This document shows positions 1 to 64,000 of a stretch of 64,000 nucleotides of DNA, in pieces. The stretch is from positions 2,728,001 to 2,792,000 of the forward strand of contig JANFAH010000005.1 of assembly GCA_024663395.1 (NCBI GenBank), in the 5' to 3' direction. Origin of the DNA: Pisolithus tinctorius (taxonomy: Eukaryota > Basidiomycota > Agaricomycetes > Boletales > Pisolithaceae). The position numbers and the translations under genes are program-made. Positions within the stretch are counted from its first letter, which is position 1; each line of letters begins with the position of its first letter. Under the pieces are notes generated by a model. The model ran no database searches. It had not been told where the DNA came from and was given only the letters and a program-made list of their open reading frames with translations.

Positions 1-1771
1 TGGGCTTTCTTTCCGTGGGGAATGACTGCTCCCTTGTTACCTTTATCTGCTTGGTAGGTAGCCCAAGCTTGAGCAACATATGCTTGGAAGTCAGGGTCAG
101 CTAAGTCTGCAACAGGTTCATCAGCATCTTGGATGGTGTTTAAGAAGGCAGAAGGCTGGATCTCCAACTGCACATCAACTTCAGGATGAGCAATGCAGAA
201 GAGGTTAGTGGTGCCTTGCATGGAGCAGCAGGAGTCACAGCACGCACACTGGCCTGGTCTCTGTCAGCCATGACATGGTCAACAGCCTCTCTCAGTGAGT
301 TACATTCAGGGAAATGTGGGATTCGGCTCCCATCCGCCAGATAGAGGCAGTTGTCTGTACCTTTCATGATCTTACTGGCACGGATATAAACTTCAACGAG
401 CACACACATCCTTGTCCAGTGGTTGGGGTCTGCACAGAAACTGCAGCCAGGTCTGCATTGCTGCAGTGGAGGCTGCGTCTGGAAGTTGTATTCCTGTTTA
501 ACGACAGTACCGGCAGGCAGCACCTGCGGCATGTAAGCTGACGAGGGAGGTGCAGCTGGCGAGACTGCAGTACCCATCATCGGTACCGCACTACGAAGAG
601 CGGATCCTGTCAGAAGGAACTTGGTGGCTTTGAAGACTTCTGCAAGCAGGTATGGATTGTCAGGGTGGAGGTTGGTGCGGACTATGGAAAGTCGATGATG
701 AATTTGGTCTGCAATGGCCCTCAGGAAGCCATTCAGGAACATGGAATCCTGTTCTGTCTCTGCAAGCTTTTTAGTTTTAATGAGCAGGGCAGAAATCTTA
801 GTGAATTTCCACTGGTATTCTCCAAGGTCATCCTGGTTCTGCATAGGCTTGGACTGATATTCTTTGACAAGGTACTGCAAGTCTGCACGGCAGTAGTGGT
901 CATCACCGTCACAGCTGGGGTACAAACCCTTAACAGCGACTATGAAAGCATCCCAGTCATCAGCTGCAGGAGCAGCTTCTGGAAGTGTTTGCCAGACCTC
1001 GGCTTCTTCAAGGTCAGCATAGCAGATTGCAGCTCTGATCTTGCCATGGTCATCAAGAGCAGCAAGAGTACTGAGGAAGTCAATGTCTTCGAGGTAGTGT
1101 GGAAGCTGTGTGGGAGAATCTCTGCTAAATTTAGGTGAGTTTTGTGTACCGTGGAGCGGCATCTGGAACTGAGGATTAGCCATTGGTGGGTTAACCTGTG
1201 GTGGCAGTGCCAGATTGGTAACGGGTGGAACAGGTATTGGTTGTGGGTGCGAAGCGGTTGGTATAGTGCACAAGTGAGCTGGTGGAAGTGTTGGCAGGTG
1301 ACTAATTGGCTGATGGGTGGTCTGCGACTGAGTGAGTGGTCACAGCAGTGTGGTGGATGGAACTGAGAGTCTGGGTATAGATTCGGAGGCATCAAAGAGA
1401 CGGGAAAAAGAGGGCATTGGTGATGATGAATCAGATGATGTGATGGGTGTTAAAGGTGATGGCAGGGTTTCAGGCCTTCGGGGAGTCGAGTGGATAAAGC
1501 CACTGGGAAAATCAGGGGCAGTGAGATCTAGGTGATCCAACATGACAAATATCTGATCTGCTGAAGTATCAGGAGGAGTGATTGCGGGTAGTACCCATGG
1601 AATGTTAGTGGGTAATTGCGTGTGATCCGGTGTTATGGGTGAAACAGGGCAGAAAATGTTGGAGTCTTCTGACAGGTTGAGATTGCAAAAGTGCAGGCAT
1701 AAATTTTCTAGTTCAGTGCATTTGGCAGTGCGCCTGAGTGACCTTCTGGAAGTGACAGAAGAATCCCTCAC
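1..1771 (-). pseudogene. LTR-retrotransposon Gag-like polyprotein, decayed, runs off the left edge
   Basis: Read on the minus strand this is one frame from about 1771 down to about 190, with an internal TGA at 1340-1342. A one-base frameshift near 185-200 follows, after which the frame continues to base 1 (it ends in the window with a stretch containing AWATYQADKGNKG). The N-terminal third is rich in Pro, Ser and Thr. The middle resembles a Gag capsid domain (FKATKFLL, the LYPSCDGDD area). Further on is a Cys/His cluster, CRPGCSFCADPNHWTRMC, which looks like a zinc knuckle. An LTR and a primer-binding-type site lie directly upstream at 1764-1785, so this is the 5' part of an element transcribed leftward. 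The internal TGA and the frameshift make it non-functional. Pol is not in the window. Gag identity is inferred from architecture and position, not from a search. Confidence 0.7.
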
Positions 1772-1783
1772 AGTGGGCTCCAG
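1764..1783 (-). promoter_or_regulatory. Putative tRNA primer-binding site of the LTR element
   Basis: On the minus strand the LTR ends in CCTACA at 1785. Two bases later comes TGGAGCCCACTGTGAGGG, which begins with the TGG that pairs with the CCA end of a tRNA. Position (2 nt from the LTR end) and first bases fit a primer-binding site. The primer tRNA was not identified. Confidence 0.5.
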
Positions 1784-1784
1784 T

Positions 1785-2660
1785 TGTAGGAAAAGTCCAA
1801 GTAGCTGTATAATATGAGCTAGATGGCTTAGACAACAACAATAACAAATGAAGGGAATGAATTGCTCATCCCAAGGGATTCTGGACTGTCGAGACTAGAA
1901 GGTGAGACCCACGCTTTGTAGTGGTAGTGGTTCGTGATGTGTGCAGCGTGGTCTGTGGAATAGTACTGGCGATGCAAGCAGTGCGAGCGGTATATGTAGT
2001 TTGTGCGTGGCAGAGTGTGAGATGTGCAGTGTAGACAAAGTGTAAAGGAAACTCATGGTGACCTTCTGAGTGCCGAAAGGTATCATTCTGTACCTAAGTA
2101 CAGGGCTTTATAGTCTAGGCAAACCTGGAACCTAAGTAAAACAGAGTATGAGTAAGGAAAAGCCATGCGACAGCGCGTACACATAAGACAGGACAAGCCG
2201 GAACAGAGACCGAGGGTATACTACTAACAAAAGGGAACAGAGATGGTGGTAAAACGAAGGGTCCGAGGGAAAAGAAGCAACCAGAGCACAGTGGCTGTGG
2301 GTATAGCATTGCATGAGAGAGAGTGAGGGTGTGGGAAGGTAGCGTGTGAACAACGGTGAATGTGAGAGGGGAGTGGACATAACAGTAGTCATGGAACAGT
2401 TAATAATAGGAGCTCACACATCCAGGGAATGCAGATTCCTCACAGCAGAGTGAGGGTGTTTGGTTTAGCTCGTGCACTACCCCCTTGCACAATCTCAGCC
2501 CTCATATTTCAGAGGGAGAGTACAGACAGAGAGAGTTGGAGGTAACTCTGACAGACAGAAGACAGAGACAGAAGGAGTAGGAACTCAGTTGATATTCGTA
2601 CTGAGGAATGGCAGAGTATGATACATGCTTTTATACTACTACAGAGGTACAGTAATTGGA
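1785..2660 (-). repeat. LTR (5' LTR of the leftward element; outer end approximate)
   Basis: The inner end is fixed at 1785 because the reverse complement of 1785-2400 aligns with the plus-strand stretch that stops at 5236, and both stop at the same CCTACA. The two copies share a promoter-like segment in which CTAAGTACAG precedes a TTTATA (TATA-type) motif (about 2093-2113 here, 4902-4927 in the other). The outer end is not certain: similarity to another LTR near 28.5 kb (a GCTCRTGCACTA motif) reaches to about 2600. 2661-3239 contains no ORF I can support and may be more LTR or flanking repeat. Confidence 0.6.
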
Positions 2661-3239
2661 ATTGGAACTGACATATGGAGACCCAGAAATTTTCAAGTAA
2701 AACTTCCTAGATGATGAATGAAGGGTAGACAGAGGACATATGAACAGGTAACATAGAACATCCAGAAAAGGAAACAGTCCAGGCACTGGACCATATGGTG
2801 CACACACTGCAGAGTACCTGACTGCATGCTGTCAGGGAGAAGTCCAAAGGTAGTCACATGACCCCTCAGAGAATGGTCTGCCTGGTCTGGTAGGAGAACC
2901 ACACAAGTCCAACAGCAGTCAGAGTGGAGATGGTTCATGACTGACAGAGTTGGGTGGAGTTGGTGTGGAGTGAGCAGAAGACCAGCAGAAAAGGTTGCAG
3001 AGTGAGTAAGGACTTATGATGAATGCACAGTTATGACAAGGGTTGGGGGTGCTCCTGACAAAGAAGGAGCAGGAATGCGATAGGAAGCAATAGGGTAGAC
3101 TGCTGTCAGCCTACAGAAGGATGGATGGTGACTTAATTCAATGCTCTGAGCTGCACTGAGCTCAGGGAGGACTTGGAGCAAAGTAGATCAATGATAGATG
3201 ATAATAAGCAAAGTAGACAATAGCTAGACCCTTAATAAA

Positions 3240-3802
3240 GTCTCAACTATTGAAGCTGATGAATGATTTACTGAGTGATGATAAAATGCGAGCAAGAGGG
3301 ACTCTCTGATGTCTTCTTCCCTTCTTTTTGCTACCTAAGTACAGTGATTTATATACAGTACAGGGGCATTGCCTATGGAAAACAAGGTGCAAACACTTGG
3401 TAAGTGATTGGTAACTGATGAGTAAGGAATGTAAGCAGTGGGTAATCATCTTAGAAAGCATTGGTGAGCATTGGTAAGGATAAGTAAGCCAAAAAGTGAA
3501 GAACCAGTAAGCAAAGTCAAAAGATTGGTAAATATTGGCAATAGGTGAGTCAAAGACAGTCAGGATGTCAAAGTATGAGTCAACTAAGGTCAGAAACTGG
3601 GAAAGTGCACTGGAATCACATTAGGGGGAGGCTGTGCATGTCACATCTCAAAGAGATTGCCTCTGGGCCAAAGTGGGGTGACAGAGAGGCAGCGCTGATC
3701 TGATGCTGATATAGTACATCCAAAAGTGGACAGGGTAAGTCAGATGTCAACAGGGGTCAAGCTTTGGGGGTCTGTGGGGTGACAGGAGCATAAGGGATCA
3801 CA
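3240..3802 (-). repeat. Second LTR-like unit, minus orientation, with polypurine tract at 3803-3819
   Basis: Read on the minus strand, a purine run (AAGGGGGGGAAAG) at 3803-3819 is followed by TGTGATCCC at 3802. This is the classic polypurine tract / LTR start junction. Inside, near 3335-3360, the same CTAAGTACAG...TTTATAT promoter-like arrangement recurs as in the LTR at 1785. The inner end near 3240 is a guess. Confidence 0.5.
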
Positions 3803-3819
3803 ACTTTCCCCCCCTTACT

Positions 3820-4520
3820 GTCCTCTCAGTGAAGCAAGTAAAAACTTCATGAATGAGGCTCTGTTGGAGGAGAGGATGAAGGGGGAGCATCCTCTGCTGT
3901 ATCTTGCAATAAGGAAGCAAGATGTGCATCATACTCATCATGGATGCAATCATGGAGGGTGGAGAACAGTAGATTATACTGTAGCTGTCACAATTTTGGA
4001 AGAATGATGGATGAGACTGGTATGAAGATGTTGCAGGGAGCAGGGAGGAAGGATCCATATGCTTCTTGGACTGGAGAGACTGAAATGACCACATAAGACC
4101 TTTCCAAGTGAATGACAGACCTGAGGTGACCAAAGAATGTCCTCCTAGAGGTCATACTGACAAAAAGAACACACTGTCCAAGCTGGATGGGCTGAGAGGG
4201 GCAGACAAGGATGGGATGTACCAGGATGCTTCAGGATGGAAGCTGGTAGGAACTCCTGGTAGATATATGTAGCCATGGTCCCTAGCAAAGGGGACAAGCA
4301 AAATGATTGATGTGGAGGCAGCCATATCAGAAGAATTAGCAAAATGAGTGTCTTTTGGAGGGAGTGCTGTAGAAATGTGTGGAGCATGCAAATCCTTTCC
4401 AATTTTGGAAGGTAGGATTGGGTGGCTGAGCACTACAAGGGAGTATGGGAATGGTGTTGGTATCTGCAGAATTGGTGGAGATATGTCAAAAACTGGAATG
4501 CCATACACAGGCACTTAAGA
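3820..4520 (-). pseudogene. Retrotransposon internal 3' remnant
   Basis: Two overlapping minus-strand frames (3798-4133 and 4152-4514) lie just upstream of the polypurine tract of the preceding LTR, where the end of Pol or a third ORF would be expected. They contain no motif that I can name. They are broken into different frames and are probably decayed coding sequence of the element whose 3' LTR is at 3240-3802. Confidence 0.35.
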
Positions 4521-4539
4521 ATTTTCATTGGTGCTTAAC

Positions 4540-5236
4540 TTGCTCCCTTTCTTTTTCTTTGGCATTGATGACTCATTCTTGTGCAAGGGATGACTGCTGA
4601 CATTTCTGGCTGTCCTTCTTCACATGAGGGCTATGGTCTTCATCTCCATTCATCAGCTGCATCCATGTCCACCTCACCAAACACCTTTGGTGTGTGACAT
4701 CACAAATCAATGCTATACCCACAGCTGCTGTGCTTTGGATGCTTCCCTTCCTTTGGACTCTTTCTTTTAACATGGTCTCTGTTCCCTTTTTGTTAGTAGT
4801 ATACCCTTGGCCTCTGTTCTGGCCTGTCCTGTCTTATGTGTACATGCTGTCACATGGTTTTCCCTTACTTGTACTCTATCTTACCTAGGTTCTGGGTTTG
4901 CCCAGACTATAAAGCCCTGTACTTAGGTACAGAATACTTACCTTTTTGCACTCAAAAGGTCACCACAAGTTTCTTTTCCACTTTGTCTACACCACACATT
5001 TCACATACTGCCATGCACAAACTATGCACACTGCCCGCACTGCTCACATTGCCAGTACTACTCTGCAGACCATGCCATGCATGTCATGAATTGCTACCAC
5101 TACAAAGTGCCAGGTCTCACCTTCTAGTCTCAGCAGTCCAGAATCCCTTGGGATGAGCAATTCATTCCCTTCATTTTTATTGTTGTTGTCTAAGCCATCT
5201 AGCTTGTATTATACAGCTACTTGGACTTTTCCTACA
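4540..5236 (+). repeat. LTR, plus orientation, probably solo
   Basis: This stretch is an inverted, diverged copy of 1785-2400. Matching landmarks are the TGCTATACCCACAG block (4711), the CTTAGGTACAG / TATA-like area (4902-4927), and the shared terminal TTTTCCTACA at 5227-5236. What follows (CCATCCTAG) is not a primer-binding site, so it is probably a solo or orphan LTR. The left end is approximate. Confidence 0.6.
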
Positions 5237-5502
5237 CCATCCTAGTTAAGGTAAGCATGTGCAGTTCAATGCCACTCTTATTCAAAAATTGATTTCAGCC
5301 CATAGGTTATCCGTGTCCTGATGTTTGGAAAATTGATCCTCACAGAAAACAAATGTGGACAGCCCCCAGCCAGGGGTCAGAAGATGGGTGTGCTGAGCAT
5401 TACTGAGGGCCTGATTGCTGGTGCCTGCATCTTGGTGAGGGTGTCCATGGTCACTGTGCTAGTACATGCTGATGTCAATATCATACCAAGGTTCGATTCC
5501 TA

Positions 5503-6357
5503 TTGTTGCATGATCCTGAATTAAGTGCTACCAGTGCAGAAATGCAGGTCAACTATCAATCAGAATACAACTGCTACCTCAAGAAGCTTTTCAGAGCATC
5601 TCCTTGGGCTGTCAGTGTGATGAATTTCTTCAACCAGGAAGTCTTTGGGAAAGGGTCTCAATTGGCAAATGTCAAATCTGAGGTATTTGCTAATATGGAG
5701 CAGCTGCATACTTGGGAAGATGAATTTTTAGACAAACTCAACAACATTGACCCTGCTGAGAGTCACACCCCACCTGTTTCCACACTGCATGACCCCAATG
5801 CCCCTGGCAGCCATGATTCAGATCTATGTGACTCTGATCTGTCATTGGTCTCTCATGCTCCATCTCCTGTTGCCAGCTCAGTCACTCATTTCAATCCCCC
5901 TCACTCTTGTCCAGCTAGTGTCACTGCTGCAGAAGCTGATCTTGGTGCTCAAACTATTTCTGGTGCTTCTCATTGATCATCCCCTTCTATCTCAATTGGA
6001 CAGCCAATTTTGAACAGTGGTACCAAGGTGTCAGTGGTGACCATTGCTGTTGGTCAGATGAATGTGTCTGGCCCAGCTGAGGCTGAAACATCTTGATCCT
6101 GATGAGTAATTCCAGTTGTGAGTCACCAGCACAGCTCAGCTGCTCAAAAGGCAATTCCAGCCATTCCTGAGGTGGTTCCCAAGGGTCTTACAACTGATAT
6201 TCATGCTACTGAACCAGGTCTGGAACCTACCTGCCATAGTCACCATGCTACTGCTACAAGGTCCTTGAAACCAAAGAAGACAAAGGTTTGGATTAATAGC
6301 AGTACCAGGTGTCACTTATGTGCTGGGTTTCTATATGTTCTATGGTCTTTGATTTAG
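5503..6357 (+). pseudogene. Unrecognised coding remnant (Ser/Pro/His-rich)
   Basis: The 157-codon frame at 5503-5976 reads as protein-like in its first half (a segment with FRASPWAVSVMNFFNQEVFG and a Trp/Glu-rich stretch). It becomes Ser/Pro/His-rich and ends at a TGA. A second frame at 6118-6357 keeps the same composition, so the two may be exons or a frame broken by a stop. No known domain was recognised. The surrounding DNA is repeat-rich and CpG-poor. I cannot tell a degraded lineage-specific gene from part of a transposon. 6360-7495 beyond it holds no gene I can support. Confidence 0.3.
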
Positions 6358-7495
6358 CTTGCATCCCATTATATTAGATGCAATTCATGTTTCAAGGTTA
6401 CATAGATCTACTTGTAATACATTCATTTGCTGCAATTATATATTGTTGCCATCATCCTCTGGAATTACCTGATGTGATTTCTTCTAAGTCATTCAAACTC
6501 TGCAGGCTATATTGTAAGCAACTCACCCCTCTTCTCATGCCTTGTTGTCTCCTGCATTGTTGTCCTGGTTCATTGCATTGTTGTACAGTGTTGTCACTGT
6601 TATCCACCTCATTGTGCTCATTTGTCATTGTCCATTGCCTGGGGAGTGGGTTCAAGTGTCAAGGTACATTTCCCCCATGACACTATTATTACTTCTGATG
6701 TTAACTTTTTTTAAGGTTCCAGATGACTCATGATGGTGTTGTCTGTCAATGCCAGCTCCATTGTCCTATTGCTTGACACTATGAATGCCTCTCATGCAAC
6801 ACTTATTCTATCTTCCTCATCCCATTGCCCCATATTGCTGCTCCCATTGGTTCACTAATCTCATAAGTATTTTAATTACACTGTAAGCTATGATCTGATG
6901 GTTGTCCACAGTGTATGCATTTGCTTTTGTCCTTGTGTCATTGTCACAATGGCCCCCATACTTATGTTGAGCTGCTGTCCTTTCCTCCCCTTACTGCTCT
7001 TAGTCACTCATCATCTGCTTTGCATATCCACTCACACCACTGGCATTATAGGTAGAACTCTCCAATTATTACTACCACTTGTCTATACATCAGGAAGTAG
7101 TGATTTCTGAATGGAATTTTAACTGTTGTCATGAGTGTACCAAGGCAAAATGAAATAACAATGGATCATCAAAATATTAATAAACAATAATGGTTAGTAT
7201 ACATTGTGATGAGTTCCACTGGTATTGCTATGGGTTCTTCGCCATTGTCATGCCATTATAAGTAGTTATTAGGCTGCAGCAATATAATACCATGATTAGG
7301 TAAAATAATGAGTTATCAAAGTCATAATCATGAGATGACACATGATTTCAACCACATGTTCATGGAAAGTGGGTGGCATTACAAGTCATTAAAAGGCAGC
7401 ATGGGAAATCTGCTCCTATTAGGGTATGCTAATGACTTGTCATGGATCTAGGAAATTTGCAACATATGTTGTGATGCTATACATGAGATTACTGA

Positions 7496-8150
7496 CAGAC
7501 CCATCTTTATGTTTTGTCAGAGGTACATCATACTGTGGACAGGCCTGTCCATATGTTGCAACAATATAAATAATACTGCTGAAGGGCCTGTCCTTATGTT
7601 GTGACTCTATTAAATGATATTAGTGCTGGGCCTGTCTTTATGTTTCAACAGCAGTACATCTTACTATGGACAGGCCCATCCATATGTTGTGACATTATGA
7701 AACAACATTACTGACAGGCCCATCTCTATGTTGCAACAGGGGTACAGCTTATTTTGAATGGGCCTGTCTATATGTTGTGACACCATAAATGATATTACTC
7801 CCAGGCCCATCCATATGTTGCCAACTTGTATTCTAATCATAGACAGGCCTGCCTTGATGTTGTGACAGAGGCGTAACCTACTAGGATGGGCCCATCCATA
7901 TCTTACAGTAGCTCAGTATACTTAATTGGTCACAGGCCTGTCTAAATGTCTCAACATCCTTACCCACCACAGGCCCTCCCTTATGTTGTGGTGATGCCTT
8001 ACAGGCCCATACATATGTTGCTTTCACTTTAGTCCCTCAGGCCTGTCCATGTGTACCAGCTAATCTATTTAGGTGGGCCTGTCTCAGGGTCTATATAAGT
8101 GTTGGTGTTTTGGTGCACAGGCTGCCCATGTGTTGTGACTAAGTGTGACT
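7496..8150. repeat. Degenerate tandem repeat, about 17 units of 32-47 bp
   Basis: The motif ACAGGCCTGTCCATATGTTG recurs with changes at about 7496, 7538, 7583, 7627, 7670, 7714, 7760, 7803, 7843, 7886, 7932, 7968, 8001, 8039, 8074 and 8117. Most units carry either the palindromic form ACAGGCCTGT or the form GGCCCATCC, followed by (T)ATGTTG and a variable AT-rich spacer. Units are too diverged for simple recent slippage. No reading frame or splice-site pattern runs through it. Confidence 0.85.
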
Positions 8151-9252
8151 ACACTATGTGTACCCATTTGTTGGTACCCCTGCATTCACTTCAATAAATC
8201 ATCACCTAGGCATTCAGTCAAGTTGTCAAGATGATCTCAAGTCACTCACCTATACTCTGATTTATCTGCTGTGAGGATTGCTCCCTTGGCTCAGCAGCAT
8301 CAATACTACTCTCTCCAACAACACCATACTGAAGCTGAAAAAACATATCTCAGTTGATGGATTCTGCAAAGGTCTCCCTCACAACTTTTTCCACTTTCCT
8401 CAAGTATACCCATTCTCTCACCTATATGGCAAAATCTGACTTTAAATATGTTTGTTCCTTGTTATGCAACTGTGCACCCAATTCATCAGCTGAGAATTTT
8501 GGTGTGCTTGATCTCAGTAGGCTCACTGTCAAGCAACCTTCTCTACCACTTTCAAATGCATGTGAGAATGCCCATGACTATGTTGTATGCCTGGGGACCA
8601 GCTGTGATGGCAGCAATTCCAAAGGATGAAGGTGAGTGAACCAGATGATTTCTTCTGGCCACGTCTCGTGGATGCGAGTGTTCCCAGGGAAGGTGCATGG
8701 GATTGTGACCAGCAGCAGCTTTTTACTCCCTGTCACAGTAACAGGTGACCTAAAGTTTTCTGAGCAGTGTGATAAATACTTACATTGTTGTATGAATACT
8801 AGCCTACTCCCCACAGCACATGTATCTGCTTCTGATGCTCATATACACATTTTCTCAAGACAATGACACCTTCCTCTCACGATGTGGTAAGTAAAGATGT
8901 TTTTGTTATTCCAAGTACATGTTCCCATTACAGCTGTGTCAAGTCATATCAAGTGGTGTATTACAGGTAATCATGATATCATTGACACAAGAACTACAAA
9001 GTTAGAGGGACATTGACATTTTGTATCCAAATGACAGGGAGTACTACTACTAATAGCCTGTGTATGGACAGCTTGTGTGGCAGCTATGACAGCCTGTGCT
9101 TATGTACATGGATCTCTGGCTACTGAAAAACCCACCAGTATGGGAGTGCTTCAAAGGTTGAGTACTAAGTGTTCAAATGACCATAGGAAATAGCACAAGG
9201 AATTTGTCACATTGTTAAATGACTATTTTATGAGCTGAAAGAATTTTTTGAA
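8151..9252. other. No supported gene; possible coding fragments at 8354-8866
   Basis: Short frames on both strands (8354-8629 plus, 8578-8814 minus) look weakly protein-like and have GTGAGT-type motifs nearby, but no consistent model or known domain emerged. The stretch is the 3' flank of the GTPase gene on the minus strand. 8880-9250 shows nothing recognisable. Confidence 0.4.
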
Positions 9253-12200
9253 TCATAGCATTGGACAGATCAAACATATGCACTCACATAGACGATTCTC
9301 CAAAATTATTTGCACAAGAGTCTGACACAAATCTTCCAAATTATGACCATGCTGCTGGACAGCAGATTTGACAGCCTGGTGGATGGTGGCTTTAATGCCA
9401 GAACTCTTGTATTCCTTGACAGCCAGAGCAATAACATCTTTCTTCCTAGGTGCTTTTCCATTTTGCAATAAAAAGTAACAATACTCAAAAATGAGCAGGC
9501 AATCTGAAGTAATGAGTATCCCCAATGTAGAGGGTGACTACCACTCACAAACTCCATGCTCAGCAATTGAGAAAGTGGTGACCTTGGGTGATGGCAGCTT
9601 GTATTTGCCTTTTTGTGCAACTTCAGGCTGTGATTACATGTGTCATATTGTGACAAGAGTATTCCCATCCCAAAATGGAACTTACAACCTGTGTTGCAGC
9701 AGCAACAGGTCAGCACAATAGTGATATGCCTATAGCCAGGATGAAAACCAATTATCAAACCACTCACATCCTGGCAAATCACAATGAAGATGACAGGAAA
9801 AATTAGGTCAGTGGAGATTCAGTTTTCATGGAATGGAATGGCTTACAAGCTGGGAATACACCAGAAAGCCACATGTGGGTGAGTCCACCCAGCAAATGCT
9901 GATCCACTGACATTACTCACATCCTATCATGCCATCAAGGAGAGTACAAGGAAGCAAGTCAGCAAATAGCCAGCTAATCCTGGCATAAAATCACTCACAA
10001 GCTGTCATGGCACAAACAAGCAGAGTGCAGGTGGGGCCAGTCAGCAGACATCCAACCAAACCTGCCATCAAATCACTTACATGCTGTCATGGCACAAACA
10101 AGCATATTGCAAGTGGGGCCAGTCAGCAGACATCCAACCAAACCTGCCATCAAATCACTCACATGCTGTCATGGCACAAACAAGCACAGTGCAAGTGGGG
10201 CCAGTCAGCAGACATCCAACCAAACCTGCCATCAAACCACTCACACGCTGTCATGGCACAAACAAGCACAGTGCAAGTGGGGCCAGTCAGCAGACATCCA
10301 ACCAAACCTGCCATCAAATCACTCACACCCTGTCATGGCACAAACAAGCACAGTGCAAGTGGGGCCAGTCAGCAGACATCCAACCAAACCTGCCATCAAA
10401 TCACTCACATGCTGTCATGGCACAAACAAGCACAGTGCAAGTGGGGCCAGTCAGCAGACATCCAACCAAACCTGCCATCAAACCACTCACACGCTGTCAT
10501 GGCACAAACAAGCACAGTGCAAGTGGGGCCAGTCAGCAGACATCCAACCAAACCTGCCATCAAATCACTCACACCCTGTCATGGCACAAACAAGCACAGT
10601 GCAAGTGGGGCCAGTCAGCAGACATCCAACCAAACCTGCCATCAAATCACTCACATGCTGTCATGGCACAAACAAGCACAGTGCAAGTGGGGCCAGTCAG
10701 CAGACATCCAACCAAACCTGCCATCAAATCACTCACAAGCTGTCATGGCACAAACAAGCATGGTGCAAGTGGGGCCAGTCAGCAGACATCCAACCAAACC
10801 TGCCATCAAATCACTCACATCCTGTCATGGCACAAACAAGCACAGTGCAAGTGGGGCCAGTCAGCAGACATCCAACCAAACCTGCCATCAAATCACTCAC
10901 AAGCTGTCATGGCACAAACAAGCACAGTGCAAGTGGGGCCAGTCAGCAGACATCCAACCAAACCTGCCATCAAATCACTCACACCCTGTCATGGCACAAA
11001 CAAGCACAGTGCAAGTGGGGCCAGTCAGCAGACATCCAACCAAACCTGTCATCAAATCACTCACAAGCTATCATGGCATGAACAAGCACAGCATAAATGG
11101 GCCAGTCAGCAGACATCCAACCAAACCTGCCATCAAGTCACTCACAATCTGTCATGGCACAAACAAGCACAGTGCAAGTGGGGCCAGTCAGTAGACATCC
11201 AACCAAATCTACCATCAAAGCACTCACATCCTGTCATGCACAAACAAGCACAGTACAAGTGGGGAGAGTCAGCAAAGATCCAACTGAACCCACCATGAAA
11301 CACCTCACAGCCTGCAACACCACAATGATGCATATCATAAATGCAATGTATCAGTGAGCATCCTGCTAAACCTGCTGTGCCATCACTTACAAACTGTCAT
11401 ACCACACCCATATATAATGCAAGTGTCACCAATCAGTAGACATCCATCTTTATATGCAATGAAGTCACTGACAGTCTGTCACATGTGATATGTACAGTGT
11501 ATGTCAGCTCCCAATGTGCAGATTACCTTGCCATGAAATATCATACCTCCTGATATGCCACCAACAAGTGGAATCCACATGAGGTTAGCCAACCTCCAGC
11601 CAACCCTTCCATGAAATCACCCACAATCTGTCAGATCAACAAAATGCAAGGCATGTGCACCACTGGTCAGTAGACAAGATAGCTACTCCAGTCATAACAT
11701 TACTCACAAACTTTTATGCCAGGGATATGTGCAAAACATGTGAGGACATGCACTGCATTCAGCACCTACTGTGGCACCACAATCAGACACTCACTGAATG
11801 CTTGGGAAACCAACTGAGCACAGCAGATTCAAAAGCTGTTATGTCATATTTTTTCCCCATCTCAATTACTTGTCTGATCATTCTTCCCACCACCCTTCAG
11901 AATATCAGAATTTGTGATGAGATCACACTGTTGGCTTACCGGTATACAGCATATTCAATACATAATCCAATGCTTGACTGCTGTGTTGATATAAGTAACC
12001 TCTGCAGGCCTTCCTCATTCAAAGCACTTGCTGTGGACTGCATCAAAGTGGTGCAATCTGCACTCTCATTATGCATCTCTGTCAAGAATTTTTGCATCAA
12101 GCACAACCATCTGTCAAAAGTGCAATACTTACTGGTCAGTGCAAGATACATCTTAGGTGGGAATTGGCACTGGTCCAGTATCTGCTTGATGTGTGTCTGC

Positions 12201-13256
12201 CACTTTTCTAATAACAGAGTTTCCCTTTCTGGGGCTCTTTTCTTTGCTTCTTCCATCTCCAACCCTTCATCCAGAAGTTCCTCAATGGCAGCAAGATGCA
12301 ATGCATCCACCTTTGTTAGCAACACTACCACTGGGACTATGCAGATGCTGGTCAGTGATGGCCACATTTCTAGAAGTGAACATACCATGCCCTGTGTCAC
12401 ACTCATTAAAGAACTTCTGCTCAGCAGCAGTGACTGTCCTTTGGTAGTCAGTCATGGGGATGCAATACCTATGTATACCTTATGCTCAGTTGAGCCAGTA
12501 ACCACTCCAAAGGTAATTCTCACCAAATTGCATGAATCCGCTTCTGCAGTGTCCTTGCAGCTGCATGGTCAACAACAAACTTCTTCATTTTATCAAACTG
12601 CTGGGCTGATCCCGCCTCAAAACCTGAAGAGTCGTGGAATACAAACCCTGGGTTGCTCTTGAACACCAGTTCATGCTCAATGTTATGGTAGCCACGCTAG
12701 GGGTAATCAACTGTAACTTTATTTGCTGAAATCCAAGATAACCTCTTACCCCTAGACTACCTTCCACGACAACGTTGTCAATCTGTAAATTGTTAGATAA
12801 GTGTTAAAAACTCCACACAAACATACCATGTTCCCCTTTGCATCAAAGATATCAGGTTTGTCCACAGTGTTGCATACCCTCTGAAGGATGGTTGTTTTGC
12901 CAGCGTTCGCTCTGCCCATCACCAACACTCGAAATTTCTCAATTTTTGCCAAGTACTCCTTGGCCTTTTCAGGATCCATACGAAATGTGGCAGGTGAAGG
13001 AGTGGTTTCTATTCCTCGACGTCAACCACATCCACGTCCGCCAAATAATCGTAGTCATACCTATGGTAGGATTACTATCTTCTGCATTCACATTTTAGCA
13101 ACTAGTTGACCAATGACGGCAAGTAAATATGACGATACCTGCAGCTGCAGTTTCAGCGGTAACTGGACCACTGTGACTCTCGTGTGAGCGACGAGAGCGA
13201 GCAGCACTGCCAAACGGCAAGGAAGCCAGAAACTTCTTTACACGCCCGGGAGCCAT
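9253..13256 (-). CDS. P-loop GTPase (G-domain protein) with a one-codon-exon array
   Basis: Model (minus): 13256-13139, 13014-12827, 12782-12750, 12696-12524, 12468-12386, 12336-12133, 12078-11940, 11894-11795, then 26 three-base exons, then 9627-9549 and 9503-9253; about 481 aa. All junctions are in phase. Seen: P-loop GRANAGKT (about residues 73-80), HDSSGFEAGSA with the DxxG of G3 (135-138), TKVD of G4 (about 206-209), and a STQQ segment near 300. The N-terminus (MAPGRVKKFL) is basic. The C-terminus has a hydrophobic CLLIFEYCYFLL followed by a helical, Lys-rich tail. This order is typical of the large Agaricomycete family of AIG1/MMR_HSR1-like G-domain proteins; substrate and role are unknown. 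ATG 13256 was chosen because it gives the in-phase exon 1; ATG 12979 is a weaker alternative. Exon 1 is CpG-rich and the rest CpG-poor. The array lies between residue 346 and the 109-residue C-terminal part. Confidence 0.8.
9628..11794 (-). repeat. Tandem array of 27 intron-like units with 3-nt exons (82-bp minisatellite core)
   Basis: On the minus strand each unit begins with GTGAGT or a close variant. Most carry a CTGAC/CTAAC-type branch motif (about 39 nt before the end in the core), and each ends in AG (mostly GACAG). The next unit starts exactly 3 nt later in all 26 cases. The 3-nt exons start (plus coordinate of lowest base) at 9686, 9768, 9847, 9921, 9999, then every 82 bp from 10081 to 11065, then 11146, 11228, 11309, 11391, 11473, 11547, 11625 and 11708. 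The core (9999-11146) has 79-nt introns that are almost identical. Edge units are 71-84 nt and strongly diverged, yet keep the 3-nt spacing. Codons in gene order: F, I, E, T, F, A, D, I; then L, G, L, D, L, H, G, R, H, G, R, H, H, L; then D, L, D, V. All but one (GAG) are NNT, so none can be a stop. Confidence 0.9.
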
Positions 13257-15146
13257 GTGGATTCGACAAGTATAAGATGTTACGGGTGAGAAAGGCCTGT
13301 TGTGATCAAGGTTCAAACGTTACGTTCAACGTTCAAGTTGTTCGGCGACGACGTGGAGCGATTGATAGTACGGGGGCGCTTATCTGTTTTGAAATTTCCC
13401 ACCTACACGAGCAGAAGGTACATCTTCTCACGGACTGCCGCTGCGCTTTGGTAGCCCGGTGGACGCCGTGGCTGACTCTGTATAGGGCTGACCTGGTCCA
13501 ACTTTGAGCAGTTACCACCTCCTTCATCAATCATGAAGCGACCTTGGGCGAACACGTTGTGTCACCTCATACCCGATTACACCTGGAAATGGTTTGTCAA
13601 ACTTGTTCGTTCGCGTCCCTACCGATGGAGGGAGAAGACAACGTGTCTGATTCGCTGCACGCAGGAAAGATGGTCCGCACTCTCTTATATTCCTCTGCGG
13701 ATTCCGGTTTGAGCTGGAGTGAAGCACAGTAGTATCGGTGAATGACGGATCGCCAAATAACATAGGGCCGCTCACTTCGATGATCTGACCAATCCGCTTA
13801 GCTTGTTCCATGACGCAACTGCTCAGCTTGAAGGCCTGAACGTCGGTGTCCACAACGACGGACAACCGTTCGTCTTGACTTCTGAAACAATGTGGGGTGA
13901 TTCATGCATCCCGTTCTCGTCTCAAAGATCTCAATCCCCGAGCATGTTGTCCTCAGTAAACATCTCCCATCGTGATCCCTGCGGTAGTCGTTTCAGTGGC
14001 CCAAATATCACGCTCCAAGAAAGGGATCGGACTGTTGATTCCTTGAACTCCAGGTACCACCAACCCCGCTTTCCAGAGATCGCGAGCCTGCTCAGTCAAG
14101 CCCCATACTTCTGATATGAAACAAACGAACTTGCGTCGTCTTGTGTCTCCCAAGGGCGAAAGTTGTCGGCCGTCGACTGTGTTCGTGAAACTTAATAACG
14201 AAAGTCAAGGTGAGTCGTGCCCACCTTTCGAACAGTTAAAGCCAGACTTGGTTGCAACTCTCGAGAGTACAATTGACGGTGTGTCTATGTGTTTCGCTAG
14301 ACGCCTCGGCGGTCTCAGCGGTACGAAATACACCTGAAGGACCTCCCGATTTCAACTCTGGTAGATTCGGACGTATGTGGCCTGGCGCCACTGGTGCCCC
14401 CAATGGCAGCATACCACATGCGTAGAATCGTGACCATTGTCGATGAGAGTGCGTGGATCAAAGTTTCACGGTGGCGTAGTTCGTACATTGCAGTTGCCTG
14501 TAGACACCTCCATTAGCACGACACACTCAGTAGCAATAGTAGCAATGTTTGTCTGAGCATGGACTGTTATTATGCGACCCGCATCGTATTAAGGGTTGCT
14601 TGTCTCGCTGGCTCCAACGCCCTCACTTTCAGTGATGAACTGTTACCCAGGGGATACGCACCGTGTCTCGAGTGAAAAAAACTTACTGCAAAAAGGTTTG
14701 CGAAGGGCGCGATCCACTGCGCGGCTGACGACGTGTCCTGATCTCCTACGACTAACTCGGCAGGACCTGCTGGATGCGGAATTGCTTCCCTGGCCAGACA
14801 AGGTCCAATTATTCCATGTCCAAATACCTCTTACGAGGCACAAGACGAAATGACAACCAAGTTTTCTGGAGGGGACAGTCTTGAACTAGCGCACTCGTGG
14901 ATGAGTTCGCTGACGTAAACCACCTCGCATTCCCGATGGAGGGCCATTACAGCCGCTGAGCCACGGGGCCGACACTACCTCCCACCTGCTTGAGCCCTTG
15001 AAGGACAAAATTAATCTACGTTTTGCCTCGGAGGCAAATCTGTTCCACCGCATCAGTGGCATTCCATTGTCCTTTGAGTATAAAATGCCCCCTGTCCACG
15101 ATGAAAATCCCCATCGCCTCTTCTCCTCTTCTCTCTGTCCTCGATC
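13257..15146. other. Intergenic, no supported gene; TATA box at 15079-15085
   Basis: This CpG-rich stretch has only short frames on both strands (for example minus 13527-13865 and 13953-14153). They do not join into a model or show a domain. Part of it is the shared upstream region of the leftward GTPase gene and the rightward gene at 15147. A TATAAAA at 15079-15085 lies 62 bp before that ATG and is a good core-promoter candidate. Confidence 0.5.
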
Positions 15147-16757
15147 ATGTTTCAGCAGCGTTATCCGCCGTATGACACTCATCTGACCACTTTTTACAGC
15201 GACCATGGCGGTTCTACGTCCGTCCAAGACGAGAACCACCGTCGGCTGTCACCTGTCCTCGAGGCAGTGACCTCGTCTTACCACAGTACCACCGTGGTCG
15301 ACGGCTACCCACCGTTGCCACCGACCGCTCCGACCCCGGCTCACGTCCCTTTCGACGTGTCGGATGATGATTACTACGGTGGCATACCGCAGGAGACATC
15401 CGTTGACTCGAGGTTTCTTTTCACCCCAACTGCGATTGGATTCCAATTTAACCATGATACTCAACAATACCACGTTCCTACCCCTCATGTCGTCGAGACG
15501 GACGAATTTGTTTATAGTTATCCGCAAGAACAAGTGGGCTCCGTACCTGCCCAAGTGACGGATCTTGTAGACAACCAATCGCAAGAACAGATCAGCCTTC
15601 CAACTCCAGAACCGAGCCCCAAGCTCCAAGCTTGGTCTATCGACGCCCCCACCCGGCCGTTTACCAAGCCACTTACCGAAGATCCCGTCCGGGAAATGAT
15701 CTTTCGTGGCAGGCGCGACAAAGAAAGAGAGCGCGATTTGTCCTACCTCGCTTTGAACTTGGAAGATCCCGGACGTACTACCCTGGCTTTCGAACCGCCA
15801 CTCACCGGAATTGCGACTGTGGACGAAGCCTCACGCCAGTACTACTCGTTCACGCCCGCTGACACTGAACTACGTCGTTTCGGAGGAGAAGTTGGTTACC
15901 AATACCCACTTGAAGTCATCCAGGCCCTCCAACAAACGTTGGCTACAGATTGGGTCAATGTTATGCCGCCTCCTATTCCCATTGTCATCCTCAGGCCGTT
16001 CGATTATGTGGGTGGTAGCGTGTTAGCGCAAGGCCAAGACTCCTGGGCGTTCATAGTGCCAAACGAGGATACTATCTGGGCTTCCGTTCTCGAACGTGGT
16101 GTGGACAAGGATTACAGGCCTCTCGCTACCGACCCGAAGACCCGTCAGCGCTTGCAAGTCGTCACCGAAAGCCAGCAATATGGTTCAGCGGTGTACACTC
16201 CTCATTTCATCGTCATGTCCCAATTCGCAGTCAACCTCTTCGTCGAACTTCCAAGGCTTCCCAACCAAGGTCTGGCTAAACCTCTCGTCAACTACTTCGG
16301 CACGTTCGTGATGCAATACATGGACAACATGTACATGAAGCAGAAGGCATGGAACGACATCGCGGAAGAGATCAAGGACCATTTGTATGACCAAGCTCCA
16401 CATCTCTTCAAAGGGTTCAAACCATACAAGACGGTTCCACGCATCCCGGTCGTCAGATTTATATACACTAAGTTCGACAGTCATCTCGTTGGGTGTGCCG
16501 ACCGAGCTGCTGTAGAAGCGCAACTAGCGCGTGCCATGGCTCAACTTGAACGCGACCGGACAGAGGGTATCGAGTCTGAGAGCTGTTATGACTTGGAAAG
16601 CGACGTCGAAGTGGGCAGTGACTATATCATTGGTAACGATTCCTTGTTTTTGAATCTTGACGGTGAGTGATGCTTTCGGAGATTCACGCTGATCTCCAAT
16701 CTTTCAGGTCGCCTCCGTTCCGCAATGCAACACTGCCACCCGTTACGGCTCTTATGA
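15147..16757 (+). CDS. Uncharacterised 521-aa protein
   Basis: Exons 15147-16662 and 16708-16757. The intron begins GTGAGT and ends TTTCAG, and joining adds a short tail (RLRSAMQHCHPLRLL). The first ~190 residues are Pro/Ser/Gln-rich and look disordered. From about 195 on the protein looks globular (YQYPLEVIQALQQTLATDW, PIVILRPFDYV, PHLFKGFKPYKTVPRI). The end has an acidic stretch (about 480-500). No signal peptide, membrane segment or known domain was recognised. A TATA box sits 62 bp upstream of the ATG. A decayed copy of the C-terminal two thirds, including the same intron, lies at 59024-59980. This supports the exon structure and shows the locus was duplicated as a block. Confidence 0.75.
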
Positions 16758-17159
16758 CCTTGACTCTTTTCACGACTTGTATTTCTTGATTATGATCGTT
16801 TTGTATGGCTTGATGATCTTTTGCATGTTATTTTTTCACATAGCTAACGGCATTGTATCGTTGTTGATGGAATGTTCTTCTAACCTTCTATATATTTGCA
16901 TTGTATGGACGGGTTTCTTTATCTTAAATGTAACTCTCGCTGCGTACTGTTAACAGAGCTCTGAATATCGATATGAAACCCTTCGTCAACAGGATCATTG
17001 GTATCGTTCCGTAGGCGAAGACGTGTCTAAACAAGAAATCATGAAATAATCTCGTACATCCGAATGTCGGAGGGTAATCGTTTCGACAGAAAGATCTATG
17101 TTTCTGCTGATGGTAACTTGGAAAACTTGAGTTCCAGAGAAGACTACAAGGAACAAACG

Positions 17160-18286
17160 TTAATTGGTCTTGATCTTTTCGGCGATTCCTGCCACATAGG
17201 TAACAGAAGGTAGTGAGCAACGGAGCACTAGTACAGGACAAAGAAAGAGTACCATTCTTGAAAGAAACTCCAAACGTCCTCGCCGTCCGGGCAACAAACA
17301 ATCCCGTTAGGACCAACGCACATGCTGCTCTCGCTGTTTCGGCGTCCAGTGGCTCGACTTTTGCCAGACCCTCAGCATCCACCGCACCCCCGACCAACCC
17401 CACCAGCACCGCATGCACGTCAGCCCAGAACGGCTGGGTATGCGTGAGGGTGGCGTAAAGTGCTGCGACTAGCGGTGCACTCCACAGATCAGTGGCTGTC
17501 CAGCCGTAGGGCAGAAGCTCGGGGGGCGTGGACACGGCCAGGGGTGTTGGCTGAAGGAGAGAGAACAAGTTGGCGAGGAAGAATCCGCCGTTGGCTAGAA
17601 CCTGTCCGACGGAATTTATATTTATGTTGGGTCCGTCACTTTACACGAGCGGATGAAGACTTACGAGCGAAGACAGAACGAGTGCCCATGGTGATCCGGA
17701 TGCCCCCGCTGCCGGGCTACTCAATACGACGGGCGGAACGATGCTGCAGAGCAAGAAGGCACGGTTATACGCATCAAAGATCGAAAACGGGAGTTCTGTG
17801 TTGAACGAGGGGATGGGTATCATGGATGCCGGGATGCTTTCGACGAGAGCTTGTGTGACGACGCAGAGAAGCGGCGTCGCACCGGAGAGCATAAACGACG
17901 CCGACACAGAGATATATGGACCTGCCAGTGAAGAGCAGCTCAGCTACATGTATCGGCCGACGAAACAGAGTCGAACGGTTGAACTCACATATCATTGCCT
18001 CGCCGCCGTACACCACCACCAGGGTGGTCAGTGCGTCCCTAACAAAGGACCTATTCTCTACTGCAGCGACAGCATCTTCCAGCTTCTTTCCAGACGCGCA
18101 TCTAAGATACTCGCGCCTCAAACTCTCCCTGATCTGCCTGAGCGCAAGACATAGCCGGACTGTCGCGAGCAGATCGAGCGTGCTGGTCTTGAGCCCGAAC
18201 CATGCAAAAGGCGCAACAGGGGCGAGGATGTACTGGTATACTGCGGCAATAGGTTGGAGGACCATCTTGTTGGGGGACAGCGACAA
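17160..18286 (-). CDS. Multi-pass membrane protein, unknown function (310 aa)
   Basis: Exons (minus) 18286-17989, 17921-17665, 17601-17253 and 17188-17160 join in phase with GTGAGT, GTAAGT and GTACTC donors. Hydrophobic segments recur (IAAVYQYILAPVAPFAWFGL, ALTTLVVVYGGEA, SVSASFMLSGATPLLCVV, FLLCSIVPPVVLS, FFLANLFSLL, PLVAALYATL, VLVGLVGG, AACALVLTGLFVA), so about six to eight membrane helices are likely. The C-terminus is short and basic (IAEKIKTN). Segments such as PPELLPYGW and QPFWADVHA look like family signatures, but I do not recognise the family. A broken paralogue lies at 60170-60960. It sits between the 521-aa gene (convergent) and SF3B4 (same strand). Confidence 0.75.
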
Positions 18287-18546
18287 CAGCGATGGTACAG
18301 GAATCAGATGGGACTGTCCCTAAATGGGATCGGCCGGGGTAGGAACTTGAGTAATACACATGCCGTCAAGTAGGGGTGCAGCACTACTTAGGGTTGTGTA
18401 AATTCATCATCGTAGATATCAGACAAGGCTCTTTGTTCAGAGGTAATTCATGAACAATTAAGGGAATGTCAACTACAAAGCCTCAGGGAAGGTTCTCCGA
18501 CTGCAGGTCAACAATGCATTTCAGTACGATAGAAAACTAAATACAA

Positions 18547-19667
18547 CTACTGGAACTGCATGGGCGGTGGCGGCATACCAGGCCCGGGCACAAATCCAGG
18601 AGGCGGTGGGGGAGGAGCAAACCCGCCAGGTGGGAACATCCCCATGTTCGGAGGTGGGGGTGGAGGTGGCATCCCCATCGGTACGCCCATCGCTTGTGTG
18701 GACTGAGGCGTAAACCCAGGCGGAGGTGGTGGCTGCGCTAATGCTCCCGCGAACTGACCCTGATATGGTCCTTGGAATCCTGGTACAGGCGGCCGAGCTC
18801 CAAAAGCGCCCATCGGTGCTGGTGGTGGTCGCGCGCTAACCGGTAACGCATTGTTCTTACGTGCTTGGGCAGCAAGGAGACGTTCAGCGGCTGTCCCGTG
18901 TCGCTCCCCTTTGCCATCTTTTTTAAAGGCGTATTGAACGGTAATGCGTTTGTTCATCAGGAATTGACCGTTCATCGCTTCGATGGCGGCGTCCGACGAT
19001 TCGAAATCTGTATATGCGACGAATCCGTAGCCCTTCGATTGTCCGGTTTGCGGGTCCCGTGCAATCTGAAATGCATCGCGTCAAGTAGTCATGGACAGTT
19101 GTGTCAACAGAAAACCATACCTTGGCTGTCGTGGCCATCAATCCAAACGCGCTAAACGTGTCATACAAGAGCCTTTCATCGACGTTCTCGTCCAAATTTC
19201 CAACAAAGAGATTGGCACCGACGTCCAGTTGTTTTTTGTCAGACGAAGCCTGTAAACACATTATCATTATCAGCAGAACATACAGATTGAACATAAGTTG
19301 CTCACCTTGTTAACACGTATCGGTTTACCCCAAAGCTTGATTTGATTCATAATTTTGCACGCATATTCTGCATCCTCCTCTGTCGAGAATTCACAGAACC
19401 CGTAACCCTGGTGGGTCATTGATACACGGTCCTTGGGAAGATGGACGTTCACTGTACAACAAAAGATGAAGGCCAGATACGGTCGAGATGGCATGTGGAC
19501 TCGCCTACAGGACCAGCTTGCAGCATGAGCTCCCAGACGAGAGCGTCCGTACACCGTTCATCGAGATTTCCCTGGAAATATTAAGCTGCTTACCCACCAA
19601 AATATGAATTGATACCCACCAGGTACACGGTCGCTTCCTGGTTGCGGTCATCCTGTGGACGGGACAT
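18547..19667 (-). CDS. SF3B4: Splicing factor 3B subunit 4 (U2 snRNP SF3b49)
   Basis: Exons (minus) 19667-19620, 19571-19505, 19451-19306, 19249-19121 and 19065-18547; 302 aa. The N-terminus [19 protein letters not shown] starts RRM1 (about 13-91), which continues with [16 protein letters not shown] and [14 protein letters not shown]2 (about 100-178) has [22 protein letters not shown] and [14 protein letters not shown]. It is followed by the family hallmark [19 protein letters not shown]. The C-terminus is Pro/Gly/Met-rich, as in SF3B4. In the family this nuclear protein binds pre-mRNA near the branch site within U2 snRNP (SF3b complex). Intron 2 must begin with GC (AG|GCGAGT at 19504) to restore the conserved [14 protein letters not shown] decayed piece of exons 1-3 is repeated at 61060-61330. 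Confidence 0.93.
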
Positions 19668-19729
19668 CGTGGATGGGGGACGGAGTAAGTGGCCCTAATA
19701 AGAACACGTGACAGCCTCTTCAGTGGCTG

Positions 19730-21560
19730 TGCCCCTTCGAAGGCCTGAACTTTGTAGTCGGTCGTATCGTTATTCCATTTTCATCGCAAGTGCGTCTCGT
19801 CGATATGGACATTCTCCGGGTGCCTCTGGGATCATGACATGCACAGTTCTTTGAAGCTCCGTTGTCAGTTTTAAGGATCTTTACAGATGAATTTGTACCT
19901 CGGAAAACCTCATCGATCCAACATCCGGTCTCCATTTCTAACATTGTCCCTGGCGACTTCACACATGACGGGAAGCTAGACGTTTTGGTCATGAGTGAAG
20001 ACACGTAGCGGGTTACTCTAAGCACAGGGTTTTACAAGGGTAACCATGACGGAACCTTAGGTGCGTCCGTCTGAAATGCGAATCCATCGTAGAATAATGT
20101 ATCTTTCGTTCACCAGCCTCTACCCACCATCGACTCTCAAAGCCCATTCTTGTGAACATGAATGGAAAGATGAAGATCGACTCATTAGGGATGCCAACTG
20201 ACAGACAAGGGTCCTCAAATCCTGTGCAAGTCATTGCACAGCGAGGCACCCTTATTCAAATTGTGGGTCGCACATCCGCAGTACAGATGTTGTGTGCTGA
20301 CGTTATTGTATAGGGGGTTTCTTGCAGGTATGGGAATTCCAGGCCTTCAATAGGCGGTCCGTTTAGCGTGCCAGGTATTTTTCTGGTATGCGAGGGGTTA
20401 TATTGATAACATGGATGGCTCTCTTCTGGAATCCAAGTTATCTCGCTCGATGACATTGGCAATTGTATAGAGGTTGGTATCCTGTTGTGGTCCACTCACT
20501 GTCTCTTTTGACCACGATGGTTCGATCGACTTGCCTAGTTACCCGTCTGTCTCTCCATGATCTCGCCTACTGTCGATAAACCGGGCTAGCCAATATGTAG
20601 ACTGCCTATGGACCTCTGTGGCGCAGGGCCCAAGTTCTGTCATAACCTTAGCACCAGTCTGGATAATAATGTGACATATCTTCATGGATTCCAATACACT
20701 TGCTCCTGGAATCCGCATCACAAACGTCGATATTGTCGATTCCACATTGCCTCCTATTCCGTTTCCTAACCGCCTATGAGGATCAATTTGGACGGCTTTC
20801 CTGGTTTCATATTCATTGCTGCTACTGATGGCCCGCACACACCGAAACTATTAGCATCAGTGCCATGTGCTAAGGGTCTTCCTGGCTGTGATCAGGACTA
20901 GCATGGCAGACGGAGTTCCGGACTACTCCACAAGTTCAGAGGCCGTCAGGGACGCTAAGGGTGTAGCATTTGCAGATCTGAACGAAGATGTGAGACTTTC
21001 TGTTTTTGCGGCGTCAGGGAACGCTCGATATTCTGGCGCAGATGACAGGAGCACAAGGCTCAAGAGGACACCATTGTTCGTACAAAACAACCACATTTGT
21101 GATACTTTCTTCCTTAAGGCGATTAGTAGGCCACTTTGATGTTTGGTGCATGTCCATGGCTAATGATCGTAGTGCTTAATGGTGTTCGTTGCTTAGTGGT
21201 TCTCATTTTGGTGAGTGAAATGTGGCTGCAGCTGTAAGACTCACCTACTGATTCGTGATGAAGCCTTTCAGCACTAGTTACTCCGGTGCTTCTCCCAAAC
21301 CTAGGCACGGACGGTCGAACGAGACACCATTAGGGGAGTGGTACTACCATCTCATTGCGGTTGGAAGCGACAACATGAACTTTATGAACATGCCATCGAC
21401 TTTACCACGTGAGGACGGGAGAACTCGGTGGCTGTGCTGGGCCGGTACTACTCCCGTCGATGCTTACGGCCGTTCTCACCGAAACGATTCTTGAAGAGTT
21501 CACTTACGACGACGGACACATGATCGCGTTTGATGACTTCAGTTGTAAGTGTAGTCCCGT
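19730..21560 (+). pseudogene. ITFG1/TIP-like FG-GAP protein, decayed
   Basis: Fragments in several plus frames follow the order of the T-cell immunomodulatory (ITFG1-like) family. They are IVPGDFTHDGKLDVLVMSEDT (near 19940-20005), PILVNMNGKMKIDSLGMPT (about 20140), SFDHDGSIDLP (about 20500), NLDGFPGFIFIAATDG (about 20785), VAFADLNED (about 20970), FVQNNHICDTFFLKAI (about 21080) and a C-terminal part to about 21500. The repeated (D/N)xDGxxD-type motifs are the Ca-binding loops of FG-GAP repeats. An in-frame TAG at 20006-20008 (a Trp TGG in the partial copy at 21.7 kb) and several frame changes show it is broken. The family is a type I membrane or secreted beta-propeller protein. It starts back-to-back with SF3B4. 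Confidence 0.7.
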
Positions 21561-21589
21561 GCTATAGTTTATATGAGACCTCACGTGAG

Positions 21590-21860
21590 GTCTGCTGCAG
21601 ACGATTTTGTATTCAAGAAAGTTTCGTAAATCCAACACCCAACCTCCATTTTTAACGTTGTCCTTGGTGACCTCACGCATGAAGGGAAGCTAGACATTCT
21701 GGTCATGAGTGAAGACACGTGGCAGGACACTCTAAGCATGGCCCTCTACGACGGTTTTCATGATAGAACCTTTGGTACACCTTTCTCAATTCGAATTCGT
21801 TGTAAAATTATGTACCGTTTATTCGCCAGTCTCCCGGTCTATGTCAGCGCCAGCATCTAA
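21590..21860 (+). pseudogene. Second, partial copy of the ITFG1-like N-terminal segment
   Basis: The segment encoding a VLGDLTHEGKLDILVMSEDTW-like stretch (about 21655-21725) repeats the 5' part of the preceding pseudogene. It then gives way to unrelated sequence. This is consistent with a partial tandem duplication before decay. The same arrangement appears at 63340-63730. Confidence 0.6.
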
Positions 21861-21869
21861 TGTTTCACA

Positions 21870-22948
21870 ACCTGTTCTGCAATACGCGTTCTTATATTTC
21901 GGCCACATTTTACGGGCCCTGTTTAATGAGACTGCAGCACGACATCAGGGCGGAGGTGAACAACAAGTTCATCACGTAAGACATCGGTTGGAACGATGTT
22001 GGAGACCTGGATGATGGCCACATCCCCTCATCCGTGTCTCCAAGGCTGTCACTAGTGAAAAGGATGATTTCACAGGGTGGGAAACCACGCTACCGTCTCA
22101 ACTTCCTGTTCCACGGAAAAGGACCTCCTTATTTTGGTGACCCTTCAGTATTTGTAAAATTGAAATCAATGCCTACATCTGATCTTATTCTGCGCGCCTC
22201 TTTCAATATACATATCATAAGGAGAGCGATGGGGAAGAGAATGGGATTTGGGATGTGACAAAATAGGATTTTCGATGTCAGGGAAGATCGTATGATCATC
22301 CACTTTGAAGCCAAGATTTTCAGGACACCTGGTGTGCATTGCGTGCGTCGTGGAAAGCAACTAACGTGCATATGTGGAGCTTGAATCCGTGCCTGTTCGT
22401 ACGTAACTGGGGCTCGAGTGGGGGACTCGGAAGTGAGCCCATGTTAAAAGCCGAGCTACTCTCATGGACGGGTAATGCACAATTGTGTTTCCTGCCCACA
22501 ACACTCAAGATATTTATAATATAAATCATGGGCACATTGCCAGAGGCATATCCTACTAGCTAGTGTGCTTCAATACAAAAAAAAATGATGTGGTAGCTCT
22601 CTAGCATGCGAACTTCAAGGAAGGTGGTGTGAACCACCCCATTTTTATGGCATTTTCACCCAGATACCAGAGATCTACTAGGGCATTGGACTCGAATGTT
22701 TCGGCTTATTAGTCGCATCGTATCGAGACAAATATTCACAGCTCATCAGTTCAGTGAAACATAGGAAAACTCGACTGCAATATTCATGATATTGTGCTAG
22801 AGTATGACAAAAATCAAGTATAGGGGCGTCACGCGCGTCAACAAATTCATACTCCGCTTAAATAGGGAGTTCAGCGTAGCATGATAATTGGGGCGGAGTA
22901 TAATTATTAACACTGCGGAGCTTAATTTATGCGTGCAGAGATGCCCGC
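21870..22948. other. No supported gene
   Basis: Only short frames without domains. Between about 22560 and 22950 the sequence becomes AT-rich and leads into the inverted-repeat element at 22955. Confidence 0.5.
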
Positions 22949-22954
22949 CAGGAG

Positions 22955-23586
22955 TATGACGCTGCATCTGTAACATTAAACAAACAAAAATAAAACACCT
23001 GATTGCGCGACTTTTGCAGTACTGCTCCTGCGCAACTTTTTATACTACCCCTGCATAATTTTTAACACAGCCACCTTGCACCACTTTGCGCTAGCTAGGA
23101 GGGCAGATAAAATAGATAAACGTAGGCAGGACGTGAACACAGTTCGTCGGCACCCTCCCCAGTCATCCCGCCCAATCCACGAGGCCGTGATGCCCCACAA
23201 GGCCCGCTCGAACGCTCGACCCCCGCCCCCGCCCCTCCCGCCTGGTGGCGGGATTGCTCCTTCGGGAAATTCCCACGGCATCGCCACCTGCAAATTCATG
23301 TGACCGCACTCCGCGCCACAAGTCATCACTGGCCTAGCGAATTTGGGCCCGTTTCTTGGAAAAATACCCATCATTACATAGGTTATGTACAGTAGCATCG
23401 AAACGAGTCCCGAGGAACGGGCGAGGAGTGCGTGTAGCCCTGACTCGCTCGCTCTCCCGTGCACGTGCCGTACTTAGTCAGTAGCTGTGGGCACAGCCAC
23501 CTGCAAATTTTCTGCGCATTACTGCAAAAGTCGCGCAATCAGGTGTTTTATTTTTGTTTGTTTAATGTTACAGATGCAGCGTCATA
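22955..23586. mobile_element. MITE-like element, 632 bp, 67-bp perfect terminal inverted repeats
   Basis: 22955-23021 and 23520-23586 are exact reverse complements (ends TATGACGCTG). The element is flanked by CAGGAG at 22949-22954 and again at 23587-23592, a 6-bp target-site duplication. There is no transposase. The interior includes a GC-rich stretch (about 23200-23260) and a further AGCCACCTGCA/AGCCACCTTGCA similarity just inside the two ends. It is a non-autonomous DNA transposon by structure; the superfamily is not recognised. Confidence 0.85.
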
Positions 23587-24064
23587 CAGGAGTGACATGG
23601 TGTGACGAAATTGTGCATTACCTATACTTTTAGACATGTCATTTTCAAGGCTCACTGGTACACACATTTTAGCATATTTTATCGAGGTTTTTGCACAGGC
23701 CTGTAGCAAAAACCTGCCTCTATCCGGTCTCCAAAGCCCGAGTTCAAGAAAATTTGTTGTTGTGTAGCTATTCCAAATTTTGTAAAAATTGTGCATTACC
23801 AGTGCTCAAATTTCCTAATCGAGCTCTCCCGATATTTCAAGCACCTGCGAATCACAGACCGAGCCTCGTGTTTGGCACTTTCCCACTCTATAAGACCGTG
23901 CGACCTGCAAAGAGGAACAAGTTTTAGGTCTTGCATTTGCCCTTTTCCCCGGGTGCATAAATCTTTCGTCTGAAGAAAGAAGTTGTAGTCTCGGGAAGCG
24001 AGGTAGTACGTGCGGCTGCCCCATTTCTTGACACGTGCTGATCTTTGCAGTAGCTCCTGGGAAG

Positions 24065-26472
24065 ATGTGGTTGTTGGACGTGGATGCGGTTCTCGACTGG
24101 GAAGCGTGTATCCAACCAGCCGAACTCCGGGGGATCGTAGTCCTGAAGGAACGCGACGATATAACCACTGAATATGCCATACTGTCGCATCGCTGGACTG
24201 ACTCGGAGGTCAGTTATAAGGAGATGACCAGGCTCATGAAGATGGAAAACCAGGATAGAGAGAAGCTCAGACGGCGTGATGGTTACAAGAAGATCATTAA
24301 GAGTTGTGCATTGGCTAAGGGCAAGTACAAGTGGTTATGGATCGATACATGTTGCATCGACAAGCGAAATAGCGCTGAGCTATCGGAGGCCATCAATTCA
24401 ATGTATCAGTGGTACCAGAACTCCCAAGTGTGCTATGCGTACCTCCATGATGTCGAGGCGACCTTTCCCACGGAACCAAACGACGAAAAGTTTGCTACGT
24501 CCAAAGGTTGGCCAGAGTGGTTCGCGCGTGGCTGGACGCTCCAGGAACTCATTGCTCCGAAGAATGTCCAGTTCTTCAACAAGGACTGGGTGGGTATTGG
24601 CAACAAACGGGGCCTGGCTTCCACTCTGGAAGTCGTCACAGGAATTCCTGACAACATTTTAAAGGATGGCCTACTGTCGAAGCAGCGACCCAGTGTTGCT
24701 CAGGTAATGTCCTGGGCAGCTGACCGGAAGACGAAGCGAGTGGAAGATCGAGCGTACTCGTTGCTGGGATTGCTTGGGGTGAATATGCCGATGTTGTACG
24801 GGGAAGGAGAGAAAGCGTTTCGCCGGCTACAACTAGAAGTCATACGGGAATCCAACGATCAGAGCATATTCGCATGGGATCCGGACCGAAAGATGCCGCG
24901 ATATGGCAGCGTCCTTGCGGATGACCCGAGTTACTTTCGGGATTGCCACGGTATTGAAAGGGTGGAATTCGACAAGTTCGGTGATGAATTAATAAAGTAC
25001 ATCCGACAGTACAATCTCAACGACCCCGAGAGCCGCGAATCCGAGTTGCGTGGGGCTGCCCAGCAGCTTCACGCATTCGTTGTCACCAACGCTGGCATTC
25101 AAATTCAACTTCCCCTCATACCCTATTGCGACTCTCCATCCACCTTCAAGGCCATATTGGCGTGCCGGCAATATGGAAATCTGGTCACCGTTGATTTGGC
25201 CTCGCGCGAACTGACCTTCGACAGGTCTTGTTATCGTACGGAACTTTGCAAGACACATCCAAAGTTCAGGTCGATCTATCTTACTCATTCTCAAGATGCC
25301 AACGAGATGCAGCGGCGACTTATGCTCGACGACAGGCATGCCTCATTCTATGGCTTTACTCGCTGTGTCACCTACCCGCTTGAGCGAGTCACCCTTAATA
25401 TTGTCACACTATCGTCGCTAGCAAATGATCTCGTCATCGTAGTGTATGCCAATGGCAACAGCGGCTCTCGCTTTGCTCTTGGACTTGGAAATTATTTTGG
25501 CCAGGGATGGGTGCACGTTACCTCCAATGAACACCCTGAAACTCACGCGGCGCACGGGACAGCGAACTTCGAATTTGCCAAGAAGGTGTATGATATGATG
25601 TGGAGTGCGCATGCAGTACATGCCCGAGATATGCCCGAGCGCCATGAAGTCTGCGATGTGTACCACCTCAACACCTTCATAAAGCACGCCCACCTCCCTC
25701 GATCACTCTACGCTGCGAAGGTTGTCTGGGGTAGATGGGACGAGGGCAATCTCAAAGTTCTTGTTGACGTCAAACAATGCCCTGGTTGTTGTGCGGGGCC
25801 GCGCAAATGGACGGTTACTTCTGTTGGTGCTTTCTCCCTGGCAGTATGCAGGTGGATCTAACCATCTGTACTACCACAGAATGACTGTTGCCTTGACATG
25901 CCGGGGCTCATGGAGACGGGCTATCCGCGTGAATTTGAACTGGAATTAGATGGGAAACGTGTGCGGCTTGGTGAATCTCGTCGAAGGATTGCCGTGAGTC
26001 GTCACACAGCTCCTTAAGCATTTCTAGGGCCTGACTCAAACAGCTTGGTGATTATGGGAACTTTCCTAATGGTCGGTTTGAACGTGATGGCAACATATTT
26101 GAGGATTTACGGGCACGTGGCATTGATTGTCATCCAGTTGTCTCACGCGTATCCGGAGATGAAGATGCATTACACCACGTAGACAGTCGGGATGGTATTG
26201 TTGTGGCATTTCACAGCACAGACAAACGGGCCCTGTACCTTCCTAAGGGACTCCTGCTTCCGGACAGTCACCAACTCGTGCTACTGCTGAAAGATTTGTC
26301 CACTCGTCTTTCAGGCAAACACTTAGTGATAACGGTCATCTGTCGTTCAGATTTTTACGGAGTTGGCTGCGGGGGAGACCGTAGGAGCCTGAGTACTGGC
26401 GAGTCTTCTCCACCGAGGACTATTCTACTTTTTGTTCTGATCTGGAGTGTCAGACTCGGAATTACACCATGA
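24065..26472 (+). CDS. HET (heterokaryon incompatibility) domain protein
   Basis: Exons 24065-25822, 25880-25993 and 26044-26472; 766 aa. The start is MWLLDVDAV, the usual beginning of this family. The HET domain spans about residues 40-190 and has its three blocks: YAILSHRWTD, WLWIDTCCIDKRNSAELSEAINSMYQWY (about 95-120) and FARGWTLQELIAPK. It is followed by RAYSLLGLLGVNMPMLYGEGE, also typical. The rest (about 230-766) is the long C-terminal region seen in basidiomycete HET proteins and ends with a ...LSGKHLVITVICRSDFY block. HET proteins in ascomycetes trigger regulated cell death on non-self fusion; a similar role here is inference. The first intron's donor is uncertain (GTTGGT at 25823 gives the best protein). 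The HET reading frame itself is intact. Confidence 0.88.
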
Positions 26473-28480
26473 TAACCTTTCCGTGGACCGGAGCCTATTT
26501 ACTCCCCTTTGCATTGTTGCGAGTCCGCATGTTTGGCGAGAGGAGCCGGTTTCCGAACAGAGAAGAGGTCAGCTCGAAAATATCCGGTGTGTTCATTGCA
26601 GATTGAATTCTGCACTCCCACTGACCCTACTATGAGTTGTAGGAAGCACTTTTACAATCTGGTGAGTCTGATGTCTTTATTGGATGGGATGAAAGCACTA
26701 TTTGCCTGTTTGATCGTACTTATTACATGCAGCTTTATGCAGTGGGAACTGCGGTTCAGGACGAGTCTGCTGTAAGTCGGCACACCATATGAATCTTGCA
26801 AGGATAGAAATGATGATGCCAGCAAACAGAGGAAGCAAGCAGTCAATTTTTTTTCAAGTATATTTGGCCTAGAGAACCTGAAAATTTATGTGTGTTCGTG
26901 TGTTCTTTCAATTCCTCAGCCATTCACATCCTCACAATGTAGGTTGGCGAGATAACATTCTTCGAAAGGCTTCCTTCCATGATGGAAACTGAGCCAATTA
27001 GTGATGCATCTACAGTGACAGGAAGTCAGTTTGTCGCATTATATGCTTCTTTCACAAACATATATTATACCTTAGGGCAGAGCTTGCACTGCGAAGTAGG
27101 ATTGCGTCCTTTGTGCGAGAAGTGCAACATTATCAATGGAGAGCATGAGACGTCGTACCGGTATATTCAGGAGAAGCAGGAAATTGAGAGCGAGGTGAAG
27201 TCCATATCAGAGACTCTCGGCGTTGGGGTAATTGCTGTCATCATTCAATGCCAGTTGTTGCTAATTCCGGTGACCAAAAAGTTGGTGAAGCTCATTACAA
27301 CTACCTTTTTCAAGGCCTACCGTGGACTTCAATTGTCGTATGTACATTTTGCTTGAATCATTCCTTCATGTCATGGTTTATGTGGTTTATTTCAGGCAAA
27401 CAAACCAAGCCAAGTGAGATTTCCATTGTGATAGGTTATTACCATACATGTTCAGTGGTCCACCTTTTGGACAGTGTATATAGGCAGGCTAACACCTGTT
27501 CCATGATACAAAAGATCAAGGAACTCCAAGTAAAGCTTGATGAAATAGAGGGTGGGGATAAGAAGAGAACACTAGAAGAGGACCTTACAGGGGAGGCAAG
27601 TACAGCATGAGGTCATTACTTTTGAAACCAATGGTTTATTTGCAATAGATCCTCTGGCTCTGTTTTTGTGGAATCCATTCGGAAGTGGAACAAACATTAC
27701 CAGAGGTAAGCCAGCCCTTGCCTTCTGCAAATGCCATTTGACATTGTTCAGGTTGTGAGCTACATTCGAAGGGAAGGACAAATGAAAGTAAGTAAGGCCA
27801 TATGCACTGGAGTAACCTTGCAACTGCTGTCACCAGGGTTTGTTCAAAATTGCAGAGATTATGAAGAGAACACCACATCCAAATCTAGAGGACAATCAAA
27901 TCCACTTGTGGCGGTAAGTGATGGCACTTGCATTGTCAAGAATCACTTAGCACATTATTCCAGAATCTTGGCTGATACAGGAGCTGGTGTATCAAAGCAC
28001 CAGTTGCTACCTGTTGCACATTAAGAACCTCTGCAGTGTTTCCACAGTTTGGGCTTGAATCAGCTTGTAGACCAGACAAAGCCATTGTATAAGTGTGGTT
28101 ATGTTTAAAATTACAGTGATCTGGTTTAGGTGTTAAAGACTTAAAAAACAGTAGTTCTGAAGCTGGTGAAGTCAGTACTCCCTGTATCCTGCAATTATTG
28201 TTAAAATACACATACATGTATGTCACAAACTAAGGTGGAAACCTTTTCTGTGGCACTCCAACCCACAACTTCCAGACTACAGACAAAAGAGTTAATGAGG
28301 CAAGCAACAAGTGAACTTGATCAGAAACTGTATGCTACTACAAGTGGTCTTATATACATGCCATGTTGTTTGTATATATGTACCTACTGTACAATAAGTC
28401 AAACAGAGGCACAGGTACCAACAAGAAGCAAGCTCAGACACCTTGTTTCCAAGACAGGACAAGGGGACCAAAGGGCAAAA
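26473..28480. other. No recognised gene; short frames only
   Basis: Plus frames at 26979-27356 and 27248-27610 (the latter ending in a Lys/Glu-rich coiled-coil-like tail) and 27731-28024 are protein-like but match no domain I know. CpG becomes rare from about 26.6 kb, as in other repeat-derived parts of the window, so this is probably old transposon-related DNA. Confidence 0.4.
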
Positions 28481-28951
28481 GCTGAGTACTGGGTGGGACA
28501 ACCCTTGGTCTAGCTCATGCACTAGACTCTTGTGCAAGCCAGGTTGAAGTCAGAAGGTGATAGCTGAGGGAGTCAGAAGTGAAAGCAGAGTGTCAACTTG
28601 GACTCAAGCCAAGGGTTCAAGGGGGAGACTAATTTGATATTCAGTCTGGGGACTAAGGACAGGAGTAGCTAAGACTTATGTATATACCAAGGACTGGTAA
28701 CCTGAGGAGCAGAGTTACTGGTAGATGACTAAATAACAATGCACAAGAATGTACTAGAGGTTATGTGATGCCTAGGTCAAGCTAAGGCTGAGGTCTGAAT
28801 GATAGACACTGCCTTGGCACAAGCAAGGGCAGTGTAATTGTCTAACTGAAAGAAGAACAAGGGGAACCCTATGTAGCTACTATTGGAATTCAATGCAGTA
28901 TCAGTGTTCCTCTGTCAAGGACTGGAGTGCTGAGTTGTTTGGCATATGACA
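28480..28951 (-). repeat. LTR fragment, minus orientation, with polypurine tract at 28952-28967
   Basis: On the minus strand a purine run (CTAAGAGGGGGATAC) ends at 28952 and TGTCATATGCC starts at 28951, as at a 3' LTR start. The segment GCTCATGCACTA...TTGTGCAAG (about 28512) matches the LTR near 2470 in the same orientation. The low-coordinate end is not defined. Confidence 0.5.
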
Positions 28952-29089
28952 GTATCCCCCTCTTAGGGTTGAGCCCTTGACACCTGCCCTAAGGTACATG
29001 AGGTCAGCAGACCTTGGCAAAGGCATGTGTTACTTGGGATTTAAAAGAGAGTTGTTTGTCCTGTTCTTGCTCAAGTCCCATCCACAATC

Positions 29090-29751
29090 ATGTCTACACA
29101 CCAAGCAACTGCCCCCTATGATCATGAAATCCCTCTTGACCTGACACAGGCTACCATGCCTGAACTTCAAATTGGTAATGATGGTGAGGAGCCCATGGTA
29201 AAGGTGAAGATGGCCAAGAGAAAATGGTGTAAGGTGGAGAGAGAGCAGGCAGAGCTGAAAGCCAAGTGCAAAGAGTTGGTTTGTCGTGAGGAGGAACAAC
29301 TGAGACAGGAGGTTGAGCAGAGAGAGAGAGAGAGAGAGAGAGAGGAGGCTGAGCAGTGTGAGACAGAGAGCCATGAGGTCAAGAGGCACAAGCAGGTTGA
29401 GTGAGAGAGCAAGAGACTCAGGTGTAACAAAAGTCAGGAGAGCCCAAAGGCAAGGCCCAGGAGGTCAGTGCTGGTGCTTCAGGTACAGCCTTGTGCTGAC
29501 AGTGTGAGAAGGCTGAGGCTGAATGCAAGTTTGAGTGCATGCTGCAGAGTATGCACAAGAAAAGCTGTGACTGCTGTGCTGGGCAAGAAATCAAGTGCCA
29601 GATACCAGAGGGGGTAGAAGTCAGAGGAGGGAAGGCTGAGGTGAAGGTAGGGAAGAAGAGGGCATCAGACAAGATGACTTTGCCAAGGGCTGGTGAGAAG
29701 TGGAAAGTGAAGAAGTCTTCAGACATCACTGGGTGTGCTGAACTACACTGA
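29090..29751 (+). pseudogene. Coiled-coil / Cys-motif protein of a boletoid multi-copy family, broken
   Basis: 29090-29404 encodes a protein beginning MSTHQATAPYDHEIPLDLTQ, followed by a long Glu/Arg/Lys coiled coil that ends in an (AG)n-encoded R-E-R-E tract and a stop at 29402. A second frame (29500-29751) has a Cys-rich stretch (CEKAEAECKFECMLQSMHKKSCDCCAG). In related proteins this follows the coiled coil, so a frameshift or stop separates two halves. I associate this architecture with gene families greatly expanded in Boletales; the function is unknown. The 3' part is cut by the Tc1 element at 29779. Confidence 0.5.
29320..29344. repeat. (AG)n microsatellite
   Basis: About twelve AG units inside the coiled-coil frame, coding alternating Arg and Glu. 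Length change here would shift the frame. Confidence 0.9.
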
Positions 29752-29780
29752 GGAAAAGCAATGATATTGCTCAGGATGTA

Positions 29781-31376
29781 CAGTGACTTCCAAAATTGAT
29801 TCAATGTTTGCACATTTTGGGTTGTTTGTTGAATTGATCAGGAACAAAGACAAATAAGACCAAAGTGTAAGTTGATGACATAAACCATTTGCACAGGGCT
29901 ATCCATCAAAAAAAAGATTGTGTAATGTGAATGGGTATCCATGGCAATATACTTGATTTAAATCACCACATCATTGAATCAATTTTGTAACTATGTATTG
30001 GATCCATCAGAATCCAACCAATATCACATAAAACAATTTCAAAAATCATCAAAGATGGTTGCTATGGTTATTGTACCTTAGCAACCATTTCAGTCCAAGC
30101 TATTTAACCACTGTCTATGTTGTCAATGCTTCCTAACTATACTATGCACCCCATCTCCTCTGCTCAGAAGGCAAACATCATTTCTCTGGCCTGTAATGGT
30201 CATTCTACTCACACTATTGCCTCCAGGCTGGGTATCAGCCAGCCTACAGTCTCCAGGGTGCTCAAGAACCTTCTTCCTGATCAACAAGCACCTTCTTCTG
30301 GATGTCCTGCTAAGCTTTCATCCACCTCTCAGCATGCTATTATTACACAAATCACCACAGGCAAGGCCACCAATGCTATTGAGGTTACAAAGAACATCAA
30401 TTCCATAATCTCCAATCCAGTCTCCTCACAAACAGTCAGAAGGGTCCTCAGAAAACATTCATTCAAGGCTGTAACAAAGAAGAAAAACCACTCCTTTCTA
30501 TAACTCACAGGAAGAAGTGATTAGCCTTTGCTCTGAAATACAAAGAATGGACTGTGGAGGACTGGAGAAGGGTTATCTGGTCAGATGAGACCAAAATCAA
30601 TAGGATCAGGTCAGATGGGAAGGTTTGGGTGTGGAAACAGGCAGGAGAGGGGCTTATTGAGAGAGAGATACAGGGAACAGTCAAGCATGGAGGAGGAAAC
30701 ATTATGGTATGGGGATGTATGGGCTGGGAAGGTGTTGGCCACCTTGCAGAGATTGAGGGGAGGATGGACACCAACCAATATGTGGACATTTTGGAGAGCC
30801 AGTTGCTTCCAAGCTTGGGAGATTTTGGAATTCCTTTGAAGGATGTTATCTTTCAACAGGACAATGACCCAAAACATACCTCCAAAAAGGCCAAGAAGTG
30901 GTTGGAGGACAACAATATCAATGCTCTAGACTGGCTTCCACAGTCTCCAGATATGAACCCCATTGAACACCTCTGGAATCACATCAAACAGGAGCTCAAC
31001 AAGTATTCAACACAGCCAAAGGGAGTTTGGGAGGTTTGGGAGAGAGTGGCAGTGGTGTGTCAGAATTTAATTGAAAGTATGCCCAGAAGGGTCTAAGCAG
31101 TGATAAAAGCCAAGGGAGGTCATACAAAGTACTAAAATTATCAGTTTCTATATCTCTGATACACACTTCCAAAATTGCTTCAATGACATGGCAATTTAAA
31201 TTGTATATACCTTCATGGATACTAATTCAAATTACATAATTCTTTTTTTGATGGATAGTCCTGTGCAAATGGTTTATGTCATCAACTTACACTTTGGTCT
31301 TATTTGTCTTTGTTCCTGATCAATTCAACAAACAACCCAAAATGTGCAAACATTGAATCAATTTTGGAAGTCACTG
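29781..31376 (+). mobile_element. Tc1/mariner transposon with ~135-bp terminal inverted repeats
   Basis: The ends CAGTGACTTCCAAAATTGAT (29781) and its reverse complement (ending 31376) begin inverted repeats of about 135 bp (29781-29915 and 31242-31376) with very few mismatches. Both sides are flanked by TA (29779-29780 and 31377-31378), the Tc1/mariner target duplication. The element is 1596 bp. The sequence on either side is continuous with the coiled-coil gene remnant, so it inserted into that locus. Confidence 0.95.
30117..31096 (+). pseudogene. Tc1/mariner transposase with one frameshift and one stop
   Basis: The N-terminal paired-like helix-turn-helix is clear (ACNGHSTHTIASRLGISQPTVSRVL). 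The DDE catalytic part follows in another frame: VIWSDETK (first Asp), FQQDNDPKHTS (second Asp) and PDMNPIEHLW (Glu). Between them an extra A in the run near 30483 shifts the frame, and a TGA at 30518-30520 replaces an expected Arg codon (CGA to TGA). All three acidic residues remain, so the damage is recent. It encodes cut-and-paste transposition at TA sites in intact copies. Confidence 0.93.
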
Positions 31377-31378
31377 TA

Positions 31379-32357
31379 TGTACAGGATGGTGCAGGAGAT
31401 GTGAGGTAAGGCAACTTAGGGGGGATTGGAGGAGAGAGAGATTGGGGGAAGCACTGTAGGGAATGTAATTTCCCTACAAGGGGAATTGTTTTATTTTGTT
31501 TGTTTTACTTGGTTCACATTCTAGATACTTGTTCCTATGAGTTGTACTTAGATTTCGCTTTTTTGGTTGCTTGGTCAGCAGTAGTACTATTTGTGCACAG
31601 ATTTTCCTTAAGACCAATAGATGAGCTACCTCAGAGATGAGAAGACCAAGTTTGAGTCAGGCCAGTCTTGCCCATAGACTGTTATAGAAGCCCCCAGATG
31701 TCCCCTCCATCCTTGCTAAGGCTACAGAAGCCCCTTTTGGCCCTACTCACTCACTTCAGTCAACCCCCTTTGGAGACCTATTAGGTCTGGAAATTTTGAT
31801 AGATGTATTAACCTAATAGATGTCATTTTGTCGGGAATTCTCCAGAACAGTGATTTAATACAGTTGGAGAAAATGATTTCTCCATAATATATATAAATAT
31901 TATACATCAAATCAAAGGGTAGCTGGGGTCCAAATTGGGCTTTCTCCAGGCTAAATATGTAGACCCCCTTTCCAGGTTGAACCTGGGCTTTCCCCAGGCT
32001 AAATAGACCTGCTTGTGCTATTCAGGCCATCAGGGCATGGAGGAGATGATGGCAGCAGGGATAGTTGCAGATATGTTCAAATTCCTATGTGCCTGTCATC
32101 ATAGTTGCACTCCTGTTTGACTCTACCATTGACATTTCCAAACCCTTGAGGTCAAATCTTATCTTATCTTATCTATATCTCAACAGCAACAGCTGTGGTT
32201 TCAGAGTACAGTCATAGTTTCAAATCTATCACTCTATCACCATTATATAATCCCATAGCCTGTCCATAGCCATTCCAGTACTACTGTGAGCCCAATATTG
32301 TTCATATTCACTATTGTACAGTACTAATGACATTGCAAGGCATCTGGTAACTACATG
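31379..32357. other. No supported gene
   Basis: AT-rich, CpG-poor spacer between the transposon and the 3' end of the NLR gene. It has a small (TCTTA)n run near 32157 and two similar CCAGGCTAAAT segments near 31950 and 31995. No frames with protein character were seen. Confidence 0.5.
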
Positions 32358-35300
32358 TCAGTACTCAGTGGCTTCCTTCAAACATTTGTGCCAACTTTTC
32401 CCATGTGCCATCAGGCTCAAGTCCAACTCTATACAATGACCTATGGGTATGATTGATGTGGTCCACACTGAGTAAAATGGTTGCCTGAATGCTGGAGGTA
32501 TCCAAAGCAGTAACCTTCCCTGTGGGCCCCTGATCCATCCATCATAATCAAGCTTGACTTCTTGAGCAAACATGTTGGGCATAAACCCATCAAAGAGTTG
32601 TTCAGGGTCATGTAGTGCATGTGAAGGTGATGATGAAAAGGAGATGGGATAACCCTTGATAACTGTAGCTCCCTTGAGTTAAACCAAAATGGATAACAAG
32701 TGAAGGATACTCACTATCTGTAGAGTGAGATAGCACAGCTATGCACTTTGGATTGAAGGTTCTCACTTTCAGCTTCTCATGGTCACTGATTATATCTCCA
32801 CAGCTCTGAACATCCCAGACTCTGATGGTGTTGTCATTTGAGCATGACACAATGCACTTGCCATCAGGGGAGAATGCAACTGAATTGACTGCATCTGTAT
32901 GACTCTCAAGAGGGCTGCCAACCTGCACACCCCTCTCAACATCCCAAATCCTCACAGTCTTGTCATCTGAGCCTGAAATAATTGTCTTCCCATTGGGGGA
33001 AAATGCAACTGAAAAGACTGCATCATTATGCCCCAAAAGAGGACTGCCAACTTGCACACCCCTCTCAACATCCCAGATCCTTATAGTCCCATCCCAAGAG
33101 CCTGAGACAATCCTCTTCCCATCAGGGGAGAACACAACAGAAAAGACTGGACCTGTGTGGGCCTCAAGAGGGCTACCAATTTGTGTACCCCTACCTGTAT
33201 TCCAGACCCTCACAGTCTTGTCCCTTGAACCTGAGGCAATCTTCCCATCAAGGGAGAATGCCACTGATTCAACTGCAGAAGTATGACCCTCAAGTGGGCT
33301 TCCAATCTGTACACCCCTTCCAGCATCCCATACCCTCACAGTTTGGTCATCTGAGCCTGAGGCAATCCTCTTTCCATCAGGGGAGAATGCAACTGAGAAG
33401 ATGGCATCTGTATGCCCCTCAATGGGGCTGAAAATCTGCACCCCACTGCCCACATCCCACACCCTCACAGTTTCATCCCAAGAGCCTGAAGCAATCATCT
33501 CCCCATCAGGAGAGAGTGCAACTGCATTGACAGCATCACTATGGCCCTCAAGTTTTCTAACCAGTGCACCTCTTTCAACATCCCACACTCTCACAGTCTT
33601 GTCATCTGAACCTGATACTATCTTCTTCCCATCTGAAGAGAATGCAACAGACTTGACTGCAGATGCACCCCTGTCAGGAGGGCTACCCATCTGAAGACAT
33701 GCCTGTGGTGCATTCCAGACCCTCACAGTTCTGTCCCAAGAACCTGAGACAATCTGTTTCCCAGCAGGGGAGAATGCAACTGAATTGACTCCATTTGTAT
33801 GGCCTTCAAGTGGGCTGCCAATCTGCACACCAATCTCAGCATCCCAGACCCTCACAGTGTTGTCCTTTGAGCCTGAGACAATGCTCTTCCCATTGAGGGA
33901 GAATGCAACTGAATCGACTCCATCTGTATGGCCCTCAAGAGGGCCCCCAATCTGCACACCCCTCTCAGCATCCCAGATCCTTACAGTGTTGTCCCTTGAA
34001 CCTGAGACAATCCTCTTCCCATCAGGGGAGAATGCAACTGAATTGACTCCATCTGTATGGCCCTCAAGAGGGCCCCCAATCTGTACACCCCTCTCAGCAT
34101 CCCAGACCCTCACAGTGTTGTCCATTGAACCTGAGACAATCCTCTTCCCATCAGGGGAGAATGCAACTGAATTGACTCCATCTGTATGGCCCTCAAGAGG
34201 GCCCCCAATCTGCACACCAATCTCAGCATCCCAGACCCTCACAGTGTTGTCCCTTGAGCCTGAGACAATCCTCTTCCCATCAGGGGAGAATGCAACTGAA
34301 TTGACTCCATCTGTATGGCCCTCAAGAGGGCCCCCAATCTGCACACCCCTCTCAGCATCCCAGACCCTCACAGTGTTGTCCCTTGAGCCTGAGACAATCC
34401 TCTTCCCATTGGGGGAGAATGCAACTGAATTGACTCCATCTGTATGGCCCTCAAGAGGGCCCCCAATCTGCACACCCCTCTCAGCATCCCAGACCCTCAC
34501 AGTGTTGTCCCTTGAACCTGAGACAATCCTCTTCCCATCAGGGGAGAATGTGAATGAATTGACTCCATCTGTATGACCTTTAAGAAAGCTGCCAATCTGC
34601 ACACCAATCTCAGCATCCCAGACCCTCACAGTGTTGTCCCTTGAACCTGAGACAATCCTCTTCCCATCAGGGGAGAATGCAACTGATTTGACTCCATCTT
34701 TATGGCTCTCAAGTGGGCTGCCAATCTGCACACCAATCTCAGCATCCCAGACCCTCACAGTGTTGTCCCTTGAACCTGAGACAATCCTCTTCCCATCAGG
34801 GGAGAATGCAACTGAGTTGACTCCATCTGTATGGCCCTCAAGAGGGCCCCCAATCTGCACACCCCTCTCAACATCCCAGACCCTCACAGTGTTGTCCCTT
34901 GAACTTGAGACAATCCTCTTCCCATCAGGGGAGAATGTAACTGATTTGACTCCATCTGTATGGCCCTCAAGAGGGCCCCCAATCTGCACACCCCTCTCAA
35001 CATCCCAGACCCTCACAGTGTTGTCCCTTGAACTTGAGACAATCCTCTTCCCATCAGGGGAGAATGTAACTGATTTGACTTCAGAAGTATGACCATGCAG
35101 TAGTTGCTGTTCAACTGGCCACCTGTTCAAGCCTCCCAACACCACTCTAGCCAGGCCTGGGAAATTTGGCAAGAGCATCATTGATAGCAATGCATTGGAT
35201 GGAATAAATGGCAATGCAGAAGCATATAGGTGTGGAGTGCTGTGCACCATCACACTACCAAAATTCTGAATCAACTTGATTTCATCTTCTACCAATTCCA

Positions 35301-37918
35301 ATATATCCTTGAAGCCATCTTGTCCCTTCACTGTTGTGTCAGATGTCATCAAATACTGTACATATGGTACTCACCTGTAGCCATGTTGCAACAGTACCAA
35401 GAGCTTTCACCCCCTTCCCAACCATCCCCAGAAGGCTTATTATCTCCAGCCAGAACAGAATTTTTTTACTTCCAATGATAGCCTTCACCAACACTGCAAG
35501 TTCCAAGTCAAACACCATCTTCTGCAGATGCCGTGCCCAGAATCGACTGGAGTAGGAGAGGTGGTGTGGAATCTTCTCCTCGATTCTCTTTGACAGATCA
35601 TCAACTTCAGCATTGGCAAGATAAGAGCTTTCCAATTCACAGATGTTGAATCGAAGATTGTCATGAAGAATCTGCAATGCAGCAAATGCTAGGTCTTTTG
35701 TATGTTGTGTGTTGGAGGTGTCAATGAAGTAGATACCACTCCGTGAATGATCCGTCAGGAAATCATAGAAGGACTCGTGAAGAGGCCGCACAGCAGAGAC
35801 ACGGTCCACAATGCCACCCAGCACTGGAGACATGAACTCGAGGATGAGAATAACATCATAGCGGTCCTGCTTGTTTGGGAAATTTTCGCGCATCGAATTC
35901 AAGGCTGCCATAGGAAGAGGTTCTAGTGTCATTACGATTTGCTGCATCACGGAGCGATATTGTTCCAGGCGTTTCCCAGATTGGGGTATGCTCCCCTCCA
36001 GTATCGCAAAGTAAGTCGTGTCCAGGAGTGTTCTTGCTTCTTCCGACTCGAGCGCCATCAAATCGTCGTAGCGTTCCTTCAGAGTTACTCCAGGTTTACC
36101 TGGCCTGATGAACTCGCAAGCCCGACGAGCCCACTCGAACAGGCCATCAGATTTTTTGACGACATTCTGGACTTCTGTTGCTCCGATGCTGGGAAAACGG
36201 CCAAGTTCCTTGGAAACATATAACCGGATGTCACGTTCCACCAACTCCCGACGGACGTTGTCCAATGAGGTTGCCTTCACGTGTGGAACATCCCTCATGG
36301 CACGTTCGATGTCCGGCAATGTTCTGGACGTCAAAAGAATCCGGAAATTGGCTGGTAGATGCGTAGCTTCCGACGTTTTCAGAAGGCTCAGGATATCCTT
36401 CCTCGATCTCTCCGGCCCGCTTTCATCCAAAGCATCGATTACCACGACCACATTCCCGACTATCTCTCCATTAATCTTCGATAGCGGCTCCAAGATGAAT
36501 CGTTCCCACTGCTGTGCCACATCGCGTGTGGTCTTCAGAGTGTGGTTATTTGACACCACATTCGACAATGCTCGTCGAAATGCCGGATCACGATCCGCCA
36601 GATCACGGGCGATGGTAGTCAGAATCTTTTCCTCCCGTCGTTCGGCCTGCCTGTCGCGAGCGAAGCAGAAACAGGTGCCGGGTGCTCCCACAGCCTTGAC
36701 CCACGACGCGATTGTGTGGGCAATGGCGGACTTTCCTCTTCCGGCCTGCCCGTGGAGCCACAAGATACGAGGCGCATTGTCGTCACTTCTGGTGATCCAG
36801 TCGATGATATCCTTCAAAATTTCTGTCCTGGTACCGTCGAGGCATTTCTTGGTCGTATTCAAGCCCGCACCAGCTGCGTAAGCCATGCCTTCGAGGTTCA
36901 GGTCTTCAAGCACGTGGGACATGTTGACCTGGATATCCCGTATCGCACGATCTCGATATTGTTGCATCAGGTCGCTCAGATTCTTGACGTGGCCACGGGC
37001 GACGGTCTGCGGGTCGGAAACAAGGCTGTCCCCAATTCTTATCGCTGACGATGTATCACATCAGCACACCGAAGCGGATCAGAGGACCATGATAAGCATA
37101 GAACCTACAGATATTCCTCTTTTCGCAATATTTTATGACGAACAGCGCTGCGACACTCATCTCCTGTGAAATCCTCCGTAACGTCTCTTTCATGCTATCC
37201 ATATTCTCGATAGTATCCTTTTCCATAAGAAATTCGTAGAGATCCTTTACGGTATTGAGGAGGCCGAACACCTCGCCGTCTAGGTTTGCTTGGTTGATGA
37301 GCAACTAATAAGGACTACGTGAGCGAGAGATCCATGAAAAGGAAGGGGGAAGTACTTGAGAAGCAGCGGTGAGAATCCCAAGTGCAAACTGGACATAAGG
37401 GTGGACCTGTGCGCTTACATCAGAGCATGCAAGCGACCGAAGTTTAAACCGCCTACATTGGATAGAGTGGTAGCAAAGGATTTGAACAATTTGAGAGGCT
37501 GGAGAATCGCCTCGATACTTTGAATCTTCGTCACCGCGATATCGGCCTGCCCGACAAGACCCACAGCTGTTTCCAATACTTGGGGGATGGGCTTCGTGTC
37601 CTGTTGTGCAGTATTGATTTGACCGCCAAGTCTGGTGTGGGTTGTCTCTGTAGTGGGAGGCTCTGATCGAGCCTGGTTCGACCGATGAAAGAGGTGTCCC
37701 ATCCTGGAGAACAGATTTCGAGGGGTATTCGCCGATGGTCCAGCGGCCGAGGGGGCGTCGGCAGAGGGGTGAGATGCTCCTTCAGACTGTTTGGGCAGAT
37801 ATCAATAAATACTATCGCGTGCAAGGTACAAAATGTGTACCGAAGGAATGTCAGGTGCGGTCGAGCTTGGTCTTTCGGAGCTAAACAAACGATGTTTCTT
37901 CAACTGCTTGCGAGCCAT
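32358..37918 (-). CDS. NACHT-WD40 protein (NLR-like), 18 WD40 repeats
   Basis: Exons (minus) 37918-37841, 37786-37457, 37406-37356, 37304-37109, 37044-35375, 35325-32715 and 32662-32358; 1746 aa, all phases agree. Residues 1-240 are a low-complexity start and a helical domain. Then comes the NACHT ATPase with Walker A GQAGRGKS (about residue 317), Walker B VVVIDALDE, and the RILLTSRTLPDIE sensor-like segment. A linker with HSTPHLYASALPF precedes the WD40 repeats (about 860-1640), and the tail contains RGPQGRLLLWIP. The layout is that of fungal NWD/HET-E-type receptors, in which the WD40 part recognises a ligand and NACHT oligomerises. That role is inferred here; no N-terminal effector domain was recognised. 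The acceptor before exon 6 (GAAG|GGA) is chosen for phase. The WD40 exon is nearly free of CpG, while the NACHT exon is not. Confidence 0.9.
33800..35095 (-). repeat. Ten near-identical 129-bp WD40-coding repeats
   Basis: The first ten WD40 repeats (43 residues each, HTDGVNSVAFSPDGKRIVSG-type) differ at only a few places. These are mainly E(R/I)GVQ, IG(G/S), the residue before DNTVR (R, M or K), and the start (T/K, N/K). The last eight repeats (32830-33800) are much more diverged. Homogeneity at the DNA level points to recent amplification or gene conversion. Confidence 0.92.
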
Positions 37919-38863
37919 TGAGAAATGCGTATGTTGTGTAAGCTTTGTAGGTTGGATTCGAGGTTGAGGGGTGTAAAACAGACAGTTTCAGACTCAGGTG
38001 TTGAAAGCGCCGCCACCCTCAGGTAGACACGTTGCAGGTGGCACTGCTGCAGGCATGGGGCGCGGGCCAGACACAGACGGAATTGCGCTATCTTCTATAT
38101 CGAATGCTTACGATAAGAAAGTCGACTCCCTCGTGCTCGCGTTGAAGAGGACGTCGATGCCAAGTCTACGAACGCTTTCGCTATGCAGTGGGAGTTGTAG
38201 TATTACTCTCGCATCCAGTTTTGTAACTCGTGGACGAAGGCCCCAGTCATCGATCGAGTTCAGTCCAGCAGTAAGGATTCAGCTTTAGCTCACGGTTGGC
38301 TCGTGTATTTCACAACACACGAACTCCTCGTTTCGACGAGCTTGCGCGCTGCTTCGGTCGCGCACCGCTTCGATGACAGTGTAGGCCTTCTTGCTCTGTT
38401 AACTGATTTCGAAAATTTCCGCCAACAACGTCAACGACAAGATCATCGTCGCCACGTATTATTCCCTATCGATCCTACACCCTTCCGCCCGTAACACCGC
38501 TCTCCTCGGAGGTCGGCGGGCACGCAGGGGTGCAAACAACAGAGGGTAGCTCGTTGCTCCTCACACCAACGTTCCCTTCCAGAGAACTGGCATTCTACCA
38601 TCTCGTTCGCAATGGCGTATTGCCAGATATCGACGCCGCGACAGTTGCGAAATAACGAGCATCGTTATAACGGCATGCTACAGAGAAAACAAGTTGGACA
38701 CCACGGATTCGGCGATGAGGTTCAAAGTACTATGCACTTTAAATTGCTTCCAGAGGTGAGAACGAAAGCGGGGATTTTATGGCAGAAATTATATGCTCAA
38801 CTGGTTCATTTCTAAAGGCACCAGGAGGTAAAGCAGGCATTGATGCACAGGACGATCGTGTTC

Positions 38864-38898
<35 letters not shown>

Positions 38899-39723
38899 CT
38901 TCACACACGCCTGGCATGCCGCCATGGCACAGGTGTCCTATTCGAATAATGTCTGCTCTCCTCGCAGATTTACTTGTGTGCCGCAATTATTGGCTAACGA
39001 GGTCATTTCTCCTTTGGTCTTCTAGCCTCCTGAGCCTGTGCTTGTCGCGGGCGGAACGGTTTTCGCACCCTGCTACCACACAATTCACGAAATCTGCTCG
39101 ATTGACTTGCCGTTCATGATGACACCAGGTAGGTGAATCCAACCGTGAAGCCGAAGCGGAGCTTGTTCATGCTCAATCTTGATCGATCCAGCCTAGTTTA
39201 ACAACGAGGTAATATTATTCACCAGTGTCTTCGCAGAGAAGATAATCTCTTATCGGGATTCCAGCAAGTCCTTCGTCAAAGTTTGCAAGGTTAGGCTGAG
39301 TCCAGCCTTTACTTCATTCACTGCGGAAACGGGTTTTTAATCAGGTCCGGAGATAGTCGGGTCAATGACAATAACCGTTGTATATCCTGAGAGTAGCTAC
39401 TCCTAATAATATGTCTGAATATAGTGCTGAAGTGTTCTCGTTTTGGAGCATAATCTGGTTGGATTTGCATGCCTATCACCATGATGATTTTTCCCTTTGC
39501 AACAATAATCAGATCAGATTTGAATGTGACTATGAGCTATGTACACCGAGTTAAATTGTATAAATGCAATTGATCCTCCCACCTTCAGTCGTGTTTTTCA
39601 GGATAACCAGATCAGATTATATTTGATGAGTGCCTAGTACAACACATGCTTCCAAAATGCCTACCCAGTGCCCCCAGCCATGCAAAAAAATCACCCACAT
39701 TTGCTTGCTCCCCTCCTTGGTGA
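37919..39723. other. Upstream region of the NLR gene; (TC)n at 38867-38895; no supported gene
   Basis: Frames here are short (for example plus 37998-38288, 38303-38494) and show no domain. A 29-nt TC microsatellite lies at 38867-38895. Composition is CpG-rich up to about 39.1 kb and then declines. Confidence 0.5.
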
Positions 39724-41917
39724 ATGGCAGGATATGATGCATTTGCAGAGGCTCACAGGTGGCACCCCACTGCTGATGCCTGGGTCCCAGTTGATGAGCC
39801 AGGAGGGAGCTCATCATGGTCGTCACATACCACAGACCCAGATACACATGACGCCCTTCAGCTCCTTGCACCTTCAACACCAAAGACTTCCGAGTGGTGG
39901 AGCGATACCTGGATCCCAGTCATTGAGCCAGAATATTAATAGCATCACATGTGGACATCACATACCACAGATGAACATGGTGCCCTCAAACACCCCGCAG
40001 GGCACTCGCCTCCCTTCTGTGCCAGGCCTAGATGATCCATTTGGCCCTGGCCCTGCTCAGTGAAGAGACCACAGTGGACCATCGGTCAGTCACTACTAAT
40101 CATTGTTGTCAGTTGATCAACTCACCCTATCTGCCAAGCTCTTGTCACCTGAGTTCTCCTTTGATATGATGGAGCCAACCAGTGCCATCGATTCACAGGG
40201 ATCGCAGGACGAGGTATCCTATCCACACTGAGGAAACCAACCAAGCCAACATCTTGGCTTCACTCCTTACCATGGGGGTGTCAATGGTCATGACGAAACA
40301 TCCTTCTTGTATGCTGGAAGACCTTCCCATAGTCAGTCAAATGGCAGAGGACGTAGTGAGACACCAATGGAAGACTATCAGACTTTATATTCAGCATCCT
40401 GCTCTCAAACTGGATCTTACCAAGGAGACCAGCTTAGCTTGCATGCTACAGTTGCACAGCTCACAGCTCATGTCAAACACCTCAGCAAGGCCAACACCAG
40501 CATGGAAGAACAGCTTACCAGCATCAGGGAGGCAACTGAATCTCTCATTTCATGCCTTGAAACTGTCAAGCAAATGCTTAGAGAACTGCAGGAGAAATGT
40601 GTGGATCAACAGAAGCATACTTCGTTGAGAACAAATTCAAATGACCATTCTGTTCTCAAGGTACATTATGCTATCATTCAGTATCAGAGTGTGCACTCAC
40701 CGGGCACCAGTCTATTATCCAGCTGCTCTTCTCTCACATGTGTGGAATTGAGTGTGAAGGGACAAAAAGAAACCGCATCACAGCCCTTGCTGCTATCAAA
40801 CCACTCGAGAATGATGAACCTTTCATATCGACAAGTGACAGCACATGTCTTTGGCACCCCAACTGGCTCAGCAACATAGACGACAAACTGAATGACATGT
40901 TCATTAAAGAAGTTGCCAAGCATGTCTTTAATAATGAAAAGGTATCATCTGGTAGTGCATGAATAATATGAGAATTGCAAGCGCTCACCTGACATGCAAT
41001 AGAGCCAGAGGGAACAGCTCCAATTAAAAACCATACCTGACAAGTCTTTCAACCTCCAAATAATGAAAGATTGCACAAAAACATACTTCCGCACAATCCA
41101 CAAAAGGGTAAAAGAGGAAACGAGCGATCAAGGTGCACACAGGACTAAGGAGAGGCTGGGACAGAATTGTCAGCAAGCTCAGTGTGTTACGGTACTTGAA
41201 CTCTCACAGATATCGTGCCTGAGTGTGCCTGACATACTGGTAGGTTGCAACAGCTAGATGCAAGGCAGCGTCACAGTATGAAGTGGAAACTGGACATCAG
41301 GGCACAGAAGCCCTCATCCTTACCGACCTCGGATCTGATATTATCAGCTGCAACGATGATGAGGTTAGCAACAACATGCTCCAGTGAAGGAAGGATGCAG
41401 AGGTTGGGCAATCTGCAAACCAGGTTGTAGGTCAGGCTTGGCACTCAGTTGATGTAAGTTAAATTCATATCTGAGTGGCAAAGGTGACTCACGAATCCGG
41501 CCATATTAGTATGTTGCATTTCTGCACTATCTCAGCTTGCATGCCATGAAGCAGTGGCAAGATGTAACTGAGGACCTGAATGTGAATACTAGCAATACAA
41601 ATCAGGAACCACAGCATAAATGTCACAAAACCATGAAGAAGGTGCACAAATGGGTCTTTGATGTTGCCCCAAAGCATTTGAGTTGCAACATGCCACTGGC
41701 AAAGGCCATGGTCTTCAGGGTGATGGTAGACAAGAGGTGGTTAGATGAACACCTGGGAATGGTGGTGCACGAGGGCATCAGCTGGCTAAAAGGCTTCTAT
41801 TCTCGCATCAACCAAGAAGAGCTTTTCGAGGCAGATGCCACCTACCTCAAAGAATTGGATGAATGGCTCAAGATGTCTAATGAAAATGGGTCATCGGATG
41901 ACAAAAACAAGTATTGA
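39724..41917 (+). CDS. Multi-exon lineage-specific protein with coiled coil (model incomplete)
   Basis: Protein-like frames in order: 39724-39939 (Trp-rich, AFAEAHRWHPTADAW, ends EPEY then stop), 40307-40640 (coiled coil with AHVKHLSKANTSMEEQL and LETVKQMLRELQEK), 40738-40960 (MCGIECEGTKRNRITALAAIKPLENDEP and WHPNWLSNIDDKLNDMF), 41063-41257 (basic, CTKTYFRTIHKRVKEET) and 41537-41917 (LSLHAMKQWQDV, EGISWLKGFYSRINQEELF). Splice-type motifs separate them, but I did not fix every junction. I believe this belongs to a family common in Boletales with no known function. Several pieces may be broken. Confidence 0.45.
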
Positions 41918-42368
41918 AACTTTGCTTTGCTGTTCGCGTTCTGAGTAATGCATGTTGTAGGATTTGTGATGCTCTGTTACAAAATTAACAAACATCATGT
42001 TTAATTTACCATCCATCCTTGTAATACATGAACATCTAGACTCCAGTTACTGAGTATTGATTGAGTAGCAAGCTGGGTATCAGTAAACAATAACGCTATG
42101 CACCTTTGCAAGGTCTACTGTTGCCCACACCTTGCGCTGATCCTCTCCAAGTGAAACAACAGTTAATGCCAGTAAGTTACCAATCCAGTCAAATTCCACA
42201 AGCGAAGGGAGGCATGATTCTTGCATTTGGTATTCCCCAAGCTCCCATAATCAGACATCTAAGGCAGAACTTCATGATGTTAGTGTGAACAATGGTTAGT
42301 AGGTCAAATAGGATGATGTACAAGTCATCCCAAATTGTCCTTTGGTTCCCATGGTATGGCTTGAACCA

Positions 42369-45300
42369 TCACATGTGTGCAAACCATAAGCATTGCTTCC
42401 CATCATGTAAGGGTTGATCCAGCTGAAAGATCTCCAGTATCTCTCCATAGCCGTGTGTAGGTACCTGACCTGGTATCATGATGTGAACTAGGGAAGACCA
42501 GTGAGTGCTGACTGCTCTTGAAGCATGAAATTGCTTTCCATTTATCACAACATAGTCGTAGAAGATGCTATTGGGATTGAGAGGAATACTGTGAGGAGTA
42601 GTTGGCTGCTTGTGTTGGCAGTGCACCGGTGAAAGTGGAAAGCACATGTTGAGTGTATGAGTGAGTAATTGATAAGTTTCTGATGAGAAGACGTTTTCAT
42701 GACAGCATGGACTTAGGGAGTAAGTTATCCTGGCTATGCAGTCTATGGTCAGACAGCCATCCATTCATTCTGTGCCAAGGGTAACTCACCATCTGTGCTG
42801 ACCTCATCAAGATCATTGCAGAGGGCAGCAAGCCCTGTGATGGTTCCACATTCCTCATGCGTAGCCTTCTGCATGATTCGTGCAGCTTCTGAGCCGAGGG
42901 ATTTCATGGGATTGGCATGCAGAGAATAGATCTAGAGTTCCATAGTCAGTAAAATAGTATTTGTATTCCAATTTATGAATGTGTTGCACTTACCACCCTC
43001 GAGCTCTTGCATGCACGATGGAACTCCTTGAAAAAGGTTGTCTCGAGTTCGCCATTTGCGTGGTTGTTCGCTTTGAAGGACTTCAGAACCTTGTTAAGGC
43101 ACTCAAATAAAAATGTCCAGAAGTCATGTAGTGGTCCAAAGTTGTGAGTGCAGTTGCTGACATGTGTGGAATAGTGATGATTTGGCTTTATGACACTCGA
43201 TCCATAGAGCTTAAGTTCAAGCACATTAGTGTCATTAATATTGATGTATAGTCTGGGCAATGACATACCTTAATCAACTCGATGTTGTATTCACGTAGTA
43301 ACCGATCAGCCTTGGCAATATTGTGGTTGTTGATTGTGTGCTTGATGAGAATATGGATGGCCAAGGACAGCTTAAGAAAGTTTTCCAGATCGGTAGGATG
43401 AAGGTTGAGTTGCTCATTGCAGTCTTCAGGAACCTTGGGTGTCTCTGCATCGCCTGGAGGGGGAGGTGGGCCACGTATCTGACCTTCAGGCAAGTCTTCG
43501 ACAATCTGGGTCGCTGCCTTTCATTTCTTCTGTGCCTGGGATGGAAACCCATATGTAGTACATAGAAGTACACGAAGATGTATGTGAAACTCACTTGTTT
43601 GACTTTGGCCTGCTGCACCTTCTCGGCTTGCTTTACTACCAGCTGTTGGAGCTTTTCCTGCTTCTTTGCCTTGGCGATGGCCATATTCTCCTGCGCAATA
43701 TGGGACTTTTCAGTTTCAAAAGCTTCCCTTCTGCGTTTCTTGGCTTCTGCGAGGGACGTCTTGTTGTTAGCCTTCTGGGAAGCTTCCTGTTGTTTCTCAG
43801 TTTTGGCCTGCTCAATCGTGGAGATGTAGCAAAAGGGTGCTTCATCAGATGTCTGGCGCAGTAGATAACTGTCCCAAATCTGAGGTACCTATGCCTGTAT
43901 AAGTTGTGAGCTTGATGTCAAGTGTCAATGAAACATACAATGATCGGGCCATATACAGTTGCCAAAAGCAACCACTGATCAGCCGTAAGAGATCCACTGG
44001 CAGGGGTCCCAATGTCAGTTGGCAGTTTGCTGCATGAGCCTGGGATGATAAACTAGTAATGTTTTGAATGTTAAGTCGCTCTCAGAAGGGAAAAATAGGA
44101 CACACATACATCTGCGAGCATGCTGTGTTGCATGGCAAGCTCATGATTTGGCCATAATATCTTGCTTTGAACCCAGATATTGTAAAAGTGTGTCTTCACT
44201 AATCCTGAGAATAGAAGACATGTCAGTTTTATACAGACTTGAAGTAGATATTATGATGCACCCAGGAAGAGATTGTGCATCAGATCTATGATGATTTGTG
44301 CGACCAAGTCGAAATATGGTAGGCGGGATAGCTGCGAATATTGTGTTGCATACTCTTTGACAAAGGTCTTCTGTGCATTCAGCGTTACAAGGTTGCAATA
44401 CTGATTGCCTAAATGGCACTGCTCAGCATCTGTTCATGGCGGAAAAGCTGATATGGATAATAAGTTATTGTATACTGTCTGTGTGAGAGGCGGAAAGACA
44501 TACCTCCTTGCTGAAACGCATTTGGATTCATCTTGTCTGCCACAGATATCCAGCACTCTGTACAAAAATAAGTATGAGAGTGTGATGTGAAGCCTCCAAT
44601 CTTGTGCGCTGCAGGCTTGTCACATACGACTGCAACAAGGGCAACATGGACAAGCTGTCCTAAGATAAGTCAGTAGACACTCGCATAAAATAATATTAGA
44701 CATACCTTCAAGCCACGATTCAGTGGGAACTTTGATACCATGCTTCCAAAGCCACAGTAGATCAGACACAATAGGCTGAAGAAATCGTTGTACCTGGTCC
44801 GGTGGTTGCTCCTTTGGACCAGGCATGATACTCGTGCACATTAGATTTGCTGTCCGATACCTGCAAGGAAGGACAAAGCTGTGTGAGAAGAAAGATGTGA
44901 GGATATCATAAAACTTACCTGTATTCTGGTGGCAGGTTACAGATCAAGAATGATGTTGGAGCCAATGAATGGGATGGCACGATATTGCTCTGAATGTATG
45001 AAAACCTGTCATGAAGTATGTTCAGTTGAATCATAAAGTCAGTGGGAAGAGCATACCAGTCCACACCCAAGTTCACACCTAAGCGAAGCTCACCATTTGG
45101 ACCACCACATTCATTCATCTGGTTTGAAAAGAACAGATTGCCATTGGGACCTTTAAGCTTCATGTGGCAGATATTGCTATTGAATATGTCCATATACATG
45201 CCAGGTTTTTGTGGTTTGTCTTGCCACTCGTCGAGAGTAGCCTCAATGCCAGGAATCTTGAGGATTGACACAATTTGCTCAGACAGTGGGAGATAAGGGT

Positions 45301-46402
45301 ACTTAATAACTGGAGTCTTCAGCATGCGAGTGTTGCCATGTAGAGTCTGCCCTGGAAGAAAAAGTTCAATGTGGCAGGATGTGCAGGTATCATGACAATG
45401 TGGTGACAAGGCCAGAGGGTATACATCATGACAATTTGGACAGACCAGTAACGTATGGATGGGTCTATTGACTCCAAGAAGGCAATTTCTGGACTGGAGT
45501 GTTGTGAATGGGGAGGTAGCGGTTGGGTTGAGCAAGAATAGTAGAAGAGTGAGGATTGCCAATAGCGCATTGCATGCAATGCATGGGAGATGGAACTGGA
45601 GATGGAGCCATGATACAAGAGCATGTATGACCGTGATGTGCTCCAGGATGTCAGCGAGGTCTAGGTTATCTGATCGCACCTCTTCATCAATAAGGAAGGG
45701 ATCAGGATCGTCTTCATCGATGCTGGGGTGGGGGGGGCCATCTACTACCTCTGCATTGTGGGCATGATCAGTTTCATCAGCATAAGACCAGGATCCATTA
45801 GCATAGGACATATCATCATAATCAAGGGGCAGGGCATCGTTCTGACTATTGTTCTGCTCGTCACAAAGTTCTTCTGCAATATGTCAGAGCTGACATTCCA
45901 TGGCATGCTGTTCTGGGTCAGGAGGGAGATGGTGGGCACGAAATGAGGTGAGAGGGCAAGCACCAGCAGACGTCCTTGCGTTGTACTCTTGGAAGTAGTC
46001 CACAGTGGAAAGCAGGGCCTCGGGGCTATGGAAGTTTGGTCCCAGATTCGGTAGCGCACTGCCAAAGGTCAGAATGTCAATGTCCTTGCCACTGAGAGTA
46101 CCGTGGTCGAGCATCTCTTGTTCTACAGCACAGGTTGAAGTACATGGCGGGTCAGCAAAGGAGACATCAGGTGAGAGGGGGGGAGCAGGCATGCATATAG
46201 GGTATGGAAATAATTGTGAGACAGGCCCTGCATCTTTAATGACCGAATGGATGACCCTATGCCCTGATACACGCAGCTGTGACATCTGGGATGCTTTCGT
46301 CCTCACATGCAGGTCATATTGTGTATGGGCAGCAGCCATATGTGCAGGGACTAGTGCTCCATTACACCCGAAACACTTGCAGTTGCATTGCCAGAACCCC
46401 AT
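42369..46402 (-). pseudogene. CACTA (En/Spm) Tnp2-type transposase, probably degraded
   Basis: In minus-strand order the parts of a fungal Tnp2 transposase appear. First is a Cys/His start (MGFWQCNCKCFGCNG, 46402). Then comes a long segment to 44915 (YPYLPLSEQIVSILKIPGIEATLDEW, DWYALPTDF, LICNLPPEYR). Then CTSIMPGPKEQPPDQVQRFL (about 44840), VVCDKPAAHKIGGF and HTYFCTECWIS (about 44600), and FVKEYATQYSQLSRLPYFDL with DLMHNLFLG (about 44330; usually DPMHN). A Lys/Gln-rich helical part follows (43684-43600), then NHHYSTHVSNCTHNFGPLHDFW (about 43180) and the C-terminal FYDYVVINGKQFHASRAV (about 42560). Exons are separated by short introns. I could not prove that all frames are intact, and the Pro-to-Leu change in DPMHN suggests decay. 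Terminal repeats of the element were not found. 41918-42368 holds nothing else. Confidence 0.8.
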
Positions 46403-46514
46403 CAGAGGCGTGTTCTTAGTGAATAGAGTGTGAGGCCTTGAGGAGGTAGCAGGAGGACATGCATGACATTAATGATCACGTGAACATTATATTAGTTCCA
46501 AAAAAAGACAAGTA

Positions 46515-47711
46515 CTACTTGCGAAAGCATTTAGCAGGAGGGGTGGGGGTACTAGCTTCAGAGAATATGGGCATGCAACATCTTTTATTATTTTCCTGGC
46601 CAGCAATAAGTCCCTCTCGAATTTGGGCCCATCCCTCCTGAGTAATGATGAGTACGTGACAACACAAATGGTGAAGTTTACTTACACACAACAGTTGTGT
46701 ACTCACAGTATCAAACATCTCCAATCCAGCAAAACTGTCCAGGGTAAAAGTATGCCTAATGGAGGGGCCAGAAACCTGCGCAGGAAGAGACGAGACTGGA
46801 ATTTCCAAAGTAGTTTTCTAGAAAGAGGTCAATATCGAGAAAAGAACGGTTCATGAGTCACAACGTACCTTGACAGCTGCGGTTGGGGTCCCCTCCATAC
46901 TTTCAGGCTCAGTTTCACTCTCATCAATGACAGGAACGCGAGGGGTGATAGGCAGGGCAGTACCACCCTCAGGGTTTGTCTGGCTTTTGTCAGCAGGTGG
47001 GAGGTGGTCTGGAATACATCCAAACGGTCCTTGCATGGCAGGAAGTGGCTCAACATTGACAAGTAGAGGATCCTATGTAATACTATCAGCAAGGAAATGA
47101 ATTATGCAATGACTTACTAAGACAGCTGAAACATGGGCATCTGCAGACTCCAACTTAACCCCACCAGTACCAATGTTAGCACCAAAGTCAACAATGCACA
47201 CTTGAGTTGCACGAAAGGTATCATTGCCAAGTTCTGATGACATTGTCATTAGGGAGATTTCTATGGTCTGGTGTATGGCCATGAGTGGAAGACACATGAA
47301 TGGTAATTAGCCACACATACCACAGGGCCTTGGGAGTTTGGCTCGAAAGAGAGCATAATGTTTTGGACGCTGGTTGGGACATGAAGTCGAAGGATGTGTG
47401 GCCTACATTTGATGACTGTTGGGGGACCAACAAACTCGATTTCGTCAGCTTGTGAGGTTGGAACCATCTGGTTAGCATTGATATGGAACTTTTGGAGGTG
47501 AGTAGATAGGCTGGAGGACTTGAGTACGACATACCTTGGGTTGGTTCATGGTGTACATGGCAAACTGGTGAACTTGGAGACCAAGGAAAATTTTCGCAAA
47601 GTCCATTATTTTTTCTGAGGGGTGCAAGGGTGGCAAGAGCCACTCTTCCGATGGTATTATAGTTGGACTATGGCCGATGGAGTCGAGCATAGTTGGGGTG
47701 GGGAAATGCAC
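46515..47711 (-). CDS. Unrecognised multi-exon protein (low confidence)
   Basis: Minus frames at 47711-47472, 47467-47261, 47297-47073, 47036-46851 and 46808-46515 each have protein-like composition (for example EKIMDFAKIFLGLQVHQFAMYTMNQ, IVDFGANIGTGGVKLESADAHVSA, an acidic ESETEPESMEGTP). GTATGT/GTGAGT-type motifs lie between them. No domain was recognised. It lies upstream of, and on the same strand as, the CACTA transposase and could be that element's second gene. Confidence 0.35.
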
Positions 47712-47995
47712 GTGCGAGAGGTCAGGCTATTGGTGTATTGCCTATATTCGGATCTTGCCTATGTTGGATTATTTGGATATGTTACTCAAAAATCATTGAG
47801 TCGGACTTTACTCAGACTAATAGCTATATCTTACAAAAAAAAATCAAGGTCAAATTATCTACATTTGGAGAATCCAGTTATGCCCCCTGCTAAAATCTTG
47901 TTTCTGCAGTGATTGGTGATGCCCTTTGCATTGGGTCTTAGGTGCCCTCACCAGCGTCCCTATGTCACATGTGAGACCCACATCAGCAAAATCGT

Positions 47996-48185
47996 CCAGA
48001 TCTAGCAAGGCCTTGCTAGGCCTTGCTAGGCTTACTCGGCCTAGTAGAAGTTCAGTGCCTAACAAGGATGTAGTCTGCACAGCATAGGTGCTGCTAGCCT
48101 CACAACTTCTACTAGGCTGAGCAGTCTCTGGCCAGCCTTGCTAGGCCCTGCTTGGCTTGCTAGTTCTTGTTACCTTTACTGCTAG
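47996..48185. repeat. Palindrome-rich CTAGCAAGGC tract
   Basis: CTAGCAAGGCCTTGCTAG at 48002-48019 is a perfect 18-bp palindrome. GCCTTGCTAGG and CTAGGC-type pieces repeat on both strands through 48180. A related tract lies at 58350-58510. Confidence 0.75.
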
Positions 48186-50127
48186 TTTACTCAACCTTAC
48201 TAGGACTGGTTTTAATCACCAAACCACATATATTAGCCCGTACTATGATACACAGTGGACTAGACATTGCAGAGGCAAGGGGGGAACACAACCATGTGCA
48301 AGAGAACAAATACCGGAGCACATGAAGACACAAACCAACATGCAAATAATAACAGCAGAATGGATGAAGAGCAGAACTGATGAGCAAACCTGAAATGACA
48401 ATGGTAGATGGCATGAGGCAGATGAAACAGTGTACAAGAGGGTAAATACCAAATACGAAGAACCAGAAACCATGGACGTGCTTCCTCCTACCATGTCTGC
48501 ATGACTTGCAGGTTAGAAGGGGTCAACTATATGCACATACATTTACCTTACTCACCAAACTCACATGTGTGAAGGCATCATTTGTCATCACTACACTCCC
48601 AATATAAGGTTGAGACCCTGAGGCATGTCAATGCCCGTGCAAGGCATTAAAACAAAACAAAAACAAAAAAACTTACAAGGGAATGTCACCATATTGACCA
48701 TGGAAATCATGAGTCTATGCTGTGACACATCCACATTATGCATTGATACTGGCAATTTGGACAGGGTAAGTCAATGAGCAGTGGGATCTGTGACAAGCAG
48801 AGAAGAGGGGACGAAAGAGATGGGCCAAATGAGAAGGAGGATCTTTAAAAGAGCTGGGGGAGCCTGATCAAAAATGTCCTAAAAGGGACAATTAGCATGC
48901 TGTACATTGAGCGGCCTCTAGGCTATAGAGACTATGCATGAGTTACCTGCAGTGTTGTGTCCATTTGTTGTCCATGTCCCAGCTGTGGAGGATGACCCAA
49001 ACAGCTCGAGATCCTTAAGGATGTCAAGCTGTCAGCAGCCACATGTCATCCTTACCAAGCCAGTGGCTCCATTGTCAGAAGTGAAGCTGCGACTGCGAAA
49101 ACAGACGGTGCGGTCACGGCTGAGTCAGGACCCCGTCACAGCGTGACAGATCCGAAACGGGTACGGTGGGAACGAGCGGGCTGTCACCCCAGCGACCTAA
49201 ACGGCCATCGCGCGCAGGTGTGCCGATGCACAGACTCCCTGCGGGCAATCAGATTGCCTGTTCCCTCAGCCCCTCCCTGAGCCCTTCCATCCAGGCCTCC
49301 GATCGATGGCATCTGCAAGCGATGCGAGTAACAGTGAGGAGTTTCGCTGACTGGCGATGCCCTCCCTAACACCGTGGATGGAGTCCTCGGTGTACAGCAA
49401 CACCATCGAGTCCATCGGCAAGGCCAGATCGAAGTACTCACCAAGACAGAGATGGGGACCGGCAGTGAAGAGACCGAGGGCGCCATCGCAGTGAAGACAC
49501 TGGTGAGATCGCGATGGAGCGAGTATTTGGAGTGTGAGGTGAGAGGTAGGGGGTAGGGTCGATGGACAGAGGTTAAACAGATGGTCGTGAGTGGTCCTCG
49601 CTTATAAGCCCCTCGATCGACCTCTCATGAAGCTGGCATATGCTGCGTGTTATATCTTATGCTTTGATGTTAGGTGTCGAAGCCAGCGATGTGTCATACG
49701 ACTTGGCTTTACATCGGCCATTTGTGGTGAGTATGCACTATGCTCAGCTGTCACGTCACAGGATCGGAACGTCTTTTTTCACGAAAGAATGATCCAGTGG
49801 GTGGGTCGCGGTGGTCGTGCTTTCCCTGCCAACTCAGGGTCTTCCTTCGAGGAGTCTCAGTGCCTCACGGAAAAAATACGGTCCTGGAGGAATCAAACTA
49901 CAGTCCCTGCTGGAAAAAAATACGGTCCTTGGTGGGCTCTGAGTGCCGTTTGGTGTCGTACAAGACGCTGTTTTGGTTACTGTCTTCGTTCATGTTACCG
50001 GCTTGTCTAGCTATGATCTAGCTATGACTAACGATGATTGGAAATTCACTGCGTATATAGGAGGCCATCAACTCTCACAGCTTTCCCCATTTCCTCCCTG
50101 AAAATTGGACCAGCACCAACAACCAGC
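48186..50127. other. No supported gene; TATATA at 50054-50059
   Basis: 48186-48940 is AT-rich and CpG-poor with only short frames. From about 49.0 kb the sequence is CpG-rich with small Arg/Ser-rich frames on both strands (49166-49556) that have no domain. TATATA at 50054-50059, about 70 bp before the ATG at 50128, is a likely promoter element of the recombinase gene. Confidence 0.5.
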
Positions 50128-51921
50128 ATGTCCGAGCGAGTCTTCGATAGCTATCCTGGACTGTGTCATGCTGTATCTCCGTCCGAGGCATCGCCCCTCG
50201 AACTCCTTGATGTTTCGTACGACATGACTTCCGAACAACAAACTCTACCCGGTCCCGTCTGTGGCAGCGTCGAAACCAACAGCGAATTCTCTGCATTTCA
50301 AGCGATGCTACTAGATGCATTGAAAGGGGTGACAGAGGGAACGGATGCAGAATATAAACGGTCTGTTTTTCCCGTTTGCAAAACAAGATTACTCAAACAG
50401 CCTAATCCCCATAGCCTCATGCAGCAGTGCCAGAGGTTTCTCGTGGGCATGGGATGGTTGCGAGGCGACGAGTCGTTCTATTCCAACCGACCCCATCGTG
50501 ATGCGCCAACATTCATCATCGCCTGGATTATGAATGCATATCCCTTGTCTCTCCTGTTTACTATCACCACCTCAAACTGATGAAAATGATGTTGATTCTG
50601 GCAGGTGCGATTCGATTACGCTGAAGGGCACTAGTAAGCCACCATCTGAGGAATGAGGCACTTATGGCCATGCGCAGAAGATGAGGGCAGCGATGACCTA
50701 TGCATTTGGGCGGTTACATGGGCTCGGTGATATGCCCTGGCACCAGTCAGAGGTACTGGGGAATTCCACCATGCTGGGGAACCCAAGTATGTCTGTACAG
50801 GTGTCATCTTACATGTGTGCCTTACGGTGCCGCAAGGTATGTGTCTTCGTCTGGGCTATATATGGGTGGTGAACGAGTCTCACTGATACCCCTCCCTTAT
50901 ACATTACAGGTCCAAGCTGGCAAGGTCGCCATCAGTGCACGTGCAATCTCATCAGTTATGTTGATACCACCGGTGCAATGGTTCTGGGAAGCTCACTACC
51001 CATTCCCACAGGAGATACTCTCACAACTCTATCATTTCAACCATCTACCCGACAATTGGACCATCCGTCCATACCAGCCCGGCACTCGTCGACCTCGTGA
51101 CCCCAACCATCGTGGTCAAGATGACAGGTTGGCGGACTGGGGTGGTGCTCGGGCGCGTCGCCTCTTACAAGCTGCCTATACAATTGCGTTCATCTGCCTT
51201 CTCCGATTCGATGAAGTTCTGAAGATTCAAGTCCACGACATCAACTTCATGTATGATGCTACTGGCACTACAACCGGCATGTCCATTACCCTCCCTTTCC
51301 GTAAAACCCACCAAACCGGAGGTGAGTGTGCACGAGCTGTGCTGACAGCACAGCAAGGTTATCTTGGACTGATTGCACCGGCAGACATCAAACCATATTT
51401 CCTGTGGGCATTCCATCAATTGGAAGCTCACCTCTGCGCTGTAAGGGCCATATCTGAGTGGATCATAGCATCCAACATCACGTCTGGTTACCTCTTCTGC
51501 AAAATTGCTTCTGGTGACCGTGTTGCAGAAGCCAACATACCAATGGTGAGATAGAGTTCTGCACCTCAGGCTTGCCAAGGCGTTCAGCTGGCTGATGTGG
51601 CGTCTGGTTCGAAAGTCGTCTGAACAGTTCCTGGAAATGTTCCGAAACAACTTGCTGGACCTCAACATCGATCCTGCAGCTTATGGAACCCACTCTTTTT
51701 GGCGGGGAGGCTGCCAGTACCTCCACATCGAACGACGATGGCCTCTGAGGAAAATTTGTGAATGGGGAGGTTGGAGTCAAGAATTCACTAACCTCACAAT
51801 AGTTAAGTACCTCATCTCAGTCAACGATGATGCAATGGAGGCCCGTGAAGATTTTTTCAACCCAAATCGCTGTCCTGCACTCAAATGCCCACACTGTGGA
51901 CGATCTTGTGCTTGTGGTTGA
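50128..51921 (+). pseudogene. Tyrosine recombinase (Crypton-like integrase), inactivated
   Basis: Exons start at 50128-50360 and 50415-50537 (N-terminal helical DNA-binding part: GPVCGSVETNSEFSAFQAM, LMQQCQRFLVGMGWL). They continue at 50605-50836 (HAQKMRAAMTYAFGRLHGLG, VSVQVSSYMCALRCRK) and from 50910 on. The catalytic domain has box-I Arg in ICLLRFDEVLKI (about 51200), ITLPFRKTHQTG, EHxxR-region GTHSFWRGGCQY (51688-51720), CEWGGWS and the Tyr of IVKYL (51808-51810). The C-terminus has a CPHCGRSCAC cluster. Damage: TGA at 50654-50656, donor AT instead of GT at 50538, and TGG (51700-51702) where the second catalytic Arg of H-x-x-R is expected. All are C-to-T or G-to-A changes. Intact members would cut and rejoin DNA through the Tyr. 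Confidence 0.8.
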
Positions 51922-53458
51922 CTAGCATCTCTCGTTTTTTTGGGGGGATGATACTCCTTAATGACAGCTCCACGTTGGCACTTGGTTCGTTTGAATTGGC
52001 CAAGCGGTTCCTGAGTTGTTCGCATTTTTGTGAGAAGGGCCGCCCTCAAGGTCTTGTCATCGTATCTTGTCCGTCTCTGCGCCATTCCTCTTGCTTTACG
52101 GTCCGTTCATTCCGCTCGCTGAACCCTCTCTAGAGATATCTCATTCACCCAGTTCTGCGCAGTAGTTCTCAAGATATGCCCATTTTTGTGACTGGAATGG
52201 CTATGAGGCACTTTGGCATGTAACTCAGGTCCGTATAGGAGTCCCCTGCTGTCTTTGGGATTCTTGTATCGATCCCTCCAGCCCTCGTCGCTCAGTGGTC
52301 TGTCCTTCTCCCCATGCTGGTATCTGGTGACGTTACACGCGTCATACCCATATCCTGCCCGTTTCGGCATTCCGCCTCTCACCCTTTTTGGGGGCCTTGT
52401 ACTATTCAACGAAGGCTTTTGAACAATGTATCATACATAGCAGCTGCAAGGGTTGCAGAGATGATGATAATCCACATTTTGCGGGTGGGGCGTTCTTGGA
52501 CAATTTCACAGGTATCATCGCTTATGCTCTCCACCGCACCAAACTCCATCCATCCATCACGTTCGCTGCACTAGTCTTACTTTGAAGACTAAAGGTGCGA
52601 TTCCCCACCGCTCGTGGCTTGTCTGCCTTCCAACTTTTCATTTCCGTGTTTATGCTCACGAGCAAAGTTATTTGTAATGACACATATTTGAAGTGGGAGT
52701 TAAATGTGGATCCCTCGACGCTAAGTGAGTTCGAGAGTATGATACGGAAAGATTTCCCAGGGATGGGCCCTTTTCCAATTTACACCTTGCCATTGATGAA
52801 GCAATCGACACCCCCTTCATCAGCAAACCCTTTTGCGCCTCTCGACCCTCACACTCCCCGCCATCCATCCTCCATGGTCTGTGTACACTCCGCCACCTTT
52901 GCATTCCACCCTCCCAATATCCCAGAGGTGTCCCTCTCTTAATCTACGTCGTCCACCTCCCCTGCTTCCTCCGCACCACCACCTATGCCCATCGGCATTG
53001 AAGACCTCAATGGAGCATGTACACACCTTGTTGTCGAAGGCAAAGATGTTGACCTTCACGTCACCCGCTGTTTGGTAAACAATGTCTGGCTCTCCACATT
53101 CATTTTGTCAATATTAGATCTCTTTCCATCCGTCTCGATGACAGCTGCAAATGTATTATATACAACATTGTTCCCTCCCCGGTCTTGCAGGGTATGCTAT
53201 TTAACGGACACGGTATCTCCATATCTATACCCTCTACTCTCCTCCTATGTACAATATGAAGAAATCAAAAGTGCTCTCCAATTAATTGTCAAACCTGGCG
53301 AGGGACTCGAGGAGCTTTGTATATTACTATCACTTGTGTTTCAGCTCGCCGCATACTACATACTATACTGGTCACATAGCGGACTCAAAAGTACAATAGG
53401 GGCTCACAGGCATGTCATCACTGCGACCACTGCCATCATCATACAGGATTTAACAATA
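51922..53458. other. No supported gene
   Basis: Frames such as 52595-52942 and 52985-53450 (plus) are Pro/His/Ser-rich or hydrophobic and short. None has a domain or convincing splice structure. It is the spacer between recombinase and nuclease genes and contains the latter's promoter. Confidence 0.4.
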
Positions 53459-55554
53459 ATGGGTGTTACAGGCCTTTGGCAGGTAAGTCTGGAGGCTGAA
53501 TATTTGTACTACTTTACATGCAAATTTGGCTTCGGTAGGCAGTCGCTCCAGCAGCAAAGAAATATTCTCTGCGAGATCTCACGGTCAACCACATGTTTAA
53601 TCTGGATGGTACAAAACGCTCTGAACATCCGTTCAGGATTGGTGTTGATGCCAGGTATGTTCCCAGGTGCTCCAATGTAATCTGCTGGTCTCGGACTTAA
53701 ATATTTTTACCCGGTCGGTCCAACTCTGAAAGCTTATGGATGGCCAATTGCCAGCACTCGTTTCGACATGGACATGCGCAGTGTGGGCAGAACCCGGAGT
53801 TGAGGACGCTCTTTTACAAGTTGGCGCACCTGTATCACACCCCAGCCAACATCCTCTTCGTTTTTGATGGCCTGCAAAAGCCAGCAATCAAGCGGGGCAA
53901 GAAGGTTGTCACTATTCCACCATGGCTTACAACGTACTTCAAGGACTTTGCTAGTGCTTTCGGATTTCGGACACATGAGGTGAGGCTGAACCTATCGGAC
54001 CAGTGACTGCCAGTGTCATCGTCATTTCTACAAATTTGTTCTATAGGCAGCAGGCGAGGCAGAGGCAGAGCTAGCTGCCCTCAATCAGTTAGGGGTTATT
54101 GATGCTGTCTGGACTGAGGATAGTGATGCGTTGGTATTTGGCGCTCTAACTGTGTTCCGAAGGCAGGTGACCAGATCGCGCCAAGCTCCTTCTTCAAGCT
54201 AACTTATTACATTGATGTGTTAACAGTGACAACGACGATGACAAGTCTGTTCTAATGTATTCCGCTAATGGTTTGGCACAAGAGTCCGCTGTTGCATTGA
54301 CAAAGGGTGGGCTACTGCTAATGGCCCTCTTCTGCGGTGGAGATTACAACATAAGTTCATGCTTGCCCACTGGCCACTGACAGGCGCTGTGCAACTCACA
54401 TTGGTCACATGACAGAATGGCCTCTCACGTTGTGGATGGAAGACAACTCGTGCGCTTGCTCAACATGGTGTTGGAGATGAGCTGCTATGTGCAGCGACCA
54501 CTACTGCGAATGAGGATGATCTTACCACATTCCTTGGACCTTGGGTCAAGCACGTCTGTGATCTCCTCACTGAGATGGGTTGTAAGAAACTTTCTGCCAC
54601 CTTTCCAAGCGACTTTCCCTCCCCTGCTGTTGTCCTGGCATATGTTAAGCCCTCGATCACGTTCACGTGCGCTGATCCTGGGCCTCCTCAAGCCTTGTCA
54701 ATGCTGCTCAGAACGCTGCAAGGAATCAACCTGGAACGACTGGCTTTCCTGTGCGAGTTCCACTTTGGGTGGTCTAGAGGCGGACCACCTGTCCCAGTCC
54801 ACGCCATCGAATCTTCTGGTACACTCGGAAAGCTGAAGAACCTGGTCTACGAGGGAGTTTGTATTCGCAATCTATGTGGTGTGAGTAGGCTATACCATGT
54901 CATAGTATGAATTTGAAGGCTGCCGTTAATTGTCATGTCACCATTAATGCTAAATTGCTAAATTGTGATCTACAGGTGGACGGAGCAGACTCGGACACTC
55001 TAGGTAACATATGCCCCCAGGGTCCATTTGAGTCTTCTTCCAAGTCGCATCCAGTGCGGCAGGGCTTCATGCTCGATTCAGTTCTTTGTATTTGCTCACA
55101 ATGCGAAGTCGCTGCCTCAGGACAGGTACTGGTACAACACCGCTTGGAGATCGACACCACGCCATTAGCGCTCCCTGCAAAACGTGGTGTTGCTCGAGTA
55201 CTGAGCATGCCAGATGGTGTTCCCCAGGCTGGATTATTTGCAGATTCCGCACCCAGCACTCACCCAGCACCGAGCACTCACCGGGTCTGGATGCCAGATC
55301 CGGTGGTCAGGTTTGCACTCCCAGGTTTGCTCGCAACTGGGCTGACGAAGCATGACACCGAGGAACCAAGCCGTTCTGCACAGCAAAGGCCAAGTCATGG
55401 CAAGGAGATGATTGAACTCACAGACAGCGATTCCAAGACTGAAAGAGAGATCATTGAACTTACAGATAGCGATTCCGAGACTGAGAGAAAGAATAGTAGC
55501 AGTGGTGGCCGCACATTTGACTTGGGTGTCATTGAGCTCACAGATTCAGAATAA
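53459..55554 (+). CDS. XPG/Rad2-family nuclease, GEN1 (Holliday-junction resolvase)-like
   Basis: Exons 53459-53482, 53539-53654, 53733-53979, 54047-54162, 54227-54350, 54416-54880 and 54976-55554; 556 aa. It starts MGVTGLWQ, the invariant XPG N-terminus. Catalytic acidic positions are visible: GVDASLW, FVFDG, AGEAEAELAAL, TEDSDALVFGA and GGDYN. After GGDYN the H2TH-like part (GLSRCGWKTTRALAQHGVG) and a C-terminal domain like that of fungal GEN1-type proteins follow. The last ~100 residues are disordered and contain three SUMO-interacting-type motifs (MIELTDSDS, IIELTDSDS, VIELTDSE). The family cuts branched DNA in the nucleus. Two odd donors: exon 4 ends at a GC donor (AG|GCAGGT, 54163), and exon 5 ends at ATAAGT (54351) where GTAAGT is expected. 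The second could block correct splicing in this allele. Confidence 0.85.
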
Positions 55555-55636
55555 AAACAGACATGAAATGCTTGATACAACACACGCACGATCTATGTCT
55601 CGTACCACAGGGTTATGTATGCTAGATAATATGCAG

Positions 55637-56934
55637 CTAAATAGAATGGCCCTCATCCCTGCCATGCCCATCACTCAGCCTGTGCAACCGTTTTGCGATA
55701 GCCCGAGGCTGGGTCAGGACATGCATGTTGCTGCCTTTTCTGTACGCGCACTGCGTATCAAAAGATTCGCCGAATTCTTCTGCCACTTTCCACACAGCCT
55801 CCTGATCTTCTTTCTTCCGAGCCTCACAAAGGAGGACAAGAATACGAGTGTAACTCATCGGCCTCCCGTTCTCACTAAACCTGCACCAAAACTCATCCGG
55901 GGTGCCTTGACGGTAGCACTCTACAATGTACTGTGAACTCAGGATTAGATAGGCCCACTTTCGGCCAAGAGCGAGTACGTATACTTGCCTTCCAGCATGT
56001 CCAGTTGTGTTTGATCCCTTTCCATTGTCGGTTGTGTGCATAACGGTACACCTCGGGCCAGTATTTGATCGCAATCGGACGGCCCTTGATGGTAAGGGTG
56101 GACTGGCCAGTCCAATGAGGGGAAGTGTCGTCCCACATGGAATTGAGCCTCGGGATGTCTTTGCTGAATCCCACGGCTGTGGGGTCACCAATGTCAGCGA
56201 GCGTGAAGGCGAGAACAGTCCCATCACCAAGTGTTAGCGTGCGAACGACAGAAGACGGATTGGTAGCCATGACAGTAGGAGAGGTGTCTCCACTCGCCGG
56301 TGAGGGACAGCGAGCTTCGGCAGATGGGGAGGGGAGACCAGGTGATTGACTCGCAGGGGCCTGTGCAACGCTCATACCTGACGGTGCACCTAGTGGCCTG
56401 CCACCGTGACCTGTTGTTACTGCAACAGCCGGGGGAGGCTGGTAAGGATATAGAGTGAGAGTCGTTCGTGCCTGCAAGGACACAGTGCCAGCATGAGTGA
56501 TCCTGAACTCGGCAAATGGAAGTGAAGCTGCAACTGACCCAGTCAAGGACAGCCGCCTTTTCTGCCTGCATTCGGGTGTCTTTCGACCTTTCAGTAGCAG
56601 ATGGGACTGCAGCATCACTGCTACTGCCACCCAGCAGCAGTGCCCGACGTTTTGCTGACCGCTTTGCAGGGCCTCTCTTGCCCTTCCCGCTACCTGTATC
56701 CTGAGCATGATGATTTTGAGGGCCTTTGTGAGATCTTCGTGTGCCTGGAAGGACTCTGCATTGGAACAACTCAGCACCTGGTGAGAGACCAAGGACGAGG
56801 TAAGCTGTGACTCACCGCTGCCAGGCATCATGATCCTGGCTGAATGCCTCCAGCCTCTCGAGAAGGACTTGTTTGGTACCGGTCTGGCTCAGGCCAAGCC
56901 TTCGACAGAGGGCCTTGAGTTCCTTAGCGGTCAT
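55637..56934 (-). CDS. SAP-domain protein, basidiomycete-specific
   Basis: Exons (minus) 56934-56816, 56755-56539, 56471-55989 and 55930-55637; 370 aa. Residues 1-40 (LKALCRRLGLSQTGTKQVLLERLEAF) fit the SAP helix-extension-helix DNA-binding motif. A basic NLS-like stretch follows (GKGKRGPAKRSAKRRA), then a Pro/Ser-rich linker. The conserved C-terminal half has IKYWPEVYRYAHNRQWKGIKHNW, GTPDEFWCRFSENG and AYRKGSNMHVLTQPRAIAKRL. Intron 3 starts with GC (AAG|GCAAGT at 55988), since only this donor keeps the phase. It lies tail-to-tail with the nuclease gene (83 bp apart), downstream of the recombinase. A nuclear, DNA- or chromatin-associated role is likely. The exact function is unknown. Confidence 0.75.
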
Positions 56935-57015
56935 GACGTTGCTGCATGGTAAACCCGGGGCACCACGGCCAACAATCAGTTCAGTGAACGGTGTCGACTG
57001 TCCTTCGAGGCTGAC

Positions 57016-57732
57016 TCACATGTTAATATGTTCGACCTCGGGCTGCCTGTTGCAGCTGAACTGGCATGTAGGGAACGGGAGCACACCCTCGCAACTCTGC
57101 AGTGAGCAGGGTCCATGGCCGTCAATAGATGTGCTAGCTGCTCTCGCACTGGGACAGATCGTCAGGATGAGAGGGATGAAAATGGTGTCACATGCAGCTA
57201 CTGACCTGAGTTCAGCAGTGGATTGAGCTTCAGAGGTGTCCCACATGGTTGCCAACTCGAGTTCAGCAGCGGATCGAGCCTTGGTAGAGTGGCTGACCAT
57301 TGCCACTGCTTGACAGCCAAGCTGTTCAGCTTCGACGCAAAAAAACGACTCCCGCGCAGAGGGATCGTATAGGCCTTTCCAGGGAGGGCAGATCCACACA
57401 CAGATCTTCAGGACGATGGGGGAGAAGTCCGGTAAGACTTGGCTGTAAATTTTGTAGCAAATAACGAGGGAGACGAAGACGGAGATGCCGAGGACGATGC
57501 CAAGTGCAGGCAACTCAGGGAGGGTGACGTTGGAGGAGCTTGACAGCGAGGAGGGGACCGTCGAAGGAGTGGCCGTTATCGCCTGGTCTGTGGGCAGCGA
57601 ATCAGCAAGGAGGGGGGGTCCAGCATCTGTTGCGATCGTTTCCCAGCGGGAGGATGGTGCGACAGCAAGCGACAGCTGGCAGGGAAATGAATGAATTAAC
57701 AAAATCGGACGCAAAAAGTATGTAATAAACAA
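57016..57732 (-). CDS. Single-pass membrane protein, unknown function
   Basis: An uninterrupted 238-codon frame. The N-terminus is hydrophobic and signal-peptide-like (about residues 2-24). A Ser/Thr-rich, potentially glycosylated stretch follows (TPSTVPSSLSSSSNVTLPEL). Next is a clear membrane segment, LGIVLGISVFVSLVICY (about 78-94), and a cytoplasmic-type tail with no domain. It is on the same strand as the SAP-domain gene, whose ATG lies 82 bp further on. The tail contains two similar segments (AELELATMWDTSEAQ / AELRSVAACDT). Real splice structure is possible and not excluded. Confidence 0.5.
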   Translation of the reverse strand: MFITYFLRPILLIHSFPCQLSLAVAPSSRWETIATDAGPPLLADSLPTDQAITATPSTVPSSLSSSSNVTLPELPALGIVLGISVFVSLVICYKIYSQVLPDFSPIVLKICVWICPPWKGLYDPSARESFFCVEAEQLGCQAVAMVSHSTKARSAAELELATMWDTSEAQSTAELRSVAACDTIFIPLILTICPSARAASTSIDGHGPCSLQSCEGVLPFPTCQFSCNRQPEVEHINM

Positions 57733-59023
57733 TCAATCGGCGCTCTGTTCGACTGAAAGAGAGAGAGAGGCAGAGGCAGGCGAGCGACATGCATGCACAG
57801 ACAGGCGATTACCATAGTAAGCCGAGCCCAGGCACGTGGCCAGGTCACGTGCGGAGAAAAGACGGCCCCGCCACCGCCACCGCGACGGTTCACGTCACGG
57901 CCAGGTCACGAGGTGCGGTGGCACTGGGGTGGCCCACCGGCAGGTGCCGGGGCGTGACAGCGGAGCGTCTGTTCTCAGAGAGAAGTCAGTGGAATGCAAC
58001 ACTGCTGGATCTGAGAGCGAGCAATCCATGCCTAGCAATATACTTATTCCTGACAATCTGGCTGATGAGATGGACTCAAGGAGTACAGATATAGCAACCT
58101 AGAGAAGTGAGCACAAAGCAGCTGACTCAGGTTCAGGTCATGAAGTCCAGGACTTCAACTTTGACAACAGATTTGAGCATGCCAGTCATTGATGGTATCA
58201 TTCTAATCTGCAAGTTTGCGTGATAGTGTCATCGAATGTGTTGTAATGCCACATGCAAGAGTGTATCTCATACTAGTGGTAATATATGTACATTTACAAT
58301 GAGTCTATCAAAGGAGTTGGACAAATCAAATCTCGAGCATTGCCTACAGGCTAGTGTGCAAGCCCCATTCATCACCTAGCTAGGCCTTGCAAGCCCTGGT
58401 CATCACCTGGCTCGGCCTAGCAGATACGTGCCAGCTCTTCCGAGGCTAGCAAGGTCCTAGCTAGGCGCACCAGATTCTGCCGGGCTCTGCTAGGTCTGGG
58501 TGGTTTTGCTGATGCAAGTCCGCTGAAGTATGCTCTTAGGACGTCGACGATTGAGCTGTGTTTCATGGTGTTGGGCTAGGTCCAGGCCCTTCGTCTGCCT
58601 CGTCCACCTAATATATGATTTACGGAAGTGCGCCAGCCATATCTATGTGGGCCACGTTCTCTCACATCACCATTCATTTTCCACTGTTGTTCCCGACCGT
58701 TTCCCGACAATTTGACCATGTGGTGTTGCGAAGGTGCCTTGTCAACTTGTCCACAATGGATTAGCCTGTTTCGCCGTTGCAAAATTATTATTACTCCTGT
58801 CTCAATGGACCAGTATGTTTTGTCGAAGTGATTCGTTCTACTCTTCGTTGCTGATTTTTTACACGAAGATGAACTAAATCTCAAACCAACAACCTCATGT
58901 TATTTAGCCAAGTGCAGACCTCGTTGGAGCAGTTGGGGAGGGCGCCCCGAGTGATAAGCTGAGCTTGAGGCAAGCAGTAGGACGATGTATATAACGGTAC
59001 ATGTGCATATCCGCCCTACTCGA
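57733..59023. other. No supported gene; includes palindrome tract at 58350-58510
   Basis: 57750-57960 is GC-rich with a GA-rich run (57757-57790) and short shadow frames. 58080-58350 is AT-rich with no frames. The rest is covered by the palindrome tract and by sequence leading into the duplicated block at 59024. Confidence 0.5.
58350..58510. repeat. Second CTAG/GGCC palindrome-rich tract
   Basis: It contains CCTAGCTAGG (58377-58386, perfect palindrome), GCCTTGCAAG, CTCGGCCTAGCAG, GGCTAGCAAGGTCCTAGCTAGG and related pieces, like the tract at 47996-48185. The two tracts bracket the recombinase-nuclease-SAP region. Confidence 0.6.
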
Positions 59024-59980
59024 TTTGTCCTACCTCGCTTTGAACTTGGAAGATGCCGGCCATACTACCATACATTTTGAACAGCCACTTACCGGCATTA
59101 CGGTTGTGGACGAAGCCTCGCGCCAGCACTACTCGTTCATGCCCGCCGACACTGAATTACGTCGTTTTGGAGAAGTTGGTTATCAATACCCACTTGAGGT
59201 CATCCAGGATCTCCAACAAACGTTGGCTACAGACGGGCCAATGTTATGCCGCCCCCCATTCCCTTGTCATCCTCCGGCCGTTCGATTATGTGGGTAGTAG
59301 CGTGTTAGCACAAGGCCAAGACTCCTGGGTGTTCATCATGCCAAACGAAAATACTACTTGGACTTCCGTTCTCGAACGCGGGGTGGACAAGGATTATGGG
59401 CATCTCGCAATTGTCCCGAAGGCTCGTCGGCGCTTGCAAGTCGTCACCGAAAGCCAGCAATATGGTTCGGCGGTGTACACTCCTCATTCCATCGTCGTGC
59501 CCCAATTCGCAGTCAACCTCTCCGTCGAACTTCCAAGACTTCCCAACCAAGGTCTTGCTAAACCTCTCGTCAACTACTTCGGCACGCTCGTGATTCAATA
59601 CGTGGAGAACATGTACATGAATCAGAAGGCACGGAACGACGTCATGGAAGAGATCAAGGACCACTCGTACGACTAAGTCCCACATGTCTACAAAGGGTTC
59701 AGATCGTATAGAAGGTCTCACACGTCCCGGTCGTCAGATTTATATACACTAACTTCGACAGTCATCTCGTTGGGTGTGCTGACTGAGCCGCTGCAGAAGC
59801 GCAGCTAGCGCGTGCCATGGCTCAGTTCGAACGCCACCGGGCAGATGGTATTGAGTCTGACAGCTGTTATGACTTGGAAAGCAACGTCGAAGTGCGCAGC
59901 GGCTTTGAGTCTTGACGGTGAGTGATGCTTTCGGTGATCCACGCTGAACGCCAATCTTTCAGGCCGTCTCCGTTCTGCAA
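59024..59980 (+). pseudogene. Copy of the 521-aa gene, C-terminal part only, broken
   Basis: It matches residues from about 197 of the gene at 15147 (SYLALNLED..., QQYGSAVYTPH...) with frameshifts near 59160 and 59250 and a stop at 59674-59676. It ends with the same GTGAGT intron and RLRSAMQH-type exon (59919-59990). No ATG-promoter region is included. Confidence 0.85.
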
Positions 59981-60169
59981 TGCAACATTGTCACCCGTTT
60001 CGGCTCTTACGGCTTTCCCTTGATTCTTTCCATGACTTGTATTTCTTGATTATGATCGTTTTGTATGGCTTGATGGTCTTTCGCATGTTATTTTTCACAT
60101 AGCTAACAGCAATGTATCGTTGATGGAATGTTCTTTTAACCTTCTATATATTCGCATTGCATGGACGGG

Positions 60170-60960
60170 TTTCTTTATTTTAATTGTAACACTCCCCGCG
60201 TACTGTCAACAACTCCGGATATTGATATGAAACTCTTTGTGGATGCTGCTCATTGGTATCCTTATCGTTCCACGGGCAAAAATCTTCAACGGCATTTCTA
60301 TACGTTACATGAACGGATGGAAACTTACGAGCGAAGACAGAACGAGTGTTCACAGTGATCCAGATGCCCCCGCTGCCCGCTGCAGGGTTGCTCAATACAA
60401 CAGGCGGAACGATGCTGCAGAGCAAGGAGGCACCGTTATATGCGTCAAAGATCGAAAACGGGAGTTCTGAGTTGAACGAGGGAATGGGTACCATGGATGC
60501 CGGGATGCTTTCGACCAGAGCGTGTGTAACGACGTAGAGAAGCGGCGTCGCAACGAAGAGCATAAGCGACGCTGTCACCGAGATACAAGGATCTTGCAGT
60601 GAGGAACAGCTCAGCTACATGTATCGGCCAACGAAACACAGTCGAACGGTTGAACTCACATATCATTGCCTCGCCGCCCTACACCACCACCAGGGTGGTC
60701 ACCGCGTCTCCAACAAAGGACCTATTCTCTACTGCAGCGACAGCATCTTCCAGCATCTTTCTAGATGCGCATCTAAGATGCTCGTGCCTCAAACACTCTC
60801 TGAGCAGCCTGAGTGCAAGACAGAGCCGGACTGTTGCGAGCAGATCGAGCGTGCTGGTCTTGAGTCTGAACCATGCTATGAAGGATCATCTTGTGAGGGA
60901 CAGCGACAACAGTGACAGGACAGGGATGAGATGGGACGTTCCTAAACAGGATTGGCCGGA
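60170..60960 (-). pseudogene. Copy of the multi-pass membrane protein gene, truncated
   Basis: Minus-strand pieces match the gene at 17160-18286: LFVATPLLYVVTHALVESIPASM, PFSIFDAYN, LLCSIVPPVVLS. The start region and the 3' third are missing or changed. Confidence 0.85.
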
Positions 60961-61059
60961 GTAGACTTCAGTAACTGATGCACATGCCATAAGGTAGGGG
61001 TGTGGTACGTACTGCCTAGTGTTTAATGCTTCATCATAAGTTTCAGAGGAAATTCATTC

Positions 61060-61330
61060 CCAGTGGGTCATTGATACACGATCCTTGGGCAGGTGGACGT
61101 TCACTGTACAATAAAAGATGAAGGCCAGATACGGTCGAGAATGGCATGTGGACTCGCCTACAGGACCAGCTTGCAGCATGAGCTCCCAGACGAGAGCGTC
61201 CGTACACCGTTCATCGAGATTTCCCTAGAAATATTAAGCTGCTTACCCACCAAAATATGAATTGATACCCACCAGGTACACGGTCGCTTCCTGGTTGCGG
61301 TCATCCTGTGGACGGGACATCGTGGATGGG
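61060..61330 (-). pseudogene. Fragment of SF3B4 (exons 1-2 and start of exon 3)
   Basis: Nearly identical to 19415-19690, including the ATG exon ([16 protein letters not shown]) and the unusual GC donor context. It is cut off inside exon 3 and joins directly to the membrane-protein copy. Confidence 0.88.
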
Positions 61331-61389
61331 GATGGAGCAAGTGGCCCTAATAAGAACACGTGACAGCCTCTTCAGTGGCTGTGCTCCTC

Positions 61390-63260
61390 TTCCTTCGAGG
61401 GACTGAACTTTGCAGTCGACCGTATCGATATTCCATTTTCAATGCAAGTGCGTCTCGTCGATATGGGCATTCTTCGGGCGCCTCTGGGATCATGATATGC
61501 ACAGTTCTTCGAAGCTCCGGTGTCAGTTTTAAGGATCTTTACAGATGAATTTGTATCTCGGAAAACTTCATCGCTCCAACAACATCCGGTCTGCATTTCT
61601 AACGTTGTCCCTGGCGACTTCACGCATGATGGGAAGCTAGACGTTTTGGTCATGAGTGAAGCCACATAGCGGGTTACTCTAAGTACGGGGCCTTACAAGG
61701 GTAATCATGACGGATCCTTAGGTGCGTCCGTCTGAAATTCGAATCCGTTGTAGAACAATGTATCAGCCTCTCACCACCATTGATTCTCTCACAGCCCATT
61801 CTTGTTAACATAAATGGAAACATGAAGATCGACTCATTAGGGATACCAACTGACAGACAAGGGTCCTCAAATCCTATGCAAGTCATTGAACAGCGAGGCG
61901 CCCTTGTTCGAATTGTGGGTCGCGCATCCGCAGTACAGATGTTGTGTGTTGACATTGTTGTATAGGGGTGTCTTGCAGGTATGGGAATTCCAGGCCTTCA
62001 ATAGGCGGCCCGTTTAGCGTGTCAGGAATTTTTCTGATATGCGAAGAGGGGTTATATTGATAGCGTGAATGGCTCTCTTCTGGAATCCAAGTTATCTCGC
62101 TCGATGACATTAGCAACTGCATAGAGGTTGGTATCCCGTTTCGATCCACTCACTGTCTCTTTTGACCACGATGGTTCGATCGACTTGCCTAGTTACCTGT
62201 CTGTCTCTCCACGATCTCACCTACTGTCAATAAACCAGGCCAGCCAATATGTAGACCGCCTGTGAACCTCTGCGGCGCAGGGCCCGAGTTCTGTTATGAC
62301 CTTAGCACCAGTCCGGATAACGATTGTGACATATCTTCACGGATTCCAATACACTCGCCCGCATCACAAACATCGATATTGTTGATTCCACATTGCATCC
62401 TATTCCGTTCCCTATCTGCCTATGAGGACCAATCTGGACGGCTTTCCCGGACTCATATTCATTGCTGCCACTGATGGCTCGCACACGCCGAAACTATTAG
62501 CATCAGAGCCATGTGCTAAGGGTCTCTCTGGCTGCGATCAGGACTAGCGCGGCAGACGGAGTTTCGGACTGCTCCATAAGTTCAGAGGCCGTCGGGGACG
62601 CTAGGGGTGTAGCATTCGCGGATCTGAACGATGTAAGACTTTTTTTTTGCGGCGTCAGGGAACGCTCGATATTCTGGCGCAGACGAAAGGAGCACAAGGC
62701 AAGAGGACACCATTGTTCGTACAAAACAACCACATTTGTGATACTTTCTTCCTTAAGGCAATTAGTAGGCCACTTTGGTGTTTGGTGCATGTCCATGGCT
62801 AATGATTGTAGTGCTTAATGGTGTTCATTGCTTAGTGGTTCTCATTTTGGTGAGTGAAATGTGGCTATGACTGTAAGACTCACCTACTGATTTGTGATGA
62901 AGCCTTTCGGCATAAGTTGCTCTGGTGCTTCGCACAAACCTAGGCACAGACGGTTGAGCGAGACACTACTAACGGGATCAGAGTGTGAACATGTCATCAT
63001 TAGGGGAGGTACTACTGCGTCATTGCGGTTGGAAGTGACAACTTGAACTTTACAAACATGTCATCGACTTTACTACGTGACGACAAGAGAAGCAGCCTCC
63101 TCGATGGCTGTGCCGATCCAAGTGCACCAGCACTGCTCCCGTTGATACTTAGGGCCATTCTCAACCAAATGATCCTCGAAGAGTTCATTTACAACGGTGG
63201 ACGCATAATTGCGTTTGATGACTTCAGCTGTAAGTGCAGTCCAGTGATATAGTTTATATG
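61390..63260 (+). pseudogene. Copy of the ITFG1-like FG-GAP pseudogene
   Basis: Same order of fragments as at 19730-21560 (GDFTHDGKLDVLVMSEAT, PILVNINGNMKIDSLGIPT, SFDHDGSIDLP, the FIQNN-like block near 62720, C-terminal part to about 63250). It carries stops and frameshifts of its own plus shared ones. Confidence 0.75.
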
Positions 63261-63339
63261 AGATCTCACGCGAGGACTAGGTGCACTGTCTCTCGGTCAA
63301 ATCTGCAGGAACTATCTGTTTACCCCTGGAATGACCTGT

Positions 63340-63730
63340 GAACCAGTTTTAAGAATCTCTGCAGATGATTGTCTATTCAAGAAAGTTTCGTCAATCCAAC
63401 ACCCAACCTCCATTTTTAATGTTGTCCTTGGCGACTTCACACATGCTAGGAAGCTAGACATTCTGGTCATGAGTAAAGATGTGCAGTGAGACACTCTAAG
63501 CATGGCCCTCTATGAGGGTAATCACGATGGAACCTTTGGTGCGTCTTTCTCAAATTTGAATTGGTTGTAAAATAATGTACCGTTTGTTTGCCAGCCTTCC
63601 TGTCTATATCAGCACCACCATCTACTGTTGCACAACCTATTCCTGTTGACATAAACAGAGACATGAAGATTGACTTGTTAGATATACAGATTGGCAGACG
63701 AAGGTCATCTAAATACCATGCAAGTCTAAA
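63340..63730 (+). pseudogene. Partial copy of the ITFG1-like N-terminal segment
   Basis: VLGDFTHARKLDILVMSKD (about 63422-63480) and QPIPVDINRDMKIDLLDIQ (about 63630-63690) repeat the 5' part of the FG-GAP gene. This matches the partial copy at 21590-21860 in the other block. 63731-64000 at the right edge shows no gene. Confidence 0.65.
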
Positions 63731-64000
63731 AACACAATTGCGATGTGTTGAATGGCTGTTGGAATTGTGGATGGCACATTTGTAGTGTAAGAGCTGTGCA
63801 TTGATGTGATTTTAGGACTGATCCACTGTTTCACAGATCTCAGTGCACTCTTGCTCATAAACTTTGGATGGCCTACTCAGACTTTACCTTCCCTCTTTTT
63901 ATCAGTTCCAGACAGCCTCACTGAGTCTGGCCCTGTAAGATTCTAGGGCTCTTTCAGTTTCACCAGTGAACATGACCAAAGTATGGTATTCACAGTGAAG

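Follow-up and report, generated by a model that had tools for sequence, protein, structure and literature searches.

Tandem intron arrays in a Pisolithus GTPase-like gene family and their probable splicing one codon at a time

Pisolithus tinctorius is an ectomycorrhizal basidiomycete that lives as a tree symbiont. In the window (the whole 64,000-nt stretch of its genome that was analysed), a GTPase-like gene on the minus strand contains a 2,167-nt array of 27 units, each beginning with GT and ending with AG; the 26 spacers between them all measure exactly 3 nt. The question raised by this locus is whether the spacers are exons of a single codon each, or whether the array is a repeat lying within one long intron. 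It is very probable that the array is spliced codon by codon into a peptide, and that it belongs to a large family of like arrays in Pisolithus.

The parse of the window gene bore out the number of units (58–84 nt in size) and the exact spacing claimed in the original prediction, as well as its placement of both flanks at codon boundaries. The exon before the array ends in phase 0 with ...SWFPKHS and the one after it begins in phase 0 with PEVAQKG (Table 1). Donors had been described as mostly GTGAGT; several are weaker than that implied (GTGGGT, GTATGA and GTCAGT). A branch-like motif of the CTGAC type is found in many of the 27 introns. Read as exons, the 26 spacers encode FIETFADILGLDLHGRHGRHHLDLDV, and together with 12 ordinary exons they give a single open frame of 481 aa with one terminal stop (13256..9215). 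All 26 fall within the size of spliceosomal microexons (up to ~51 nt, flanked by GT...AG). The only Pfam assignment in the gene is a P-loop GTPase, with PF00025 (Arf, E=1e-05) above the cut-off and MMR_HSR1 below it. In the centre of the array the units repeat an 82-nt sequence almost identically (16.2 copies, 93% matches), and the encoded residues include the repeated block HGRHGRHH. Among minus-strand stop-free frames of at least 150 aa, none is listed between 9819 and 11935; the repeat body therefore lacks a long translated frame. On the plus strand there are three long stop-free frames, as repeats that happen to lack stops produce. Pieces of the window-gene peptide are absent from all 123 proteins compared (the best 120 of 538 homologues and three others).

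Table 1. Parsed features of the window gene, with positions given in the window.
Feature	Position	Strand	Evidence
Array of 27 introns (58-84 nt) with 26 3-nt exons between them	9628..11794	-	parse
Exon 1, ATG, MAPGRVKKFLASLPFG...	13139..13256	-	open frame
Exon 2	13061..13081	-	open-frame parse
Exon 3, G-domain P-loop MGRANAGKT	12827..13008	-	parse; Pfam PF00025 Arf E=1e-05
Exon 4	12750..12782	-	open-frame parse
Exon 5, RGYHNIEHELVF...	12524..12696	-	parse; homologues
Exon 6	12386..12468	-	open-frame parse
Exon 7, VPVVVLLTKVD...	12133..12336	-	open-frame parse
Exon 8	11940..12078	-	open-frame parse
Exon 9, end ...SWFPKHS, phase 0	11795..11894	-	parse; WFP exon in 20/23 sequences scanned
One-codon exon 1, TTT (F)	11708..11710	-	parse
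One-codon exon 2, ATT (I)	11625..11627	-	parse
One-codon exon 3, GAG (E)	11547..11549	-	parse; E (GAG/GAA) in 9/9 arrays compared
One-codon exon 4, ACT (T)	11473..11475	-	parse
One-codon exon 5, TTT (F)	11391..11393	-	parse; F in 9/9 arrays compared
One-codon exon 6, GCT (A)	11309..11311	-	parse
One-codon exon 7, GAT (D)	11228..11230	-	parse
One-codon exon 8, ATT (I)	11146..11148	-	parse
One-codon exon 9, CTT (L)	11065..11067	-	parse
One-codon exon 10, GGT (G)	10983..10985	-	parse
One-codon exon 11, CTT (L)	10901..10903	-	parse
One-codon exon 12, GAT (D)	10819..10821	-	parse
One-codon exon 13, CTT (L)	10737..10739	-	parse
One-codon exon 14, CAT (H)	10655..10657	-	parse
One-codon exon 15, GGT (G)	10573..10575	-	parse
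One-codon exon 16, CGT (R)	10491..10493	-	parse
One-codon exon 17, CAT (H)	10409..10411	-	parse
One-codon exon 18, GGT (G)	10327..10329	-	parse
One-codon exon 19, CGT (R)	10245..10247	-	parse
One-codon exon 20, CAT (H)	10163..10165	-	parse
One-codon exon 21, CAT (H)	10081..10083	-	parse
One-codon exon 22, CTT (L)	9999..10001	-	parse
One-codon exon 23, GAT (D)	9921..9923	-	parse; array-end comparison
One-codon exon 24, CTT (L)	9847..9849	-	parse; array-end comparison
One-codon exon 25, GAT (D)	9768..9770	-	parse; array-end comparison
One-codon exon 26, GTT (V)	9686..9688	-	parse; array-end comparison
Post-array exon, PEVAQKGKYKLPSPKVTTFSIAEHG..., phase 0	9549..9627	-	parse
C-terminal exon, CLLIFEYCYFLLQNG...	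9288..9503	-	parse; matching P0017 region helical in model
Last exon with stop, placement less certain	9215..9234	-	parse

The array is one of many in the 92.5-Mb assembly, which contains the window as C5:2728001-2792000. A 401-nt piece of it gave 246 matches, and its intron family occupies at least some 50 loci, as grouped by eye with allelic copies counted. The WFP exon is present in 20 of the 23 sequences scanned by script and absent from L010, L015 and L019; in L009 it ends one base out of frame in the parse. Arrays parsed past a dozen units contain 17 to 58 one-codon exons each, with the final parse stopping early at L011, L017, L018, L023, L026 and L047. A second intron family, with donor GTGAGTGGAGTCATGG and introns of 77 nt at C41, has 486 exact matches. 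The pattern AG-NNN-GTGAGTGRWKTNATG, which takes in both donors, occurs at 1,782 sites genome-wide (819 + 963) and at none in the reversed control; these are pattern matches for which array membership is assumed, and since diverged units escape the pattern, the figure is probably low as a count of units. Only three of these sites are stop codons (TGA or TAA), and TAG is never found. In the context CAGNN[X]GTGAGTGATTTNATG the last base of the spacer is T in 456 cases genome-wide, G in 163, A in 65 and C in none (reversed controls 0), and in the second family a single C-ending spacer occurs among the 100 matches listed. Some exact-pattern matches stand alone, such as C4:737251 and C5:3238694, and are either single introns or diverged arrays.

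The original prediction had leaned on the spacing itself, arguing that nothing in an ordinary minisatellite of diverged units would hold a 3-nt gap. This holds for the diverged units at the ends of the window array, which keep 3 nt. It is weaker for the central ones, which are near-identical, so that their spacing is partly just copied. An intron profile free of any spacing assumption gave 709 matches in 24 sequences, and 471 of the 473 gaps between adjacent full-length matches measure 3 nt, the others being 1 nt and 4 nt. Introns differ from 79 nt in 61 of 515 full-length matches, and at that indel rate ~2 spacer indels are expected by chance in 473 gaps, as many as are seen; because repeats copy their spacing, its constancy alone is weak evidence, and it was set aside as the main argument. 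When a parser was free to choose exons of 0–12 nt, 564 of the 619 internal exons came out at 3 nt in the 18 of 24 sequences where a start was found; another 41 came out at 7 nt, usually at places where a rival donor lies four bases beyond a weak one. Stronger arguments are the retention of 3 nt both in the diverged end units and across the 77-nt and 79-nt intron families, together with the near-exclusive use of sense codons, codon differences beside identical introns, conserved array ends and the match to the protein P0030.

The spacers show signs of coding constraint that a neutral intronic minisatellite would lack, namely a deficit of stops and synonymous change in the terminal codons. Position frequencies predict 9.2 stops in the 488 codons parsed at 17 loci (L014, L017, L025, L026 and L048 dropped as near-identical copies; six loci parsed short), and 3 occur. 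These are all TGA exons in L046, and by this token some arrays may be decaying. When L048 is substituted for L046, its sister allele, no stops remain in 489 codons, against 9.1 expected. The terminal codons are conserved across six array lineages in which the introns there average 0.76–0.86 identity (a descriptive comparison, with no formal test), and the changes include the synonymous swaps GAG/GAA, AAG/AAA and GTG/GTT. Unit 3 encodes E (GAG or GAA) in nine of nine arrays, and unit 5 encodes F in all nine. Codon choice also looks splicing-aware, in that it would avoid splice trouble: CAA outnumbers CAG by 19:1 in the arrays, versus 6:16 in the flanking exons of the window gene, and T and C at the third position stand at 374:0 versus 142:83.

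Towards the middle of the arrays the codons are highly diverse. In 381 units of 79 nt from 20 loci of related arrays, codon positions 1 and 2 are more variable than any intron column, and the A of CTGAC is invariant, with zero entropy. Within loci, 424 pairs of units have 79-nt introns identical to the letter; their codons differ in 60% of pairs at position 1, 61% at position 2 and 25% at position 3, and 111 pairs carry the same codon. Alike repeat bodies thus accompany differing specific codons, as in PRDM9. Identical codons are found in 166 of 755 identical-intron pairs (22%) versus 399 of 3,234 pairs with at least three site differences (12%). Some coupling of codon and intron therefore persists, which is what copying of units along with their codons, and later sorting, would lead one to expect.

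Transcript-like evidence comes from P0030, a protein of 467 aa from a 1,695-nt contig (source 'lgn'), known as a protein sequence and a contig size. The gene matching it spans more than 4 kb of the genome, and P0030 has a further 69 residues in frame ahead of MAPGPF, which might come from a 5' UTR. Because introns are missing from the contig, we infer that it is RNA-derived. After ...LLSWFPNTK the protein continues for 44 residues, DLPPYEQPQYQQQEGETREQWYERRYQEEQEQEQQHEQEYQEQQ. An unguided walk of L048 (contig C109) from the anchored D codon spells the first 43 of these in order, with introns of 76–83 nt between the matched codons; at residue 44 the genome has R then Q where the protein has Q. 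The comparison covers the array only, L048 beginning inside the array's first intron. A guided chain from the same anchor recovered 42 of the other 43 residues, and shuffled P0030 peptides chained at most one residue in 1,000 trials at L048 and likewise at L046. The latter allele (C4), in which five of nine exon motifs sought are intact, spells the first 17 residues of the tail and then TGA. P0030 lacks the repeat bodies and retains the 3-nt codons between introns.

The second intron family offers a similar case. P0070 (BKA82DRAFT_4223615), a public gene model, lies on a contig of 611,571 bases, the size of C41, and after WFPF reads HLVVDGGQGHYGLVGHYGLLVVDVLRGGHHVDYVRRYGDLDYNR. It matches 44 of 45 one-codon exons at L049 and L050 on C41, where the introns are of the 77-nt family; the exception is one GGA exon between V and V, and the last two codons of the C41 walk misfit the protein. 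A guided chain here reached 21 residues, against a shuffled maximum of 4 in 1,000. One-codon splicing is thus supported at the level of the family by P0030, with P0070 pointing the same way, and the serial splicing of 26 one-codon exons originally proposed for the window gene stands as a prediction for that gene.

Joining of the flanking exons directly to each other, which the original prediction had named as evidence against serial splicing, is seen in annotated models. Over the 354 residues that end in WFPNTK, P0014 (Pisolithus tinctorius Marx 270) and P0030 differ at a single position, and beyond that point P0014 omits the array; the annotated model P0028 also skips its own. We read these as failures of the gene caller; array-skipping isoforms are possible. 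A W-F/L-P/Q/S motif occurs in 87 of the 123 proteins, 65 of which end within 60 residues after it, and several end by reading into the intron repeat (VSDLMA...). The array architecture would explain why many public models in this family end shortly after the WFP motif. In three proteins from short lgn contigs, P0017, P0032 and P0117, W-F-P or W-L-Q is followed by comparable but unrelated peptides. Searches with a protein based on L024 and with the C-terminal part of P0017 gave two and five matches, with no new short-contig proteins besides P0017.

If the array is spliced in this way, the product of the window gene would carry a peptide of 26 residues, placed after the G domain and before a C-terminal region that is likely helical. 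Splicing would presumably proceed by intron definition, since exon-definition complexes could scarcely assemble on 3 nt. The similar introns may provide homology for unequal exchange, which would gain, lose and shuffle codons as whole units that are always in frame, and selection would keep adjacent codons different. L048 carries the codons TAT GAG and L046 does not, a whole-codon change in size between alleles. The product would be a cassette of residue-by-residue diversity, predicted as a flexible loop on a GTPase, and one may guess at a role for the peptide in self/non-self or partner recognition. A bolder version, in which every residue is its own exon, the homogenised introns serve as recombination handles, and both shuffling and optional skipping stay in frame, is possible and rather doubtful. 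The glycine codon skipped in P0070 is a hint of exon skipping. If true, this version would allow up to 2^26 peptides from the window gene and 2^58 from the longest parsed array, and would amount to a fungal counterpart of immune-receptor diversity that is based on splicing.

Alternatively, codon diversity might stem not from exchange and selection but from a dedicated mutator that targets the 3 nt, with an outcome like that of a diversity-generating retroelement. Several array pairs agree with this, beyond the difference of ~60% at first and second codon positions beside letter-identical introns. Codons and introns differ by 4.85% and 2.0% between L046 and L048, 17% and 4.4% between the window and L009, 25% and 2.0% between L022 and L027, and 31% and 1.3% between L022 and L028, with unit pairing uncertain in all four. 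However, L014 and L021, the sole well-parsed collinear pair that differs without gain or loss of units, show 2 changes in 114 nt of codons (1.75%) and 103 in 2,970 nt of introns (3.5%). L024 and L025 are identical throughout, and pairs with L017, L026 or L011 are parsed short and say little on codon versus intron change. The pair comparisons thus appear mixed as to codon-aimed hypermutation, which we consider unlikely; exchange with selection is preferred.

A burst of introners is very unlikely. Here copies from a single family of mobile introns would have been inserted between the codons of an old hypervariable exon, making the introns young and the codons old. Such a history would account for identical introns beside different codons, and a few listed matches do stand alone (C4:737251, C5:3238694). 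However, tandem growth fits both the recurrence of unit blocks within arrays (window array, HGRHGRHH; L049, GHYGLVGHYGLLV) and the gain and loss of codon units between alleles, and we know of no targeting rule for insertion at every codon boundary, in phase 0 and 3 nt apart. Least probable of all is an ordinary intronic minisatellite, in which the whole 2.2 kb would be one intron joining WFPKHS to PEVAQKG and the inner GT and AG would be inherited and unused: near-identical central units, the skipping of arrays in P0014 and P0028 and window flank phases that permit a clean skip are all in its favour, but P0030 reads as 43 codon exons in order and P0070 as 44 of 45, just 3 stops occur in 1,782 sites, codons vary between letter-identical introns, and terminal codons are conserved with synonymous changes.

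Splicing codon by codon, the preferred reading, has partial parallels in known systems. Schistosome micro-exon genes contain many consecutive in-frame microexons of roughly 6–36 nt and encode variable proteins; they resemble the arrays in their serial in-frame microexons, but those exons are not single codons and there is no homogenised intron repeat. Basidiomycete NACHT-WD40 genes, one of which we take to lie in the same window, carry similar tandem repeats, whose evolution is described as concerted and with selection acting at some sites; these are likewise tandem repeats in a fungal gene family, but they are protein domains rather than introns. PRDM9 combines a near-identical repeat body with hypervariable recognition codons and turnover in copy number. 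By our comparison with this zinc-finger coding minisatellite (PMC3890296), the Pisolithus units are similar in size; the PRDM9 body is translated, whereas the Pisolithus body is an intron that leaves the variable codon behind. In recursive splicing with zero-nucleotide exons, acceptor and donor are juxtaposed, as described in excerpts of PMC8605326; stepwise removal is plausible for both systems, but the arrays hold 3 nt between acceptor and donor and this codon is kept in P0030.

Single-nucleotide exons are described for Arabidopsis APC11 and Fusarium CYP621A, and exons of 3 nt occurring singly are already in print, according to excerpts of PMC4674806 and PMC12940212, respectively for the two genes and jointly for the 3-nt exons. 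As presented there, these resemble the arrays in being extremely small spliceosomal exons missed by annotation, but there is one tiny exon per gene, in contrast to tens in a row in Pisolithus, all whole codons of diverse content. A literature search (titles and abstract starts, few subscription journals, no bioRxiv) found no description of arrays of serial 3-nt exons, and the main text of PMC12409109, on Pisolithus microcarpus progeny, does not mention exon, intron or GTP. Isolated tiny exons are thus already known; the Pisolithus family appears to consist of them in serial arrays. Such arrays test the lower limit of spliceosomal exon size and how many such exons can run consecutively, would show intron definition at its limit, and would offer a genome a means of varying a peptide one residue at a time while keeping the frame.

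As to the protein, a family-profile sequence search of the PDB gave weak Arf-like P-loop matches alone. The AlphaFold model of P0017 (55 sequences; mean pLDDT 75, pTM 0.70) comprises a G domain and, towards the C terminus, a helical part. Its best Foldseek match is the bacterial dynamin-like protein BDLP (2j68, E=3e-06), with IniA among the best and IIGP1 (1tq6, E=5.6e-05) at rank 6; TM-scores of 0.22–0.36 are too low for a claim about the whole fold, and G-alpha chains rank between and after these matches. The array-like peptide of P0017 begins at residue 366 and has pLDDT below 50 at 368-376, 378-394 and 396-409; it is predicted to be flexible, or may simply be poorly modelled.

Arrays, that is, runs of one-codon exons between similar short introns, also occur at other loci of the assembly. 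At L045 the units extend across a region of more than 7 kb, with Cys, Ala and Gly codons frequent among them; this region was parsed in pieces only. Two 51-unit arrays on separate contigs (L024 and L025) are identical letter for letter, which could reflect a recent duplication, two haplotypes, or one locus assembled twice. In L046, a single allele, three codon exons read TGA. By unit pairing, which is uncertain around unit gains and losses, the counterparts in its sister allele L048 are CGA at two positions and CAA at the third. The L046 allele may be decaying.

The window itself carries a NACHT open frame, and the frame that follows contains ~17.7 similar units of 129 nt, which look like WD40 repeats. 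Another open frame contains a heterokaryon incompatibility (HET) domain (Pfam E=1.3e-09), and a third is DDE_3 transposase-like. There is also a further, imperfect tandem repeat with a 44/88-nt period.

Locations of the additional arrays and other features (C, contig; bare numbers in the last four rows, window positions)
Feature	Location	Strand
L045 array	C7:548500-557000	
L024 array	C40:6000-15900	
L025 array	C17:1191500-1201400	
L046 TGA codon exons	near 2848, 3257, 4896	
Tandem repeat	7542-7821	
HET open frame	24032-25861	+
DDE_3-like open frame	30521-31096	+
NPHP3_N/NACHT open frame	32608-37060	-
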